From contig NZ_QKNW01000001.1 in assembly GCF_009663395.1 (NCBI RefSeq), positions 434,001-498,000 of the forward strand: 64,000 bases of DNA, read 5' to 3'. Below, one piece after another: positions 1 through 64,000 of this stretch (positions are counted from its first letter, which is position 1; each line of letters starts with the position of its first letter). Source of the stretch: Halosegnis longus (GTDB lineage: Archaea; Halobacteriota; Halobacteria; Halobacteriales; Haloarculaceae). The translations under genes and the position numbers were made by a program. A model generated the notes under the pieces. It was given only the letters and a program-made list of their open reading frames with translations. It was not told where the DNA came from and did no database searches.

Positions 1-879
1 GAGCTCGCGCCACTCGTTTTCACGCTCCGAGGCGGGCAGCGCCTCCTCGGCGAGGTCGAGCCGCTCCATCACGTACTGGTCGAGCCCCTCGTCCTCCACG
101 ACGAGCGGAACCTGATACACGTCTGGCACGTCGGGGTTCGAGAACACGGCGTCGGTCGGTACGTCACAGAAGAGTGCAATCTTCTCTTTCGTGTGCTGTT
201 CGAGTTCGTCGTCGGCGCGGCCGACGAGGATGTCGGGCTGGAGTCCGATAGAGCGCAGCTCCTTCACCGAGTGTTGGGTTGGCTTCGTCTTCTGCTCGCC
301 GTTCTGTGAGTACGGGACGAGCGTGACGTGGGTGAACAGGATGTCGCCGTCGTCCTCCTCGTGAGCGAACTGCCGGAGCGCCTCCAGATACGGCATTCCT
401 TCGATGTCACCGACGGTGCCGCCGACTTCGATAATACACACGTCAGACCCCTCGGCCGCCTCTCGAATCCGGCGCTTGATGTCGTCGGTGATGTGGGGGA
501 TAATCTGGACCGTCTTGCCCAGATAATCGCCCGCGCGCTCCTTCTCGATGACGTGTTGGTAGGTCTTGCCCGTCGTGATGTTGTGGTCGAAGGTCATGTC
601 GATATCGAGGAACCGCTCGTAGTTCCCCAAATCGAGGTCGACCTCGCCGCCGTCCTTCAGGACGTACACCTCGCCGTGCTGGTAGGGGTTCATCGTGCCC
701 GCGTCGACGTTGAGATACGGGTCGATTTTGACGGCGGTCACGTCGAACCCGGCGTTCGCGAGCAGTCGGCCGGTACTGGCGGCGGTAATCCCCTTCCCCA
801 GTCCGGACATGACACCCCCTGTAACGAAAATGAACTTCCGACCCATGCTCGGGTCGTACTCGGTGAGTTCCGTCGGCAT
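1..879 (-). CDS. pyrG: CTP synthase, N-terminal part (cut by window start)
   Basis: This enzyme makes CTP from UTP, ATP and glutamine in the cytoplasm. Reading the minus strand from the ATG at 879 gives about 293 residues of the synthase domain. The P-loop-like segment [11 protein letters not shown] lies near residue 20, followed by the conserved stretch [19 protein letters not shown]. The C-terminal glutamine amidotransferase domain lies off the left edge of the window, so the gene is partial only because of the cut. It is divergent from the USP gene at 1050, with a shared spacer of about 170 bases. The family assignment is secure. Confidence 0.95.
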
Positions 880-973
880 ACTGACCGTCGTCGGGGCCAC
901 GTCAAAACCGTTGTGAATCCACCGACCCCCGACTGTCGGACCGCCGCCAGAACTGCCCGCCGCGGTGTGAACG

Positions 974-980
974 CTTATAC
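974..980 (+). promoter_or_regulatory. Candidate TATA box before USP/APC operon
   Basis: The sequence CTTATAC is centred about 27 bases before an ATG at 1004 and about 73 bases before the USP start at 1050. This spacing is typical of a haloarchaeal core promoter. If correct, the transcript would begin near 1004. Confidence 0.45.
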
Positions 981-1003
981 AGTATCGGCCAGTCGCTAGC
1001 AGC

Positions 1004-1057
1004 ATGACCGGATACACGTACCAGCGAACGCCACCGGGGGGACCGTTCCATGGCTAA
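1004..1057 (+). CDS. Possible 17-codon leader ORF overlapping the USP start
   Basis: An ATG at 1004 opens a 17-residue frame ([17 protein letters not shown]). Its TAA ends at 1057, so it runs across the USP start codon at 1050 in another frame. The ATG sits at the leaderless distance from the TATA-like box at 974-980. It could be a translated leader coupled to the USP, or just the 5' end of an untranslated leader. No homologue is recognised, and at this length chance cannot be excluded. Confidence 0.25.
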
Positions 1058-1469
1058 GGGACAGTTCGGACACGTGCTCGTCCCGGTCGCCTCGGACGCC
1101 GACGCGGAATCCACCGCCGAAGCGCTGGCCGACCACCTCGACGCCGACCGCGTCACCGTCGTCCACGTCGTCGAGAAGGCCGGCGGCGCACCGGACAAGG
1201 CGGGCGTCGAGCAGCGAGAAGAAGCAGCGGCCGAGGCGTTCGAGCGCTTCGAGGAGGCGTACGGCGAGTCCGTCGAGACGGACATCGTCTACGACACAGA
1301 CGTTGCGGACGGACTCCTGACCGCGGCCGCCGAGGTGGGGGCCGACGCGCTCGCCTTCACGCCCCGCGGTGGCGGCTGGTTCGAGCGGCTCCTCTCGGGG
1401 AGCGTGACCCGCCAGCTACTCGACGAGACGGACCGACCCGTCGTCGTACTGCCCGGGGGCGACCAGTGA
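1050..1469 (+). CDS. Universal stress protein (UspA family)
   Basis: This 139-residue single-domain USP is a small soluble nucleotide-binding fold thought to regulate partners or respond to stress. It begins with the beta-strand [14 protein letters not shown] and ends with a [18 protein letters not shown] strand. Its stop overlaps the GTG start of the APC permease-USP fusion by four bases, so translation is probably coupled and the USP probably works with that transporter. The segment [15 protein letters not shown] is almost repeated in the USP of the Trk island at 16711-17154, so the two are close paralogues. The ATG at 1050 has a purine-rich GGGGGGA stretch upstream. Confidence 0.9.
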
Positions 1470-3697
1470 GCGACGAGGAACTCGCCAAGGACCTCGGTCC
1501 CTTCGCCGCGCTCACCATCGGCGTCGGGACGATGATCGGCGCGGGTATCTTCGTGTTGCCGCGACAGGCGATTACCGACGCCGGCTCCTTCGCCGTCGTC
1601 TCCTTCGTCCTCGGCGGCGTCATCGCACTCTTCACGGCCTTTTCCGCCTCCGAGTTGGGGACGGCGATGCCGAAATCCGGCGGTGCGTACTACTACGTGA
1701 ATCGCGCGCTGGGTCCCTTCTTCGGCTCCATCGCCGGCTGGTCGAACTGGCTCGGACTCGCCTTCGCCTCGGCGTTCTACATGGTCGGCTTCGGCCGCTA
1801 CATCCAGAACATCATCGGCGTCACCGGGAGCTTGGAACTCGGAATCATCTCGATCGCGTGGGTGAAGATTATCGGGCTGTTCGGTGCGGCGCTGTTCACC
1901 TTCGTCAACTACGTCGGCGCGAAGGAGACCGGAAAACTCCAGAACGTCATCGTCGCGATTCTCGTCGTCATCCTCGCGGCCTTTACCATCCTCGGGACGA
2001 CGCAGGCGAACGTGGCGAACCTACCGGCGGCGACCGGCTACGGGCCGATGTTCGCGACCACGGGCCTCATCTTCGTCTCGTATCTCGGTTTCGTCCAGAT
2101 CACGAGCGTCGCCGAGGAAATCAAGGAGCCGGGCAAGAACCTCCCGCGTGCGATCATCGGGAGCGTTGTCATCGTGACCGTCATCTACGCGCTCGTGCTC
2201 ATCGTGATGAGCGCGGCCGTCGAGCCGGGGTTCATCGCGGCGCTGTCCGAACAGCAGATTGCCGTCGTCGAGGTCGGACGGCTCATCTTCTGGCCGCTCG
2301 GCACCGCGCTGCTCATCGGCGGCCTGCTGGCGACGGCCTCGTCCGCGAACGCGTCCATCCTCGCGTCCTCGCGCATCAACTTCGCGATGGGCCGCGACCG
2401 CATCGTCACGCCCGACCTCAACGAGATTCACGATCGCTACGGCACTCCGTACAAATCCATCGCAATCACCGGCGGGCTGATTCTCGTCTTCATCCTGCTG
2501 GCGAACGTGGAGACGCTCTCCACGCTCAGCAGCGTGCTCCACCTCGTCATCTACGCCCTCCTGAACGTCGCGCTCATCGTGATGCGGGAAGCCGACGTGC
2601 CGGAGTATCAACCCAGCTACACGGTGCCGCTGTACCCGTTTACACCAATCGTCGGCGCAATCGTCTCGCTGGCGCTGATTTACTTCATCGACCCGCGGGT
2701 CATCGCCATCGGCGCTGCCTTCGTCGTCTTCGCCGGGCTGTGGTATCTGTTCTACGCCCGGTCGCGCACCACCAGAAGCGGCGTGCTCGGTGACTGGATT
2801 CGCTCGCGCTCCGATGAGCTTCCCGACGCGGCCGTCTCGGCCGCTGCGTCGGTCGAACCCGACGCCAACGATTACCGCGTGATGGTGCCGCTCGCGAATC
2901 CGAACACCGAACGCGACCTCATCAAGCTCGGGGCGGCCCTGGCGAAACACCACGGCGGCACGCTCGACGCCGTCCACATCGTCACCGTCCCCGACCAGAC
3001 GGACCTCCAGTACGCCAGCGAACACCTCGAGGACTTCGATGACGACCCCGGCGCGTTGTTGGAGCGTGCCCGCGTCGACGCCGACGAACTCGGCGTCCCC
3101 ATCGAGACACACACCGTCATCTCCCACCGCGGCTTCGAGGAAGTGTTCGACGCCGCGACGACCCACGAGGCCGACACCGTCGTCATGGGCTGGGGCGGTG
3201 ACAGCCACGGCTCGCCGGGCCGTATCGAGTCGGCGTACGACGAAGTGATGCAGAAGCTGCCGTGTGACTTCATCGTCATGAAGGACCGCGGCTTCGACCC
3301 GTCGCGCGTGCTCGTCCCGACGGCCGGCGGTCCCGACTCCGAGCTGTCGGCGGCCGTCGCCCGCATCCTTCGGGACGCCTACGACTCCGAGGTGACGCTG
3401 TTGCACGTCGCCGACGACGAGGAGGCCGGTCGGACGTTCCTCGAAGGGTGGGCCGAGGAGAACGGTCTGTCCGACGCCACGCTCAGAATTGAGACCGGCG
3501 ACGTGGAGACGGCAATCGAGCGGGCCGCACAGGACGCCACCCTGTTGTCCATCGGTGCGACCGAACAGGGGCTGCTCTCGCGGCTCGTCTCCGACTCGCT
3601 CACGCTGGATGTCATCGACGACCTCGACTGCACCGTGCTCCTGACGGAGACGGCACACGACCGCTCGCTGCGCGACCGGCTGTTCGGCTCGCGGTAG
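1466..3697 (+). CDS. APC-family amino acid permease fused to two USP domains
   Basis: The 743-residue protein starts with GTG. Residues about 10-440 are an APC-type transporter with around 12 hydrophobic segments, and the family hallmark GVGTMIGAGIFVLP lies near residue 20. Residues about 470-605 and 615-735 are two tandem cytoplasmic USP-like domains. The substrate is probably an amino acid or other cation, but it cannot be read from sequence. It overlaps the upstream stand-alone USP gene by four bases. Fusion of transporters to USP domains is common in haloarchaea and suggests nucleotide-dependent control of transport. Confidence 0.92.
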   Translation: MSDEELAKDLGPFAALTIGVGTMIGAGIFVLPRQAITDAGSFAVVSFVLGGVIALFTAFSASELGTAMPKSGGAYYYVNRALGPFFGSIAGWSNWLGLAFASAFYMVGFGRYIQNIIGVTGSLELGIISIAWVKIIGLFGAALFTFVNYVGAKETGKLQNVIVAILVVILAAFTILGTTQANVANLPAATGYGPMFATTGLIFVSYLGFVQITSVAEEIKEPGKNLPRAIIGSVVIVTVIYALVLIVMSAAVEPGFIAALSEQQIAVVEVGRLIFWPLGTALLIGGLLATASSANASILASSRINFAMGRDRIVTPDLNEIHDRYGTPYKSIAITGGLILVFILLANVETLSTLSSVLHLVIYALLNVALIVMREADVPEYQPSYTVPLYPFTPIVGAIVSLALIYFIDPRVIAIGAAFVVFAGLWYLFYARSRTTRSGVLGDWIRSRSDELPDAAVSAAASVEPDANDYRVMVPLANPNTERDLIKLGAALAKHHGGTLDAVHIVTVPDQTDLQYASEHLEDFDDDPGALLERARVDADELGVPIETHTVISHRGFEEVFDAATTHEADTVVMGWGGDSHGSPGRIESAYDEVMQKLPCDFIVMKDRGFDPSRVLVPTAGGPDSELSAAVARILRDAYDSEVTLLHVADDEEAGRTFLEGWAEENGLSDATLRIETGDVETAIERAAQDATLLSIGATEQGLLSRLVSDSLTLDVIDDLDCTVLLTETAHDRSLRDRLFGSR

Positions 3698-3756
3698 GTC
3701 GCGTATTTCGGTTTTCCGAGGTGAAGATTCACTGTCCGTGCCTACCAACGGGGCGT

Positions 3757-4380
3757 ATGGGTACGGTTCCACGGACGACGGCACGCGACGGACGGTCGCC
3801 GACCGTCGAGACGCTCGCCGCCCTCGCGGTCGTCTTTCTCGTCCAGTTTCCGCTCTCCGTCGTCGGCTTCGCGCCGCTGTTCGCGCTCACGCCGGCGTTC
3901 CCGGTGACGCCGTGGACCCTCGTCACGAGTACCTACAGCCACGCCGGACCGGGACATCTCCTCTCGAACGCGCTCGTCTTGATTTTCGTCGGGCTGGCCG
4001 TCGAGCGCACGACGACCCGCCTCCGGTATCACGCGTTCTTCGTCGCGACGGGCGCGGTGTCCGGACTCGCACAGATACTGCTGGCTCCCGTGACGGGGTC
4101 GGTGGGCGTGCTCGGCGCGTCGGGTGCAATCTTCGGGCTGTTGGGCTATCTCATCGCCGGAAACCCCCTCTCGATGCGGCTGCTCGACGGTATCGACGCG
4201 AGCGCACCGAACTGGGTCGTCCCGCTCGGACTGTCGGCGGTCGGTCTCGTGCTCGCCGTCGTGATGAGCGGGCCGAACTCCGCGTTCGTCGCACACCTCG
4301 CTGGACTGGTCGTCGGTCTCGGGGCCGGACGCGCGCGACTGCTCCACGTCGGTCGTCGCGAGTCGACCCACAAGGTATAG
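3757..4380 (+). CDS. Rhomboid-family intramembrane serine protease
   Basis: This is a 208-residue polytopic membrane protein. The catalytic serine is in the motif LGASGAIFG (Ser122) and the partner histidine is in FVAHLAGLVVG (His180). The oxyanion-side motif HLLSNAL is at residues 67-73. The family cleaves substrates inside the membrane; no substrate can be named here. The ATG at 3757 is preferred over one 36 bases upstream because the upstream residues look untranslated. It runs in the same direction as the APC fusion and the small gene that follows. Confidence 0.88.
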   Translation: MGTVPRTTARDGRSPTVETLAALAVVFLVQFPLSVVGFAPLFALTPAFPVTPWTLVTSTYSHAGPGHLLSNALVLIFVGLAVERTTTRLRYHAFFVATGAVSGLAQILLAPVTGSVGVLGASGAIFGLLGYLIAGNPLSMRLLDGIDASAPNWVVPLGLSAVGLVLAVVMSGPNSAFVAHLAGLVVGLGAGRARLLHVGRRESTHKV

Positions 4381-4403
4381 ACGACGGAGCGCGACACCCG
4401 AGT

Positions 4404-4667
4404 ATGCCAACCGTCGACGACCTCCGGAACGACGTTCGAGTTGCGGTCGACCGCTACGAGCGCCGCGAGTCCACCGCGTTCACCAAGGAGGCGCTGGCGG
4501 CCGTCGCCGGCGCTGTCGGCGCACCGGTCGAGAAGCCGCTCCCGCCGAAAGGTGAGATGCGCGCGACCATCGCCGCCGAGGTGGAAGGACTCGACGCCGA
4601 CCGCGACAGCGAGCGTCCCTTCCGGAAAGCGGAGTTAGAGACGCTCGTCGCGACCGTCGCGGCGTAA
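4404..4667 (+). CDS. Small acidic hypothetical protein
   Basis: This 87-residue soluble protein starts 24 bases after the rhomboid gene. It is charged, with alternating helical segments: DDLRNDVRVAVDRYERR near the N-terminus and FRKAELETLVATVAA at the end. It has no membrane segment or cysteine motif. The amino acid composition is typical of a haloarchaeal coding sequence, which is why it is accepted. I do not recognise the family. It could be co-transcribed with the rhomboid gene. Confidence 0.7.
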   Translation: MPTVDDLRNDVRVAVDRYERRESTAFTKEALAAVAGAVGAPVEKPLPPKGEMRATIAAEVEGLDADRDSERPFRKAELETLVATVAA

Positions 4668-4674
4668 TCAGGAG

Positions 4675-5271
4675 TCAGGCGGCGAGCGTCTCGCGCAGGA
4701 AGCCACCACACCGCCGTGCGACCTTCTGTGACTGCCCGACGAAGTGGTGGTCTGCGCCCAGCGACTCGACGGTGAAGCCGACCGCGCGGGCGCGCTCGAC
4801 GACGGGTTTCCACTCGGCGGTCGTGTCCCGCTCGCCGTAGAGCACGTAGCCCGGACAGTCGATACTTTCGACGGCGGTGACGGCATCGAGTTCGTCGGAG
4901 AGGCGAGACGCGGGCGCGAGCGCCGCGACTCCGCGCACGTCCTCGCGGGCGGCCGCGAGCAGCGCGATACACCCCCCGAAGGAGTAGCCGAACAGCGCGA
5001 CGCGCTCGAATCGGTCGCGCGCCCACGCGATAGCGTTGCGGGCGTCCGTCAGTTCACCCTCGCCCTCGGCCCACGCGCCGTAGTCGAACCGGAGGGTCGC
5101 GGCGTCGGGCGCGAGCTCGTCGCTCACGGCTTCGAGTCGCGTGTCGGTTCGTGTTCCACCCATCTGCGGGTGGGGCGGACAGGCGACGACGCAGGCGTCG
5201 GCGTCGGGCGTATCGAGGGTGGCGCGCACGTCACGCGCCCCGGAAACGAGTACCGTCTCGCTGTCGGTCAT
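4675..5271 (-). CDS. Alpha/beta hydrolase
   Basis: The 198-residue protein has the alpha/beta hydrolase signature. The nucleophile elbow GYSFGG puts the serine at residue 97, an acidic residue lies in YGERDT (Asp149), and a histidine lies in GADHHFVG (175 or 176). The short CPPHPQMGG segment near residue 31 resembles the small dienelactone-hydrolase-like or CocE/NonD-type lipase group. The substrate is unknown. It precedes the MoaB-like gene on the same strand only in the sense of sharing orientation; the gap between them is 20 bases. Confidence 0.85.
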   Translation of the reverse strand: MTDSETVLVSGARDVRATLDTPDADACVVACPPHPQMGGTRTDTRLEAVSDELAPDAATLRFDYGAWAEGEGELTDARNAIAWARDRFERVALFGYSFGGCIALLAAAREDVRGVAALAPASRLSDELDAVTAVESIDCPGYVLYGERDTTAEWKPVVERARAVGFTVESLGADHHFVGQSQKVARRCGGFLRETLAA

Positions 5272-5291
5272 ACGCTCGGTTCGGCGGGGGA

Positions 5292-5927
5292 TTACTTCGC
5301 GTCTTCGTCCCCGGACTCGGTGTCTTCGGTCGCGTCCCCTTCTTCGACCGGGTCGTCCTCGTGTCGCGCCAACCCTGCGAGGTGAGGTGCCTCGGGGAGC
5401 ACGACCTCCCTGACGCCGAGTCGCGCGGCGGTGTTCGAGCCGGGGAGACAGAAGACGGGGACGCCCTCGACGATACCGGCGGTCGCGCGGGTGCCGACGA
5501 CGCGCGTGCCGACCTCCTCGTACGAGAGCCGGCGGAACAGCTCGCCGAAGCCGGGGAGTCGCTTGGCGAACAGCCGTTCGACCGCCTCGACGGTCACGTC
5601 GTCGGGGGAGACGCCGGTTCCGCCGGTCGTGATGACGGTATCCGTGTCGTCGCGCTTCGATAGCTGGCCGACGATGGCCTGTATCCGGTCGTGGTCGTCG
5701 GGGACGAGTTCGCGGTGGACGACCTCGTGGCCGGCGTCGGTACAGGCGCTCGCGACGGTGTCGCCGGAGGGGTCCTCGTCCAGCGACCGCGTCGAGGAGA
5801 TAGTGACGACGCTCACGCCGAGCGTCTCGATATCGTCGTGGTGGTGGTCGTGGTCACCGTGCTCGTGACCCTCATGATGCTCGTGCTCGTGGTGGTCTCC
5901 GCCCTCGTCTGCGTTCCCCTCGGTCAT
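5292..5927 (-). CDS. MoaB/Mog-like molybdopterin biosynthesis protein with histidine-rich N-terminus
   Basis: Residues about 33-190 form the MoaB/Mog fold, which adenylylates molybdopterin before metal insertion. The motif TTGGTGVSPDDVTVEA (near residue 100) and the later VPVFCLPGSNTAARLGV are typical. The first 32 residues are unusual: they contain eleven histidines alternating with Asp and Glu, which would bind divalent metal. An acidic tail of about 20 residues follows the domain. It reads into the alpha/beta hydrolase with a 20-base gap, so the pair may be co-transcribed. The MoaB assignment is strong; the role of the His tract is inference. Confidence 0.9.
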   Translation of the reverse strand: MTEGNADEGGDHHEHEHHEGHEHGDHDHHHDDIETLGVSVVTISSTRSLDEDPSGDTVASACTDAGHEVVHRELVPDDHDRIQAIVGQLSKRDDTDTVITTGGTGVSPDDVTVEAVERLFAKRLPGFGELFRRLSYEEVGTRVVGTRATAGIVEGVPVFCLPGSNTAARLGVREVVLPEAPHLAGLARHEDDPVEEGDATEDTESGDEDAK

Positions 5928-5951
5928 ACCGGCCGTGGGACGGCCGCGTAG

Positions 5952-6428
5952 TTAGGCCTCGTGTTCGCGCCCACGGACGAGCGGGACGCCGACGCCGGCG
6001 AGAAGTGTGCCGGCGACGATGGGCGCGATGACCTGCTCGCGGTCCCACGGGTCACACGGCTCCCGCTCGGTGCCGGTGAGGACGAGATACGAGTCGTCGC
6101 CGCGCGTGACGACCGCGGTCGGGAGTTCGCCGCCGGTGAGCGCACTCCCGCCGGCTTCACGAACGGCGGTGAACAGCGTCCGGTTCTCCTCGCTGAGGTT
6201 CGCGAACGCGACCCGGTCGTAGCCGTCGAGCGAGTCGTCGATGCGGTCGGTGTCGGTGATCTGGATGTAGGCGGCGTTGGCACACTGACGGGCGTCGAGC
6301 TGGGCGGCCGCGCCGCTGCCGGCGAGCACCAGCCCGCAGACGAACACGGCGAGCCCGAGATACGTCCAGCGTGTCGTCCGGCGCGTCACAGGAGACGGTT
6401 CGCCCGTGCGAGCATGGGCCTTTTGCAT
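5952..6428 (-). CDS. Hypothetical membrane protein, two TM segments
   Basis: The 158-residue protein has a hydrophobic segment at about 24-43 (YLGLAVFVCGLVLAGSG) and another at about 132-150 near the C-terminus. The roughly 85-residue region between them contains three cysteines and is probably outside the membrane. The family is not recognised. It is divergent from the alcohol dehydrogenase gene at 6479, with about 50 bases between the two starts. The reading frame has typical codon bias; the start at 6428 is the only ATG close to the first TM segment. Confidence 0.7.
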   Translation of the reverse strand: MQKAHARTGEPSPVTRRTTRWTYLGLAVFVCGLVLAGSGAAAQLDARQCANAAYIQITDTDRIDDSLDGYDRVAFANLSEENRTLFTAVREAGGSALTGGELPTAVVTRGDDSYLVLTGTEREPCDPWDREQVIAPIVAGTLLAGVGVPLVRGREHEA

Positions 6429-6478
6429 CCGACCGTGACCTTCGGCACGCCTTTGTGTATCGGGGCTAACACCCGGCT

Positions 6479-7516
6479 ATGAACGGTATCTTCTACGAGG
6501 AGCACGGTGACACCGACGTTCTCCAGTACGGTGAGCTACCCGACCCCGAGGTCAGTCGAGACGAAGTGCTCGTGGACGTGAAGGCGGGCGCGCTCAACCA
6601 CCTCGACATCTGGACGCGCAAGGGGATGCCCTCACCGGGCGAGTTCCCGCACATCCCGGGGTCGGACGCGGCCGGCGTCGTCACCGAGGTCGGCGAGGAC
6701 GTGACCCGCTTCGAGACAGGCGACCACGTCGCCGTCGCCGCCGGCTCGTACTGCGGCGAGTGTGAACACTGCCGCGCCGGCGAACACTCCCAGTGCGTCG
6801 AGTACACCATCATCGGCGAACACTCCACCGGCGTCCACTCCGAGCAGACGACGCTCCCCGAGGAGAATCTCGTCCACGTCCCCGACCACGTCGACTTCGA
6901 GACGGCCGCGGCCGCGCCGCTCGTCTTCCAGACCGCGTGGCGGATGCTCCACTCCCGCGCGGAGATCGAGGCCGGCGAATCGGTGCTCGTGCTCGGTGCC
7001 TCCGGCGGTGTCGGGCATGCCGCGGTCCAGATTGCCGACCACGCCGGCTGTGAGGTGTTCGCCACCGGGTCGACGGAGGCGAAACTCGACGCGGCACGCG
7101 AGCTGGGTGCCGACCACGCCGTCAACTACGAGGAGGAGGCCTTCGACGAGTTCATCGACGAGCAGACGGACGGTCGGGGCGTCGACGTGGTGGTCGACCA
7201 CATCGGAGCCGCGACGTGGGACGCCTCGATGAACTCGCTCGCGAAGGCGGGTCGCATCGTCACCTGCGGCGCGACCGGCGGTCCGACGGTGGAGGTGAAC
7301 GTCGCCGACCTGTTCTGGCAGCAGTACGACATCCTCGGCTCGACGATGGGGGCCAACGCCGACATCGACGCCGTCCTCGAGTTGGTCTGGGACGGCACCT
7401 TCGAGCCACAGATTCGCGACGTGCTCCCGATGAGCGAGGCCGCCCGCGCCCACGAGATGCTCGAAGAGCGCGACGGGTTCGGGAAGGTCGTCGTCGTCCC
7501 CGACAGCGAGCTATGA
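6479..7516 (+). CDS. Zinc-type MDR alcohol dehydrogenase / quinone-oxidoreductase-like protein
   Basis: The 345-residue medium-chain dehydrogenase has an N-terminal GroES-like part and a Rossmann domain with VLVLGASGGVGHAAVQ. The structural zinc site is complete: Cys92, 95, 98 and 106 in YCGECEHCRAGEHSQC. At the usual first catalytic-zinc ligand the sequence is ALNHLDIW, with Asn40 rather than cysteine. This favours an NADPH quinone/enone reductase-like chemistry over classic zinc alcohol oxidation. It overlaps the next small membrane gene by four bases. Confidence 0.9.
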   Translation: MNGIFYEEHGDTDVLQYGELPDPEVSRDEVLVDVKAGALNHLDIWTRKGMPSPGEFPHIPGSDAAGVVTEVGEDVTRFETGDHVAVAAGSYCGECEHCRAGEHSQCVEYTIIGEHSTGVHSEQTTLPEENLVHVPDHVDFETAAAAPLVFQTAWRMLHSRAEIEAGESVLVLGASGGVGHAAVQIADHAGCEVFATGSTEAKLDAARELGADHAVNYEEEAFDEFIDEQTDGRGVDVVVDHIGAATWDASMNSLAKAGRIVTCGATGGPTVEVNVADLFWQQYDILGSTMGANADIDAVLELVWDGTFEPQIRDVLPMSEAARAHEMLEERDGFGKVVVVPDSEL

Positions 7517-7794
7517 GCGACGACGAGGACGGATACGTCCACACGCCGGGCGAGGACAGCCACGGCGTGAAGCCAACCGACCGCGACCGCGAGTTCGGCC
7601 TCCGCGGCTGGATTCTCGTCGGCTGGCTGTTCGTCTCGCTCATCGTCGTCCCCGGGATGTTGCTGTACATCCCCGAGGCGGGCAACTTCACGAAGTCGCT
7701 CGGGCTGGGCTACCGGGACGCCTTCCTCGTGCTCCCGCTGATTCCGGCGCTCGGACTCGGCGTGCTCGGCGTCTGGGCGACGACCCGACCCTAA
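7513..7794 (+). CDS. Small membrane protein, two TM segments
   Basis: The 93-residue protein has an acidic N-terminus, then two hydrophobic stretches at about 33-52 and 69-90. It starts at the ATGA overlap with the stop of the oxidoreductase gene, so the two are probably translated together. The family is not recognised. It converges with the MaoC gene on the other strand, sharing the last four bases. Confidence 0.75.
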   Translation: MSDDEDGYVHTPGEDSHGVKPTDRDREFGLRGWILVGWLFVSLIVVPGMLLYIPEAGNFTKSLGLGYRDAFLVLPLIPALGLGVLGVWATTRP

Positions 7795-8228
7795 CGCCCC
7801 ATCAGAATCGACACCGTCCACGAGCAGACGACGGTGTCGTCGCCGCGCCGTATCTCGATGTCGCGCGTCACAATCCCTCGTGAGTCGTCCGACTCGGAGA
7901 CGCGCATCTCGGTCACCTCGTGGCTGGCGTACAGTTCATCGCCCGGATAGACGGGCGCGTGCCACCGGAGGTTCTCGATGCCGAGTCCCGCGAGGTTGGT
8001 GGAGTCGTTGAGGAAGTGCTCCACGAACAGCCGGGTCGCGGTGCCGATGGTGTAGAGTCCGCTGGCGAACACGTCGTCGTACCCCTTCGCGCGGGCGGCC
8101 TCGGGGTCGAGGTGCATCGGCTGCGGGTCGAACTGCTCGGCGAAGGCGACCATCGGCTCCCGCTCCATCTCGGCGGGACCGTACGTCGCAGACCAGCCGA
8201 CGTGAAGGTCATCGTAGGTCGTTGGCAT
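7791..8228 (-). CDS. MaoC-like (R)-specific dehydratase/hydratase
   Basis: This 145-residue single hot-dog domain probably hydrates or dehydrates an acyl-CoA in the cytoplasm. The family motif, acidic residue plus histidine, appears as FDPQPMHLDPEAA near residue 34, followed by GLYTIGTATRL. The ATG at 8228 is chosen because the domain starts there; the same frame stays open far upstream only as a shadow of the aldehyde dehydrogenase gene. The neighbouring aldehyde dehydrogenase gene, 44 bases upstream on the same strand, suggests a shared carboxylic acid or CoA pathway. Confidence 0.9.
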   Translation of the reverse strand: MPTTYDDLHVGWSATYGPAEMEREPMVAFAEQFDPQPMHLDPEAARAKGYDDVFASGLYTIGTATRLFVEHFLNDSTNLAGLGIENLRWHAPVYPGDELYASHEVTEMRVSESDDSRGIVTRDIEIRRGDDTVVCSWTVSILMGR

Positions 8229-8272
8229 ACTCGCGGCACACCCGTCCGGGACAAAAATCTCCCGGCGGGGAC

Positions 8273-9652
8273 TCAGGGCTGGTCGGCCGTGTCCTGTACC
8301 CAGACCGTCTTCTCGTTGCAGAACGCCTTCAGCCCCTGTTCGGCGAGTTCGCGGCCGTAGCCGGAGTTCTTGATGCCGCCGAAGGGGAGCCGCGGGTCCG
8401 ACTTCGCGAGTTCGTTCACGAACACCGCGCCCGACTCGATGCGGCGCGCGACTGCCTGCCCCCGCCGTAGGTCCTCGGTCCAGACGCTGCCCGCGAGTCC
8501 CAACGCGGAGTCGTTGGCGAGCGCGACGGCCTCGGCCTCGCTCTCGACGCGGAAGACGGCGGCCGCGGGACCGAACACCTCCTCGCTGGCGAGCGGTGCA
8601 TCCGGCGGAACGTCGGTCACGACCGTCGGCGGGTAGAAGTAGCCGGTGCGGTCCAGCGGTTCGCCCCCGGTCTCGACGGTGCCGCCAGCCTCGACGGTCG
8701 CCGTCACCTGCTCGTGGAGGTCGTCCACGAGGTCCGCCCGAGCCTGTGGTCCGATGTCGGTGTCCGGGTCGGTCGGGTCGCCGACGGTCAGCGATTCCAT
8801 CTCGGCGACGAAGGAATCGAGGAAGGCGTCGTACACGTCGGCGTGGACGATGAAGCGTTTCGCGGCGATACACGACTGCCCGGAGTTGAGCGTCCGGGCG
8901 CGCGCGCCGACGGCCGCGGCCGCCTCGATATCGGCGTCGTCGAGCACGACGAACGGGTCGGAGCCGCCGAGTTCGAGCACGGACGGCTTCAGCTCCTTGC
9001 CCGCAGCCTCCCCGACGGCGCGACCGGCCGGCTCCGAGCCGGTGAGCGTCACCGCCCGGATTCGGTCGTCGGTTATCATCGCGTCGACGCGGTCGGAGTC
9101 GACGACGAGCGTCTGGAACACGTCCTCGGGGAAGCCGGCCTCTCGGAGTATCGACTCGATGGCGAGGGCGCATTCGGGCACGTTCGAGGCGTGTTTGAGG
9201 ATGCCGACGTTGCCGGCGACGAGGTTCGGGGCGATGAACCGGAACACCTGCCAGAAGGGGTAGTTCCACGGCATGACGGCGAGGACGGGACCGAGCGGTT
9301 CGGTGGCGACGAACGACTCCGCCTCCGTCTCCGTGCCGACCGGTTCGTCCGCCAGGTACTCGGGGGCGCGCTCGGCGTAGTGGTCACACACCCACGCGCA
9401 CTTCTCGACTTCGGCGCGTGCACCGTCGATTGGTTTGCCCATCTCCTTGGTCGCCAGTCGCGCGAACTCGTCGGTCCGGTCGCGCAACACGTCGGCCGTG
9501 GCTTCGAGCAGGCGGCGGCGCTCCCGGAGGTCGGTGTCGCGCCACGTCCGGAACGTCTCACTTGCGGTCGCAAGCGCCGCCTCTACGTCGTCGTCATCGT
9601 GGCTCGCGACCGAGGAAAGCGACTCCTCCGTCGCCGGATTCGTTCGCGTCAT
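8273..9652 (-). CDS. NAD(P)-dependent aldehyde dehydrogenase, succinate-semialdehyde type
   Basis: The 459-residue enzyme has all aldehyde dehydrogenase catalytic residues: Asn130 in MPWNYPFW, Lys153, Glu227 in VLELGGSDPF, and the nucleophile Cys261 in NSGQSCIAAKRF. The GGSDPFVVL form is typical of succinate-semialdehyde dehydrogenases, but the substrate is inferred. The ATG at 9652 is favoured over one 21 bases upstream because the family usually begins with a short polar leader. It is followed by the MaoC gene. Confidence 0.93.
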   Translation of the reverse strand: MTRTNPATEESLSSVASHDDDDVEAALATASETFRTWRDTDLRERRRLLEATADVLRDRTDEFARLATKEMGKPIDGARAEVEKCAWVCDHYAERAPEYLADEPVGTETEAESFVATEPLGPVLAVMPWNYPFWQVFRFIAPNLVAGNVGILKHASNVPECALAIESILREAGFPEDVFQTLVVDSDRVDAMITDDRIRAVTLTGSEPAGRAVGEAAGKELKPSVLELGGSDPFVVLDDADIEAAAAVGARARTLNSGQSCIAAKRFIVHADVYDAFLDSFVAEMESLTVGDPTDPDTDIGPQARADLVDDLHEQVTATVEAGGTVETGGEPLDRTGYFYPPTVVTDVPPDAPLASEEVFGPAAAVFRVESEAEAVALANDSALGLAGSVWTEDLRRGQAVARRIESGAVFVNELAKSDPRLPFGGIKNSGYGRELAEQGLKAFCNEKTVWVQDTADQP

Positions 9653-9737
9653 GTGAGGAGATAGCACGACCACGCGTAAAGCTGTCGGGGTCGAAGCGAA
9701 CGGAGGGAGTTTAGTAGACGGCCGCTAACAGACGGGT

Positions 9738-9962
9738 ATGTTCGACCGTCTCGTCGCCGTCGATAGCGCGCTGTCGGAAAGTCAGAAGCTGTTCGGCGGT
9801 GCCGTCATCGTCGCGCTCGGCGTCGTATTCATCGCGCTGATGAGTTTCGGGGAAATCGGCGCGGAGTCAGTGAAGATTGTGTTGGGTATCGCCGGCGCAA
9901 TCTGCGTCATCGTCGGCACGCTGCTCGTCGGCACCTCGGAGAACCGCGAGCACGCCGTCTGA
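9738..9962 (+). CDS. Small membrane protein
   Basis: The 74-residue protein has two hydrophobic helices, at about 20-42 and 48-67, with a short charged tail. A TATA-like TTTAGTAG at 9710-9717 lies about 25 bases before the ATG, so it may be leaderless. The family is not recognised. The stop ends one base before the convergent SDR gene. Confidence 0.7.
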   Translation: MFDRLVAVDSALSESQKLFGGAVIVALGVVFIALMSFGEIGAESVKIVLGIAGAICVIVGTLLVGTSENREHAV

Positions 9963-10652
9963 TTACCAGTCGATTCGCTCCTTGTCGCGCCAGAAGGCCC
10001 CCGACGGGTTACCGGGCGTGAACCGACACAGCCACGTCGGCGTCGCTGCCCCCTTCTCGACCGATCGCTCTGCGTCCTCGCCGCCGAGGTCCGTCCGCAC
10101 CCAGCCCGGACAGACGGCGTTCGCCATCAGCCCCTGTTCGTTGTACTCGCCGTGGAGATACGTCGTCAGCCCGTTGAGGCCGGCCTTCGAGACGCGGTAG
10201 GCGGGCGAGCCGCCGTCCATCCCCGACAGCTGTCCCATCCCCGAGGAGACGTTGACGACGCGACCGCCGTCCTGCTGGACGAGCAGCGGGACGAGATGTT
10301 TACACACGAGCATCGGGCCGCGGAGATTCGTCGCGAGCGTCCGGTCGATGCGCGAGGGCGGCTCCGCGACGATGTCGTCGCCGAACTCGCCGATGCCGGC
10401 GTTGTTGACGAGGATGTCGAGCCGTCCGACCTCGGAGAAGACGCCGTCGGCGATGGCGTCGATGTCCCCTTCCTGTGTCACGTCGAGCAGGACCTTCTCA
10501 CACCCGTCCGGCACCTCGGCGTTCATCGACCGCGCGCCGGCGTACACCGTCGCGCCGAGGTCGTTCAGGTTCCGAGCGATTTCTGCGCCGATACCTCTGT
10601 TCGCACCGGTGACGAGCGCGACCTGTCCGCCGAGGTCGTCGTGGAGTTCCAT
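9963..10652 (-). CDS. Short-chain dehydrogenase/reductase (SDR)
   Basis: The 229-residue classical SDR has the NAD(P) motif TGANRGIG at residues 15-22, the NNAGIGEFG motif near residue 83, and the active-site tetrad region with YRVSKAG. The substrate cannot be told from sequence. The start at 10652 is chosen over an upstream ATG because the domain begins there. It stands downstream of a small winged-helix gene on the same strand, with a 49-base gap. Confidence 0.92.
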   Translation of the reverse strand: MELHDDLGGQVALVTGANRGIGAEIARNLNDLGATVYAGARSMNAEVPDGCEKVLLDVTQEGDIDAIADGVFSEVGRLDILVNNAGIGEFGDDIVAEPPSRIDRTLATNLRGPMLVCKHLVPLLVQQDGGRVVNVSSGMGQLSGMDGGSPAYRVSKAGLNGLTTYLHGEYNEQGLMANAVCPGWVRTDLGGEDAERSVEKGAATPTWLCRFTPGNPSGAFWRDKERIDW

Positions 10653-10701
10653 ACCTGCGTGTCGGCGGGCGAGAAGAAGGGTCTGGCTGTTCGGTCTCGG
10701 G

Positions 10702-10938
10702 TCAGAACGCGTAGGGGTCGTCTGCACCCGCGATTTCGGGCACGACCCACGTGCCGTCGGCGTCCTGTTCGACCTCGCCGGCGTCCTGTAGCCGTCGCAG
10801 TCGCTCCTTGGCTTCCTCCGTCCCGATGCCGATCGCGCCGGCGATACCGCGGGCCGTCACGCCGTCGCTCTGTTCGAGCACCTGGAGCACGTCGTCGCCG
10901 GGTGCCTCGTCGTCGAATCCCCCGTCGTTGTGTTGCAT
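10702..10938 (-). CDS. Small winged-helix-like protein
   Basis: The 78-residue acidic protein contains a helix-turn-helix-like run, DGVTARGIAGAIGIGTEEAK, followed by LQDAGEVEQDADGTWVV, which looks like a wing. It probably binds DNA or RNA, but no target can be named. It lies downstream of adk on the same strand with a gap of 69 bases. Confidence 0.7.
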   Translation of the reverse strand: MQHNDGGFDDEAPGDDVLQVLEQSDGVTARGIAGAIGIGTEEAKERLRRLQDAGEVEQDADGTWVVPEIAGADDPYAF

Positions 10939-11007
10939 GGCCGTACGTCGCTGGCGGGGGTATTTGAGGATGTGGTTGTGCGGCTGCCGTGTGAGCCGAC
11001 CCCGTGG

Positions 11008-11655
11008 TTAGGCTCGCTGCTCGATTGCCTCCTGCACGTCCTCCCACACCTCGTCGGGCGTGCCCTCGCCGTCGATTTCGGCGTACGCCTCCGTGCCGGC
11101 GTAGTGGTCGATGACCGGTTCGGTGTTCTCGGCGAAGACGCGGAGCCGCTCGCGGACCGTCTCCTCGGTGTCGTCCTCGCGCTGGGTGAGTTCCGCGCCG
11201 CACTCGTCACAGACGCCCGATTCCTCGGGCTGGTCGAACTCGACGTGGTAGTTCTCGCCACACTCCGGGCAGACCCGGCGGCCGGTGAGCCGGTCGACCA
11301 GCTCCTCCTCGCTGACGGCGAGTCGGAGGACGGCATCGAGGTCCGTCCGCTCGTCGAGAAACTCCGCCTGCTCGATGTTGCGCGGGTAGCCGTCGAGGAC
11401 GAAGCCGTCGGCGTTGTCGAGTGCCGTGACGACGATTTCGTTGACGACCTCGTCGGGGACGAGTTCGCCGGCGTCCATGAAGCCGCCGGGCGTGTCGAAC
11501 TCGAAGCCCAACTCGGAGATGTCCATCCCCTTGTTGGCGCGCAGCGCGTCGCCGGTCGTGATGTGGTCGACGCCGAACTCGTCGCTGATTCGTGAACTCT
11601 GGGTTCCTTTGCCGGCACCGGGAGCACCGAGTAACAGCACGCGTGGCTTGCTCAT
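11008..11655 (-). CDS. adk: Adenylate kinase with zinc-binding lid
   Basis: The 215-residue enzyme interconverts ATP, ADP and AMP. The P-loop [12 protein letters not shown] lies at residues 10-21. The lid carries two Cys pairs, CPEC at 129-132 and CDEC at 149-152, as in long bacterial-type adenylate kinases with structural zinc. This is the bacterial-type family used by haloarchaea. It is divergent from dys; the spacer contains 34-base repeats. Confidence 0.97.
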
Positions 11656-11740
11656 GGGCTGGGTTCTCGACCCCTGCGTAAAACTCTGAAGAAACTGGCC
11701 GCACTCGCCCCGATTGTCCGTGCGAGCTGTTGGTCTGATT

Positions 11741-11842
11741 ACGGACCGCGCCGCCGTGCGGACCGGCGCGGACTACGGACCGACTCGCCGTGCGGGTCGA
11801 GGCGGACCATGGACCGCGCGGTTGAAACCGCTCCCCGGTGAA
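11741..11842. repeat. Three 34-base tandem repeats in the adk-dys spacer
   Basis: Units start at 11741, 11775 and 11809, exactly 34 bases apart. Each starts ACGGACCG or ATGGACCG. The first two share CGCCGTGCGG at the same phase and end in similar GCGGAC. The third decays after about 11 bases. They lie between the divergent adk and dys genes, where a binding-site array or promoter duplication is possible. Confidence 0.6.
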
Positions 11843-11850
11843 CCGCGAGT

Positions 11851-12876
11851 ATGAGCGACGAGAGCAACGAGTGGGAGGAACCCGACCGCGAGGAGTTCAG
11901 CCACGACCCGCTCGGCCACACGCACGTCTGGGAGGAGATGACCGTCGGCGACCTCGTGGAGGGGTACGGCGAGGCCGGCATCGGGGCCGCCGACGTGCAC
12001 GAGGCCGCCGACATCTACACGGAGATGCTGGCCGACGACGACTGCACCGTCTTCATGTCGCTGGCCGGTGCGATGGTCCCGACGGGAATGCGCCGCGTCG
12101 TCGCGGACCTGATTCGCGACGGCCACGTCGACGCGCTCGTCACGACGGGCGCGAATCTCACTCACGACGCCATCGAGGCCGTCGGCGGCAAACACCACCA
12201 CGGCCGCGCCGAACACGAGGAGCGCACCGAGCGCGAACACGACGAGACCCTCCGCGACGAGGAGGTCGACCGCGTGTACAACGTGTATCTCCCACAGGAG
12301 CACTTCTCGCTGTTCGAGGCCCACCTCCGCGAGGAGGTGTTTCCGCCGCTCGAAGCCGAGGGGACGGTCGGTATCGAGCGGTTCACCCGCGAACTCGGAA
12401 AGGCGAACGCGGCCGTAAACGAACGCGAGGACATCGAGGAGGGACCGGGAGTCGCGGCCGCGGCTTACGAATCCGACGTGCCGATTTACTGTCCGGCCGT
12501 CGCGGACTCCGTGCTCGGACTGCAGGCGTGGATGTACTCACAGACCTCCGACTTCTCGCTCGACGCCCTCTCGGATATGACGGCGCTGACCGACCTCGCG
12601 TACGACGCCGACCGCGCCGGCTGTCTGCTCGTCGGCGGCGGCGTCCCCAAGAACTTCACCCTCCAGACGATGCTCGTCACGCCGAACGCCTACGACCTCG
12701 CCGTCCAGATTACGACCGACCCGTCGAGTACGGGCGGGCTGTCGGGCGCGACGCTGGACGAGGCGCGCTCGTGGGGAAAACTGGAGAAAGGTGCCCGCAA
12801 CGCGACCGTCGTCGGTGACGCGACCGTCTTCTTACCGCTGCTCGTCGCGGCCGCCCGCGAGCGACTGGCCGAGTAG
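11851..12876 (+). CDS. dys: Deoxyhypusine synthase
   Basis: The 341-residue enzyme transfers aminobutyl from spermidine (or an archaeal polyamine route) onto the lysine of initiation factor aIF5A, the first hypusine step. The conserved active-site region GGGVPKNFTLQTML near residue 268 contains the catalytic lysine. The NAD-binding stretches LAGAMVPTGMRR and TTGANLTHD are present. The start at 11851 fits the family, and the upstream spacer is repeat-rich. It is divergent from adk. Confidence 0.95.
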   Translation: MSDESNEWEEPDREEFSHDPLGHTHVWEEMTVGDLVEGYGEAGIGAADVHEAADIYTEMLADDDCTVFMSLAGAMVPTGMRRVVADLIRDGHVDALVTTGANLTHDAIEAVGGKHHHGRAEHEERTEREHDETLRDEEVDRVYNVYLPQEHFSLFEAHLREEVFPPLEAEGTVGIERFTRELGKANAAVNEREDIEEGPGVAAAAYESDVPIYCPAVADSVLGLQAWMYSQTSDFSLDALSDMTALTDLAYDADRAGCLLVGGGVPKNFTLQTMLVTPNAYDLAVQITTDPSSTGGLSGATLDEARSWGKLEKGARNATVVGDATVFLPLLVAAARERLAE

Positions 12877-12881
12877 CCTGC

Positions 12882-14003
12882 TCACTTGTCGCGCGTGAGT
12901 CGGTCGTCGCCGTGGCGCTCGCGCAGGTCGCGGAGATACGCCCGCTGGTCGACCATTCGCGGGGTCGGCTCCGCGAACGCGTCGGCGAACATCTCGTCGG
13001 GGTCGGCCTCCACCTCCGAGAGCTGGTCGACGGCCGCAGCCATCCGGTCTTCGTTCGCCTGCTCGATTGCTTCGACCGCGTCGTCATCGAGCACGCCCTG
13101 TCGGCGAAGATACAGCTCCAGTCGGTCGATTGGATCGACGCGCTTCCACTGGTCGACCTCGCTGTCCTCGCGGTAGGCCGTCGGGTCGTCGGCGGTCGTG
13201 TGCGCGCCGTAGCGGTACTCGACCGTCTCGATGAGCGTCGGCCGCGACTGCGCGTCGGGGTCGGTCGCCTTCTCGCGGGCCGCGAGCGTCACCTCGTAGA
13301 CGGCGAGGGGGTCCATCCCGTCGACCTGTACGCCGTCGAAGCCGTACGCCTCGGCCTTCTGCGCGATGGTGTCGGCGGCGGTCTGCTCCTCGCGGGGCAC
13401 CGAGATAGCCCACTGATTGTTGTGACAGATGAACACCGTCGGCGTGTCGTAGACGCCGGCGAAGTTCAGCCCCTCGTGGAAGTCCCCCTCCGACGTTGCG
13501 CCGTCGCCGAAGTGACAGACGACCACCTCGTCGTCGTTTCCTTGGAGCTTGGCGGCCATCCCGAGTCCCGTGACGTGGGGGATGTGGTCGGCGATACAGA
13601 TGTTGAGCGGGAAGATGCGGTCGTCAGCGAGCGCGGCGTTGCCCGACTCGTGGCCGGCCCAGTAGTGGAGGTATTCGGGCGGAAAGCCACGCACCAGCGG
13701 CGCGGCGTGTTCGCGATACTGGTACGACACCCAGTCGTCCTCGTCGAGCGCGTACATCGACCCGAAGCCGGACCCCTCTTGGCCGGCCATCGGCGAGTAG
13801 GTCCCCATCCGGCCCTGTCGCTGGAGACTCACCATCCGGTCGTCGAAGTGGCGGCCGAGCTTCATGTCGGCATAGAGGTCGCGAAGCGTCGTGTCACTCG
13901 CCGTCGGCTCGTACCCCTCGCGCAGGTGGCCGTCGGGCGCGAGCAGGCCGACGCGGTCGTCGTAATCGCGGGCCAACAGCGTGCGGCGTGCCGACTCGTC
14001 CAT
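12882..14003 (-). CDS. 2-oxoacid dehydrogenase E1 component, alpha subunit (thiamine diphosphate)
   Basis: The 373-residue protein carries the thiamine diphosphate binding motif from GDGATSEGDFHE to FICHNN, as in E1 alpha subunits of pyruvate or branched-chain 2-oxoacid dehydrogenases. No E1 beta, E2 or E3 gene is next to it, so the partner must be encoded elsewhere or the cluster was broken. It converges with dys. Its 5' side lies about 130 bases from the left end of the Trk island, so insertion may have changed its promoter context. The substrate is not determined. Confidence 0.9.
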   Translation of the reverse strand: MDESARRTLLARDYDDRVGLLAPDGHLREGYEPTASDTTLRDLYADMKLGRHFDDRMVSLQRQGRMGTYSPMAGQEGSGFGSMYALDEDDWVSYQYREHAAPLVRGFPPEYLHYWAGHESGNAALADDRIFPLNICIADHIPHVTGLGMAAKLQGNDDEVVVCHFGDGATSEGDFHEGLNFAGVYDTPTVFICHNNQWAISVPREEQTAADTIAQKAEAYGFDGVQVDGMDPLAVYEVTLAAREKATDPDAQSRPTLIETVEYRYGAHTTADDPTAYREDSEVDQWKRVDPIDRLELYLRRQGVLDDDAVEAIEQANEDRMAAAVDQLSEVEADPDEMFADAFAEPTPRMVDQRAYLRDLRERHGDDRLTRDK

Positions 14004-14132
14004 ACTTTCCGTGTGGCGCGCGCCGACATAGTTCTGTCCGAGCGCTTTTTCTTCCAGACCCAGTAGCCACGGGTGGCCGATGACGAGCGACCGGGCCGAG
14101 CCGGTGTAGGCAGCCGGCGGTGACGAACCCTA

Positions 14133-14146
14133 TGAGTGCCGAGGCC
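14133..14146. repeat. Putative left attachment site of the Trk island
   Basis: The 14 bases TGAGTGCCGAGGCC recur exactly at 20710-20723. G+C drops sharply within about 30 bases to the right of this copy. The paired copy sits at the other compositional edge, next to the integrase operon. The bases beyond the core differ, so the recombination core may be this 14-mer. Confidence 0.6.
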
Positions 14147-14295
14147 GACCACTCTGGTCCCGTTATTTAGCCTGAAACGGAAGATAATGGCACTAATGGC
14201 GTGAAGACAGAAGCGGAAGTTGAATAAGCTCGTTTCTCTCATCGTCTGTAATCTGAAAAATAAATCATTGACAGAGGATTTGATTAGACCCAGTT

Positions 14296-15852
14296 TCAAC
14301 GGTAGAGATTGAATCGCTGGAAAATGGCACCAATCAGTACCGCAACGGGGATGATTTCGAGGCGTCCGACCCACATATTGATGATCAACATTGCCTTGGC
14401 CGAATCAGGCATCGTCGGGCCGGTAATCCCTGAGTCCAGCCCGACGTTACTCTGGGCGCTCATTACGTCGAAGATAACGTACTCGAGGGGATGAGTTGGT
14501 GAGAGAACACGGAGCAAGACAGCAACGCCAATCGCCAAGAAGACAACCCAGAAGATGAATACGACGGTTGCTTCCGTATACTCACGTTGCGCCTGTCCTT
14601 CGTCAAGTCGTCGTTTGCCGATTTGGAGATACTGAACCGCGGCCGATGGCCTGAATACGTCTCGAATCTGCCAGGCGGTTCCCTTGACTAGTGTGATCAC
14701 ACGGATAAGTTTGAGGCCACTTGTCGTTGACCCAGCTGCGCCCCCCGTAAGCATTCCAAGACACATCAATAGTGTTGCGCCAGCACTCCAGACCTGTTCT
14801 GTCCCCTCACCGACCGTCGCAGTACCGAATCCAGTATTCGAGACCGCGGACACGAACTGGAACAGCCCGAGTCTAAATGTTTCTTCAAGTGTATCGTACT
14901 GACCATTCGCATACAAGATCCCTATCAGCGTAAGTGAGCCAGCAATAAACCAAATGAATACCCACCGCGTCTGCAAATCGGCGTAGAAGTTCCGTATCTC
15001 GCCCTTATAGATCAAATAGTGGATAGGGAATGCGATACTGCCGGCGAACATCACCGGCACGACGGCGTATTCGATTAGTGGGTTATTGTAATGTCCGATC
15101 GACGCCGCGTGGACGGAGAAACCGCCGGTTGCGATTCCTGTCATCCCATGATTGATCGCGTCCCACAGCGGCATGCCGACCAGCAAGAACAGGATGACTG
15201 ACCCGAGAGTGAGCCCCACAAAAATCTTCCAGATTTCCCTAACCGTTGTCACGATACTTGGATGAATCTTTTCCGACCGAGCTTCACTCTCGTAGAGCGT
15301 ATACGACCCACTGGTTCCGCCACCCCGACTGAGAATTGCGACGGTCAGTACGATAACGCCGACGCCGCCAATCCATTCGATGAATGACCGCCACCAGTGC
15401 AGCGACCGTGGCAGCTGCTCTTCGACAGCAGCCATCGTGAGCCCCGTCCCGGTGAAGCCACTCATACTTTCGAACACCGCGTCCAAGGGCTGAAGGAAAA
15501 TAACCGTCGTGTCATCCATTGGTGGGGTATTCATCCAGACTGGAAACGGGTCAATCTGGATCGTCCACGCGATGAACAAGAACGGCAAACCGCCGAGAAT
15601 GCCGATAACAGCCCACGCAGTCGCTGCTGTGACCATTGCATCGCGTTTCTCTGGCGGATCAGCGTCCTGGTATCGCCAGGCGAGTCCAGTTCCGAGTACA
15701 CCCATTATTACCGCCGTTACAGCAAAGGAGGGGATTGCGTAATACTCACTATTAACCGCTGACACGATGATCGAAATTGCCGACATTAGCGAAATAGCCT
15801 GTATAATCCGACCAACGTCGTGTCCGACCGCTTTTGTGTTTACTCTTAGCAT
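14296..15852 (-). CDS. trkH: TrkH-family potassium uptake protein
   Basis: The 518-residue membrane protein is the K+-translocating subunit, with about ten hydrophobic helices and four selectivity-filter loops: TGTGLT (134-139), ATGGF (241-245), NTGFG (339-343) and NVGLD (469-473). All four filter glycines are present. A TATA-like TTTATT (minus strand) at 15874-15879 lies about 25 bases before the ATG, so it may have its own leaderless promoter besides read-through from trkA. Codon use is clearly less G+C-rich than in the flanking chromosome. Confidence 0.95.
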   Translation of the reverse strand: MLRVNTKAVGHDVGRIIQAISLMSAISIIVSAVNSEYYAIPSFAVTAVIMGVLGTGLAWRYQDADPPEKRDAMVTAATAWAVIGILGGLPFLFIAWTIQIDPFPVWMNTPPMDDTTVIFLQPLDAVFESMSGFTGTGLTMAAVEEQLPRSLHWWRSFIEWIGGVGVIVLTVAILSRGGGTSGSYTLYESEARSEKIHPSIVTTVREIWKIFVGLTLGSVILFLLVGMPLWDAINHGMTGIATGGFSVHAASIGHYNNPLIEYAVVPVMFAGSIAFPIHYLIYKGEIRNFYADLQTRWVFIWFIAGSLTLIGILYANGQYDTLEETFRLGLFQFVSAVSNTGFGTATVGEGTEQVWSAGATLLMCLGMLTGGAAGSTTSGLKLIRVITLVKGTAWQIRDVFRPSAAVQYLQIGKRRLDEGQAQREYTEATVVFIFWVVFLAIGVAVLLRVLSPTHPLEYVIFDVMSAQSNVGLDSGITGPTMPDSAKAMLIINMWVGRLEIIPVAVLIGAIFQRFNLYR

Positions 15853-15873
15853 GAATCCTCAGTTAAGATACCG

Positions 15874-15879
15874 AATAAA
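15874..15879 (-). promoter_or_regulatory. Candidate TATA box for trkH
   Basis: The minus-strand sequence TTTATT is centred about 25 bases before the trkH ATG at 15852, the distance expected for a leaderless haloarchaeal transcript. Confidence 0.35.
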
Positions 15880-15967
15880 CGGCTTTTTACACGTACCATC
15901 AGCCTGTATCGAGTTACCCCGACCGGTGGAGAAGTTAGCCACATTAGCAAAACTATATTTTTGTCAG

Positions 15968-16654
15968 TTATATCGCCCTGTCCTCGTGGTGACCAAAAAG
16001 ATCGGTGAGTTCTGGGTCGGCTCCGTTCGCGGAATAGACCGTCAGTAGATCGTTCACTTTGATGTGGGTGTTTCCGCGCGGCGTTAGTGGCTTGTCTTCT
16101 GTTTCTCGGCCGATAGCAACAATCAATACGTCATCTGGCAACAGGCCTTCTTCACCTGCTTCGTTGAGTGTCTTTCCAGCAATTGGTGCATCCTCTGTGA
16201 CCGTAATTTCAAAGACTTCGGCCTCCTCGCCGATTCTCATATAATCGACAATTGCTGGTCTGGCGACTGCCCTGTACAGATGTCCAGCGATTAGCTGTTG
16301 TGGGTTTTCGATCGTGTTCACGCCGATCTGGCGGAAGAGGTTCATGTGCTCCGCGTTATGAACGACTGACGTAATCGCTGGAATCTCAAGTTCCTTGGCT
16401 AGCAGACAGACCATCACGTTCGTTGCGTCCTGATCGGTCGTCGAAATGATCGCGTCAGCACGATCCGCACCGGCGTCCTCCAGCGTCTCCTTCGTAGTTG
16501 CATCCGCATTCAGTACCATACAGTCGTAGTCACTGGCGATTTCGTCGGCTTTCTGTGTGTCCCGTTCGATAACGACCACTTCGTTACCTGACCGAGTCGC
16601 AATGTCGATCAGTGGCGATCCGATGTCACCTGCTCCAACGATGATGATGTACAT
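15968..16654 (-). CDS. trkA: TrkA-type cytosolic regulatory subunit (RCK_N plus RCK_C)
   Basis: The 228-residue protein has an NAD-binding RCK_N domain starting with GAGDIGSPLIDIA (glycines at 7-12) and an RCK_C tail from about residue 145 to 215. It would form a ring under TrkH and gate potassium uptake by nucleotide binding. It is a single RCK module rather than the double form of enteric TrkA. It lies between usp and trkH on the same strand, with gaps of 56 and 115 bases. Confidence 0.93.
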   Translation of the reverse strand: MYIIIVGAGDIGSPLIDIATRSGNEVVVIERDTQKADEIASDYDCMVLNADATTKETLEDAGADRADAIISTTDQDATNVMVCLLAKELEIPAITSVVHNAEHMNLFRQIGVNTIENPQQLIAGHLYRAVARPAIVDYMRIGEEAEVFEITVTEDAPIAGKTLNEAGEEGLLPDDVLIVAIGRETEDKPLTPRGNTHIKVNDLLTVYSANGADPELTDLFGHHEDRAI

Positions 16655-16710
16655 GTGTAGTATGAATTATGCGTTTGTTGGCATTTCACGCGACTGGCGT
16701 CGGGTTACAC

Positions 16711-17154
16711 TCACGCTCCGCTCACCTCTCGGTCTGGTAGAACCAGAATCGGAATGTCGCTGCTCTGAACGAGATTGTGGGTGACGTCGCCTGTCAGCAG
16801 CTTGCGCCAGCGGCTCCCCCCACGAGGAGTAAAGACGATTGCACTGGCAGTACTGTCGTGGGCCGCATCCACGATCGACGATGCGATGTCGGTTCCGTAG
16901 CGGAGATCTGTTTCGAGCGTGATCTCCGAGTCGGCCAACTTGTCGGCAACGATTTGGAAAATCTCCTCGGCACGCTGTTCACGTTGCTCAACGGATGCTT
17001 TATCAGGGGCACCACCAGCCTTTTTAATTACGTGGACGGCGATTACAGTCGAATCCGACCCCTCAACATATGGGCGGAGTGCAGCTGTCGTCGCCGTGGC
17101 GTCATCACGGTTGGCAACTGGAACAATAACCCGCTGGGAGAACGGTTCAGTCAT
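16711..17154 (-). CDS. Universal stress protein of the Trk island
   Basis: This single-domain USP has 147 residues from the ATG at 17154. Its core [20 protein letters not shown] closely matches the host USP at 1050-1469, and both share the FTPRGG stretch. The start is chosen at MTEPFSQRVIVPV, where the first beta-strand begins; the longer open frame upstream is an overlap with the next gene. It overlaps the hypothetical gene upstream by eight bases and precedes trkA, so it is probably part of a Trk control module. Confidence 0.9.
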   Translation of the reverse strand: MTEPFSQRVIVPVANRDDATATTAALRPYVEGSDSTVIAVHVIKKAGGAPDKASVEQREQRAEEIFQIVADKLADSEITLETDLRYGTDIASSIVDAAHDSTASAIVFTPRGGSRWRKLLTGDVTHNLVQSSDIPILVLPDREVSGA

Positions 17155-17506
17155 CTGAATCGCCTCCGGCGTCCTCATTGACTTTCCCAAGATAGTGCCA
17201 TTTGTACCGGCCCCCCTCGTCGTCGATATGTGGTTCCCATCTGACTCTGTAGGCGAACGGACCGCGTGCCTCACCCGTTTCATCCGGTCGTTCTACGACA
17301 GCGATTGTGTACGCGCCGTGATCCTTTACAAGAGCGAGTTCCTTCCCAGGGCACGATTCGATTGCATCCGTTATCGACGGATGTTCTCGAAGGAGTTGCT
17401 GTGCGTAATCGATAATCACCCTGAGTTCGCTATCACTGCGGTCTTCAATTGCAGTAATAAGTCGTTCAGGGAGATCGTCCGGGGGATCGATATCAGATGA
17501 AGTCAT
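17147..17506 (-). CDS. Hypothetical protein, first gene of the island Trk operon
   Basis: The 119-residue acidic protein begins MTSSDIDPPDD at 17506 and contains a helical segment with ELRVIIDYAQQLLREHPSI, then a likely beta segment with YRVRWEPHIDDEGG. It overlaps the USP gene by eight bases, so co-translation is likely. The family is not recognised. Its context with usp, trkA and trkH suggests a role in potassium or osmotic response, by association only. Confidence 0.75.
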   Translation of the reverse strand: MTSSDIDPPDDLPERLITAIEDRSDSELRVIIDYAQQLLREHPSITDAIESCPGKELALVKDHGAYTIAVVERPDETGEARGPFAYRVRWEPHIDDEGGRYKWHYLGKVNEDAGGDSDD

Positions 17507-17583
17507 ACGTTGTAGTGAATCACTGCCGTTTTTCATTCGGCTGGGTGGACTACGGGACTACTGTCACAGAGTCTGGCTACCAT

Positions 17584-18129
17584 ATGAAGAATTTTTGCTG
17601 CGCAATAAATATTGGCATTCTATTTCGTTTTAGAGTATTAATTGGCCTACAGATTTCGCAGAGGCGAAATTTAATCGCCGAGCTGAACTTAGTAGGTATT
17701 AGATGGGGGTCACCACTCTTGCCTGACCAATTTGATCTTCCAAGGAAATCACTACGCGGGCGAGTTGCAAGAACCATCGAACGAGTCTGTGTAATTGCTG
17801 CTCGCTGGTCGATCCCGCTGTTTCTTTCCGTCGGTTTCGTTTTCTTCGTGTACCTAATTGGGGGATCTATCGCAATCTCAGCAGGGTTGTGGTCCCCATC
17901 CTATGAGTTTCTATCACTATCAGATGATATTTACCTTGCATGGCTTGGATTTCTCTCAGGGACCACGATTTGCATCGGGACAGGTTCATTGATCGGACTC
18001 GCATTTCTTACCGAAGGGGATGGACAGATTCACAACGAAATCTCGATTCTAGCTTCCTTCATTGGGTTTGGTTTCGGGGCTGGACTTCTTCGGATCACAC
18101 ATATGACTGTGTTAACATCGCTAATCTAA
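17584..18129 (+). CDS. Putative small membrane protein of the Trk island
   Basis: The last about 120 residues look genuine, with three hydrophobic segments: IPLFLSVGFVFFVYLIGG, LAWLGFLSGTTICIGTGS, and ILASFIGFGFGAGLL. The start is uncertain: the ATG at 17584 adds an AT-rich stretch that contains a palindrome at 17653-17670, and a TTG at 17719 would exclude it. The family is not recognised. It could interact with the Trk complex, or be a stray membrane gene of the element. Confidence 0.5.
   Translation: MKNFCCAINIGILFRFRVLIGLQISQRRNLIAELNLVGIRWGSPLLPDQFDLPRKSLRGRVARTIERVCVIAARWSIPLFLSVGFVFFVYLIGGSIAISAGLWSPSYEFLSLSDDIYLAWLGFLSGTTICIGTGSLIGLAFLTEGDGQIHNEISILASFIGFGFGAGLLRITHMTVLTSLI
17653..17670. 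promoter_or_regulatory. Inverted repeat between the divergent island genes
   Basis: The arms ATTTCGC (17653-17659) and GCGAAAT (17664-17670) are perfect, with a four-base loop AGAG. They sit between the minus-strand Trk operon start at 17506 and the plus-strand membrane gene, a natural place for an operator. The same pairing could also form a short RNA hairpin. Confidence 0.4.
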
Positions 18130-18252
18130 CCGTTGGATCACCCGTTTATTTGTTCCGGCTACGGGCCTCAGCTAGTATGACAGTACATGCTTCTACAGAC
18201 CACCGAAGGACAACAGGAAAGACCCTATATCAACCCCGATTGTAGTTCTGGT

Positions 18253-18996
18253 ATGGCTTACCACGTTGATGAGATCGATAAACGCATCCTCTACCGTTTA
18301 GCAGGAGATGCTCGAAACACGTCAACTTCAGACATTGCGGAGGAGATGGACGTAACCCCAGCAACGATCCGGAATCGGATCAAACAACTCAAGGAGGAAG
18401 GTATTCTTCGGGGGTACCGTGCTGATATCAATTACAAATCTATCGAAGGGTATGTGACGTACCAATTTAGATGTACGGCCGCTATTCCGGATCGTAAGCG
18501 ACTTGCTCAGTCTACTCTGGAGATTCACGGGGTAATAACAGCTCGAGAATTAATGGCCGGTTCTTCAAACTTGGTGATTACCGCTGTCGGAGCAGACACC
18601 AATGAGATTACCCAAATTGCACATAAAATCTCTAATCTCGGGTTAGAAATCGACGATGAAAGTGTGATAGAAGATGAATACCACACTCCATACAGTGCCT
18701 TCGGTCCTGATGACGTGCCGAAAGGGCCGTCATTAACTGATTTTATGAGTCTCACTGGGGACGCGGAAGTCGTTGAATTTACCGTCTCAGAAGAGGCCAA
18801 GGTCGCAAATAAGACTATTGAGCAGGCTGTCGATAAAGGGCTGCTGGCCGACGAAATGCTTGTAGTTGGCATTGAACGAAACGGCGAAGTACTCACCCCG
18901 AAGGGAAGCACCGTCATTCAACCAGGAGATGTTATTGCCCTGTTCTCAAAGACACCGTTAAAGAAAGATTCTTTAGAAGAGTTTGGAACAGGGTAA
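18253..18996 (+). CDS. HTH regulator fused to a TrkA-C (RCK_C) domain
   Basis: The 247-residue protein starts MAYHVDEIDKRILYRLAGDA, an Lrp/AsnC-type winged helix-turn-helix (about 1-60, with MDVTPATIRNRIKQLKEEGI), followed by a middle region of about 80 residues. From about residue 165 to 240 it has an RCK_C domain (EEAKVANKTIEQAVDKGLL and VLTPKGSTVIQPGDV). RCK_C binds nucleotide or ions in Trk systems, so this would be a ligand-responsive repressor or activator of the island's trk genes. It converges with the integrase. The ATG at 18253 is chosen; one at 18187 would add a non-domain leader. Confidence 0.85.
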   Translation: MAYHVDEIDKRILYRLAGDARNTSTSDIAEEMDVTPATIRNRIKQLKEEGILRGYRADINYKSIEGYVTYQFRCTAAIPDRKRLAQSTLEIHGVITARELMAGSSNLVITAVGADTNEITQIAHKISNLGLEIDDESVIEDEYHTPYSAFGPDDVPKGPSLTDFMSLTGDAEVVEFTVSEEAKVANKTIEQAVDKGLLADEMLVVGIERNGEVLTPKGSTVIQPGDVIALFSKTPLKKDSLEEFGTG

Positions 18997-19131
18997 TATT
19001 GTATACCCGCGAGGTCTCCACCTTAACGATGGCTTACGTTACCAAATTAAATTTCTGCATTTGTGCTCTATATTACAAATTTTTCCAAGATATTAGAGAC
19101 AATATTCGTTACCACTCGCCACTTCCTATTT

Positions 19132-19149
19132 ATTCGTTCAATAACGAAT
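19132..19149. terminator. Hairpin between regulator and integrase genes
   Basis: The arms ATTCGTT (19132-19138) and AACGAAT (19143-19149) are perfect, with the loop CAAT. They lie in the AT-rich spacer between two convergent genes (18997-19204), where a terminator or a transcript-end structure is expected. The remainder of the spacer shows no gene. Confidence 0.35.
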
Positions 19150-19204
19150 GCCTCTCCTATGTAAAAGATGCAGACCTCGGCATTCGATTAGGAAATCAAA
19201 GTCG

Positions 19205-20137
19205 TTAGAGCCCGATGGGTTTGATGTAGTCAAGATACTCTTCTCTTGCCTCGGAGCGGTCAACGCGAGTGTAGATATCCATCGTCTCGCTTTCCGCATC
19301 ACCACGGATATACTGGAGGATGTGCTGCTTCATCCCCTGATTCCTCATCAGCGTCGTGAATACCGTCCGGAAAGTATGCGGTGTGAACTTCTTGTGGAAC
19401 CGATCCTCGCCATCTTCCATGACTCCTTCACTGGTCGCCGCCTCTCGGACAGCACGCTGAATCACCGTCTTCGTCAACCGGTCATCACGGATACTCACGA
19501 ACAGGTAGTCCAGATCCGTATCCCGTCGAATCAGCCTGAACCGCTTGATCGTCCGAATCGTCTCACGGTCAATCGGCACCACCGTCTGCTTCCCACCCTT
19601 TCGTTCTCGGAGCCGAACAAAACCGTCGTCCAGCATCAGGTCGTCCATCTTGATCTCCAAGGCTTCCTCCAGCCGACATCCGGTCTTCGCCAGTAAGACG
19701 GCGACGGCCTTGTTCCGCGGATTCGGAATCGCCTTCACGATTTTCTTCGCGTTCTCCCACGTCGCACAGTCGGGGCGCTGCCGGATCTGCTTCGGAATCT
19801 CCTCCAACACGACGCCAGCTGGATTTCCGGTGATGTTCTCGAACCGTGGTCGCTTCATCGCATAGCTGAAGAACGCTGATAAAGATTCGAGGTAGCGCCG
19901 TTTCGTATTCTGACTGACCCCGCGGTTATCCAAGATACGCAAGTACTCCTCAATGTGCCGTACCTCCGTCTTCTCCGGCGTGAGATCGGGAAAGTGCTCA
20001 TGGTAGTGCCGCTTGAGTACCCTGCTGTAGGAGTTCAGCGTTCGCGGACTGCGCCCTGTGGTCTGCTTCTGCTTGATGAAGTCGTTGATCGCGTCGTGCT
20101 TGTTCTCGTAGACCGTCTCGTACCAGTCATCGGCCAT
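19205..20137 (-). CDS. Tyrosine recombinase / phage-type integrase
   Basis: The 310-residue protein has the tyrosine recombinase layout: an N-terminal DNA-binding SAM-like domain (about 1-100) and a catalytic domain with Arg155 in KTGCRLEEAL, His254 and Arg257 in TPHTFRTVF, and Tyr289 in ETMDIYTRVD. The usual second His position reads as RGD (Asp280), as in related archaeal integrases. It would cut and rejoin att sites. The ATG at 20137 overlaps the stop of the upstream accessory gene, and a GTG one codon earlier is an alternative. Confidence 0.93.
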   Translation of the reverse strand: MADDWYETVYENKHDAINDFIKQKQTTGRSPRTLNSYSRVLKRHYHEHFPDLTPEKTEVRHIEEYLRILDNRGVSQNTKRRYLESLSAFFSYAMKRPRFENITGNPAGVVLEEIPKQIRQRPDCATWENAKKIVKAIPNPRNKAVAVLLAKTGCRLEEALEIKMDDLMLDDGFVRLRERKGGKQTVVPIDRETIRTIKRFRLIRRDTDLDYLFVSIRDDRLTKTVIQRAVREAATSEGVMEDGEDRFHKKFTPHTFRTVFTTLMRNQGMKQHILQYIRGDAESETMDIYTRVDRSEAREEYLDYIKPIGL

Positions 20138-20630
20138 CACTCCTCACCTCCAGCAAGTCGCCACCCGTGACCGTGCTCGAACTCGACCTCCTCACGATCA
20201 GCCAAGAAATACAGTTCGTCCTCGATTGGTTCTCGCAGCAGTTCGTCGACCGTGTCACTCTCGACGACCTTCTGTAAGACCCCGTCGAACGTCTGGTACT
20301 CCTCAGTGAGGAATTGTTTCAGGAACGCCGAATCGTCAATCGTCACCGAGTCACGATTCTGCTGTTTCGCCTGCGCCAAACGGTCCTCCAACTCCTCGAT
20401 TTTCTTCTTGAGTCGCTGAACTTCTTGGTCGCTGCCCTGGGGCGCGAGGAACCCTTCGTCCCTGATCGCCCGGGCTTCCTGGATCAGTTCGTGCAGGTAC
20501 TTACTAGTACTCTTATAATTTTTTTTTCATCCGCTTCTTGCTGCCACGTCTCCTTGTGGCTCATCGGTACGTAGATTTTCACCAGTCCGGTGTCTTGCGA
20601 CATACCCATGTTCTCTTTCCAGCCAGTCAT
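20137..20630 (-). pseudogene. Integrase-accessory RHH/coiled-coil/winged-helix gene, frameshifted in an A9 run
   Basis: From ATG 20630, with a strong GGAGGTG site at 20638-20644, the frame reads MTGWKENMGMSQDTGLVKIY and runs to ADEKK at a run of nine A (minus strand; T run at 20519-20527). It then goes out of frame and stops at 20484. The next frame continues with YLHELIQEARAIRDEGFLAP, a coiled coil RLKKKIEELEDRLAQA, and a winged-helix-like end, to the stop at 20137. One extra A (ten) would join the two halves to about 164 residues. The layout suits a DNA-binding excision or control protein; the break may be real, a phase-variable tract, or a sequencing error. Confidence 0.65.
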
Positions 20631-20637
20631 CTAACAA

Positions 20638-20644
20638 CACCTCC
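20638..20644 (-). promoter_or_regulatory. Strong Shine-Dalgarno site of the integrase operon
   Basis: GGAGGTG on the minus strand sits seven bases before the ATG at 20630. It decides the start of the accessory gene. A TATA-like AGTATAAAAATATT lies at about 20674-20688 upstream, and a perfect palindrome TTAGTACTAA is at 20688-20697, which could be an operator. Confidence 0.6.
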
Positions 20645-20709
20645 GTTCGTCTCCATATCAACAACATATTCATCAATATTTTTATACTTAGTACTAACCG
20701 GAGCTTCCG

Positions 20710-20723
20710 TGAGTGCCGAGGCC
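20710..20723. repeat. Putative right attachment site of the Trk island
   Basis: TGAGTGCCGAGGCC matches 14133-14146 exactly. It sits between the AT-rich integrase promoter and normal G+C chromosomal DNA leading into the glycosyltransferase gene. Preceded by CCG, it would start a GTG frame MSAEATHPETYETTG; the left copy starts ATG MSAEADHSGPVI, so the site may be at the 5' end of a former host ORF. Confidence 0.6.
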
Positions 20724-20806
20724 ACCCATCCAGAGACGTATGAGACAACTGGTAGCTTCGGGAGCAACCTGGCCACACTGCGTATATTGAGTTGGCTCGA
20801 AACGCG

Positions 20807-21709
20807 CTACTCGTCCAGTACCTCAACGTCGAACTTCGAGCGCCAGCGGTACCGCCGGCCACCCCAAACGAACGTGTCGCGTGAGAATGCATACACTGCT
20901 AGTGGAACAGCAGCCGCGAGTGCCGGCACGGTCAACAGGAGCGAGAGCCGTCGGATTCCGAAGCTTGCACTGACGCCAACTGTCAGCAGTGTGAATCCGA
21001 CCGCGAACAACGGCGAAAGAACACAGCCGACGAGAACGGCGACGAGCGCGCCAAAGGAGAGTTTCGCTACCGTTGGGTCGTGTGTCGCGAAGATTTGGTT
21101 GAATCGGACGTGCCGTTCGAGCGTCTGCCGGAAGGTGCCGCCCATCGGCACCCGGCGTACGCGCCGAACTGACGTCACGTCGGTGTGTTCCCCGAGCAGT
21201 CCATCGTCGCTAATCGTCTGGCGAAGCTCCGAGAGAAACGCGGCCTCGTCGATATCGCTTCTGTCGAAGATGACGGCTCCGCCCCAAGCGTGGTCACCCG
21301 CGTACGTCCCGAGCGTGCCACCGAGGACGTAGACCGGTTCCAGCAGAACCGCAAGCGGGTCTTGGCCGACGAACGCCGGTAGCTCCGTCGTTGGTCCGTG
21401 TTCGGCGTAGTCGGCCTGGAGTTGGGCGAGCCAGTCCGGCGGGTGGTGGAAGTCGTCGTCGGTCCAGACGAGCCGGTCGTGGTTAGCGGTCTCCATCCCC
21501 GCGGCGATCGCGTTTGCCTTCCCGGAACACTCGACGGGGTCGCCGGCGGCGACCAACTGGACGTTTTCCGGAAGTGGTGTTCGGTCCACAACGGGGTCAT
21601 CCTCGCTGTCGTGGATAACGAGGAGTTCGTCTTCGGGACCCAACTGTGCGGCAACGTCGTCGCAGGCATCCGTCCACGACACAGTCGGGAGGAGTACACT
21701 CGTTGGCAT
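20807..21709 (-). CDS. Family 2 glycosyltransferase with C-terminal membrane segments
   Basis: The 300-residue protein has the GT2 nucleotide-sugar binding region with the metal-binding WTDDDFHHP near residue 82. Hydrophobic segments occupy about 215-275. Membrane GT2 enzymes move a sugar to a lipid or polysaccharide acceptor; neither sugar nor acceptor can be told. It is the first gene to the right of the island. An AT-rich ggataataagc at 21796-21806 on the plus strand may be its TATA box on the minus strand, with a leader of about 90 bases. Confidence 0.85.
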   Translation of the reverse strand: MPTSVLLPTVSWTDACDDVAAQLGPEDELLVIHDSEDDPVVDRTPLPENVQLVAAGDPVECSGKANAIAAGMETANHDRLVWTDDDFHHPPDWLAQLQADYAEHGPTTELPAFVGQDPLAVLLEPVYVLGGTLGTYAGDHAWGGAVIFDRSDIDEAAFLSELRQTISDDGLLGEHTDVTSVRRVRRVPMGGTFRQTLERHVRFNQIFATHDPTVAKLSFGALVAVLVGCVLSPLFAVGFTLLTVGVSASFGIRRLSLLLTVPALAAAVPLAVYAFSRDTFVWGGRRYRWRSKFDVEVLDE

Positions 21710-21911
21710 GTATTCAGCGGTGTAGCGTGGTGACGTGCCGCAGTTGGATGGTTTCGAGTACCGTGTGTGTCTGTGTGGCCAACATCGGTGTCTGGATAAT
21801 AAGCGTAGGCATCAATGGGGTTTTTGTTGTGTTACCACCAGCGGCTCTGAGCTTCCCGGGGCGGCGAGACACACATCGAGACGAGAAGAACCGAGCAGTT
21901 GTCAGGTTGTC

Positions 21912-23207
21912 CTACGTCGCGGCTTCGATTGCGGCTTCGAGGTCGGCGATGATTTTCGCCGGGTCCTCGATGCCGACGGAGAGTCGGACGAGTTCGTCGG
22001 TGACGCCCGAGGCCTCTTTCTCCTCGTCGGTGAGCTGTTGGTGGGTCGTGCTCGCGGGATGGATGATGAGCGTCTTCGCGTCGCCGACGTTGGCGAGCAG
22101 ACTCGCCAGGTCGGTGGATTCGACGGTTTTCCGGGCCGCCTCGTAGCCGCCCGCGAGACCGAAGGTAATCATCCCGCCGTAGCCGCCGTCCAGATACTTG
22201 CTGGCGTTCTCGTAGGTCGGGTGGGATTCGAGACCGGGGTAGTTCACCCACTCGATGTCGGGGTGGGCGTCGAGCTGTTCGGCGACGAGCATCGCGTTCT
22301 CGCAGTGGCGCTCCATCCGCAGCGGGAGCGTCTCGATCCCCTGAATCGTCTGCCACGCGTCGAACGGTGACTGCTGATTGCCGAGATCGCGCAGTCCGCG
22401 GGCGATAGCGGCGTAGGTGAACGCCGCGTCGCCGAACGTCTCCGCGAAGTTCACGCCGTGGTAGGCGGGGTTTTCGCTGGCGATTTCGGAGTACTTCTCG
22501 GGGTAGTCGGCCCACGGGAAGGAGCCGCCGTCGACGACGACGCCCCCGACGGTCGTGCCCGAGCCGTGGAGCCACTTCGTCGTGGACTCCCAGACGAGGT
22601 CGGCCCCGTGTTCGAGCGGGCGACACAGCGCCGGCGTCGCGAACGTGTTGTCCACGAACAGCGGCACGCCGTGGTCGTGCGCGATATCCGCGACGCGCTC
22701 GATGTCCGGCGTGTCGAGGGCGGGGTTGCCGATGGTTTCGAGGTGGACGTAGGCAGTGTCCTCGTCGATAGCCGCCTCGTATCCCTCGTAATCGAGGGTG
22801 TCCACGAACCGGGTGCTCACGCCACGTCGCTCGACGCTGTGGGTGAGGTAGGTGTAGGTGCCACCGTACAGCGAGTTCGAACTGACGATGTTGTCGCCCG
22901 CCTCGGCCAGCAGGAAGGTCGTGAGATCGAACGCGGCCATGCCGGAGCCGGTGGCGGCCGCGCCCACGCCGCCTTCGAGGGTGGCCAGTCGCTCCTGCAG
23001 CGTCTCGACGGTCGGGTTCATCAGCCGCGAGTAGATGTAGCCCGGCTTCTCGAGCGCGAACTGCGCGGCCGCGTCCTCGGCGTCGTCGAAGACGTACGAG
23101 GTCGTCTGGTACAGCGGCGGTGCCCGTGCACCGGTCGCGGCGTCGGGTTCCTGTCCGGCGTGTAGCGAGTCGGTCGAAATCGAACGGGAGTCTGGGTCGT
23201 CGCTCAT
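21912..23207 (-). CDS. O-acetylhomoserine sulfhydrylase-type PLP enzyme
   Basis: The 431-residue protein belongs to the Cys/Met metabolism PLP family. The PLP lysine lies in ESTTKWLHGSGTT, and RLMNPTVETLQERLATLEGG is the usual N-terminal substrate loop. The length (about 430) and overall pattern favour O-acetylhomoserine aminocarboxypropyltransferase (MetY), which makes homocysteine from sulfide. No homoserine acetyltransferase gene is next to it in the window. The start at 23207 fits the family. Confidence 0.88.
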   Translation of the reverse strand: MSDDPDSRSISTDSLHAGQEPDAATGARAPPLYQTTSYVFDDAEDAAAQFALEKPGYIYSRLMNPTVETLQERLATLEGGVGAAATGSGMAAFDLTTFLLAEAGDNIVSSNSLYGGTYTYLTHSVERRGVSTRFVDTLDYEGYEAAIDEDTAYVHLETIGNPALDTPDIERVADIAHDHGVPLFVDNTFATPALCRPLEHGADLVWESTTKWLHGSGTTVGGVVVDGGSFPWADYPEKYSEIASENPAYHGVNFAETFGDAAFTYAAIARGLRDLGNQQSPFDAWQTIQGIETLPLRMERHCENAMLVAEQLDAHPDIEWVNYPGLESHPTYENASKYLDGGYGGMITFGLAGGYEAARKTVESTDLASLLANVGDAKTLIIHPASTTHQQLTDEEKEASGVTDELVRLSVGIEDPAKIIADLEAAIEAAT

Positions 23208-23299
23208 ACGCTACTCGCGCAGCGAACCCGCTTACAGCTACCGCTGTGTGCAACACTCACACGGCTGGAGCGAAAACGAGACGGGAGTCGGGCGACTCG

Positions 23300-24304
23300 C
23301 TACTCTTTCGGCCCGTGGCTCTTGCCCGAGCGCGTACTCGTCTTGTGGTGGAGGCGGACGGCGAGCGCGAGCGGGACCGACAGGAGCGTCCCGACCGCGC
23401 CGGCGACGCCGACGCCCTGCCAACTGAGCGCCTGCTGTGGCCCGTTGCCGACGATGACGACCCCGCGCATCCCCTGGTCGCTGTATTCCTCACACTCGTA
23501 GGTGGAGAGTCCGTCGCCGCCGAACTCGACGGCGTACTCGTAGTCGGACGACGACGTGGTGGCCGACTCGTAGCCGAGTTCGGGGTCGACCACGTCGTAC
23601 TGGTTCGGGCCGTCCCACACCCAGCGGACGGTGGTGTCCGGCGAGACGTGAATCGCCGGCGGGTCGAAGGCGAGTTGGCCGCCGTTCCCCTCCGCGCCGA
23701 CGGTGACGGTCACCTCGTCTGTGCCGCGCTTGTCGACGACGCCGGTGTAGTTGTCCGTGTTCGCGAGCCAGCCGTCGAACGACCGGGCGTCGGGCGCGTC
23801 CTGCTCGCCGGTGTCGGTCTCGTTGGCCGACGGCGTCGGGGTCGCGGTGCTGCTTCCGGGCAGCGACACGCTCGCGTCGCCCACGACGACGGCACCGCGC
23901 ATCCCCACGGCCTTGTGGGGCGTACAGTAGTAGCGGGTGACGCCGGCCGACTCGAAGGTGTGTTCGAACGTCGCGCCCTGGTCGCCCTGCATCGAGGACT
24001 CGAAGCTCCCGTCGGAGGCGACGACGTTGTGACTCCCCCCGCCGCCGGTCCACTCCCAGCGGATGGTCGCGCCGGGGTCGATGCGGACGACCGGCGGACC
24101 GTAACCGAACGCCCCGCCGTTGGCGTCGGCGCCGACGGTGACGGTCACCGTGTCGCTGCCAGTCCGGTCGGCGACGGAGCCGGCTCCGTCTGTGTCCGCG
24201 AGCCAGTCGGTCAGGTCGGTCCCCTCCTGTGCTGCGACCGGGCTAGCGGCGAGGGTCGCGCCCGCGCCGGCCGCGCCCAGCATGAACGTTCGTCGTGTTG
24301 GCAT
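23300..24304 (-). CDS. Tandem halocyanin-like blue copper protein, second domain degenerate
   Basis: The 334-residue protein has a twin-arginine signal (RRTFMLG, cleavage near residue 25) and a C-terminal TM helix. Domain 1 has all copper ligands: His92, Cys127, His130 and Met135. Domain 2 has Cys271 and Met279, but the two histidines are replaced by Tyr236 and Tyr274, so it probably cannot bind type-1 copper in the usual way. It lies four bases after the multicopper oxidase gene, which is transcribed in the same direction and may pass electrons to or from it. Confidence 0.9.
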   Translation of the reverse strand: MPTRRTFMLGAAGAGATLAASPVAAQEGTDLTDWLADTDGAGSVADRTGSDTVTVTVGADANGGAFGYGPPVVRIDPGATIRWEWTGGGGSHNVVASDGSFESSMQGDQGATFEHTFESAGVTRYYCTPHKAVGMRGAVVVGDASVSLPGSSTATPTPSANETDTGEQDAPDARSFDGWLANTDNYTGVVDKRGTDEVTVTVGAEGNGGQLAFDPPAIHVSPDTTVRWVWDGPNQYDVVDPELGYESATTSSSDYEYAVEFGGDGLSTYECEEYSDQGMRGVVIVGNGPQQALSWQGVGVAGAVGTLLSVPLALAVRLHHKTSTRSGKSHGPKE

Positions 24305-24308
24305 AGTA

Positions 24309-25451
24309 TCACCCCTCGTAGCCGGCGTACTCCATCAGGTCGGCGAAGATGTCCGTGTCCATCGCCTCCTCGTAGACGATACCGGTCAACATCCCGCCCG
24401 GATAGCTCGACCCGTTGCGGACGTGGTCGACCTTGTGACAGTGCATCAGGTAGATGCCGGGGTCGGCGTCGGCCTCAAACTCGACGGTGTAGCGTTCCGC
24501 CGGCGAGACGGACTGCACGTCACGCTTGTAGCGGGCGGCGTCGGGCACCTGTGAGCCGTCCCGTTCCACCACCTCGAACCGGTGGTTGTGCATGTGCAGC
24601 GGGTGCGACCGGAAGCCGGCGTTAATCCAGTGGAGCCGGACGGTGTCGCCCGAGGAGACGACGATCGGACTGCCGTCTTCCGGATTGAGCGTCCGGGGCG
24701 CACATTTCCCGTTGATGGTGAACACGTCCGGGCGACGGTTCGTGATGTCGTAGGTGGCGTCCTGCCCGGCGAGCTGGCGGGAGAGCCGCGAGTCCCACTC
24801 CTTGACGGTCATGAAGTACTCCTTGTCGGCGGGCTCGTACCCCTGCGGGTCGACGCGGAGCGTCCCGTACATCCCCATCTCCATGTGCCGCGGCGTCTGG
24901 TAGTGACAGTGGTAGATGTGGGTGCCGGGGACGTTCGCGGTGAACTCGTAGGTGTGGGTCTCGCCCGGGCCGACGGTGATGCCCGTCGTCGTCGGGACGC
25001 CGTCGTTCTCCCAGGTCTTGTGGATGCCGTGGAGGTGGAAGGTGTGGGGCATCTGGGCCTCGGAGTTGTCGAGGGTCACCTCGAACTCCGACCCCTCATC
25101 GATGCGCAGGATGGGCCCCGGAACCGACGGGTCGCCGTCGTCTGCCTGCCACGCCCACACCATCGGGAGGTCCACCGGGCCGCCCATCGACTCGCCGGGG
25201 TGGGCGCGGTGGGCCGCCCGCACCGTCTTCAGCGTCACCGAGTTCCCCTGCTCGTTCAGGTCGACGACCTCCGGCGGGCTGGTCGTCGGCATCGACTGCG
25301 ACAGCGTCGACGCCGCGTTGCCCCGTTCCTCGACCGTGGGGTCGGTCGTCGTCATACAGCCGGCTGCCGCGACCGCGCCGGTCGTGCCTGTCGCCGCCAC
25401 GAACTCTCGCCGCGTGATACCGTCGCCGGGTGCGCCAATCTTCGGGGTCAT
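24309..25451 (-). CDS. Two-domain multicopper oxidase, Tat-exported lipoprotein
   Basis: The 380-residue protein has a Tat-type leader (ITRREFVAA) and a lipobox-like AAAGC with Cys32. Domain 1 has HLHG (139-142) and HCH with a following His189 and Met190 or 194. Domain 2 has HPLHMH (283-288) and HCHKVDH (337-343) with Met354. Having a type-1-like HCH site in both domains matches the proposed ancestral type A two-domain oxidase. The substrate is not known: laccase, copper oxidase or nitrite reductase-like function are all possible. It precedes the halocyanin gene by four bases. Confidence 0.88.
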   Translation of the reverse strand: MTPKIGAPGDGITRREFVAATGTTGAVAAAGCMTTTDPTVEERGNAASTLSQSMPTTSPPEVVDLNEQGNSVTLKTVRAAHRAHPGESMGGPVDLPMVWAWQADDGDPSVPGPILRIDEGSEFEVTLDNSEAQMPHTFHLHGIHKTWENDGVPTTTGITVGPGETHTYEFTANVPGTHIYHCHYQTPRHMEMGMYGTLRVDPQGYEPADKEYFMTVKEWDSRLSRQLAGQDATYDITNRRPDVFTINGKCAPRTLNPEDGSPIVVSSGDTVRLHWINAGFRSHPLHMHNHRFEVVERDGSQVPDAARYKRDVQSVSPAERYTVEFEADADPGIYLMHCHKVDHVRNGSSYPGGMLTGIVYEEAMDTDIFADLMEYAGYEG

Positions 25452-25537
25452 ACAGATACGCCTTGTCGGGGGTCACAAGTAGCCCCCCACGGTGAGTCCC
25501 ACGCTCGGGGATGCGAGCGAACACGTTCGGGACGTAG

Positions 25538-25545
25538 TATATAAA
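25538..25545 (+). promoter_or_regulatory. TATA box for the HTH regulator operon
   Basis: TATATAAA lies about 59 bases before the ATG at 25604 in the spacer between the multicopper oxidase and the divergent regulator. A transcript start near 25568 would give a leader of about 36 bases. This is the clearest TATA element in the copper region. Confidence 0.6.
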
Positions 25546-25603
25546 CCGACGGTCGAGAACTTCGGCAGGGTAATGAGTCGTGGGAACTGGACCACCGACA
25601 GGG

Positions 25604-26233
25604 ATGGCACGCGCACGACTCACCGTCACGACGCCGGAGGGTTCGTGGGCGGGGCGAGTCACGCGGGAACACCCCGACGCGCACGTCCGGGTCAGAACCG
25701 CGAGCATCGGTGAGCCGGCGACGCTCGTCGCGGAGGTGCGAGCGCCCTCGCTCGCTCCCGTCGTAGCGGCCATCTCGGAGGCGGACGGCGTCGACTCGCT
25801 CGATATCCTCGACCGCCACGGCGACACCGCGGTGTGTCGGCTCACCGTCGCGGACGCCGGGCCGCTGGCTGCTGCCGCGGCCGCCGGCGCACCCCCGGAG
25901 TATCCGTTCACCGTCGCGGACGGCACCATCGAGTGGGAGCTAACCGCCACACGGGCGGCGCTCGCCGACCTCGCGGACGAGCTCTCGGAGCGCGGCCTCG
26001 AGTTCACGGTGGCGGAGATGCGCCCCGGCGACGACGGCGAGCCGCTGCTTACACCCCGACAGCGAACCGTCGTCCAGACGGCCGTCGACAGCGGCTACTA
26101 CGAGGTTCCCCGCGGCTGTTCGCTCGCCACGGTCGCCGAACGGACAGACCTCTCGAAGTCGACGTGTAGCGAGATTCTCAGACGCGCCGAGAAGCGGCTG
26201 CTCCGGCGGTATCTCGACGGAGGGCGAGCGTGA
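25604..26233 (+). CDS. Bacterio-opsin activator-type HTH regulator
   Basis: The 209-residue protein ends in the haloarchaeal HTH_10 domain, with LTPRQRTVVQTAVDSGYYEV and a recognition segment LSKSTCSEILRRAEKRL (about 155-205). The N-terminal part is a beta-rich putative sensor region. The start at 25604 is chosen by the domain boundary, and the GTG of the next gene overlaps its stop. It is divergent from the multicopper oxidase/halocyanin pair and may control it; that link is positional only. Confidence 0.85.
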   Translation: MARARLTVTTPEGSWAGRVTREHPDAHVRVRTASIGEPATLVAEVRAPSLAPVVAAISEADGVDSLDILDRHGDTAVCRLTVADAGPLAAAAAAGAPPEYPFTVADGTIEWELTATRAALADLADELSERGLEFTVAEMRPGDDGEPLLTPRQRTVVQTAVDSGYYEVPRGCSLATVAERTDLSKSTCSEILRRAEKRLLRRYLDGGRA

Positions 26234-26598
26234 GCAATCCGTTCGAGGAGTCGGTCGACCCGGCGGCGGTGTTGGCCGCGCTGGACGACGACGCCTGTCG
26301 GGAGCTCATCCGCGAACTCGACGCCCCGCACACGGCGGACGAACTCGCCGACGCGTCGGACATCGCCCGGTCGACCGTCTACCGGAAGCTCGACACCCTC
26401 ACCGACGCCGGACTGGTCGAGGAACGGACCGAGGTCCGGTCGGACGGCCACCACACGACCCGCTACGTCCTCGATTTCGAGGCCGTCCACGTCCTGCTCG
26501 ACGACGACCGCCACCTCGACATCGAGGTCGACCGCCCCGAGGAAGGACCAGACGAGCGCGTCGCACGTCTGTGGACAGAGATTAGAGATTCGACATGA
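26230..26598 (+). CDS. ArsR-like winged-helix transcription regulator
   Basis: The 122-residue protein starts with GTG overlapping the upstream stop. It has a winged helix with HTADELADASDIARSTVYRK (about 35-54), then LTDAGLVEERTEVRSDG. No metal-binding cysteines of the classic ArsR type are present. It overlaps the next membrane gene by four bases, so the three-gene run is probably one operon. Confidence 0.85.
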   Translation: MSNPFEESVDPAAVLAALDDDACRELIRELDAPHTADELADASDIARSTVYRKLDTLTDAGLVEERTEVRSDGHHTTRYVLDFEAVHVLLDDDRHLDIEVDRPEEGPDERVARLWTEIRDST

Positions 26599-26876
26599 CA
26601 CACCCATACGCAATTGCAGCACTGAAGACAGTCACGCTGGCGCTCGGACTCGTCATCACCTACTACAGCGTGCAGGCGTATCGCCGGACGGACGCGGAGC
26701 CGCTTGCAGCACTCGCGCTCGGCTTCGGTATCATCACCATGGGCGCGTTCACCGCCGGCATCTTGGACTGGTTTGCCCCCGTCAGCCGCGACCTCGCGCT
26801 CGTCGTCGAGAGCGCCTTCACCGCCCTCGGCTTCGCGGCCATCTTCTATGCCCTGTTCGTCGACCGGTCAGGCTGA
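26595..26876 (+). CDS. Small membrane protein of the regulator operon
   Basis: The 93-residue protein has three hydrophobic segments at about 8-27, 38-58 and 69-88. It follows the winged-helix gene by an ATGA overlap, a common arrangement for a small membrane partner of a haloarchaeal regulator. The family is not further recognised. It converges with the MFS gene, overlapping by nine bases. Confidence 0.8.
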   Translation: MTHPYAIAALKTVTLALGLVITYYSVQAYRRTDAEPLAALALGFGIITMGAFTAGILDWFAPVSRDLALVVESAFTALGFAAIFYALFVDRSG

Positions 26877-28154
26877 CGGGTATCGCCGCGAGAGTCCCCG
26901 CAGCGTGGCGACGAACAGCCCGCTCGCGAGGAGAAGGCCTCCCGCGAGCGCGAACGCGACCCCGTAGCCGGCCGTCGCGACCCAGCCGCCGAGCGCGCTC
27001 CCGACGCCGCCGCCGACCGCGCCGAGCGCCGTGTAGATGCCGAGCGTCTCGCTGCGAATCGCCGGCGGCGCGTGTCTGGTGACGAGCGCGGTGCCGGCGA
27101 CGGCGATGACGGCCCACGTCGCCCCGATGACCGTGAATCCGACCGCAGCAGCGGCGAAGGCGACCGACTGGCTCGCCACGCCCGCCAGCAGAGCGACGGC
27201 CGGAAACAACAGCCCACGAACGAGCAGTCCACTCGCCTGTAGCCGCCGGAGGTCGACTCGGGCGCGGCCGACCCACCCGTACAACAGCGCGGACGCGGCA
27301 GAGGAGAGCAGATAGAGGAAGAACACCTGACTGGAGCCGAAGGCGCGCTCGGTGAGAAAGAGCGGCAGCGGTGCCCAGAAGACGGCCGAGCCGGTGAAAA
27401 AGAGGAACGCGGCCGCGAGATACGCCGCGAGCGTCGGGGTGAGCCGAGCGCGAAGCTGTGCCGGGTGGAACCGTCGGGTCGCCCAGTAGAGCCGGTTCGG
27501 GGTGAACGGGAACGTCGCGCCGGCGACGTTCCGGCTGGAGGACGCGAGCAGGCGCGCGACCCGGTGGGCGCGGCGCTCGTCGGGCGCACCCGTTCCGGAC
27601 GTGCGGGGGAGCGTCCGCGCGACCCCGACCGCACTCACCGCGGCGGCCACGGCGAGCAGCCAGAACAGTACGGCAGTCGGGTCGCCGACGAGTCGCCCGC
27701 CGACGAGAGGCCACACCGTCCCGAGCACGAGGCCGCCGGCCCACCCGTACCCCTGGTACGTGTTGAGCCGGCCGATCTGTTCGTTCCACTGGGGTTCGGG
27801 GACGCCGTCGACGACGAGCATCGTGACGACGAGCGGGACGGAGCCGGCCGCGAGCCAACAGACGGTGTTGACCGCGATGATGGCGGGTGCACGCTGGAGG
27901 AACGGAAGCACGGCGAGCGAGAGCGCGACGGTCGCGAGCGTCCCGAGGACGAGCCAGCGACGGTGGGCGACCGTGGTCGCGAGCCGGCCGAAGAGCAGAC
28001 TCCCGGAGGCGGCGACGAGCGCGGCGGCGGCGGCCAACAGCCCGAGCTCGGCGACGGAGCCGCCACGCGCAACCAGATACAGCGGGACGAGCAGCGAACT
28101 CCCGCCGAAGGCGACCGACCCGATTCCCCACGGGACGAGCCACGGGCGTCTCAT
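26868..28154 (-). CDS. MFS transporter
   Basis: The 428-residue protein has about 12 hydrophobic helices and the MFS-like loop segments SGSLLFGRLATTVAHRRWLV near residue 57. The substrate is not recognisable. It starts MRRPWLVPWGIGS, with the first helix immediately after. It is divergent from the PAC2 gene with 84 bases between starts. Confidence 0.88.
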   Translation of the reverse strand: MRRPWLVPWGIGSVAFGGSSLLVPLYLVARGGSVAELGLLAAAAALVAASGSLLFGRLATTVAHRRWLVLGTLATVALSLAVLPFLQRAPAIIAVNTVCWLAAGSVPLVVTMLVVDGVPEPQWNEQIGRLNTYQGYGWAGGLVLGTVWPLVGGRLVGDPTAVLFWLLAVAAAVSAVGVARTLPRTSGTGAPDERRAHRVARLLASSSRNVAGATFPFTPNRLYWATRRFHPAQLRARLTPTLAAYLAAAFLFFTGSAVFWAPLPLFLTERAFGSSQVFFLYLLSSAASALLYGWVGRARVDLRRLQASGLLVRGLLFPAVALLAGVASQSVAFAAAAVGFTVIGATWAVIAVAGTALVTRHAPPAIRSETLGIYTALGAVGGGVGSALGGWVATAGYGVAFALAGGLLLASGLFVATLRGLSRRYPSA

Positions 28155-28238
28155 GTGTTCGGTCTGCTCACACCACAGGGAAAGTCGCTTCGACAGGTGA
28201 ACCCAGGGATTATGGGAGCGACAGGCGACTCAGCACGC

Positions 28239-28979
28239 ATGAGCCGCGACCCCGCATTCGATGTCTCGACCGACACGGACCCGAACGACATCCTGCTGGT
28301 CGGCACCGCAGACGTTGGCGTAGCCGGTCTCACCGCCGTCGACTACGTCACCACGCAGGCCGACGCGACCCAAATCGGCCATCTCGCGACCCGACATCTC
28401 CCCGATATCACGCCGTTCACCGACGGAGTCCCCCGTCGCCCGATTCGTCTCTACAACGTCGGGGAGAACGTGACCGTCTGCGTCTGTGAGCTGTCGCTGC
28501 CGCCGTGGGTCTCCGAACTGGTGAGCGAGGAGCTGCTGGCGTGGGCGAGCGAGACGGGTGTCGAGACGATTGCCGCCGTCTTCGGCGGGGCTTACCCGCA
28601 CGCCGAGGAGGACCACACCGTCTCCTACGTCGGCACCGAGCCGTTCCGCGAGGAGGCGATGGCCGACCTGCCGTTCGAGCCGCTGTCGGCCGGCTACTTC
28701 GACGGCCTGCTCGGGGAGCTGCTCACGGCCGGTCTCGACGAGCCGGAGCCGGCGGTCGGTGCACTGGTCACGCCGGCGCACCCGCCGGGACCGGATATCG
28801 ACGCGGCCGTCCGGCTCGTGGAGGCGGCCGAGACGGCCTACGGCGTCGGCGTCGAGACGACCGAACTCCGGAACCGCTCTGCGGCACAGCGGCAGTACTA
28901 CGAGGCGCTCGCAGAGCGGATGGCGGCCCTGCGAAACGAGGGGAGCGACCGGCCGTACGACGACCGGATGTTCATGTAG
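28239..28979 (+). CDS. PAC2-family protein
   Basis: The 246-residue protein has the PAC2/archaeal proteasome-assembly chaperone-like fold pattern, with ILLVGTADVGVAGLTAVDYV at the N-terminus and GTEPFREEAMADLPFEPL in the middle. The family's role in archaea is not firmly known. The ATG at 28239 is chosen because the long in-frame extension upstream overlaps the MFS gene on the other strand and is a shadow. A stable hairpin follows the stop. Confidence 0.8.
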   Translation: MSRDPAFDVSTDTDPNDILLVGTADVGVAGLTAVDYVTTQADATQIGHLATRHLPDITPFTDGVPRRPIRLYNVGENVTVCVCELSLPPWVSELVSEELLAWASETGVETIAAVFGGAYPHAEEDHTVSYVGTEPFREEAMADLPFEPLSAGYFDGLLGELLTAGLDEPEPAVGALVTPAHPPGPDIDAAVRLVEAAETAYGVGVETTELRNRSAAQRQYYEALAERMAALRNEGSDRPYDDRMFM

Positions 28980-28984
28980 CTACG

Positions 28985-29001
28985 CCGGCAATCGTTGCCG
29001 G
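28985..29001. terminator. Short perfect hairpin after the PAC2 gene
   Basis: CCGGCAA (28985-28991) pairs with TTGCCGG (28995-29001) around the loop TCG. It sits six bases after the PAC2 stop and before the pckA promoter, so it may end the upstream transcript. Confidence 0.4.
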
Positions 29002-29020
29002 GCCGACGCATGTGGGAAGC

Positions 29021-29025
29021 TTTTA
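29021..29025 (+). promoter_or_regulatory. Candidate TATA box for pckA
   Basis: TTTTA lies about 31 bases before the pckA ATG at 29054, and an AT-rich tract follows. The distance allows a nearly leaderless transcript. Confidence 0.3.
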
Positions 29026-29053
29026 CCCGCTGATTCGCGAGTTTACACATACG

Positions 29054-30562
29054 ATGTCAGAACGTGGAGCGACGTCCGACTCGCTCGATACCACTCTCCC
29101 TGCGCCCGACTCGACGGACCGCATCCACCACAACCCCAGCGCGGCGACCCTCCGTTCGCTGTCCGCCCACCTGGAGACGGAGACAGAGTTCGGCGCGCCC
29201 TCCTACGTGAGCGAGCAGCGCTCGCGCCAGTCGGAGTTCACCCGCAACGACACGGACAGCGACTTCGACGCCGAGGATTACACTCACGTCGAGACGGCCC
29301 TCGACGGCGTCCGCGAGAGCGACCGCGAGTTCGTCTGTCTCGACCTGCAGGTGGGTCGCCACCCCGACCACACCTACGACGCACGCTACTTCGTCCCCGC
29401 CGAGCAGGCGCGTATTGCCCTCTCGCTCACCCGCCTGTTCGAGCGGAGCGAGTTCGACGAGCCGGATTTCTGCACCGTCCAGCTCCCCGACCACGACACG
29501 CTCGCCATCCGCACGCTCGTCGACGAGGGTATCACGACCGTCCTCGGCAGCGACTACACCGGCGAGGCCAAGAAGTCCTTCCTCCGGCTGTTCATGCAGC
29601 GGACGAAGGCCGCGGGCGGACTCGGACTCCACGCCGGCAGCAAGCGCGTCACCCTCGAAGACGACGGCGACACCCGCGAGGTCGGCCAGCTGTTCTTGGG
29701 GCTGTCCGCGACGGGCAAATCGACGCTGACCGCCCACGGACTCGGCCTCTCGGGCGCGGAGTCCGCGACCATGCTACAGGACGACGTGTGTGCGCTCCTC
29801 CCGGACGGCACCGTCGCCGGCAGCGAGGGGAACGGGCTGTACGTGAAGACCATCGGACTCGACCGCGAGGAACAGCCCGCCGTCTACGACGCCGTCACCG
29901 ACGAGTCCGCGGTGTTGGAAAACGTCGACGTGAGCGAGGACGGCACCGTCGACTTCGACAGCGACCGATACACCACGAACGGGCGGGCCGCCATCCTCCG
30001 CGACCGACTCGCCTCCGCGGGCGAGGATATCGACCTCGAAGAGGTGAATCAGGTCTTCTTCATCACGCGCAATCCCGCGATGCCGCCGGTGACGAAGCTG
30101 GATTCGGCGTCGGCGGCCGCCGCGTTCATGCTCGGCGAGTCGATTCAGACCTCGGCGGGCGACCCGGACGCGGCGGGCGAGGCGATTCGCGTCGTCGGCA
30201 CGAACCCGTTCATCGTCGGCTCCGAAGGGAAGGAGGGGAACCGCTTTCGCGACCTCATCGAATCGCTCGACGTGGAGTGTTATCTGCTCAACACCGGCCG
30301 CGTCGGCGAGCGCGACATCGGCGTCACGGAGTCGGTGACGATTCTGCGCGAACTCGCCCGCGGGTCGGTGTCGTGGCGCGAGGACGGCGACACCGGCCTG
30401 TCGGTGCCCGCCGACCTCGACGGCGTCGATATCGAGCAGTTCGACGTGACCGCGAACCTGGCGGACGCGTCCGCGCGACTGGCCGAGCTGCGCGAGGAGC
30501 GGCGCGCGTATCTGGCCGCGTTCGAGGACCTCGACGACGCCATCGTCGACGCCGTTTACTGA
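29054..30562 (+). CDS. pckA: Phosphoenolpyruvate carboxykinase (ATP)
   Basis: The 502-residue enzyme converts oxaloacetate and ATP to phosphoenolpyruvate in gluconeogenesis. The P-loop is GLSATGKST (216-224), preceded by GSDYTGEAKKSFLR (substrate side) and followed by MLQDDVCALLPDG (metal side) and NGLYVKTIGLDRE. These are the ATP-type PEPCK signatures. It is monocistronic by context; the K+ channel gene follows 48 bases on. Confidence 0.92.
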   Translation: MSERGATSDSLDTTLPAPDSTDRIHHNPSAATLRSLSAHLETETEFGAPSYVSEQRSRQSEFTRNDTDSDFDAEDYTHVETALDGVRESDREFVCLDLQVGRHPDHTYDARYFVPAEQARIALSLTRLFERSEFDEPDFCTVQLPDHDTLAIRTLVDEGITTVLGSDYTGEAKKSFLRLFMQRTKAAGGLGLHAGSKRVTLEDDGDTREVGQLFLGLSATGKSTLTAHGLGLSGAESATMLQDDVCALLPDGTVAGSEGNGLYVKTIGLDREEQPAVYDAVTDESAVLENVDVSEDGTVDFDSDRYTTNGRAAILRDRLASAGEDIDLEEVNQVFFITRNPAMPPVTKLDSASAAAAFMLGESIQTSAGDPDAAGEAIRVVGTNPFIVGSEGKEGNRFRDLIESLDVECYLLNTGRVGERDIGVTESVTILRELARGSVSWREDGDTGLSVPADLDGVDIEQFDVTANLADASARLAELREERRAYLAAFEDLDDAIVDAVY

Positions 30563-30609
30563 GCCGTCCGTCGCGGGGGGATTTTGTACGCGCGCACCGA
30601 CGCGTCGGT

Positions 30610-31443
30610 ATGACCGCCCCGAGTGGCTCCGACTCTCGCCGCGAACAGGTCGAGTTCTACCTGCTCGACCACGAGACGCCGGCGGGGAAAGCCGTCGATA
30701 TCGGGCTGCTCGTGTTGAATCTGCTGTTCGTACTCGTGCTCGTCGTCGACACGTATCCGTTGGCTCCGGGCACCGAGACGGCGCTGTTGCGGTTTGAGAT
30801 GCTCGTGAGCGTCGTGCTCGCGGGCGAGTACGTGCTCCGCATCTACAGCGCTTCGAACCGCGTCGCGGAGCTGTTGAACCCCTACACGATTGTCGACGGG
30901 GTGTCGATTCTGCCGGCGCTCGCGGTGTTGCTCGTGCCGAATCTCGGCGTCGGCGCGCTCGAAGTCGGGCTGTTGCGCGCGCTGCGTGTCGCCCGCGTCC
31001 TCCGATTGTACCGGTTCACCGACGACGAGGTGTTCTTCTTCGGTCGCATCGAGGAGGAGACGCTCCGTGGACTGCGGCTGCTGCTCACCGTCTTGACCAT
31101 CTTCTTCATCTCCGCCGGACTGTTCTATACGGTCGAGCAGGGGCCGAATCCCGGCGTCGAGACGTTCGGAGACGCCTTCTACTACGTCGTCGTCACGCTG
31201 ACGACGGTCGGCTTCGGCGACATCACGCCCGTCACGCCGGCGGGTCGGTGGGTGACGGTCGCGAGCATCCTGGCCGGCGTGCTCGTCGTCCCGTGGCAGG
31301 CCGGCCGTATCGTCCGGGAGTGGACGGCGAGTGACAAGGAGGACGTGACCTGCCCGCAGTGTGGGCTCTCGTATCACGACCCCGACGCCTCCCACTGCAA
31401 GGCGTGTGGCCACGTCATCTACCAGGAGTTCGACTCCCGGTAG
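30610..31443 (+). CDS. Voltage-sensor potassium channel with zinc ribbon tail
   Basis: The 277-residue protein has six hydrophobic segments. S4 contains regularly spaced arginines (123, 126, 129, 132, 135) in [16 protein letters not shown]. The pore filter TVGFGD is at 199-204. After the last helix the tail has two Cys pairs, CPQC (248-251) and CKAC (263-266), a zinc ribbon not usual for bacterial Kv channels. The tail could be a metal or protein docking site. Residues 1-25 are soluble. Confidence 0.9.
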
Positions 31444-31481
31444 AACGAACCACTTTTTGCCCGATTGTCGGAACCGACGAC

Positions 31482-32030
31482 ATGGAGCGACTCCGCGACT
31501 CACTGCACGACGCGCCCATCATCGACAAGGACGGCTACGAGTATCTCGTCCATCCCATCTCGAACGGAGTGCCCGTGCTCGACCCCGCACTCCTGCGCGA
31601 GGTCGTCGTCGGCATGGTCCGGCGGGCGGACTTGGAGGTGGACAAAATCGTCGCCCCTGAGGCGATGGGTATCCACATCGCCACGGCCCTCTCGCTCCAG
31701 ACGGACGTGCCGCTCGTCGTCATCCGGAAACGCGAGTACGGGCTGGCGGGTGAGGTCGCGCTCCACCAACAGACCGGCTACTCCTCCTCGGAGATGTTCA
31801 TCAACGACGTGGAGCCGGGCGACCGCGTCCTCATCGTGGACGACCTGCTCTCGACGGGCGGGACGCTCGCAGCCATCTGTGGTGCGCTCGACGACATCGG
31901 GGCCGACATCGCCGATATCGTCGTCGCACTCCGCAAGGTCGGCGACAACGCCTTAGACGAGACGGACTACGACGTGAAATCGCTCCTCGACATCACGGTC
32001 GCTGACGGCGAGGTCACCATCCACGACTGA
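31482..32030 (+). CDS. hpt: Purine phosphoribosyltransferase (archaeal hypoxanthine/guanine type)
   Basis: The 182-residue enzyme transfers phosphoribose to a purine base. The PRPP loop is [13 protein letters not shown] near residue 120, and the preceding [13 protein letters not shown] region is typical of the archaeal HPRT/APRT-like family. The exact base is inferred; this family can also act on adenine. It is followed by a uracil/xanthine-type permease 113 bases downstream, which fits purine salvage. Confidence 0.8.
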
Positions 32031-32115
32031 GCCGTCCACGTTCGTGACGCAGTAATGCAGTAGTGTGTATATCATCGCCGTCTAAATGCCGATTCTGTGC
32101 GCCGATGCGGAACAA

Positions 32116-32134
32116 TTTTACACGAAGGTGTGTA
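32116..32134 (+). promoter_or_regulatory. TATA-like box with overlapping inverted repeat before the permease gene
   Basis: TTTTA (32116-32120) lies about 26 bases before the ATG at 32144. TACAC (32119-32123) and GTGTA (32130-32134) form a small inverted repeat over its right end, a position where a repressor would block start. GTGTGTA also occurs near 32063-32069. Confidence 0.35.
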
Positions 32135-32143
32135 CCGACCGGT

Positions 32144-33541
32144 ATGTCAGAATCGGAGATGGACATCGAGTACGGCATCGACGAGCAGCCGCCGCCGCTG
32201 AAGGCGGTGTTGCTTGGTCTCCAGCATCTCGCGGTGATGATTGTGCCCGCGACGGCGGTCGCGTACGTCGTCGGTGGCGCGGTCGGCCTCTCCGCGAGCG
32301 ACCTCACCTACACGGTGCAGATGGTGTTGCTCTTTTCCGGGATTGCGACGGTCGTCCAGTCGTACGGGGCCGGCGTCGTCGGCGCGCGACTCCCCGTCGT
32401 GATGGGGTCGAGTTTCACCTTCGTCGGTGCGGCAATCGCCATCGGGAACAACTACGGGCTGGCGACTGTGTTCGGCTCGATTCTCGTCACCGGCGTGCTC
32501 GTCGAGTGGCTCATCGGCTGGCAGTTCAAGCGCATCGAGGAGTACTTCCCGCCGCTGGTCACCGGGCTGGTCGTGCTCATCATCGGGCTGTACCTCGTTC
32601 CCATCGGCTTCGAGTACGCCGCCGGCGGCGCACCCGTCGACGGGCCGCAGTTCGGTGCCTTGTACAATCTCGGACTCGCCGCGCTCGTGCTCGTGGTCGC
32701 GGTCGTCCTGAACCTCGCGACCGACGGGCTGACGCGGATTTTGAGCACGCTCGCGGCTATCGTCGTCGGCTACGTCGCCGCCATCGCGCTCACCCTCGGC
32801 TCCGGGCTTGCGTTGGTGAGTTTCGAGGCCGTCGGCCAGGCCGCGTGGCTCGCGCTCCCACAGCCGGGCCGGTTCGGCGTCCCCGAGTTCCGCCCCGTCC
32901 CGATTGCGACCTTCGCATTCTTATTTCTCGTCTCCGCGATGGAGACGGTCGGTGACATGTCCGGCGTGACCAGCGCCGAGGGGCGCAATCCGACCGACGA
33001 GGAGTTCCGCGGCGGGCTGTTCACCGACGGGCTGTTCTCGTCGGTGGGTGCGGCGTTCGGTGCCTACCCCATCACCTCCTTCTCCCAGAACGTCGGCATC
33101 GTGAACTTCACCGGCGTGTTGAGCCGGTACGTCGTCACCGTCACCGGCGTCCTGCTCGCCGTCCTGGGGCTCTCGCCGAAGGTCGGCGCGGTCGTGACGA
33201 CGATTCCGAGCGCCGTCTTCGGCGGCGCAGTCCTGCTGATGGCCGGGATGGTCGCCGCCAGCGGCGCGCGGCTCATCACCATCCACTGTGAGATGAACCG
33301 CCGGAACATGACCGTCATGGGCGTCTCGCTCGGGCTGGGACTGGGCGTCGCGACGGCCCCGAGCGCGGCCTTCGCACAGCTCCCGCAGTGGGCGAGCACG
33401 TTCTTCAGTCAGGCAGTCATCATGACGGGGCTGTCGGCGCTCCTGCTGAACACGTTCGCACCCGGCACGCAGAGCCCGCTGTTCGGCGGCGAGCCGGAGA
33501 CCGAACCGCCGCTCGAAGAGCCGGTCGGAAGCGACGACTGA
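32144..33541 (+). CDS. Uracil/xanthine-family nucleobase permease
   Basis: The 465-residue membrane protein is of the NCS2 family, with about 12-14 helices. Typical segments are GLQHLAVMIVPATAV near the N-terminus, MGSSFTFVGAAIAIG, and SAMETVGDMSGVTSAEGR in the substrate region. Import of a purine would feed the adjacent phosphoribosyltransferase. The ATG at 32144 is chosen for its promoter spacing; an ATG 81 bases upstream would add a leader unlike the family. Confidence 0.9.
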   Translation: MSESEMDIEYGIDEQPPPLKAVLLGLQHLAVMIVPATAVAYVVGGAVGLSASDLTYTVQMVLLFSGIATVVQSYGAGVVGARLPVVMGSSFTFVGAAIAIGNNYGLATVFGSILVTGVLVEWLIGWQFKRIEEYFPPLVTGLVVLIIGLYLVPIGFEYAAGGAPVDGPQFGALYNLGLAALVLVVAVVLNLATDGLTRILSTLAAIVVGYVAAIALTLGSGLALVSFEAVGQAAWLALPQPGRFGVPEFRPVPIATFAFLFLVSAMETVGDMSGVTSAEGRNPTDEEFRGGLFTDGLFSSVGAAFGAYPITSFSQNVGIVNFTGVLSRYVVTVTGVLLAVLGLSPKVGAVVTTIPSAVFGGAVLLMAGMVAASGARLITIHCEMNRRNMTVMGVSLGLGLGVATAPSAAFAQLPQWASTFFSQAVIMTGLSALLLNTFAPGTQSPLFGGEPETEPPLEEPVGSDD

Positions 33542-33582
33542 GTCGGCGGGCGGTTTTGTGGCGGCGGCGCGTACCCCGCGGT

Positions 33583-34041
33583 ATGGACCTGGACCAGTTC
33601 GCCGACGACACGCCCGCCGACGACGCCGACCCGGACGCGCGCTGTTGTGTCGTCGCGACCCAACAGGAGACGTTCGGGCGGTGTCGCGACGGCATCTACC
33701 CGTCGCCCCGGTCGTACGACCGCACCCGTCGCGCGTTCGACTACATGGCCTTCTACCGGACCGCACCCGTCTCCGCGATTACCCACTACGCACCCGTCGA
33801 GGCGCGCGTCGAACAGCGCCGCGGCGAGTCCGGCCCGATGACCGACGACGACTGGGCGACACTCATCGACCCCTTCTCCGACGAGCGCGTGGTCGTCGTC
33901 TTCGAACTCGGCGACCTCGTCCCGCTCGATACGTCCGTCGAGAACGACCAGAACGGGGTTCGGGGCGCGTGGTACTGCAGTGTCGAGGACCTCCGTGTGG
34001 CCGGGACGCTGTCGGCGTTAGCAGACCGCGCCGAGACCTGA
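33583..34041 (+). CDS. Hypothetical protein
   Basis: The 152-residue soluble protein contains RCCVVATQQETFGRCRDGIY near the N-terminus and a likely beta-rich middle with FELGDLVPLDT. It follows the permease by 41 bases. No family is recognised and no membrane segment is seen. The start at 33583 follows the shift from shadow to acidic coding sequence. Confidence 0.65.
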   Translation: MDLDQFADDTPADDADPDARCCVVATQQETFGRCRDGIYPSPRSYDRTRRAFDYMAFYRTAPVSAITHYAPVEARVEQRRGESGPMTDDDWATLIDPFSDERVVVVFELGDLVPLDTSVENDQNGVRGAWYCSVEDLRVAGTLSALADRAET

Positions 34042-34764
34042 TTACGACTCGATGACGGCGTCACACCGCAGACACAACACCGTGTTCACGACGTGGTTGA
34101 TGTCGTTCGCGCCGCAGTCGGGACACTCGTAGCTGTCGTTGCCGTACTCGGTCGAGCCGCGAGGCGCGTGGAGATGGCCCGCCCGTTCGCGGGCGTCGAG
34201 ATACGACGGCAGGCGAGCGCGGGCGAACCGGACCCGGCGCGCGAGCGCGTCCGAGCCGTCGCCGTGGATGTCGTCCCACGCGTCGTCGTCCGGGCGCGAC
34301 AGTTGGGTGAGCAGGTCGGTTCCGGCCTGCAGCAGTGGCTCCGTCGTCGCGCCGGCGGGGTCCTCGACGCTCGCCGCGGCGTACGCCTCGCTCGCGCGGT
34401 CGTAGGCGGCACTCGCCTTCTCGTCGTTGCCGGCGACGACCTGACAGTGGCCGATCCACTCCTCGCAGGCGGCCGCCGCGAGCGGGTCGGCGTCGCGTCG
34501 GTAATCCGTCGCGACGAGTCGAGCCTGGAGCGCGCGGTTGTGGGCGGTCGTCTCGTCGCCGGCGATACGGGCCGCGACCCCGGCGAGCAGGAGATACCGA
34601 AGTCCGTCGCCGGCGCTCGTCCGGTCGTCGGTGAGGGTGCGCTCGAACCCCTCGTAGCCGGCCATCGTCCCGTACGCCCCGAGGGTGTAGCCGTCGACGA
34701 TGTCGGGCCACCGCTCGGTGTGAAGCGTGCGAATCGCGCGGGCGGCGTGGTCGCGGTCGGACAT
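34042..34764 (-). CDS. Hypothetical helical protein with C-terminal zinc ribbon
   Basis: The 240-residue protein is mostly alpha-helical, with repeats of small and alanine-rich helices that look TPR-like. The tail has two Cys pairs, CPDC and CLRC, separated by about 15 residues, consistent with a zinc ribbon. It could be a scaffold or nucleic-acid-binding protein. It meets the preceding gene end to end with no gap and lies about 50 bases upstream of the class IV aminotransferase in a different transcription unit order. Confidence 0.7.
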   Translation of the reverse strand: MSDRDHAARAIRTLHTERWPDIVDGYTLGAYGTMAGYEGFERTLTDDRTSAGDGLRYLLLAGVAARIAGDETTAHNRALQARLVATDYRRDADPLAAAACEEWIGHCQVVAGNDEKASAAYDRASEAYAAASVEDPAGATTEPLLQAGTDLLTQLSRPDDDAWDDIHGDGSDALARRVRFARARLPSYLDARERAGHLHAPRGSTEYGNDSYECPDCGANDINHVVNTVLCLRCDAVIES

Positions 34765-34815
34765 GGGGGAAGGAGGGGACCACGCCGGGGAGTCGTTCGG
34801 GTAGCGGCAACGCGT

Positions 34816-35685
34816 TCAGTAACAGCGCGCGTCGACCCGCTCGTCGTAGAGCCGCTGACACAGCGTCGTTATCGGCCCGGTGCCGATCGTGATACCGTCG
34901 ACGGATTCGATTGGCCGAAGTTCCCACGTCGAGTTCGTCAGGAAGGCCTCGTCGGCCTCGCGCACGTCGTCGAGGTCGTACTCGCCGGTCTCGACGGGAA
35001 ACGACTCGCCGCGGGCGATATCGAGGACGTGCTCGCGGGTGATTCCGGGAAGCAGTTCCCCGCGCTCTGGCGTTTTCAACACGCCGTCGCGCACAAAAAA
35101 GAGGTTGCTCGTCGTCCCCTCCTGCACGCGGCCGGACTGGTCGCGCATGAGGGCCTCGTCGGGCTGGTGGTCCTCGGTCGCCGCGCGTCTGAGTTCGAGT
35201 CGCGCCATGATGCCGTTGAGATAGTTGTGGGTCTTCGCGTCGGCCGGAACGGCGTTCGAGGGGACCCGCCGGGTCGTCACCGTCTGGACCGTCGCCGGGT
35301 CGTCCCAGACGCGGTCGCCCTCCAGTCCGCCACGCGGGAGCGGCTTGACGACGACCACGACGGTCGGGTCGGTCGCCGGCTTGGGCGTGAGCTTCCCCGA
35401 CTGGACGCCGCGGGTCACCGACACCCGGACGTAGGCGTCGTCGAGGTCGTTCGCCGCGAGCGTCTCGTCTACGCGCTCGGTCAGGTCGTCGGGGACGGCC
35501 TCGGCCATCCCGAGCGTCTCGCAGGTGGCGTCGAGTCGGTCCCGGTGTTCGTCCCACGCGAACACCTCGCCGCCGTAGGCGCGGCAGGTCTCGAAGGCGG
35601 CGTCGCCGTAGCGGAACCCCCGGTCGTCGACGCTGACGGTGGCGTCCTCGCGAGCGACGAGGTCGCCGTCGACGTGATACTCCAT
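34816..35685 (-). CDS. Class IV PLP aminotransferase (branched-chain or aminodeoxychorismate lyase type)
   Basis: The 289-residue protein has the fold-type IV pattern. The PLP lysine is in ADAKTHNYLNGIMARLE and EGTTSNLFFVRDG is the C-terminal PLP phosphate loop. These fit BCAT, D-amino acid transaminase and PabC equally, so the substrate is open. Typical pabA/pabB genes are not next to it. The ATG at 35685 is chosen because the frame upstream overlaps the divergent gene. Confidence 0.85.
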   Translation of the reverse strand: MEYHVDGDLVAREDATVSVDDRGFRYGDAAFETCRAYGGEVFAWDEHRDRLDATCETLGMAEAVPDDLTERVDETLAANDLDDAYVRVSVTRGVQSGKLTPKPATDPTVVVVVKPLPRGGLEGDRVWDDPATVQTVTTRRVPSNAVPADAKTHNYLNGIMARLELRRAATEDHQPDEALMRDQSGRVQEGTTSNLFFVRDGVLKTPERGELLPGITREHVLDIARGESFPVETGEYDLDDVREADEAFLTNSTWELRPIESVDGITIGTGPITTLCQRLYDERVDARCY

Positions 35686-35760
35686 ACCGACACCACGGCC
35701 GGGGGCTACCTCGGTCTGTCGGACCGAGCGAGTGAAGGCGACGGCTCCCCCAGTCGGTGT

Positions 35761-36267
35761 ATGTTCTCGGTCGTCGGCTGCTCGAACTGCGACGAACTGT
35801 GGGTCGTGGAGGGGCGACCCGACACCACCCGGTGTCGCCGGTGTGGCACCCGCCGGCAGTTCTCGAAGCTGAAGAAGTTCGCCGAGACCGACACCGCCGA
35901 GGCCGCCAAGAACGTCCGCTCGGTGATGAAACAGCGGCAGGCCGGCGACGACTCCGACCTCGACGACTTCGTGACGATGGGCGAGGAGGCCGCCGACGCC
36001 GGGATCGACGACGCCGACTACCTCGACGCGGTCGGGGTCGACAGCGCGGCCGTCGCCGAGGCCGGCACGGTCGAGTCTGGTCGCTCGCTGTCGAAGCGCG
36101 AGGCCGTCGAGACGGCGCTCGATGAGTTGGACCGGCCGACGACGGACGCGATCGCCGAGTTCGCGGCCGAACACGGCGCGAGCCGCGACTACGTCGAGCG
36201 CGCGCTCGACAAGCTGGAGCGCGCCGGCGAGATAACGGCGTCGGGGGGTGAGTACCGCAGGCTGTGA
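35761..36267 (+). CDS. DUF5817-like zinc-ribbon protein
   Basis: The 168-residue protein begins MFSVVGCSNCDELWVVEG, with two Cys pairs (CSNC and CRRC) forming a zinc ribbon, then a charged linker and a C-terminal winged-helix-like segment (DELDRPTTDAIAEFAAEHGA to GEITASGGEYR). This is a known haloarchaeal family of unsettled function. It could bind nucleic acid. The last four bases overlap the GTG start of the next membrane gene. Confidence 0.8.
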   Translation: MFSVVGCSNCDELWVVEGRPDTTRCRRCGTRRQFSKLKKFAETDTAEAAKNVRSVMKQRQAGDDSDLDDFVTMGEEAADAGIDDADYLDAVGVDSAAVAEAGTVESGRSLSKREAVETALDELDRPTTDAIAEFAAEHGASRDYVERALDKLERAGEITASGGEYRRL

Positions 36268-36707
36268 GCGATTCGAGGGGCGACTCGAACGGCGACTGGG
36301 AGCCGGACCCCGAGTGGGACGACCCCGGCAGCGACGGCGAGCCGGTCGGCTGGCCCGGAGTATCGGAGTTAGACCTCGTCTCTATCGTGGTTGGGACCAT
36401 CGTCGGGATTGCCGGCCTCCTGTTGTTCCTCCAGCCGTCGGTGCGCGTAATCGAACTGTTCGGCGTACGGATTCCGACGTTCGTGCTTTCTTCCGGTGTG
36501 CTCTCGCTCGGCTTCGCGGTTGGCGCGCCGGCGTATCTTCGACGGGGGTACTGGCTCCGCGGGGTCGCCCACGCCATCGGCGCGGTCGGCTTCGGCGGGC
36601 TCTTCTTCGCCGCCGGCTTCGGGAGCCTACTGTTGCTGTGGGCGGGGCTTGCGGTCATCATCGGCGGTGTGCTCTTTCTTGCCGCCGAGTCGCGGAAGTT
36701 GGAGTAG
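36264..36707 (+). CDS. Membrane protein with four TM segments
   Basis: The 147-residue protein has an acidic N-terminus and four hydrophobic helices (about 38-58, 68-88, 99-117, 120-140). It starts at GTG 36264 in an overlap with the zinc-ribbon gene, so the two are probably one operon. No family is recognised. Confidence 0.75.
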   Translation: MSDSRGDSNGDWEPDPEWDDPGSDGEPVGWPGVSELDLVSIVVGTIVGIAGLLLFLQPSVRVIELFGVRIPTFVLSSGVLSLGFAVGAPAYLRRGYWLRGVAHAIGAVGFGGLFFAAGFGSLLLLWAGLAVIIGGVLFLAAESRKLE

Positions 36708-36809
36708 TCAAGCGGTCGTAGCTCCTCGGTTGCACGCGACGGCACTGGGGACGAGTATCAGTGTACACCGACGTGTCGCCACGGCCCGAGCGAGACGCAC
36801 GACCGGGAA

Positions 36810-36836
36810 CAGATTCATCTGTTAACGTCGTTAACG
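36810..36836 (+). promoter_or_regulatory. Two palindromes before the vapBC-like pair
   Basis: CAGAT-TC-ATCTG (36810-36821) is adjacent to GTTAACG repeated at 36821-36827 and 36830-36836, which also makes a near-perfect palindrome GTTAAC..GTTAAC. They end eight bases before the antitoxin ATG. Such sites are typical of antitoxin autorepression. Confidence 0.5.
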
Positions 36837-36843
36837 ATTCTGT

Positions 36844-37062
36844 ATGGGAACCAAACATCTCCGGGTGGACGAGGACCTCCACGCCTACATCAAATCGGAG
36901 CGTCGGGACGGCGAGACGCTCAACGAGACGCTAAAGCGGCTGCTCGACGGCTACTCGCTCACACAGTTCGCGGACGATGCCGCCGAACTCGACCTTGAGT
37001 TCAGCGTTGAGGAAGCCACGGACGGCGCGGTCGACGCCACGCCACCGGGGACGGAGTCGTGA
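36844..37062 (+). CDS. VapB-type antitoxin (ribbon-helix-helix-like)
   Basis: The 72-residue protein starts with TKHLRVDEDLHAYIKSERRD, a ribbon-helix-helix-like DNA-binding motif, and continues with an acidic C-terminal half that would wrap the toxin. It overlaps the GTG start of the PIN toxin by four bases. The palindromes in front of the gene fit self-repression. Confidence 0.8.
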   Translation: MGTKHLRVDEDLHAYIKSERRDGETLNETLKRLLDGYSLTQFADDAAELDLEFSVEEATDGAVDATPPGTES

Positions 37063-37463
37063 TTGTCGACACGCAGTATCTCGGCGCGTTGGCCGACCAG
37101 GACGCCGCCGCACGAGAGAAGGCGGGGGAACTCAGCGGCGCCGCCGTCCCGATTCGTGTGCCGACGGCCGTCGTCTGGGAGGCGTACACCGGGCTTGGAA
37201 ACATCGCCGCTGAATCAGATGCTACCGCGCTCCGCAGCCTCTACGAGCGTCTGTTACAGTCACACTCGTCGCTGGAGATGACACCGGATATCGCCAAGCG
37301 TGCGGGAGAGCTGAACGGAACACACATGAACTCGGACACGCGCTCACAGCTTGACGGCGCAGACTCCGTCGTCGCGGCTCACGGTCTCTCCCTCGGTGAG
37401 CCGGTCATCTCCAACGATAGCGATTTTCAGGACGTAGAGGGGCTCGACGTCGTGACCTACTGA
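37059..37463 (+). CDS. PIN-domain VapC-type ribonuclease toxin
   Basis: The 134-residue protein has the PIN acidic residues: Asp4 (MIVDTQYL), Glu41, Asp102 (DGADSVVAAHGL) and Asp120 or 122 (SNDSDFQDV). It would cut RNA with a metal ion and be neutralised by the upstream antitoxin. It starts with GTG. It may be a full toxin-antitoxin pair, though activity cannot be seen. Confidence 0.85.
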   Translation: MIVDTQYLGALADQDAAAREKAGELSGAAVPIRVPTAVVWEAYTGLGNIAAESDATALRSLYERLLQSHSSLEMTPDIAKRAGELNGTHMNSDTRSQLDGADSVVAAHGLSLGEPVISNDSDFQDVEGLDVVTY

Positions 37464-37555
37464 CCGAGACAGATTCGACTGAACAGTTACGTCCGGTAAA
37501 GCGCGTGTCGAGCAGTCGTGTATGAGTTTCCGTCGATATTCGTCGGCGAGTGACG

Positions 37556-38797
37556 TTACCGCCCCAACTCCTCGTGGGCGCTGGCGAGATGTGAGGAGGC
37601 GAGCGCGCCGAGCAATGAGAGTTCACCGCCGAGCGCGGCGGTCGTAATCACTTCCGCGAGCGCGTCGGCGTTGGAGCCGGCGGGGTCGCCGCCGCCCCGC
37701 ACCCCGACCACGTCGAGGGATTCGGCCTGTGTCGGGAGCTTCGTCCCGCCGCCGACGGTACCAACTTCGAGGGAGGCGATCGAGAGGGAGGCGTACAGCG
37801 TGTCGCCGCCATCGCGCACGTCGACGGTCGTGATGGCGTTGCTCCCCTCGACCACCTGCGCGATGTCTTGCCCGGTGGCGAGGAAGGCGGCGGCGATGGT
37901 GTTTGCGGCGTGGGCGTTGAAGCCGAGCGAGCCGGCCTTCGCCGAGCCGACGAGGTTCTTGCGCGTGTTCGCCTCGGCGATGGCTTCCGGCGTCGTCTTC
38001 AACACGTCGGCGACGGTCTCGCGCGAGAGGGTCACGTCGGCGCTGACGGTGCGCCCGCGCCCGTTGACGGCGTTGACGGCGGCGGGCTTCTTGTCCGAAC
38101 AGAGATTGCCCGAGAGGGCGACGAGCTCGGCGGGCGTCTCGGCCTCGATGTGTTCTGCGGCCTCCTGAGTGGCGATGGTGGCCATGTTCATCCCCATCGC
38201 GTCCTTCGTGTCGTAGGCGAACCGGACGAAGACGCTGTCGCCGACGACGTGCGGGGTCGCGCTCGTGAGTTCGCCGTGGCTCGTGGTCGATTCGGCCGTC
38301 TCGGCCAGCGCGTCGAAGTTCTCGCGCACCCACGCGGCGACCTCGGCGGCCTCGCCCACGTCGGCGACGCGGAACACCGGCGCGCGCGTCATCGCGTTCT
38401 GGAGGACGCGGGCCGTCGCGCCGCCGTCCGTCCGCATCGCCGCACAGCCGCGGTTGACGGAGGCGAGCAGCGCCCCCTCGGTCGTCGCGAGCGGGAGATA
38501 CTTCTCGCCCGACACCGCGCCGTCGTCGTCGCCGTCGTTGATTTGGATGGGACCGACCATCCCCATCGGGACCTGTGCGCCGCCGATGAGGTTCTCGACG
38601 GCGGTCTCGGTCGCCTGCTCGGCGTCGAAGGCGTAGTCGGCGACGGTCGTCAGGTCGGCTCCCGTCTCGTCGGCCAGCAGTCGGCGGCGGGCCGCGGCGG
38701 CGGTGACGGCGTCGACTTCGTCGTCGAGTTCGTGCAGCCGGAGGTCGCCGTCCTGCACGCGCTGGGCGAGGGTCTCGGGGTCGGGTGTCTCGGTCAT
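37556..38797 (-). CDS. hmgA: 3-hydroxy-3-methylglutaryl-CoA reductase
   Basis: The 413-residue enzyme makes mevalonate for archaeal ether lipids and is the target of statins in haloarchaea. Class I signatures are TKDAMGMNMATIATQEAAE (about 212-230), SGNLCSDKKPAAVNAVNGRG, and the C-terminal catalytic His in ASSHLASAHEELGR. The stop meets nothing on the right but an intergenic gap. It is convergent with the vapC-like gene. Confidence 0.95.
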   Translation of the reverse strand: MTETPDPETLAQRVQDGDLRLHELDDEVDAVTAAAARRRLLADETGADLTTVADYAFDAEQATETAVENLIGGAQVPMGMVGPIQINDGDDDGAVSGEKYLPLATTEGALLASVNRGCAAMRTDGGATARVLQNAMTRAPVFRVADVGEAAEVAAWVRENFDALAETAESTTSHGELTSATPHVVGDSVFVRFAYDTKDAMGMNMATIATQEAAEHIEAETPAELVALSGNLCSDKKPAAVNAVNGRGRTVSADVTLSRETVADVLKTTPEAIAEANTRKNLVGSAKAGSLGFNAHAANTIAAAFLATGQDIAQVVEGSNAITTVDVRDGGDTLYASLSIASLEVGTVGGGTKLPTQAESLDVVGVRGGGDPAGSNADALAEVITTAALGGELSLLGALASSHLASAHEELGR

Positions 38798-38882
38798 ACG
38801 GGTGGGTCGAAGCGACGGGTCAAACCGTTTTGCATCCGACGCATGCCCGAACGCTTACCGACCGTCCCGCCGACCGACGAGT

Positions 38883-40409
38883 ATGACAGCGCCAGCCGAC
38901 ACCATCCTCACCGACGCCGAGGTACACACGCTCGGCGACCCCGACGAGACGTACGGTGCGATCGCGATTCGCGACGGCCGCGTCGTCCGGCTCGCCGACA
39001 GCTACGAAATCGAGTTCCTCGAAGGCGCGGAGACGGAGGTCATCGACTGTGATGGGAAGGTGGTCCTTCCCGGCTTCGTCGACGCCCACACCCACCTGGA
39101 GATGGTCGGTCGCCACCTCGTCCACGCCGACCTCCGGGACGTGTCCTCGCCCGAGGCGGCCGTCGACCGACTCCACGAGCGCGCGAGCGAGACGGACGGC
39201 CCGGTCCTCGGTTACGGCTACGACGAGTCGACGTGGGACGAGAGCCGGTATCTCACGACCGCCGACCTGAATCCCGTGACCGACGACCGGCCGGTCGTCG
39301 CCTTCCGCGAGGATATGCACACGGCGTCGGTCAACGGCGCCGCGCTCACCGAGTACCGGTCGGCGATGCCCGACGAGGACGTACAGACCGAAGGCGGCGA
39401 GCCGACCGGCGTGCTCGTCGAGGAGGCGGTCGGGGCGCTCTTCTCGGCGTTCGACCCCGGCGTCGAGGGCACCGAGGACCTGCTTCGGGCCGCACAGGAG
39501 CACGCGAACGCGCTCGGCGTCACCGGCATCCACGACATGTGTCGCCGGAGTCACAAGCCCCGCGTCTTCCGTGACCTCGACGCGCGCGACGAGCTAACGC
39601 TTCGTGTCCGACTCAACTACTGGGAGAACCACACCGACGCCGTCGTTGAGACGGGGCTGCGCTCGGGCTACGGGAGCCCGATGGTCCAGACGGGGGCGAT
39701 AAAGACGTTTACCGACGGGAGCTTCGGCGGGCGCACGGCCAAGCTGCGTGAGCCGTACAGCGACGACGAGAGCACGGACGGTCAGTGGGTCGTCGACCCC
39801 GAAGAACTGGAGGGGATGGTCGCCGCCGCGGTGGAGGCGGACCTCCAGTTCACGGCCCACGCCATCGGCGACGCGGCCGTCGCCGAGACGCTGGACGTGC
39901 TCGCGGCCCACGATAGCGACCGGCTGCGCCACCGCATCGAGCACGCCGAACTCCTGACCGACGACCTCGTGGAACGGTTCGCGGAGACGGGCGTCGTCGC
40001 CTCCGTCCAGCCGAACTTCCTGAAGTGGGCGCGCGACGGCGGGCTGTACGAGTCGCGACTCGGTGACCGCCGCAGCGAGGTGATGCCGTTCCGCGAGCTG
40101 CTCGACGCCGGCGTCCCGCTCGCGTTCGGGTCGGACTGCATGCCGCTCGACCCACTCTTTGGCATCGAGCAGGCCGTCACCGCGCCCGAACCGAGCCAGC
40201 GGCTCACCGTCACCGAGGCGCTGCGCGCGTACACCTACGGCGGTGCCTACGCCGCCGGTCGCGAGGCGGAGTTGGGCACCCTCGACGTTGGAAAGCGGGC
40301 CGATATCGTCGTGCTCGACGAGTCGCCGTGGGAAGCCGCCGGAGACGCGGTGGCCGACATCGGCGTGACCCGGACGCTCGTCGACGGCGACACCGTCTAC
40401 GAGGCGTAA
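38883..40409 (+). CDS. Amidohydrolase, YtcJ-type
   Basis: The 508-residue protein has the metal site VDAHTHLEMVG (HxH) near residue 68, a conserved KTFTDGSFGGRTA region and HRIEHAELLTDDLVERFAETG. The FGSDCMPLDPL near residue 417 holds the late metal aspartate. The family cleaves C-N bonds in unknown substrates. The ATG at 38883 is chosen as the first after the divergent hmgA start at 38797. Confidence 0.9.
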   Translation: MTAPADTILTDAEVHTLGDPDETYGAIAIRDGRVVRLADSYEIEFLEGAETEVIDCDGKVVLPGFVDAHTHLEMVGRHLVHADLRDVSSPEAAVDRLHERASETDGPVLGYGYDESTWDESRYLTTADLNPVTDDRPVVAFREDMHTASVNGAALTEYRSAMPDEDVQTEGGEPTGVLVEEAVGALFSAFDPGVEGTEDLLRAAQEHANALGVTGIHDMCRRSHKPRVFRDLDARDELTLRVRLNYWENHTDAVVETGLRSGYGSPMVQTGAIKTFTDGSFGGRTAKLREPYSDDESTDGQWVVDPEELEGMVAAAVEADLQFTAHAIGDAAVAETLDVLAAHDSDRLRHRIEHAELLTDDLVERFAETGVVASVQPNFLKWARDGGLYESRLGDRRSEVMPFRELLDAGVPLAFGSDCMPLDPLFGIEQAVTAPEPSQRLTVTEALRAYTYGGAYAAGREAELGTLDVGKRADIVVLDESPWEAAGDAVADIGVTRTLVDGDTVYEA

Positions 40410-40467
40410 CGCGGCGACGTTTTGCTGTTGCCGTCGGTTGGAGAGCGACAGCCACGCACAGAGCAGA

Positions 40468-40487
40468 GAGTGGCTACTTTGCCACTC
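40468..40487 (+). promoter_or_regulatory. Inverted repeat before the nadABC operon
   Basis: GAGTGGC (40468-40474) and GCCACTC (40481-40487) form a perfect 7-base inverted repeat with a six-base spacer. A TATA-like CTTATT lies at 40495-40500. A further half-site AGTGGCAC is at 40522-40529. The order suggests an NAD-biosynthesis regulator site, but none is known here. Confidence 0.5.
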
Positions 40488-40549
40488 ACCAGTCCTTATT
40501 GAAGACAAAATCTTTTCACACAGTGGCACAAGTGAGAGAGTACACACAG

Positions 40550-41683
40550 ATGGCGCGAATGGAGACCGCAGACTTCGAGACGGACCTGAGTCTGTTCAAG
40601 TACGACAATCTGGAGCAGCTACCGCCGGCCTACCGGGAGCTAACGGAGGCTGAACGGACGGAGCGCATCGAGGCGGCGACCGAGGCGTTGGGCGATGACG
40701 TGCTCATCCTCGGCCACAACTATCAGCGGCGGGAAATCGTCGAACACGCCGACTTCACCGGTGATTCCTACGCGCTGTCGAAGCGCGCCGCAGAGTCGGA
40801 GGCGAGCCACGTCATCTTCTGTGGCGTGACGTTCATGGCCGAGTCGGCGGACATCATCACCGACGCCGACCAGTCCGTCCTGTTGCCGTCGATGGAGGCC
40901 TCCTGTCCGATGGCCGGGATGGCCGAGGCCCTGCAGGTGGATGCGGCGTGGGACCAACTCACCGCCGCCGCGCCCGACGCGGATATCGTCCCCATCACCT
41001 ACATGAACAGCTACGCCGACCTGAAGGCGTTCTGCGCCGAGCAGGGGGGACTGGTCTGTACCTCCTCGAACGCCGCAGACGCCTTCGAGTGGGCCTTCGA
41101 GCGCGGGGATACGGTGTTGTTCTTACCCGACAAGCATCTCGGCGAGAACACCGCCCACGAACTGGGGATGGCCGACGCCGTCGCCGAGTGGGACCCGTGG
41201 GCAGAGGGTGGAGCCGACGCCGCGCAGGCGGCCGACGCCGACGTAATCCTGTGGGACGGCTACTGTCAGGTCCACGAGCGCTTCCGCGAACACCACGTCA
41301 CCGAGGTGCGCGAACGCTACGACGACGTGAACGTGGTCGTCCACCCGGAGTGTCGCCGCGAGGTCGCGGCCGCCGCCGACGTGGTCGGCTCGACGGCCAC
41401 CATCTGCGAGACGGTCGCGGACGCCGACCCCGGCGACCGGTGGGCAATCGGCACCGAAATCCACCTCGCGAACCACCTCGACCGCTGGCACGAGGACGTG
41501 GCGGTCGTCCCGCTGTGTGGTGACGCCTGCATGGACTGTAACGCGATGCGGCAGATTGACCCGAACTATCTCACGTGGCTGTTGGAGGAGCTGGTCGACG
41601 ACACTGAGCGCAACCGCATCGAGGTCGCCCCGCAGGAGGCCGAACTGGCCGAGGTCGCCCTCGACCGGATGTTGGAGCTATGA
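40550..41683 (+). CDS. nadA: Quinolinate synthase
   Basis: The 377-residue enzyme condenses iminoaspartate with dihydroxyacetone phosphate to quinolinate using a 4Fe-4S cluster. Motifs include the HNYQRREIVEHADFTGDS stretch near residue 52, FCGVTFMAESADI, VCTSSNA, and the C-terminal cysteines in PLCGDACMDCNAMRQ. It begins nadABC and overlaps nadB by four bases. A second ATG nine bases later is an equally possible start. Confidence 0.95.
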   Translation: MARMETADFETDLSLFKYDNLEQLPPAYRELTEAERTERIEAATEALGDDVLILGHNYQRREIVEHADFTGDSYALSKRAAESEASHVIFCGVTFMAESADIITDADQSVLLPSMEASCPMAGMAEALQVDAAWDQLTAAAPDADIVPITYMNSYADLKAFCAEQGGLVCTSSNAADAFEWAFERGDTVLFLPDKHLGENTAHELGMADAVAEWDPWAEGGADAAQAADADVILWDGYCQVHERFREHHVTEVRERYDDVNVVVHPECRREVAAAADVVGSTATICETVADADPGDRWAIGTEIHLANHLDRWHEDVAVVPLCGDACMDCNAMRQIDPNYLTWLLEELVDDTERNRIEVAPQEAELAEVALDRMLEL

Positions 41684-43176
41684 AGACGAGTGAGTCGGAG
41701 ACGCTCGTGGTCGGTGGGGGCATTGCGGGCTGTGCGGCCGCGCTCGCGGCCGACCGCGCCGGCGGCGACGTGGTGCTCGCGACGAAGGCGACCAGACCGG
41801 AGGAGACGAACAGCTACTGGGCACAGGGCGGCGTGGCGGTGACGCGTTCGGACCCGGAGACGTTCCGGGAGGACATCATCGAGGCCGGGGCGGGCGCCTG
41901 CGACCCGGCGGCCGTCGAAACGCTCGTCAGGGAGGCGCGGCCCGCAGTCGACGACGTGCTCGTCGAGACGCTTGGAGTCCCGTTCGACACCAACGGGGAG
42001 GGATTCGACTACGGCCGGGAGGCCGCACACAGCGAGTCGCGCATCCTCCACGTCGACGCCGCGACCGGCGCGGCCATCCTTCCGCGCTTCCTCGAACACC
42101 TCCGCGAGGAGACGGCCGTGACCGTGCGCGAGGACACGGCCGCCCTCGATTTGATAACCCACGAAGGACGGGTCCACGGCGCGTTATTGGAACGCGACGG
42201 CGACGTGTCCGCGCACTTCGCCGGCGGGACGGTGCTCGCGACCGGGGGTATCGGCGCGGCCTACGACCGGACGACGAACCCCGACGCGGCGACCGGCGAC
42301 GGCATCGCGATGGGTGCACTCGCCGGCGCTGACGTGGCGGACATGGAGTACGTCCAGTTCCACCCGACCGCGTTCGCGGGCGAGGAGGAGAACGGGACCT
42401 TCCTCCTGAGCGAGGCGGTCCGCGGGAAGGGAGCCGTCCTCCGGAACGGCGACGGCGAGCGGTTCATGCCCGACGTGCACTCGGACGGCTCGCTCGCCCC
42501 CCGTGACGTGGTGGCCCGGGCCGTCGCTACGGAGCGCGCGGAGACGGGTGAGGTTCGACTCGACGTGTCCGAGGTTGCGTTCGAGTCGTCGTTCCCCGGG
42601 CTCGCGAAGCGGTGTCGCGACCGCGGCGTCGACCCCGCCGAGGGGATTCCCGTCGCGCCGGCCGAACACTTCTGTTGTGGCGGGCTGGCGGTCGATATGG
42701 ACGGCCGGACCTCGCTGGACCGGCTGTTCGCCGCCGGCGAGTGTGCCCGGACTGGCGTCCACGGCGCGAACCGGCTGGCCTCCACCTCCCTGCTCGAAGG
42801 CCTGGTCGTCGGTCGCCGCGCCGGTCGCGGGGCGGTCGGCACGTCCCCCGAGCGCGTCGAGGTGAGCGAACCGCGCGACAGCGACCCCGACCTCCCCGCC
42901 CGGTTCGCGACCGAGAAGGGCGACCGCCTCCGGCGGACGATGACCGAACACGTCGGTATCGAGCGCACGAGCGACGGCCTCCGACGAGCGGCCACGAGCA
43001 TCCGCCGGCTGAAGGGCGAGGTCGACGCCTACACCCGGACGCGGACGAGCCGCGAGCTGTACGAGCTCCGGAACGCGACGGTGACAGCGCTGCTCGTCGT
43101 GCGCGCGGCGACCGAGAACGACGAGTCCCGCGGGTGTCATTACCTCGCGGACACAGAGGTGCAGTATGCTGATTGA
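41680..43176 (+). CDS. nadB: L-aspartate oxidase
   Basis: The 498-residue FAD enzyme oxidises aspartate to iminoaspartate for nadA. The FAD motif is VGGGIAGCAAALAADRAGG near the N-terminus, and the substrate region includes NSYWAQGGVAV and GVHGANRLASTSLLEGLVVG. It overlaps nadA by four bases and nadC by eleven, so the three are probably one transcript. Confidence 0.95.
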   Translation: MKTSESETLVVGGGIAGCAAALAADRAGGDVVLATKATRPEETNSYWAQGGVAVTRSDPETFREDIIEAGAGACDPAAVETLVREARPAVDDVLVETLGVPFDTNGEGFDYGREAAHSESRILHVDAATGAAILPRFLEHLREETAVTVREDTAALDLITHEGRVHGALLERDGDVSAHFAGGTVLATGGIGAAYDRTTNPDAATGDGIAMGALAGADVADMEYVQFHPTAFAGEEENGTFLLSEAVRGKGAVLRNGDGERFMPDVHSDGSLAPRDVVARAVATERAETGEVRLDVSEVAFESSFPGLAKRCRDRGVDPAEGIPVAPAEHFCCGGLAVDMDGRTSLDRLFAAGECARTGVHGANRLASTSLLEGLVVGRRAGRGAVGTSPERVEVSEPRDSDPDLPARFATEKGDRLRRTMTEHVGIERTSDGLRRAATSIRRLKGEVDAYTRTRTSRELYELRNATVTALLVVRAATENDESRGCHYLADTEVQYAD

Positions 43177-43975
43177 GCAGTCGCAGATCGAGGCGTGGCT
43201 CCGGGAGGATATCGGCCACCACGACGTGACCAACGACGTGCCCGGCGAGACGACCGGCCGACTCGTCGCGAAGCAGGACGGCGTGGCGGCCGGAGTCGAG
43301 GCCGCACAGGCGGTCTTCGAGTATCTCGACGTGTCGGTGACCGACAGGGTAGAGGCGGGGACGCACGTCGCCGCCGGCGACGAACTGCTCGCCGTCGAGG
43401 GGACGGCCAGTGACCTCCTGCGCGGCGAGCGCGTGGCGGCGAACCTCGTCGGCCACGCCTCCGGCGTCGCGACGACGACGCGGCGGGCCGTCGACGCCGC
43501 ACGCGAGGTGCGCGAGGACGTCGCCGTGGCCGCGACCCGGAAAACGACGCCCGGACTCCGGGGCATCGAGAAGCGCGCCGTCGCCGCCGGCGGCGGTGAC
43601 ACCCACCGGCTCACCCTCTCGCACATGGTGCTCGTCAAGGAGAACCACATCGCGGAACTGGGGATGGCAGAAGCCGTCTCTCGGTGCGTCGACCGCGTCT
43701 CCTTCGCGACGAAGGTGGAGTGTGAGGTGGAGACGCCGGCCGACGCGACCCGGGCCGCCGAGGCCGGAGCCGACATCGTCCTGCTCGACAACATGAGTCC
43801 GGCAGAGACGGCAAACGCCGTCGACTTACTCGACGGGGAGGCGCTCATCGAGGCGTCGGGCGGTATCACCCACGAGGACGTACCCGCCTACGCGGAGACC
43901 GGCGTCGACGTGATTTCGATGGGGGCGCTCACCCACTCGGCCGACCAGTTGGACCTCTCCTTCCGGACGGGGTGA
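43166..43975 (+). CDS. nadC: Quinolinate phosphoribosyltransferase
   Basis: The 269-residue enzyme makes nicotinate mononucleotide from quinolinate and PRPP. It has the conserved ATRKTTPGLRGIEKRAVAAGGG near the middle and LLDNMSPAETANAVDLL with EASGGITHEDVPAYAETGVD at the end. It is the last gene of nadABC. Confidence 0.95.
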   Translation: MLIEQSQIEAWLREDIGHHDVTNDVPGETTGRLVAKQDGVAAGVEAAQAVFEYLDVSVTDRVEAGTHVAAGDELLAVEGTASDLLRGERVAANLVGHASGVATTTRRAVDAAREVREDVAVAATRKTTPGLRGIEKRAVAAGGGDTHRLTLSHMVLVKENHIAELGMAEAVSRCVDRVSFATKVECEVETPADATRAAEAGADIVLLDNMSPAETANAVDLLDGEALIEASGGITHEDVPAYAETGVDVISMGALTHSADQLDLSFRTG

Positions 43976-44048
43976 GCTGAATCACTCGGATTCCATACAA
44001 AAATTCGCTATCGGAATCACTCATGGCTCGCGTCCACGAACACCGTGT

Positions 44049-45227
44049 ATGGACCGGGTGGTCGCGAAGTACTACCTGTTCGAAGCGACACGCAACGCGC
44101 ATCTCTCGGGGCCGGTTTGGGTGTTGTTTCTCCTCTCGCGGGGGGTCAGCTACTCCGGCGTCGGGCTGTTGGATGCTGCGTTTTCGGTGACAATTCTGCT
44201 CTCGGAGCTTCCGACCGGGTACGCTGGCGATAGAATCGGTCGACGGCGTGCGCTCCTCATCGGAACTGCCGGTACCACTGTCGGCTCTATCGCCTTCGCG
44301 TTCGGCCAGTCGCTGGCGACGTTTCTACTGGTGTACGTGTTCCTTGCTGTCTCACAGACGTTCGCATCCGGGAGCGACAGCGCATGGCTGTATGAAACGC
44401 TGGAGACGAGGCTTGAGGCCGACGCGTTCACGCGGGTCCGTGGTCGTGGCCGTGCACTCGGACTGGTGACGGGCGGGGTGGCGGCGGTCGCTGGCGGAAT
44501 ACTCGGGTCGGTGAATCTCGCGTGGCCGTGGCTCGCCAGTGGGCTCGTGACGGCGGTCGCCGTGCCGGTCGTTGCGACGTTCCCCGCCTCGGCGACTGCA
44601 GACACGAGCGAGCAGACACAGCGGGCCGTGATTCGGGCGGTCCGAGACAGATTACTCGGGACCGACCTCCGGTGGTTTATCGTCTACACGGGAGTATTCG
44701 CGGCGGTGATGGGGGTGGTGAACTTCTTCGTTCAGCCGGTGACACAGGATGCGGTAACGGGGGTGACGGTCGCGGGCTACAGCCCGGATTCGGTCGTAAT
44801 CATCGGTGGTGTGTACGCGGCGTTCTCACTCGTGTCGGCGGTCGTGACGGCAAAGGCCGGGCGTGTCCGTGCGGCGGTCGGAACGGCAGGCTGGTTTCGG
44901 GTGGCTCCCCCGGCGCTCGGTGCACTCCTCGCCGGGGTCGTAGTCGTGCCGGCCGCGACAGTGCCGTTGTTTTTTGTTCTACGGGCGGTTCGGAGCGTCA
45001 CGGAGCCGCTACAGGGGCAGTATCTCAACGACCGGACGGGGTCGCTCGGTCGAGCAACGACCCTCTCTGCCGTGGCGATGGCCCACTCGCTCGTCGTCGC
45101 CCCGTTCGAGGTAGTCGGGGGAAGCATGGCCGATGCACTCGGCGTCATTGCCACAATCTCCCTGCTCGGCGGGGGACTGCTCGCGGTCGGGCTAGTGTGG
45201 TCGGTCGCTCACAGCGACTTCTCGTAG
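44049..45227 (+). CDS. MFS transporter
   Basis: The 392-residue protein has 12 hydrophobic segments. The DRIGRRRALLIGTAGTTVGS loop near residue 61 is the MFS A-like motif. The substrate is unknown. It is convergent with the GNAT gene, overlapping by 19 bases. Short direct repeats GAATCACTC at 43979-43987 and 44014-44022 lie upstream, close to the end of nadC. Confidence 0.85.
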   Translation: MDRVVAKYYLFEATRNAHLSGPVWVLFLLSRGVSYSGVGLLDAAFSVTILLSELPTGYAGDRIGRRRALLIGTAGTTVGSIAFAFGQSLATFLLVYVFLAVSQTFASGSDSAWLYETLETRLEADAFTRVRGRGRALGLVTGGVAAVAGGILGSVNLAWPWLASGLVTAVAVPVVATFPASATADTSEQTQRAVIRAVRDRLLGTDLRWFIVYTGVFAAVMGVVNFFVQPVTQDAVTGVTVAGYSPDSVVIIGGVYAAFSLVSAVVTAKAGRVRAAVGTAGWFRVAPPALGALLAGVVVVPAATVPLFFVLRAVRSVTEPLQGQYLNDRTGSLGRATTLSAVAMAHSLVVAPFEVVGGSMADALGVIATISLLGGGLLAVGLVWSVAHSDFS

Positions 45228-45685
45228 CCGACGTAGTCGTGGTCGGCGTCGTCGTTCTCCCAGACGGTGTAGCGGTCGTAGCCCCGTTCCTCGTAGAAGT
45301 CGATGAGGAACGGGTGGCCAGTGTAGGTTCCCAACTGGAGCCGGTTGTACCCCTGCTCGCGGGCGTACGCCTCGGCGCGCTCAAACAGCCGGGTACCGAC
45401 GCCGTGACCCTGTTCGTCGGGCGCGACGGCGAGCCGTTCTGCGAACGGGTGGTCCTGGCTTTCGAGGATGCGGACTGCGCCCACGATGTTCCCGTCGCGC
45501 TCGGCGACGAATTCTGCCGAAGGTTCTGCAGAGTCGAACCACGACCGGACGTACTCTGCGTCCACGTCCGTCATCCCCGTCGGGTAGCCGAGGTCGGCCG
45601 CCGTCTGGTACGCGGCGCGATACAGCGGGACGAGGGCAGCCACGTCGTCGGTCGTCGCGCGGCGAATCTCGACTCCCCTGCTCAC
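45209..45685 (-). CDS. GNAT-family N-acetyltransferase
   Basis: The 158-residue protein has the acetyl-CoA binding motif AVAPDEQGHGVGTRLFERAE near residue 85 and the GYNRLQLGTYTGHPFLIDFYEERGY segment. The acceptor is unknown. It overlaps the end of gpmI by four bases, so the two may be co-transcribed. Confidence 0.88.
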   Translation of the reverse strand: MSRGVEIRRATTDDVAALVPLYRAAYQTAADLGYPTGMTDVDAEYVRSWFDSAEPSAEFVAERDGNIVGAVRILESQDHPFAERLAVAPDEQGHGVGTRLFERAEAYAREQGYNRLQLGTYTGHPFLIDFYEERGYDRYTVWENDDADHDYVGYEKSL

Positions 45686-47196
45686 TCGAGTAACACCTCG
45701 CCGGTCATCGCCTCGGGGACGGGAACGCCAATCGCGTCCAGCAGGGTCGGGGCGATATCACAGAGCGCGCCGCCCTCACGGACCGTCGCGTCGGCGTCGC
45801 CGGCCGCCGGCACGGAGACGAACGGGACCGGATTCGTCGTGTGGGCGGTGTGTGGCGACTCTTCGGTCCCCATGTCGTCTGCGTTGCCGTGGTCGGCGGT
45901 GACGAACAGGTGGCCAGCGGCATCGCGAACAGCCGTGGCGAGCCGCGAGAGATTCGCATCGACGGCCTCGACGGCCGCGACCGCGGCGTCGAAGTCGCCC
46001 GTGTGGCCCACCATGTCCGCGTTCGCGTAGTTGAGTATCAACACGTCCGGGTCCTCGCTCTCGATGTGCTCGACGGCGGCGTCGGTGAGTTCGGGAGCCG
46101 ACATCTCGGGCTGTCGGTCGTAGGTCGCCACGTCCGGCGACGGGACGATGTGGCGCGACTCGCCGGCGAACTCCACTTCTCGCCCGCCGTTCAGGAAGTA
46201 GGTGACGTGGGGTGACTTCTCCGATTCGGCCATCCGGAGCTGGGTGTGGTCGGCGTCGGAAAGCGTCTCTCCGAGCGTCTGCTCGGGCTGATTCGGCGGG
46301 AACGCCACTCGTACGTCGAAGGTGGCGTCGTACTCGGTCATCGTGACGAGATGCGGCTCGGGCGGGGTCACGTCCACGTCCCACGTCGGCCGGATGTCGG
46401 CGAGCATCCGCGTGAGCTGGCGGGCGCGGTCGGCCCGGAAGTTGAAGAAGACGACCGCGTCCTCGGGGGCGAGGGCGTCGCCGTCGGCGACGAGCGTCGG
46501 CTCGATGAACTCGTCGGTGTCGCCGCGGTCGTAGCTCGCCTCGGCGGCGGCGACGGCGGCGTCGGCGGCGTGTGGAGCCTCCCGGTTCACGATGGCGTCG
46601 AAGGCACGCGCCGTGCGCTCCCAGTTCTCGTCGCGGTCCATCGCGTAGTAGCGGCCGGAGACCGTCGCGACGTCGCCGGTGTCGTGCTCCTCGACGGTCG
46701 CTTCGAGGTCGGCGAGGAAGCCAGCGCCCGACTTCGGGGCGGTGTCGCGTCCGTCGGTGAAGACGTGGGTGACCGCATCGACGCCGGCGTCGGCCGCGGC
46801 GGCGATGAGCGCGTGGAGGTGGTGCTGGTAGGAGTGGACGCCGCCGTCCGATACGAGGCCCATGAAGTGGACCTGTGCGTCGTTCGCGCGGGCGTGGGCG
46901 AAGGCGTCGGCGATGGCCTCGTTCTCGCCGATGCGGCCGGCGTTGCTCTCCTCGCTGATGCGCGTCGAGTCCTGGAGGACGACCCGACCCGCACCGATGT
47001 TGAGGTGACCGACCTCGCTGTTGCCCATCTGGCCGTCGGGAAGTCCGACCCGGCGGCCGTGGGTTTCGAGTCGGCCGGCCGCGCCGCGCTCGGTGAGCCC
47101 GTCCACGGTCGGCGTGTCTGCCGCGCGGACGGCATCGCGCGCGTCGGGGTCGTCGTTCAGCCCCCAGCCGTCGAGGATAACGAGTGCCGCGTGCAT
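45682..47196 (-). CDS. gpmI: 2,3-bisphosphoglycerate-independent phosphoglycerate mutase
   Basis: The 504-residue enzyme interconverts 3- and 2-phosphoglycerate. The nucleophile Ser60 is in DGQMGNSEVGHLNIGAGR, and TADHGNADDM near residue 429 holds metal ligands. This is the bacterial-type iPGM used by haloarchaea. It is followed by the GNAT gene. Confidence 0.95.
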   Translation of the reverse strand: MHAALVILDGWGLNDDPDARDAVRAADTPTVDGLTERGAAGRLETHGRRVGLPDGQMGNSEVGHLNIGAGRVVLQDSTRISEESNAGRIGENEAIADAFAHARANDAQVHFMGLVSDGGVHSYQHHLHALIAAAADAGVDAVTHVFTDGRDTAPKSGAGFLADLEATVEEHDTGDVATVSGRYYAMDRDENWERTARAFDAIVNREAPHAADAAVAAAEASYDRGDTDEFIEPTLVADGDALAPEDAVVFFNFRADRARQLTRMLADIRPTWDVDVTPPEPHLVTMTEYDATFDVRVAFPPNQPEQTLGETLSDADHTQLRMAESEKSPHVTYFLNGGREVEFAGESRHIVPSPDVATYDRQPEMSAPELTDAAVEHIESEDPDVLILNYANADMVGHTGDFDAAVAAVEAVDANLSRLATAVRDAAGHLFVTADHGNADDMGTEESPHTAHTTNPVPFVSVPAAGDADATVREGGALCDIAPTLLDAIGVPVPEAMTGEVLLE

Positions 47197-47232
47197 GCGC
47201 GAGGATTCGCCGGCGGGCGTAAGTAGGGTTCG

Positions 47233-48258
47233 TTATCGGGCCGTGACGTAGCCGCTGCCGGCACCCGTCAGCCCGACGCCGACGACGAAGCCGAGCAGCG
47301 AGCCGAGCGGGAGCGCGCCCTCGAAGCCACCGGTCTCGGTCCCCGACACGGGCGAGAAGACCATGAGCGCGACGAAGACGACGAGCAGCAGACCGACGAT
47401 GCCGACGGCGGCGGCGAGTCCGCCCGCGGCCGCACCCTCGGACGGGTCGTCCGCGCGGTCGCCGACGATGCGCCCGACGAGTATCGCCACGATCGGCGAC
47501 AACAGGAGCGCGAACACGAGCGCGACGGCCACGCCGTTGAACAGGCCGCCGCCGAAGCCGAGCGACTGGGCAGACGGGGGCCGGCCGCCGGGACCGAGCG
47601 CGCTCGCGAGGAAGATGGAAATCGTGTAGCCGACGCCGAAGACGAGAAACGTCGCGACGCCGGTGACGGCAGCGCCACGGAGCGCGTTGCCATCGGCCAC
47701 GGGGACGGCCACGGTGTCGGCGCGCGTGACGGCCGCGGCACCGGCGGCGGTCAGCCCGATACCGACGGTGAAACCGACCAGCGGCCCGGCACCGATGACG
47801 CTCGTTCCGGTGTCGCTCGCGGCGCCACCGAGCGCGCTCGCGACGGCCAGCCCCGCAAAAACCATCACGAGAAAGCCGACGACCGACGCGAGCGCGGCGT
47901 CGACGGCCGAGCGCACTCCGTCGTCGGCGGCGATATCCCGCCCGACGAGGACGGCGACGAGCGGCGACAACACGACCGCGAGCGCGAAGCCGACGACCGC
48001 ACCCGCACCGCCGAACAGTTGGCCCGCGACCGCGTCCGTCGTTCCGCCCCCGATGAACTGATTCACGAAGAAGAACGTCAGGATGAAGCCGAGTCCGACG
48101 GCTGCGTACAGGCCGACGGCCGCGACGACGCGCCGGTTCGTCGGCGGCGACTCCCGCCCGTCCGTCGCAGCCGTCGCAGCCTCACCGTCGTCTCCGACGG
48201 TCGCAGCTGGTTCCCCACTCCCAGTGTGGGACGCCGTCTCGGTTGGGTCGTCTGTCAT
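47233..48258 (-). CDS. Internally duplicated membrane protein
   Basis: The 341-residue protein has an acidic soluble leader (1-42), then two homologous halves, about 47-179 and 196-341. LSPLVAVLVGR (97-107) corresponds to LSPIVAILVGR (253-263), and GPLVGFTVGIGLTAAGAA corresponds to GSLLGFVVGVGLTGAGSG. About four hydrophobic segments occur in each half. The family is not recognised; an ancient tandem duplication of a four-TM unit is likely. It starts about 90 bases before the divergent NurA gene. Confidence 0.75.
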   Translation of the reverse strand: MTDDPTETASHTGSGEPAATVGDDGEAATAATDGRESPPTNRRVVAAVGLYAAVGLGFILTFFFVNQFIGGGTTDAVAGQLFGGAGAVVGFALAVVLSPLVAVLVGRDIAADDGVRSAVDAALASVVGFLVMVFAGLAVASALGGAASDTGTSVIGAGPLVGFTVGIGLTAAGAAAVTRADTVAVPVADGNALRGAAVTGVATFLVFGVGYTISIFLASALGPGGRPPSAQSLGFGGGLFNGVAVALVFALLLSPIVAILVGRIVGDRADDPSEGAAAGGLAAAVGIVGLLLVVFVALMVFSPVSGTETGGFEGALPLGSLLGFVVGVGLTGAGSGYVTAR

Positions 48259-48349
48259 CGGCCGGGAGTGTCACCCGTCCGTCAAAAAGCTACCCATAGC
48301 CCGTGCGCCGAGTCACTTTTTGCCGGCGGCCACCCGACTCCGACAACGA

Positions 48350-49606
48350 ATGACGCTCGACCCCGTCCACTTCAAGGCCATCTCGCGGTTGGCGAGCGGC
48401 GTCTCCCGCAGCGTCGACGAGTCACAACACCGCGAGTTCGGCGAGACGGTGTGGGCGGAGTGGCTCGACCCGCTCGTCTCGGACGGCCGCGAGGTGGTCG
48501 AACCGCTCGGCGAGCAGCGGCGCTACCGCGTCAACGCCACCGATATCGCGCTCGAAGCCGACGAGTACCACCCCCGCCACGGGCTTGACTCAGGGACGAT
48601 CAACCCGACCACGTTCAAGAACGGGCTGGTCGCGGACGTGGCCCACGCCGCGATGAGCCGCGTCCCCTCGGACCTCGAACTGCACCGTGGCCGCACCAAC
48701 GTCGTCGCCGTCCACTCCAACGACGTGACCATGGGGAACGTCGGCGGCGACTGGCAGATGGACGACGGCGGCTACGTCCGCCAGCGACTCCTCCACGTCC
48801 CGACGACCGACCACGCCAAGACCGCCGTCGTCCACGAACTCGCACTCTACATGGCCGAGGCGACCCACGCGACGGAGAACGCCGACGCCGTCACCGACCT
48901 GCTCGTGATGGACGGGCCGATCTATCCGAAGGGGTTGTTGACGTGGCTCCAGCGCGACCCCGAGCTCGCGGAGCTGCTCGCGAGCGACGAGCGCCCGCGC
49001 GAGGTGCTTCAGCTGTACATCGACCTCGTGGAGCGGTTCATCGAGCGTGACATCCCGATGCTCGGCTTCGTGAAGAACCCGGCGAGCCGGCTCATCACCC
49101 GCGCAATCCGCGAGAAGGAGGGGAACTCGCCGTGGCTCAACGACGCCGCCTTCTTCTCACAGCTGCTCGAACAGGGGGAGATGGACGACGGTGAGTGGGT
49201 GCGCGAGACGGAGGAGCTCACGTACACGAACTGGTTCGTCTCCCGCGGGAGCACGGACCGCGCGCTCGTCTCCCCGGACGTTCCGGGGGTCGAACACGCC
49301 TACGAGACGGCGGCGTACGAAGTCACCTTCGCGATGGTGTACGACCCCCGGACCAATACGGTCTACCGGGTGGAAGCGCCCCGCTACTTCACCGACGACG
49401 CCGACCGTCGCGAGCGACTCATCCGCCAAGTTCTGAAAGGCGTCGCGAGCGAACAGGGTCCGCCGGCCGTCGTCGGGAAGGCCGACTCGCTGGCGAAGAT
49501 TAGCGCACGCGAGACGACGGCGCTCCGGCGCGCGCTGGAGGAGGCGTTCGACTCGGAAATCGACGCCGACTACAACGACGACCGCTGGGGGCCGTTCGTC
49601 GAGTAA
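48350..49606 (+). CDS. nurA: NurA-domain nuclease
   Basis: The 418-residue protein has the NurA pattern HGLDSGTINPTTFKNGLV, with the metal aspartate at residue 80, and VLVMDGPIYPKGLL in the middle. NurA is a 5'-to-3' nuclease that acts with the HerA motor on DNA breaks in archaea. No HerA is next to it here. The start at 48350 is chosen because the in-frame extension upstream overlaps the divergent membrane gene. Confidence 0.85.
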   Translation: MTLDPVHFKAISRLASGVSRSVDESQHREFGETVWAEWLDPLVSDGREVVEPLGEQRRYRVNATDIALEADEYHPRHGLDSGTINPTTFKNGLVADVAHAAMSRVPSDLELHRGRTNVVAVHSNDVTMGNVGGDWQMDDGGYVRQRLLHVPTTDHAKTAVVHELALYMAEATHATENADAVTDLLVMDGPIYPKGLLTWLQRDPELAELLASDERPREVLQLYIDLVERFIERDIPMLGFVKNPASRLITRAIREKEGNSPWLNDAAFFSQLLEQGEMDDGEWVRETEELTYTNWFVSRGSTDRALVSPDVPGVEHAYETAAYEVTFAMVYDPRTNTVYRVEAPRYFTDDADRRERLIRQVLKGVASEQGPPAVVGKADSLAKISARETTALRRALEEAFDSEIDADYNDDRWGPFVE

Positions 49607-49652
49607 TGACGGCAAAGCATACATATCAGTGCTCGTGAACGGTAGGGATAAG

Positions 49653-50966
49653 ATGAGTGAACATGGGACACAGAGACGAACAGTACTGACGACAGCAGGG
49701 GGTGTCGTGGCGGTGCTGGCTGGCTGTACGTCTTCGGAAACACCGTCGACGGACGGTGGCTCGGACGCGACGACGGGAAGCGAAGTGACAGGCGAGACAG
49801 CGGACGCGACGGGCTGGCCGACCGCCTTCGGTACCGCCGGGAACACCTGTTTCTCGACGGATTCCGGACCGACCGACGGCACCCCGAACTGGACGTTCTC
49901 GCGTGACGAATTTCAACCGCGTGCACCGTGCGTGGCTGATGGAACCGTGTACGTCGTCGGTGCCGTCGGTGAGTCGGGGAGCGAACAGATGCGCGTGTTC
50001 GCACTCGATGTCGCGACCGGCGACCTGCAGTGGGAACAGACGGTTCACGACAACTCGCTCCCCCGCAGGAGTTCCGCGCCGACCGTCGCGGACGGTATCG
50101 TCTATGTGGTCACCAACGACAGCTATCTCGACGGACTCGGACTTGTAGCACTTGACGCTGCAGACGGCGAGATTCTGTGGGAGCTGTCGGGCGCAGCGGG
50201 AAACCACTACGGCGGTCCGGTCGCGCTCAACGGGCGAGTCCACACGATAACCGAATCCCCGGACGAAGCGAGTGCCCTCCGTGCGTTCGAGCCGGATGGC
50301 TCGCTCGCGTGGGAAAATTCCCCCGGCGACCAGGCGCTGAGTGCGTACGGCATCGCCGGCGGGGGAAACAGCCTCGTTGTTACCGACGTGACCGGCGTGT
50401 ACGGTGTCGATGCAGCAGACGGCGAGACGCGCTGGGAGATTCCAGCGGATGAGTTCGAAGAGCGTCTTCAGCTACCGCCGGCCGTCGCCGGAAACACCGC
50501 GTTCGTCGCGACCGGCGCGACCAGCATGACCAGAGGACGAACGGAGCCCGAGTCAACGTATCGCCTGTATGCACTCGATATCGCGAACGGAGCACAGCGA
50601 TGGCGGACCAGCATGAGCAACGATGACGAACCGGCTGCTCCGGCTGGACCGCTGGCGGTGACCGACGACGCCGTGTTCGTGGTACAGGCACCAATTACCG
50701 ACGGTGGTCGCGAACTTGTCGCCTACGACCGAACGTCGGGAACAGTTCAGTCGCGGCAGTCGCTTCGTTTTGTTCCGAATCTCGCTAGTCCGACGGTCGC
50801 GGGGGGGACCCCGTACGTTCCAGCAGATTTCGGTATCGTGACCGATGACGGTACGCTGGCGGAGTCACTTGAGTTGTCGGCGGCGCTGCAGGCGAACTGG
50901 GGGGTTCCCGTGTTCGACGGGCAGGCGGCGGTCGTTACCAATGAGGGAATCGCGCTGTTGCAGTAA
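49653..50966 (+). CDS. PQQ-type beta-propeller lipoprotein
   Basis: The 437-residue protein starts MSEHGTQRRTVLTTAGGVV, a Tat-type leader ending at a lipobox LAGC with Cys near residue 25. The rest has repeated blades with GDLQWEQTV, GEILWELSG and GETRWEIP motifs (PQQ-like repeats). It is probably outside the membrane as a lipoprotein; no cofactor can be assumed. The ATG at 49653 is chosen by the signal. Confidence 0.9.
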   Translation: MSEHGTQRRTVLTTAGGVVAVLAGCTSSETPSTDGGSDATTGSEVTGETADATGWPTAFGTAGNTCFSTDSGPTDGTPNWTFSRDEFQPRAPCVADGTVYVVGAVGESGSEQMRVFALDVATGDLQWEQTVHDNSLPRRSSAPTVADGIVYVVTNDSYLDGLGLVALDAADGEILWELSGAAGNHYGGPVALNGRVHTITESPDEASALRAFEPDGSLAWENSPGDQALSAYGIAGGGNSLVVTDVTGVYGVDAADGETRWEIPADEFEERLQLPPAVAGNTAFVATGATSMTRGRTEPESTYRLYALDIANGAQRWRTSMSNDDEPAAPAGPLAVTDDAVFVVQAPITDGGRELVAYDRTSGTVQSRQSLRFVPNLASPTVAGGTPYVPADFGIVTDDGTLAESLELSAALQANWGVPVFDGQAAVVTNEGIALLQ

Positions 50967-51302
50967 TCAAGCTTCCGTCGGTTCGAGCACGTCGATAATG
51001 ACCTCATTTTCCGCGACGCCGAGGCGGGCGAACTGCGTGCGGAGATGCTCCTCCGCGGCGGCAATGGCGCGGTCGCGCTCCTCGAAGCCGCGCGGCGTCG
51101 GCGACTCGAAGGCGACGCGAATCTCCTTGCCGCCGATGGTCTGGGCCTGTCCGCCGGTGGCCACCTGATAAAAGGAGTCACACACCCAGACGTACGGCGC
51201 GTCGGGGTCGGCCGCACCGCGGTAGGAGGGTGGCTCCTCGCCGGGTTCATACAGCGTGCCCGTCACCCCCGTTCCGCCCGCGAAACCGCGAATCTGTAGC
51301 AT
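50967..51302 (-). CDS. Hypothetical protein
   Basis: The 111-residue acidic protein has DAPYVWVCDSFYQVATGG and a C-terminal helical end. I cannot name its family with certainty. It converges with the PQQ lipoprotein gene with no gap, and lies downstream of no clear promoter partner. Confidence 0.7.
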   Translation of the reverse strand: MLQIRGFAGGTGVTGTLYEPGEEPPSYRGAADPDAPYVWVCDSFYQVATGGQAQTIGGKEIRVAFESPTPRGFEERDRAIAAAEEHLRTQFARLGVAENEVIIDVLEPTEA

Positions 51303-51338
51303 ACCCGACGTAGGGGTGGGAGACGTAAATGGTCGCCG

Positions 51339-51815
51339 TCAGTCGCTCCCGGCTATCGGCTGGGCGAACTGCACCTGCTTCGGTCGCAGACCGACCCGGC
51401 GGTAGAACCGTCGTGCACCGTCGTTGTGCCACTCACAACTCACTTTGAGTTGGTCGCAGTCCCGCTCGCGGGCGATAGCGCGCACGCGCTCAATGACCGC
51501 CGTGCCGTGACCCTGACCGCGGTGTTCCTCGTCGATAGCGAGGTTCTCGATACGGAGGTACCGGGCCTGTTCGCGCGAGGGGTGGTCACCCTCGCGAAGG
51601 GTGAGAAAGCCAATCGTCTCGCCGTCGTGGGCGATGAGGTAGTTCGAGACGGCCTCGTCATCGAGGAGGGCGCGGAAGCCGTCGTCGGGAACGTCGCCGA
51701 GCGCGTCGTCGCTGAGTTCGTTCAGGTCGTCGTACTGTTCCATCTCGCGGGCGAGGGCGTACCAGCGGCTGGTGAGCGCGTCGAGGTCGTCCGCGGTCGC
51801 ATCGAGGAGACGCAT
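51339..51815 (-). CDS. GNAT-family N-acetyltransferase
   Basis: The 158-residue protein has the acetyl-CoA loop IDEEHRGQGHGTAVIERVRA and the WHNDGARRFYRRVGLRPKQV segment. The acceptor is unknown. The start at 51815 is chosen by family boundaries; the frame upstream is not coding in character. Confidence 0.85.
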   Translation of the reverse strand: MRLLDATADDLDALTSRWYALAREMEQYDDLNELSDDALGDVPDDGFRALLDDEAVSNYLIAHDGETIGFLTLREGDHPSREQARYLRIENLAIDEEHRGQGHGTAVIERVRAIARERDCDQLKVSCEWHNDGARRFYRRVGLRPKQVQFAQPIAGSD

Positions 51816-52044
51816 ACCGACGCGTTGGACGTGGGTGGCTTGATGATTTGGCCGGTGTGGTACCTGTTGGCGTGGCGTCGCATCGCACGTCGCCAGAACG
51901 CATAAACCGTCGCCGGGCGACGTGTGGATATGCGCAGTGTTCGGACGACTGTGTTCGTAGGCCCCGCGTAGGGCCACCACTATCCTCTCTCGGCGCGCGC
52001 ACCGTTTCCGAACAGTCTAAACACACCACACAGTATCACGACAC

Positions 52045-54642
52045 ATGAGCACGGACGATATCGAGGGGAGCTACGACCCCGAGGCCGTCGAGTCCAAGTG
52101 GCGCGGCCACTGGGTCGACGACGGCACCTACGAGTACGACGAATCGAACACGGACCCGAACACGGCCTACAGCATCGACACCCCGCCGCCGACGGTGTCC
52201 GGGAGCCTCCACATGGGTCACCTGTACAGCCACATCGCGCAGGACTTCGCCGCCCGCTACCACCGGATGGCCGACGGTGATGCATTCTTCCCCTTCGGCT
52301 ACGACGACAACGGCATCGCGAGCGAGCGGCTCACGGAGCGCGAGCTCGACATCCGCCACCAGAACTACGAGCGCCGGGAGTTCCAAGAACTGTGTCGCGA
52401 GGTCTGTCAGGAGTACGAGGCCAGCTTCACCGAGGAGATTCAGGAGCTCGGCATCTCCATCGACTGGTCGAACACCTACAAGACCATCGAGCCGCGCGTC
52501 CAGCGGCTCTCTCAGCTTTCCTTCCTCGACTTGTACGAGCAGGGCCGCGAGTACAAACAGCGCGGGCCGGCCATCTGGTGTCCCGACTGCGAGACGGCCA
52601 TCTCACAGGTCGAAACCGAGGACGCAGAGCGGGACGCCCACTTCAATGACATCACCTTCGAGATCGTCGACGGCCCCCGCGACGAGGTGACGATTGCGAC
52701 GACGCGTCCGGAGCTGATTCCGGCGTGTGTCGCCATGTTCGTCCACCCGGACGACGAGCGCACCGACGACCTGCCGGGGTCGACCGCGCGCGTCCCGCTG
52801 TTCGGCCACGAGGTCCAGATTCTCGAAGACGAGCGCGTCGACATGGAGAAGGGCACCGGCGTCGTGATGTGTTGTACCTTCGGCGACCAGAACGACATCG
52901 AGTGGTATCAGGCCCACGACCTCGACCTCCGCGTCGCCATCGACGAGTCGGGGACGATGACCGAGGAGGCCGGCGACTACGCCGGCATGTCCACCCACGA
53001 GGCCCGCGAGGCCATCGTCGAGGACCTCGACGCGGCGGGCCACCTCGTCTCCCGCGAGGGGATCGTCCACGACGTGCAGGTCCACGAGCGGTGTGAGACG
53101 GACATCGAGTACCGCGTCACCGACCAGTGGTACATCGAGCTGCTCGACAAGACGGACGAGTATCTGGAGGCCGGCCGCGAGATGGACTGGTACCCCGAGA
53201 AGATGTTCACCCGGTACAAGCACTGGGTCGAGGGGCTGGAGTGGGACTGGTGTATCTCCCGCCAGCGCGACTCGGGCATCCCGATTCCGGTCTGGTACTG
53301 CGACGCGTGCGACGAGACCGTCTTCCCGGAGAAGGCCGACCTGCCCGTCGACCCGCTGTCGGACGACCCGCCCGTCGCGGAGTGTCCGGCATGTGGCCAC
53401 GACTCCTTCGAACCCGAAGAGGACGTGTTCGACACGTGGGCGACGAGCAGCCTGACCCCGCTGATTAACGCCGGCTGGGACTGGAGCGAGGAGGAGGGCT
53501 TCGCCTTCGAGAACCCGGAACTCTATCAGTTCGACCTCCGGCCGCAGGGCCACGACATCATCAGCTTCTGGCTGTTCCACACCGTCGTCAAGTGTTACGA
53601 GCACACCGGCGAGGTGCCGTTCGACTCGGTGCTCATCAACGGCCACGTTCTCGACAGAGACCGTCGGAAGATGTCGAAATCGAAGGGGAACGGTATCGAC
53701 CCCCGCGAGGTCATGGACGAGTACCCCATCGACGCCATCCGCTACTGGGCCGCCTCCACGTCCGTCGGCGAGGATTTCCCGTTCAACGAGAACTCGATGC
53801 GACAGGGCGAGAAGCTGCTCCAGAAGCTGTGGAACGCCTCGAAGCTCGTCGACTCGCTCGCTGACACCGACCCCGCCGAGCCCGACGAGTTCACCGCGAT
53901 GGACGAGTGGCTGCTCGCCTCCCTCGATGACGTGACCGAGACCGTCACAGCGTACTTCGAGGCCCACGAGTACGCGAAGGCGCGCGACGAGCTCCGCGCG
54001 TTCTTCTGGCACACGTTCTGTGACGATTATCTCGAAATCGCCAAGCAGTCGGACGCCGACTCGACGCCGTACACCCTGCGTGTCGCCCACCGGCGCTTCC
54101 TGAAGCTGTTCGCGCCGTTCGTCCCGCACGTCACCGAAGAGATACACACGACGCTGTACGGCGACGACTCCGTCCACACGCTCGCGTGGCCCGAATCGGA
54201 GGGGTACGAATCGAACCGCGCGGCCGGCGAGACGGCACTCGAAGTCATCTCGGCGCTGCGCGGCTACAAGACCGACAACGGTCTCGCGCTCAACGCCACC
54301 CTCGACGACGTTGCCGTCTACGGTGACATCGAAGGGTTCGAGAACGCGATTTCGGGCGTCATGCACGTCGAGAGCCTCGAGCGGCTCGACGAGGCTCCGG
54401 CGCTCTCGACGGAGATTTCGGGTATCGACCTCGACTACTCGAAGGTCGGCCCGGAGTTCGGGAGCAAGGTCGGCGACATCGACTCGGCCATCGAGGCCGG
54501 CGAGTACGCCATCTCCAACGACCAGCTGCACGTCGCGGACGAGGTGCTGGACTCGGAGCTGTTCGAGGTCGAGGAAGAACGAACCTTCGCCGGCGAGGGT
54601 GAGTTCATCGAGACCGAGAACGCGGTCGTGATTATTCGGTAA
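52045..54642 (+). CDS. valS: Valyl-tRNA synthetase
   Basis: The 865-residue class I enzyme charges tRNA-Val. The HIGH-like motif is LHMGH (55-59) and the KMSKS loop is at 542-546. Cysteine pairs in the insert regions (CPDC, CPAC) could hold zinc. The upstream region 51816-52044 has no clear gene. It is followed by a repeat-rich spacer. Confidence 0.97.
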   Translation: MSTDDIEGSYDPEAVESKWRGHWVDDGTYEYDESNTDPNTAYSIDTPPPTVSGSLHMGHLYSHIAQDFAARYHRMADGDAFFPFGYDDNGIASERLTERELDIRHQNYERREFQELCREVCQEYEASFTEEIQELGISIDWSNTYKTIEPRVQRLSQLSFLDLYEQGREYKQRGPAIWCPDCETAISQVETEDAERDAHFNDITFEIVDGPRDEVTIATTRPELIPACVAMFVHPDDERTDDLPGSTARVPLFGHEVQILEDERVDMEKGTGVVMCCTFGDQNDIEWYQAHDLDLRVAIDESGTMTEEAGDYAGMSTHEAREAIVEDLDAAGHLVSREGIVHDVQVHERCETDIEYRVTDQWYIELLDKTDEYLEAGREMDWYPEKMFTRYKHWVEGLEWDWCISRQRDSGIPIPVWYCDACDETVFPEKADLPVDPLSDDPPVAECPACGHDSFEPEEDVFDTWATSSLTPLINAGWDWSEEEGFAFENPELYQFDLRPQGHDIISFWLFHTVVKCYEHTGEVPFDSVLINGHVLDRDRRKMSKSKGNGIDPREVMDEYPIDAIRYWAASTSVGEDFPFNENSMRQGEKLLQKLWNASKLVDSLADTDPAEPDEFTAMDEWLLASLDDVTETVTAYFEAHEYAKARDELRAFFWHTFCDDYLEIAKQSDADSTPYTLRVAHRRFLKLFAPFVPHVTEEIHTTLYGDDSVHTLAWPESEGYESNRAAGETALEVISALRGYKTDNGLALNATLDDVAVYGDIEGFENAISGVMHVESLERLDEAPALSTEISGIDLDYSKVGPEFGSKVGDIDSAIEAGEYAISNDQLHVADEVLDSELFEVEEERTFAGEGEFIETENAVVIIR

Positions 54643-54974
54643 CGGCTTCCATTCTGTCTTTTTGTTCTGATTTCGGCTTTCTGTCGGTGTCTGTCTGGAC
54701 AGTGACTACTCTGGCTGAGGTGACCCTTCTAGCAACAGCACCACTCTGGTTGCTTGGCACAGGGGAAACCGCACCGCGCCAACCCTCCCCCGCGACGCAC
54801 ACGCGCTATCGCGCGGTGCGTCAGGCCACCGCCACAGTTGCCCAATCAAGCAGCACAACGCGGGGGCGTGAGCCGGCGCGCCTTGTGCGCGCCTGTCGTC
54901 GCGAGGGATGAACGAGCGCAGCGAGTGAATCGGTTGGGGAGGCACGTGGACGGTGTGGTGGGACTGAAAGGGGC

Positions 54975-55065
54975 GGCCGTGTCGCGTTTACTCGGTCGGT
55001 CCCGTGACCCCTCTCGACGTGAGCGAAGCGAACGAGAGATGTCACGGAGAGACCGCGACACGGCC
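54975..55065. repeat. Long imperfect hairpin in the valS-downstream spacer
   Basis: The outer arms GGCCGTGTCGCG (54975-54986) and CGCGACACGGCC (55054-55065) pair perfectly over 12 bases. Inside, CCGTGACCCCTCTCG (55002-55016) pairs with CGAGAGATGTCACGG (55033-55047) at 13 of 15 positions. The structure would form a cruciform or a structured RNA of about 90 bases. Confidence 0.7.
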
Positions 55066-55138
55066 GGGGCTTTCCGGCTGTTCATAACAGGATAATCAGC
55101 GGACGACACGGCCGGGACTTTCCGGCTGGTCACAACAG
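55056..55138. repeat. Two-copy direct repeat, period 48
   Basis: About 35 bases from CGACACGGCCGGG to AACAG at 55056-55090 recur at 55104-55138 with a few changes (GGGGCTTT/GGGACTTT; TTCATAAC/GTCACAAC). The first copy uses the right arm of the long hairpin, so the second looks like a duplicated arm. Confidence 0.65.
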
Positions 55139-55175
55139 AGCAAGCAGACCAGTCAAAACAACAAAACCAACCAAA

Positions 55176-55910
55176 TCACTCAGAAACAGACCCAGAACGA
55201 ACGAGCCACACCCGAACGGAGAGTGACAGAAAGATAGCGAGCATCGTCAACAGCACGGCGAAGCCGGCAGCCAAGTCGTGGGCGGCGACGTCATGGACAA
55301 TCTCACCACCGACGTACTCGGCGTTCAACACGGTGTGGTGTGGCTCGCCGACAATCGGAACGAAGTAGTCGACGATGTCGTTGAAGCCGTACCACGCGAA
55401 CGCGACGGCGACGGCCCAAATCGGGAAGTCGGCGTACTGCGGAATCAGGAACCCCTGCACGACCATGCCGGCGTGACTCCAGATGAGGAACTGATACAGC
55501 CACAGCGGGGTCGCGCCCTGCCCCTCGATGACGAGTTGGACGAAGGGTGCCCACGCGCCGAGCTTGAGACAGCCGAAGAAGGCGAGCGCGTGCAGCCACG
55601 GCACGTCGTACTCGAGCCGCCACGCGATGAGCGAGAGGGCGATAAAGAGGGTGGCGACGGGCGAGTCCGGGACGACGGGCCACGCCGCGAGCACCGTGCG
55701 CTGGAACTGCGGGATGTAGTAGTAGAAGCCGGCGACGACGCCGAGCAGATTGACGATGGCGATGGGCCACGCGAGCCGGAGCCCGAAGGCGGCGAGCCAG
55801 TCGGGCAGCGGGGCGAGATACCACGGGAGGTCGCGCTCGGGTGGGTCGATATCGCCGCCCGGCGTGCGGGCCGCGAGGGCGTTCAGTCGGTCGCCGAGCG
55901 AGCCGGTCAT
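55176..55910 (-). CDS. DUF1405 membrane protein
   Basis: The 244-residue protein has about six hydrophobic helices. The N-terminal GVVAGFYYYIPQF and PDSPVATLFIALSL segments fit DUF1405. The role is unknown. The ATG at 55910 is preferred over one 33 bases upstream. It is divergent from pdxS. Confidence 0.8.
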   Translation of the reverse strand: MTGSLGDRLNALAARTPGGDIDPPERDLPWYLAPLPDWLAAFGLRLAWPIAIVNLLGVVAGFYYYIPQFQRTVLAAWPVVPDSPVATLFIALSLIAWRLEYDVPWLHALAFFGCLKLGAWAPFVQLVIEGQGATPLWLYQFLIWSHAGMVVQGFLIPQYADFPIWAVAVAFAWYGFNDIVDYFVPIVGEPHHTVLNAEYVGGEIVHDVAAHDLAAGFAVLLTMLAIFLSLSVRVWLVRSGSVSE

Positions 55911-56009
55911 ACGCGGGGGGTAGAGCGACCGGGAGAAAAACACGGCGAAAACGGAGCTATCGCCGGTGGAAGGGCACGGATTAAGTGAGTGAGACCCCTA
56001 CTGTTGGGT

Positions 56010-56915
56010 ATGTCAGAGACCGATATCGAAGAGCTCCGACGCGGGACGGACCTCGTGAAACGCGGGTTCGCGAAGATGCAGAAGGGCGGCGTCATCATGG
56101 ACGTGGTGAGCCGCGAGCAGGCCCGTATCGCCGAGGACGCGGGCGCAGTCGCCGTGATGCATCTCGAGTCCGTGCCGGCCGACATCCGCAAGCGCGGCGG
56201 CGTCGCACGGATGGCCGACCCCGGCAAGCTGGAGGAGGTCATCGATGAGGTCTCGATTCCGACGATGGGGAAATGTCGTATCGGCCACACCGCCGAGGCA
56301 CAGATTCTCGAAGCCGCGGGCGCGGACATGCTCGATGAGTCCGAGGTGCTCACGCAGGCCGACGACCGCTATCACATCGACAAGCGCGACTTCACCGCGC
56401 CGTTCGTCTGTGGCGCGCGCAACCTCGGCGAGGCGCTCCGCCGCATCGACGAGGGCGCGGCCATGATTCGCACGAAGGGCGAGGCCGGCACCGGCGACGT
56501 GAACCAGGCCGTCACCCACCAGCGCAACATCCAGCGGTCCATCCGGAAGCTGTCGGGGATGAACTACGAGGAGCGCGACGAGTGGGCGCGCGAACACGAG
56601 GCCCCCCGGCATCTCGTCCACGAGACCGCAGACCGCGGTCGCCTCCCCGTCGTCAACTTCGCCGCTGGCGGCATCGCCACCCCCGCCGACGCCGCGTTAA
56701 TGATGCAACACGGCTGTGACGGCATCTTCGTCGGCTCGGGTATCTTCGGTGCAGAGAACCCCGAGGCGATGGGCGAGGCAATCGTCGCGGCGGTCAACAA
56801 CTACGACGACCCCGAGACGCTGAAGGAGATCGCGAAGTCGCCGGGCAAGGGCATGAGCGGGCAGGCAAACGCCCTCCTCGACGAGGACGAGAAGCTGCAG
56901 GGTCGCGGCGTCTAG
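56010..56915 (+). CDS. pdxS: Pyridoxal 5'-phosphate synthase, lyase subunit
   Basis: The 301-residue enzyme builds pyridoxal phosphate from ribose 5-phosphate, glyceraldehyde 3-phosphate and ammonia. Lys88 is in TMGKCRIGH and Lys156 in [10 protein letters not shown]. No pdxT glutaminase gene is next to it in the window. A TTAAG about 27 bases upstream could be the core promoter. It overlaps the stop of the HPP-USP gene by four bases on the other strand. Confidence 0.95.
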
Positions 56916-58435
56916 TACCGGACGTTTCTGTCCAGGACTGCCATGTCCGTCTCCAGTTCGCCGACGCGCTCGAAGGTGGGCGGCGAGACGATACGCGAGG
57001 CCGTCGACCGGTCGCGTGAGGCACCCATCAACACGAGGTCGAACCGGGGAGCCGCGCGCTCGATGAACGGCTCCACGGGCTGTCTGGAGACGCGCGTCTC
57101 CACGTCGAACTCACACGTCTCCGCCAGGTTCGCGAGCATCGACTCCGCGCGCCGGCGGTCGCCCTCCGAGCCGATACAGGTCGCCAGCGTCACGCCGCCC
57201 GGCTCGGCGAGGCGGCCGGCGAAGGCGAGCATCTCGTGGGCAACGTCGCTGGCACGCCGCACCGGGACGAGCACCGTGTCCCACTCGCTGCGGTGGCGGT
57301 CGACGGGTTCGTGGGCTAACACGTCGACGGAGCCGCGAAACAGCGACGTGATGAACGGCGACAGCTGGCCGTCGGTCCCCTCGTAGGCCGTCGCGATGAG
57401 GCCACAGTCGAGTTCGAGCGCGGTGGCGTCGATGACCTCGGCGGGCACGTCGCCGGTCGCGACGACCTGCTCACACTGCGCGCCGGTCGTGGCGGTGACG
57501 CGCTCGGCGAGTCCTTCCAGCCGAGCAGCGCTGGGCGCGGCGACGGCAGCAGGGTCAGCCGCCTCGGTTTCGGGCGTATCGAGTCCGAGCGTCGCGGCGT
57601 CCTGTCGAGTTGCCACGTCGTCGGGCGCGGCCGCGGCGCTCGGGGTAGCACTCCGGAGCAGGTCGCGCTCGGCTTCGGCGACCGTCTCGGAGTCGACCAC
57701 GTCGGCCAAGACGACGGTCCCCGTCTCGCCGGCGATACGCCCCGCGAGCATCGCGGTGACGGTCGTCTCGTCGCCGAGCGTCGGGACGAGGACGCGGTTC
57801 GCGCTCTCGGTCGAGCGGTAGAGGATGTCGGCGCGGCGCTCGTAGACGGCGTCGCGCCAGAGGACGAACGCGCCGGCGACGGCCCCGCTCGCAGCGGCGG
57901 TGAAAATCACGTACAATGCGAGGGGTCGATACGGCGCACCGGCGGCGGTCGGCACCAACAGCGCGAGCAGCGCCGTCGAGAACGCCGACGGCTCCTCGAT
58001 GTCGAACGCCCAGGTGACCGCGGCGGTGAGAAAGACCGCGAAGCCGGCGGCCAGCGGCGAGACGACCGAGAGGAGTTCCCGCGCGCCGGGAGCGATGAGG
58101 CCGGTCTCGATGGCGACGACGACGGCGAGTGAGCCACACAGCGCGCCGACGGTCAAGCCGAGCGTGAACCGCCACGGGTCCGCGTACTGTCCCTCGGGGT
58201 CCGAAAAGAGGGTGAACGTCCCCGAGGCGAGCGGCGGAAACAACACGAACGGAAGCAGGTCGACGCTGTTCGAGGCGGCCGTCACGACGACGATGAGGAC
58301 CGGAACGGCGACCAGCCCCGTGAGGTGGACGAAGTTGGTCGTCGTCTCCAGCCACGCGGCGAACTCCGCGAGTTCGCGCCGTTCGACCCGACGTACCCTG
58401 TCGAGCAGTCGGCGCGCGCGGTCGCGGATACCCAT
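56912..58435 (-). CDS. HPP-family membrane protein fused to two USP-like domains
   Basis: The 507-residue protein has about six hydrophobic segments (about 35-220), including an HPP-like [21 protein letters not shown]. Two USP-like regions follow, about 220-360 and 375-500, with [17 protein letters not shown] and [17 protein letters not shown]. It may be a transporter or sensor of unknown substrate. It repeats the membrane-USP fusion seen in the APC gene at 1466. Confidence 0.85.
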
Positions 58436-58503
58436 CGCTCGAATCGAAGGCGGGCACAGACTAAACGCTCTCGGCGGCGGAGAGAGCAGATGCTCGGTCA
58501 GCG

Positions 58504-58509
58504 TTTATA
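58504..58509 (+). promoter_or_regulatory. TATA box for the ABM-type gene
   Basis: TTTATA lies 28 to 33 bases before the ATG at 58537, a good leaderless or near-leaderless arrangement. CTCTC-GGCGGCG-GAGAG at about 58469-58487 forms a small inverted repeat upstream. Confidence 0.45.
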
Positions 58510-58536
58510 CGTGGCTCGCCCGTCTGTGTGAGTGCA

Positions 58537-58848
58537 ATGGGGGATTCCGAGTACGCACTGCTTGCACGGTTCGAGGCGAACGACGGGAGCGAGGAAGCAC
58601 TCGCCGGCTTCCTGACCGACGCGCTCGCGATGGCGCGCGAGGAGCCGGGGATGACGACGTGGTTCGCGCTCCGATTCGACGAGTCGACGTTCGGCATCTT
58701 CGATACGTTTCCGGACCAGGCGGGCCGCCAGGCGCACCTCGAAGGCGAGATTGCGGCCGCGCTGCTGGCCGACGAGGATAATCTGCTCGCCGGCGAGCCG
58801 GAAATCGAGGAGGTCGACGTGCTGGCGGCGATGCACGCCGACGAGTAG
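58537..58848 (+). CDS. Antibiotic biosynthesis monooxygenase (ABM)-type protein
   Basis: The 103-residue protein has the ABM-domain pattern with FEANDGSEEALAGFLTDALA and a beta-rich middle containing FALRFDESTFGIFDTF. Members bind haem or small organics; the function is not known. The ATG at 58537 has a good TATA box upstream; a GTG nine bases earlier is an alternative start. Confidence 0.75.
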   Translation: MGDSEYALLARFEANDGSEEALAGFLTDALAMAREEPGMTTWFALRFDESTFGIFDTFPDQAGRQAHLEGEIAAALLADEDNLLAGEPEIEEVDVLAAMHADE

Positions 58849-58858
58849 TAGTCGGAGG

Positions 58859-59584
58859 TTACAGGTCGCTCGCGGCGTCGAGGGCGATGCCGATGGCGCG
58901 CTCGACGTTGTTCTTCGCTTTCTCCGGGAGTTCCTCGTCGGAGTCGGCTCCCTTCTGCGTGCCGGCGACGAGGTTCCCGTCGACGGTACAGATTGCGCCG
59001 GCGGCGAGTCCGCGGCGGCGCGCGAGCGAGAAGACGGTGGCGGCCTCCATCTCGATGGCGAGCAGATTCGCCTCGTTCCAATCGGCGACGTACTCGTCGG
59101 ACTCGTTGTAGAAGGCGTCGTCCGAGACGATGGGGCCGACGTGAATCGCCTCGTCGTTGGCTTCCGCCGACTGGACGAGCGCCGTCAGCGTCTGGTAATC
59201 CGGGACGGCGGGGTAGGTCTCGGACTCGTAGCGCTTGGAGGTGCCCTCCTCCTTGGCCGCGCCGGTCGCGACGATCATGTCGCCGACCTCGATATCCTCC
59301 TGGAGTGCGCCGATGGTGCCGACGCGGATGAACGTCTCGACGCCGACGCGGGCCAGCTCCTCGACGGCGATAGCGGCCGACGGACAGCCGATACCCGTCG
59401 AGCAGATGGTCAGCTCGCGACCCTCGTAGGTGGCGTTGACGACCTTGTACTCGCGGTTTTCGGCGACGGTCTCGACGTTCTCACACTGCGTGGCGATGCG
59501 CTCGACGCGGCCCGGGTCGCCGGGGACGAGCGCGATGTCGTTCACGTCTCCCTCCTCGACGAGCAGGTGCGGCTGTTTTCCCAT
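58859..59584 (-). CDS. udp: Nucleoside phosphorylase, uridine phosphorylase type
   Basis: The 241-residue enzyme cleaves a nucleoside with phosphate. The LVPGDPGRVERIA motif near residue 19 and the later EMEAATVFSLARRRGL are typical of uridine phosphorylase, though other bases are possible. It is divergent from the OYE-like gene. Confidence 0.85.
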   Translation of the reverse strand: MGKQPHLLVEEGDVNDIALVPGDPGRVERIATQCENVETVAENREYKVVNATYEGRELTICSTGIGCPSAAIAVEELARVGVETFIRVGTIGALQEDIEVGDMIVATGAAKEEGTSKRYESETYPAVPDYQTLTALVQSAEANDEAIHVGPIVSDDAFYNESDEYVADWNEANLLAIEMEAATVFSLARRRGLAAGAICTVDGNLVAGTQKGADSDEELPEKAKNNVERAIGIALDAASDL

Positions 59585-59685
59585 ACGCGCGTCTCTCGAC
59601 GACGAACAAAGAGTGGTCCGTTTGCGCCGCCGGCAGTATCGACCGAACCCGGCCGGCTTTTCTCCGTCCCCCGTGAAGCGTCCGT

Positions 59686-60774
59686 ATGCCGCATCTCTTC
59701 GACGAACTCGAACTCCGCGACACCACTCTCAGAAACCGCATCGCCGTCTCCCCGATGTGTCAGTACTCCTGTGACGACATGGACGGGCTGGCGACCGACT
59801 GGCACAAGGTGCATCTCGGCTCGCGCGCGACCGGCGGCGCGGGGCTCATCATCAGCGAGGCGACCGCCGTCGAGCCGCGCGGGCGCATCTCCCCGCAGGA
59901 CCTGGGTATCTGGTCGGCCGAACACGCCGACGCGCTCGCGGACACAACGGCGTTCATCAAGAAACACGGCGCGGTGCCGGCTATCCAACTCGCGCACGCG
60001 GGGCGGAAGGCCTCGACCTACCGACCGGGCGACCGCGACGACCGCACCACCGTCGCGGACGAGGACGGCTGGACGCCCGTCGGCCCGACCGAGGAGCCGT
60101 ACCCGTACGAGCAGCCGCTCGACACGCACAAGCTCACCACCGAGGAGGTCGAGGAAGTCGTTGAGTCGTTCCGCGAGGGGGCCGAACACGCCCTCGACGC
60201 CGGGTTCGAGGCCGCCGAGGTCCACGCCGCCCACGGCTATCTCCTCCACGAGTTCTACTCGCCGCTCACGAATACGCGCGACGACAAGTACGGCGGCGAC
60301 TTCGAGGGTCGCACCCGGCTCGTCCGCGAGGTGACCCGCGCGGTGCGGGAGGTGTGGCCCGACGACAAACCCGTCTTCGTCCGCCTCTCCGCGACCGACT
60401 GGATGGGCGATGAGAACTGGACCGTGGAGGACACCGCGCGGCTCGCTCCGCTTCTGGCTGCGGACGGTGCCGACATGCTCGACATCTCCGGGGGCGCGAA
60501 CCACCCCGACCAAGAGATTCCACACACCGGCCCGCATTATCAGGTGCCGTACGCCGAGACGGTGCGCGAGGCGCTCGACGACACGGACTGTACCGTCGGT
60601 GCGGTCGGCGCAATCAACACTGCAGAGGGTGCCGACGCGCTCGTCCGCAACGAGCGCGCCGACCTCGTCTTGCAGGCGCGCCAGAGCCTCTACGACCCGA
60701 ACTTCCCGCTCCACGCGGCCGAGGAGTTGGGCGTCGAGCCGCCCGTCCCGCGGCAGTACTACCGCGGCTTCTGA
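59686..60774 (+). CDS. Old Yellow Enzyme-type NADH:flavin oxidoreductase
   Basis: The 362-residue FMN protein is close to the YqjM group. SPMCQYSCDDMDG holds the active-site cysteine, QLAHAGRKAS is the FMN side, and HAAHGYLLHEFYSPLTN carries the substrate histidine pair. It would reduce activated double bonds. No partner is next to it. Confidence 0.9.
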   Translation: MPHLFDELELRDTTLRNRIAVSPMCQYSCDDMDGLATDWHKVHLGSRATGGAGLIISEATAVEPRGRISPQDLGIWSAEHADALADTTAFIKKHGAVPAIQLAHAGRKASTYRPGDRDDRTTVADEDGWTPVGPTEEPYPYEQPLDTHKLTTEEVEEVVESFREGAEHALDAGFEAAEVHAAHGYLLHEFYSPLTNTRDDKYGGDFEGRTRLVREVTRAVREVWPDDKPVFVRLSATDWMGDENWTVEDTARLAPLLAADGADMLDISGGANHPDQEIPHTGPHYQVPYAETVREALDDTDCTVGAVGAINTAEGADALVRNERADLVLQARQSLYDPNFPLHAAEELGVEPPVPRQYYRGF

Positions 60775-60775
60775 C

Positions 60776-61312
60776 TCACCACGACTCGATGCGCTCGCGG
60801 GCACCGCGGTAGCCCGCGGCGGTCCGCCACCGCTCGCCGGAGGCGAGATGTTCCACCTCGTAGCGTGCGCCACACTCCCCACAGCGGCGAGTCTCGGGGT
60901 CGGTCACGACCGCCGAGGCGCGGTGTCTGTCGGCCGTCCACGCGCAGTTCGTACACTCCAGCCGGAGCCGCGGGGTCGTGAACGCCGGACACGTGACGGA
61001 AACGTCGAGCCGGTCGGCCTGCTCGCGAAACCGCGCGCCGTGGCCCGCCTCGCCGGCCGTCTGGTACTCCCACGCGTGGATGAGTTCGTGGCGAATCACC
61101 CGTTCGAACTGCGCGCGGTCGAATCGCTTCGCGGCACCCCACGCCAGCCGAATCGTTATCGCGTCGCCGTCGTACGTGCACGCGCCGGCCCGCTGCTTGG
61201 CCCGCGTCGACACCTCCCAGTCGAGCGAGTCGGTGTCGACGGGAAGCGGGACGCTGTCGGCGTACGAACGCGCGTACTCCAGAAGAGCGTCGTGGCTCCC
61301 CGGCGGCCACAT
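60776..61312 (-). CDS. SprT-like zinc metallopeptidase
   Basis: The 178-residue protein has the metal motif HELIHAWEY with His75, Glu76 and His79, and a third His91. Two Cys pairs (120/123 and 144/147) form a zinc ribbon near the C-terminus. SprT/Spartan proteins can act on DNA-bound proteins; the substrate here is unknown. It overlaps the hemA stop by one base and is the last gene of the tetrapyrrole cluster. Confidence 0.85.
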   Translation of the reverse strand: MWPPGSHDALLEYARSYADSVPLPVDTDSLDWEVSTRAKQRAGACTYDGDAITIRLAWGAAKRFDRAQFERVIRHELIHAWEYQTAGEAGHGARFREQADRLDVSVTCPAFTTPRLRLECTNCAWTADRHRASAVVTDPETRRCGECGARYEVEHLASGERWRTAAGYRGARERIESW

Positions 61313-62652
61313 CAGTCGTCGGTCGCGCCGAGCTGATCCAACACCGCGGGGGGCATCTGCTGGCGGACCGCGTCGGGAATCTCGTCCGGCTCTGCGTCGG
61401 CCAACTGGCTCGGTGCGCCGCCGGTCGGGTCGAACAGCTGGAGGGCGGTGTGGATGGTGGTCCAGTCGTCCTCCTCGGCGGCGGCGCGGAGACTCTGTGT
61501 CGGCGCGGCGAGCAGCTGAGAAACGAGCGTGTCGGCCATCGCCTCGATGGTGGCGCGCTGGTCGTCGGTCAGCCCGTCCTCCTCCAACTTCGAGAGCGCC
61601 GTCGAGAGTTCGCGCTCTTTCATGCGTTCTGCCCCTTCGTACATCGCGGAGATGACCTCGTCGGCCCGCTTGCGCTTGTACTGGGCGAGCAGGTGGTCGA
61701 GTTCCGTCTCGATGATGTCCTCGACCTCGCGAGCGGCGGTCTGCCGGGAGGCGAGGGTCGCGTCGGTCAGCGAGCGCAGGTCATCGAGGTCGCGCACGTC
61801 GACGCCGGTGACGCCGGCGGCGCTGGGTGCCACGTCGCGCGGCTGGGCGATGTCGATGATGAACGTCTCGCCGGCGTTGAGCAGCGTCTCGCGGTCGAGG
61901 ACTGGCGTCGAGGAGCCGGTGGCGGTGACGACCACGTCAGCCTCGGTGACGGCGACCGGAAGCGCGCCGAGTCCGACCGCCGAGACGTTCCCGTCGAGCG
62001 TCTCGGCGACGTGGTCGGCACGCTCCCGTGTCCGGTTCGCGACGACGACCTCGGCCGCGGAGTCGGTGAACGACTGGGCCGCGAGCGTCCCCATCTCGCC
62101 GGCCCCGACGACGAGCGCGGTCGCGCTCGCGAGGTCACACTCCGTGCCGGCGAGTCGCGCGGCAGCGGAGCCGAGCGAGACGACACCTTCGTTGATTGCC
62201 GTCTCGGTGCGGGCGCGCTCGCCGACGTGGAGCGCCTTCAGGAGTGCATCGTCGAGCACCGGGCCGACGGCACCGGCGGTGCGGGCGGTGTCGTATGCGC
62301 TGCGGAGCTGGCCGAGAATCTGGTCTTCGCCGACGATGAGCGACTCCAGACCGCAGGCGACCCGGAGTAGCTGTTCGAGCGATTCCTCGTGGTCGAGCTC
62401 GCGGGCGGCCTCGGCCGGGGCGTCGGTGGCGTACTCGTCGAGGACCTCGCGACCACGAGGTTCCTCCTCGGTCACGACGTACGCTTCCGCGCGGTTGCAC
62501 GTCTGGAGGACGAACGCCTCCTCCACGCCCGGCTGAGCGGCGAGGTGTTCGACGGCCTCGCGTTCGCTCAGCGAACAGACGGCCTCGATATCGTCGATGG
62601 AGGCGCTGGCGTGGGAGATGCTAACACCGGAGATGAGAGCGGAGTCAGTCAC
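61312..62652 (-). CDS. hemA: Glutamyl-tRNA reductase
   Basis: The 446-residue enzyme makes glutamate semialdehyde from charged tRNA-Glu in the first committed step of tetrapyrrole synthesis. The nucleophile Cys52 is in LQTCNRAEAYVV, and the NADPH-binding ALVVGAGEMGTLAAQ is in the middle. It overlaps the precorrin-2 dehydrogenase gene by four bases. Confidence 0.95.
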   Translation of the reverse strand: MTDSALISGVSISHASASIDDIEAVCSLSEREAVEHLAAQPGVEEAFVLQTCNRAEAYVVTEEEPRGREVLDEYATDAPAEAARELDHEESLEQLLRVACGLESLIVGEDQILGQLRSAYDTARTAGAVGPVLDDALLKALHVGERARTETAINEGVVSLGSAAARLAGTECDLASATALVVGAGEMGTLAAQSFTDSAAEVVVANRTRERADHVAETLDGNVSAVGLGALPVAVTEADVVVTATGSSTPVLDRETLLNAGETFIIDIAQPRDVAPSAAGVTGVDVRDLDDLRSLTDATLASRQTAAREVEDIIETELDHLLAQYKRKRADEVISAMYEGAERMKERELSTALSKLEEDGLTDDQRATIEAMADTLVSQLLAAPTQSLRAAAEEDDWTTIHTALQLFDPTGGAPSQLADAEPDEIPDAVRQQMPPAVLDQLGATDD

Positions 62653-63296
62653 GTATTGTCACCTACTGTGTCACGAACGACGCGGTCGGCTCGTTGCCGT
62701 GCGTTAGTTCCTCCTGTACCTAAATGCTTCCAAACCCCATCGTCTCGCACCACCGCCCGAACCGCATCCCGGCGGCGCGACGGGTCGACGCCGTCGGCCT
62801 GTAGCTCGTCGCGAATCTCGCCCGCGAGCGCCGCCATCTCGCCCGCGTGCTCGATGTCCGTCTCTATCTGTTCGCGCAGATACTTCGAGAGCGCCGGTGC
62901 GCTCCCGCCCGTCGAGATGGAGACGACCACGTCGCCGTCGCGCACGGTCGCGGGGACGACCACGCTCCCGAGGTCGCGCTGGCCGTGCGTGTCGGTCCGG
63001 TTCACGAGGACGTTCCGAGCGCGCGCGTCGGCCTCAATGCGGGCGTTCAGCGTCGCGTCGTCCGTCGCTGCGACCACGAGCGCCGGCTCCGTCCGGTCGA
63101 GCCAGCCGGCCACGTCCTCGGGCGCGGGGGCCTCGCGGACGAACTCCGCGCCGCCGAAATCGGTGTCGGCGAACTCCGGCGCGACGACGACCACCCGCGC
63201 CTCGCGGGTGAAGCGTCTGGCCTTGCGCGCGCCCACGCCGCCGCCGCCGAAGACGAGCACCGTCTCGCCGGCGAAGTCGTGTAACAGCGGAATCAC
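62649..63296 (-). CDS. Precorrin-2 dehydrogenase / sirohydrochlorin ferrochelatase type
   Basis: The 215-residue protein has the NAD site VLVFGGGGVGARKARR and the SISTGGSAPALSKYLREQ segment of the CysG N-terminal/Met8 family. It oxidises precorrin-2 to sirohydrochlorin, and may chelate iron too. The GTG start at 63296 overlaps the upstream stop by four bases and is preferred over any ATG, because the domain begins there. Confidence 0.9.
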   Translation of the reverse strand: MIPLLHDFAGETVLVFGGGGVGARKARRFTREARVVVVAPEFADTDFGGAEFVREAPAPEDVAGWLDRTEPALVVAATDDATLNARIEADARARNVLVNRTDTHGQRDLGSVVVPATVRDGDVVVSISTGGSAPALSKYLREQIETDIEHAGEMAALAGEIRDELQADGVDPSRRRDAVRAVVRDDGVWKHLGTGGTNARQRADRVVRDTVGDNT

Positions 63297-64000
63297 GCCG
63301 TCTCCTCTGTCTCGACCGTGTTCGCCTTCGCTCGCTCGTCCAGCCGGATGCCGGTCTTCTTCAGGATGCGCGTCGAGAACAGCGAGTCCCACTCGTCGTC
63401 GTCGACGTCCCAGTACTGTGCCATCACGTCCCGCACCTGCTGGATGCGGCGCTCGCTTTCGGCCTCGTCGCGGCCGTGCGTCATCGCGAAGAAGTTGTAC
63501 GGCCACACGCCCTCGTGGCGCGGGCGACGGTAGCAGTGGGTGACAAACTCCAACTCCGCGATTTCCGGCCCGACCTCGTCCACGAGGTCGTCGGGCACGT
63601 TCCAGACTGTCATCCCGTTTTCTGTGTAACCGAGCGCGTAGTGGTTCGGGATGACGCCGACCCGGCGTACCTTCCCCTCCTCGTTGAACCGTTTGACGGT
63701 CTCGAGAACCCACGAGACGGGCTTGTCGATGTCCGCTGCGATGTCGGCGTACGGCGTCCGCGTCGTCGGGAAGCCGCCCTGAATCGCCATCACGAGGTCG
63801 TACTCGTCGGGCGAAAGCGAGCGCCGGTCCGTCGGCGTCACGTCCGGGCCGAGTCCCGAGAGGTCGATATCGCCGTCGGGAATCGGCCCGTCGAGCAGGA
63901 ACTTCGCGCCGACGTGGAACTCCCGGAGCTTCGGCATATCGTACGTCTCCTGTCCGGTCCGTTCCTCGATGCGGTCGAGCACGTCCGCGACGCCGTCGCT
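63293..64000 (-). CDS. AhbA/AhbB-type siroheme decarboxylase, partial
   Basis: At least 235 residues of a two-part Lrp/AsnC-like protein are present, continuing off the right edge of the window. The segments RRVGVIPNHYALGYTENGM and RRPRHEGVWPYNFFAMTHG are typical of the AhbA/B/NirDL family, which decarboxylates siroheme in the archaeal route to haem. It overlaps the dehydrogenase gene, so the two are co-transcribed. Confidence 0.88.
   Translation of the reverse strand, partial: SDGVADVLDRIEERTGQETYDMPKLREFHVGAKFLLDGPIPDGDIDLSGLGPDVTPTDRRSLSPDEYDLVMAIQGGFPTTRTPYADIAADIDKPVSWVLETVKRFNEEGKVRRVGVIPNHYALGYTENGMTVWNVPDDLVDEVGPEIAELEFVTHCYRRPRHEGVWPYNFFAMTHGRDEAESERRIQQVRDVMAQYWDVDDDEWDSLFSTRILKKTGIRLDERAKANTVETEETA

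Follow-up and report, generated by a model that had tools for sequence, protein, structure and literature searches.

A Trk-carrying putative integrative element at the 3′ end of the sR-tMet guide RNA gene of Halosegnis longus, and use of the same site across haloarchaea

Genes and edges of the low-G+C block

The window, meaning the whole 64,000-nucleotide stretch analysed here, comes from Halosegnis longus (contig NZ_QKNW01000001.1, positions 434,001 to 498,000). It contains a block with a tyrosine integrase gene and a Trk potassium-uptake module (Table 1), which the first-pass annotation had taken for an integrated island bounded by a 14-base direct repeat. Both copies of this repeat, TGAGTGCCGAGGCC, are exact and lie at the two edges where they had been placed. 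A genome-wide count found exactly these two copies in the 2.77-Mb genome, and two further copies elsewhere with one mismatch; thus the 14-mer is not a common scattered motif, which would have spoken against the proposal. The low G+C content was also confirmed, being 0.51 between the repeats against 0.68 in the left flank and 0.67 beyond 21.9 kb. That the repeats lie close to the change in composition is true at the left, where the shift coincides with the repeat copy. At the right, however, the shift is softer, with a 1.15-kb segment of 61% G+C (20724-21876), carrying a glycosyltransferase gene, in between; the backbone common to relatives restarts at 21876-21916. This segment lies between attR and a PLP-enzyme gene and is replaced by other sequence in the same-genus genomes G002 and G004. 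The core was searched for at its right end and was not found there. It is probably an older, separate insertion.

Table 1. Features of the sR-tMet locus in the window
Feature	Position	Strand	Basis
sR-tMet C/D-box guide RNA gene (attB, now attL under the proposed insertion)	14075..14146	+	Rfam RF02163
attL core TGAGTGCCGAGGCC	14133..14146	+	exact repeat; homology with element-free relatives ends here
Proposed integrative element, 6577 bp with one core counted	14147..20723	.	left end from empty relatives
TrkH K+ uptake subunit	14296..15852	-	PF02386, 241.8 bits
TrkA, single TrkA_N + TrkA_C	15968..16654	-	PF02254, PF02080
Universal stress protein (USP)	16711..17283	-	PF00582
Hypothetical protein, 129 aa, overlaps listed USP ORF	17147..17536	-	ORF, no family
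Possible membrane-protein ORF, 210 aa, doubtful	17497..18129	+	ORF, no family
AsnC/Lrp-type HTH fused to TrkA_C, probable regulator	18187..18996	+	PF13412, PF02080
XerA-like tyrosine recombinase (integrase)	19205..20140	-	PF00589; NF040815; 11-member alignment
Accessory recombination gene, frameshifted	20137..20630	-	comparison with G060, G134
attR core TGAGTGCCGAGGCC	20710..20723	+	exact repeat; end common to relatives

Pfam and NCBIfam bear out the gene content first read from the open reading frames, namely a Trk module with its own USP and regulator beside a tyrosine integrase, and no scanned ORF matched a replication or virion family, as had been noted. The start codon of the USP gene is uncertain, as the Usp domain starts at residue 50. 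Plasmids of Halalkalicoccus jeotgali, Halovenus salina and Halobacterium hubeiense carry the Trk module in synteny, and TrkH has 80-85% amino-acid identity to haloarchaeal plasmid homologues. Two other TrkH genes of the host lie near 511-514 kb, 34-36% identical to that of the block, so that the block supplies a third, distinct TrkH.

The best NCBIfam match of the integrase is archaeal XerA (NF040815), at 205 bits, under the cut-off of 220; the integron integrase model gives 77 bits. R156, K181, H255, R258 and Y290 are invariant in 11 aligned integrases, which completes the catalytic set of tyrosine recombinases (R, K, HxxR, Y). The sixth catalytic position, usually H or W and H in XerA, is D281, an aspartate in all 11. 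Directly upstream of the integrase gene, here and in nearly all named loci examined, lies an accessory gene. It is intact in relatives and has a +2 frameshift in the Trk-carrying copy, at an A/T run near 20523-20535. The frameshift may be real decay or a sequencing error, and because of it this copy may be fixed in place. Neither PHROGs nor Pfam was decisive for the accessory protein. The AlphaFold model of this protein is poor (mean pLDDT 72, pTM 0.34) and suggests only a strand-helix-helix start followed by a long helix.

The sR-tMet gene and the locus in relatives

The left copy of TGAGTGCCGAGGCC is exactly the last 14 bases of a gene for the C/D-box RNA sR-tMet, which scores 77.4 bits against a gathering score of 50 with the full-length covariance model (Rfam RF02163). 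Its guide, ACCCTATGAGTGC, has an exact 13-nt complement in one intron-containing tRNA(CAU) gene of the genome, and score and guide together place it in the sR-tMet family. In haloarchaea, sR-tMet acts with aFib, Nop5p and L7Ae to make Cm34 (PMC4033218). The gene is present in 95 of 96 good genomes of the family. Because the 14-mer is the end of the gene, the RNA gene looks intact with the left copy as its end, and the right copy is a bare core. A tRNA gene as the target was considered and rejected; ARAGORN found none in the window.

The nearest relative, G002, has an E1-alpha protein 97% identical to that of H. longus. Both G002 and G004 keep the E1-alpha gene, an sR-tMet gene ending in the 14-mer and the PLP-enzyme gene, and they lack the block, with about 1.0 kb (G002) and about 0.9 kb (G004) of other sequence where the window has 7.7 kb. 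Their homology with the window ends at 14146-14147. Thus the block is not carried by all close relatives, which would have counted against insertion, and among the same-genus genomes searched none has the integrase. Genomes of the same family likewise have sR-tMet and its core without the element. The empty site with a single 14-mer that the first-pass annotation had expected is therefore found in G002 and G004, although in no relative is it perfect on both sides, because the 1.15 kb to the right of attR also varies.

The right boundary comes from other genera. Integrases 93-95% identical to that of the window are found in Halorubrum xinjiangense, Halapricum sp. CBA1109, Halorussus halobius and Halovenus aranensis, and in all four the element spans from sR-tMet to a second core past the integrase. 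DNA homology to these elements covers only the integrase module through the right core and, in several, also some 20-25 bases at the left end, and the right end common to relatives falls at 20723-20726. The boundaries at 14147 and 20723 thus follow from the limits of homology to the empty relatives and to the elements of other genera, and the direct-repeat cores at both ends match these limits. In these closest relatives the elements measure about 3-8 kb, their two ends are intact and their cargo differs. None of the related elements examined carries Trk. The same integrase beside trkAH, a pairing that the first-pass annotation had proposed to look for in haloarchaeal genomes, was not seen among them, and the idea that Trk characterises a family of such elements is ruled out. 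The idea of a compact integrative element with K+ uptake as its cargo is supported by the comparison, but Trk does not define the element. It appears, rather, that the integrase, its partner protein and both ends form a conserved recombination module, with the cargo between them exchanged.

Recurrence of the site, arrays and cassettes

Among 392 genomes of the order, 46, belonging to 28 genera, encode relatives of the integrase. Among about 50 related integrases, 40 lie downstream of sR-tMet on the same contig, at distances of 0.1 to about 100 kb, and 31 of them within 20 kb, or about 0.6% of a genome. In 65 sR-tMet loci chosen without regard to integrase, the core recurs 27 times within 14 kb downstream (at most one mismatch), against about 0.1 expected from shuffled sequence, and neither the opposite strand nor the reversed pattern gave any in 78 loci. 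A few related integrases lie away from sR-tMet (G182, G378, G324). One of these, in G182, belongs to a related element (L249, 3043-10563) with two cores about 7.5 kb apart, the left one outside a recognisable sR-tMet; it is possibly a secondary site or a rearranged array. In one integrase subgroup (L074, L075, L251, L252) the integrase gene adjoins sR-tMet and reads away from it, so that core and integrase stand in the opposite relative orientation to that in the class of the window.

Other loci record further events. In Halorientalis pallida (L224) a remnant of an integrase gene (13859-14062, 84% identical over 204 bp) lies beside sR-tMet in addition to a full integrase, apparently the trace of an earlier insertion. 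Matching ends are about 102 kb apart in G151 (L109/L110) and about 289 kb apart in G378 (L257/L258), as if plasmid-sized DNA had integrated at sR-tMet, and in G040, G238 and G432 integrases are found 92-102 kb downstream of it. An integrase of 70% identity (L199) is encoded on the 113-kb circular plasmid of Natrinema salinisoli (NZ_CP084471.1, 8001-8930), a contig without an exact core.

Several sR-tMet loci have two or three successive cores. Thus cassette arrays with a common recombination site are present in related loci and absent from the window. One recurrent cassette, of 919-922 bp, consists of a small ORF and a PIN-like ORF; it was found in ten copies in several genera, 82-89% identical, and for the most part no integrase is resident beside it. 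In the family, 17 genes are at least 77% identical to its PIN-like gene, and 15 of them stand no more than about 4 kb downstream of sR-tMet, mostly in genomes that lack the integrase. The small ORF has no Pfam match and the PIN-like ORF a sub-threshold one only, so we read the cassette tentatively as toxin-antitoxin-like; in a second cassette, of 802 bp and from G007, the domains are clear, being DUF433 and DUF5615 (PIN-like). Other inserts at the site encode a P450, an LD-carboxypeptidase or a GmrSD_N protein. Cassettes in the loci L154 (G121), L164 (G120) and L174 (G019) have homologous large proteins in common, which by eye look like one CapA-type pair and one Mur-ligase/CapB-type pair.

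The ends fall into recognisable types. A right end of CACTATGGATAGATTGTGAGTCG and core is common to many cassettes, and one of AGTACTAACCGGAGCTTCCG and core to elements of the class of the window; a 3.3-kb insert of G099 without integrase has a right end similar to AGTACTAACCGGAGCTTCCG and core. In G366 an element of the class of the window and a 921-bp cassette stand in tandem. The sequence AGCTTTCTATCCATACATTTG that follows sR-tMet also follows internal cores, and a TCTATCCATA motif is inverted at matching right ends. AGCTTTCTATCCATACATTTG may therefore be the left end of an element rather than native host flank.

A proposed mechanism, its rivals and known systems

Taken together, 14147-20723 is very probably (about 0.93) an integrative element that was inserted by site-specific recombination through its own XerA-like recombinase at the 3′ end of sR-tMet. 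The comparison of genomes itself shows the boundaries, the target gene, the absence from relatives and the family-wide use of the site. The attP core would have recombined with the final 14 bases of sR-tMet on the chromosome (attB) by conservative recombination, catalysed by the element's own integrase, and the partner protein encoded directly upstream would take part. Because the last 14 bases are duplicated on insertion, sR-tMet would stay whole at attL, and attR would hold the core alone. A circular intermediate is expected to carry the junction CGGAGCTTCCG-TGAGTGCCGAGGCC-GACCACTCTGG, and excision would restore an attB in which the sR-tMet core is joined to ACCCATCCAGAG. Between the conserved ends cargo would be swapped, TrkH, TrkA, USP and regulator here, presumably functional in K+ uptake, and other genes in relatives. 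Because the same site is reused, elements and integrase-less cassettes would pile up in tandem behind sR-tMet, the latter possibly mobilised in trans. The 3′ end of sR-tMet would thus be a site-specific, integron-like hotspot across haloarchaea, and Trk the swappable cargo of one copy.

A chance match of the repeat, with the block being an old chromosomal region of odd composition, has a negligible probability. The 14-mer pair alone is admittedly weak evidence; when the window was shuffled 100 times, at least three matches at up to two mismatches turned up in 7 of the shuffles. However, this reading is ruled out by the genome-wide and family-wide core counts, with the empty relatives, the end points common to other genera and the identity of the target gene. 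It is also improbable that the block is a decayed integrated plasmid or provirus reduced to the Trk region and the integrase. Some relatives at the same site seem to span about 50-100 kb (G340, G151, G040, G238, G432), and both the Natrinema plasmid with its related integrase and the plasmids with a syntenic Trk module would fit such an origin; the small size, intact ends and different cargo of the closest relatives argue instead for a class of small elements over independent decay.

A further reading extends the preferred one rather than opposing it. The 3′ end of sR-tMet might be an integron-like cassette platform, where short cassettes that lack an integrase and each end in the core would be taken up and lined up by integrases supplied in trans; the Trk element would then be one cassette that brings its own integrase. 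We put this at slightly under even odds. The arrays of two or three cores, the ten-copy cassette, the clustering of PIN-like genes near sR-tMet in mostly integrase-free genomes, the right end shared among cassettes and the tandem in G366 all speak for it. On the other hand, the cassettes could be remnants of integrase elements after gene loss, and the ends are repeats of the double-strand type. In its fuller form, held just as tentatively and as a single joint claim, XerA-like integrases with a ribbon-helix-helix-like partner would build arrays of autonomous elements and integrase-less cassettes (toxin-antitoxin-like, metabolic) at sR-tMet, working like an integron, with a separate evolutionary origin at a housekeeping guide RNA gene.

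That elements integrate into tRNA genes is textbook knowledge. Use of a C/D-box methylation-guide gene by an integrase family, as its standard target throughout haloarchaea, seems to be without precedent in the open-access literature searched, where no published C/D-box sRNA attachment site was found; genomic-island databases may contain such sites unremarked. A review of archaeal tyrosine recombinases (PMC8371274) and a thaumarchaeal survey (PMC6563490) list tRNA, protein-coding and intergenic sites, and no sRNA gene. For haloarchaeal genetics, the 3′ end of sR-tMet offers a defined and nearly universal attB, and it would explain one hotspot of accessory genes, including K+ uptake, P450, restriction-type and toxin-antitoxin-like functions.

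Among known systems, the Trk modules on plasmids of Halalkalicoccus jeotgali (NC_014299/NC_014301), Halovenus salina (NZ_CP112974) and Halobacterium hubeiense (NZ_LN831304) also keep TrkH, TrkA and an HTH regulator together, with about 73% nucleotide identity, and USP is included in Halalkalicoccus and Halobacterium. Unlike the Trk element, they reside on plasmids of 44-364 kb, and the matches span the Trk genes but not the recombination module. Closer in mechanism are the archaeal tRNA-gene elements with XerA/pNOB8/SNJ2-type integrases (PMC8371274), where the SNJ2 type is delimited by an identity of 30% or more across 60% of the SNJ2 integrase. As in the sR-tMet family, they have a tyrosine integrase with a SAM-like N-domain, their short direct-repeat core coincides with the 3′ end of a small RNA gene, which is left intact, and tandem reuse of one site has been reported for them. 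However, the sR-tMet family targets a C/D-box guide RNA gene and not a tRNA gene, most of its short cassettes are without integrase, and its partner gene is nearly constant. With integrons, including the archaeal ones reported in MAGs of nine phyla with Halobacteria unmentioned (PMC9668308), the sR-tMet loci have in common that short cassettes form arrays at a single site, often with no integrase in residence, and that some of the cargo is toxin-antitoxin-like. They offer a candidate, open to experiment, for a system that is integron-like without being an integron. In place of an IntI-type integrase beside attI, the integrase here is XerA-like and travels inside the mobile elements, and the insertion point is a host RNA gene.
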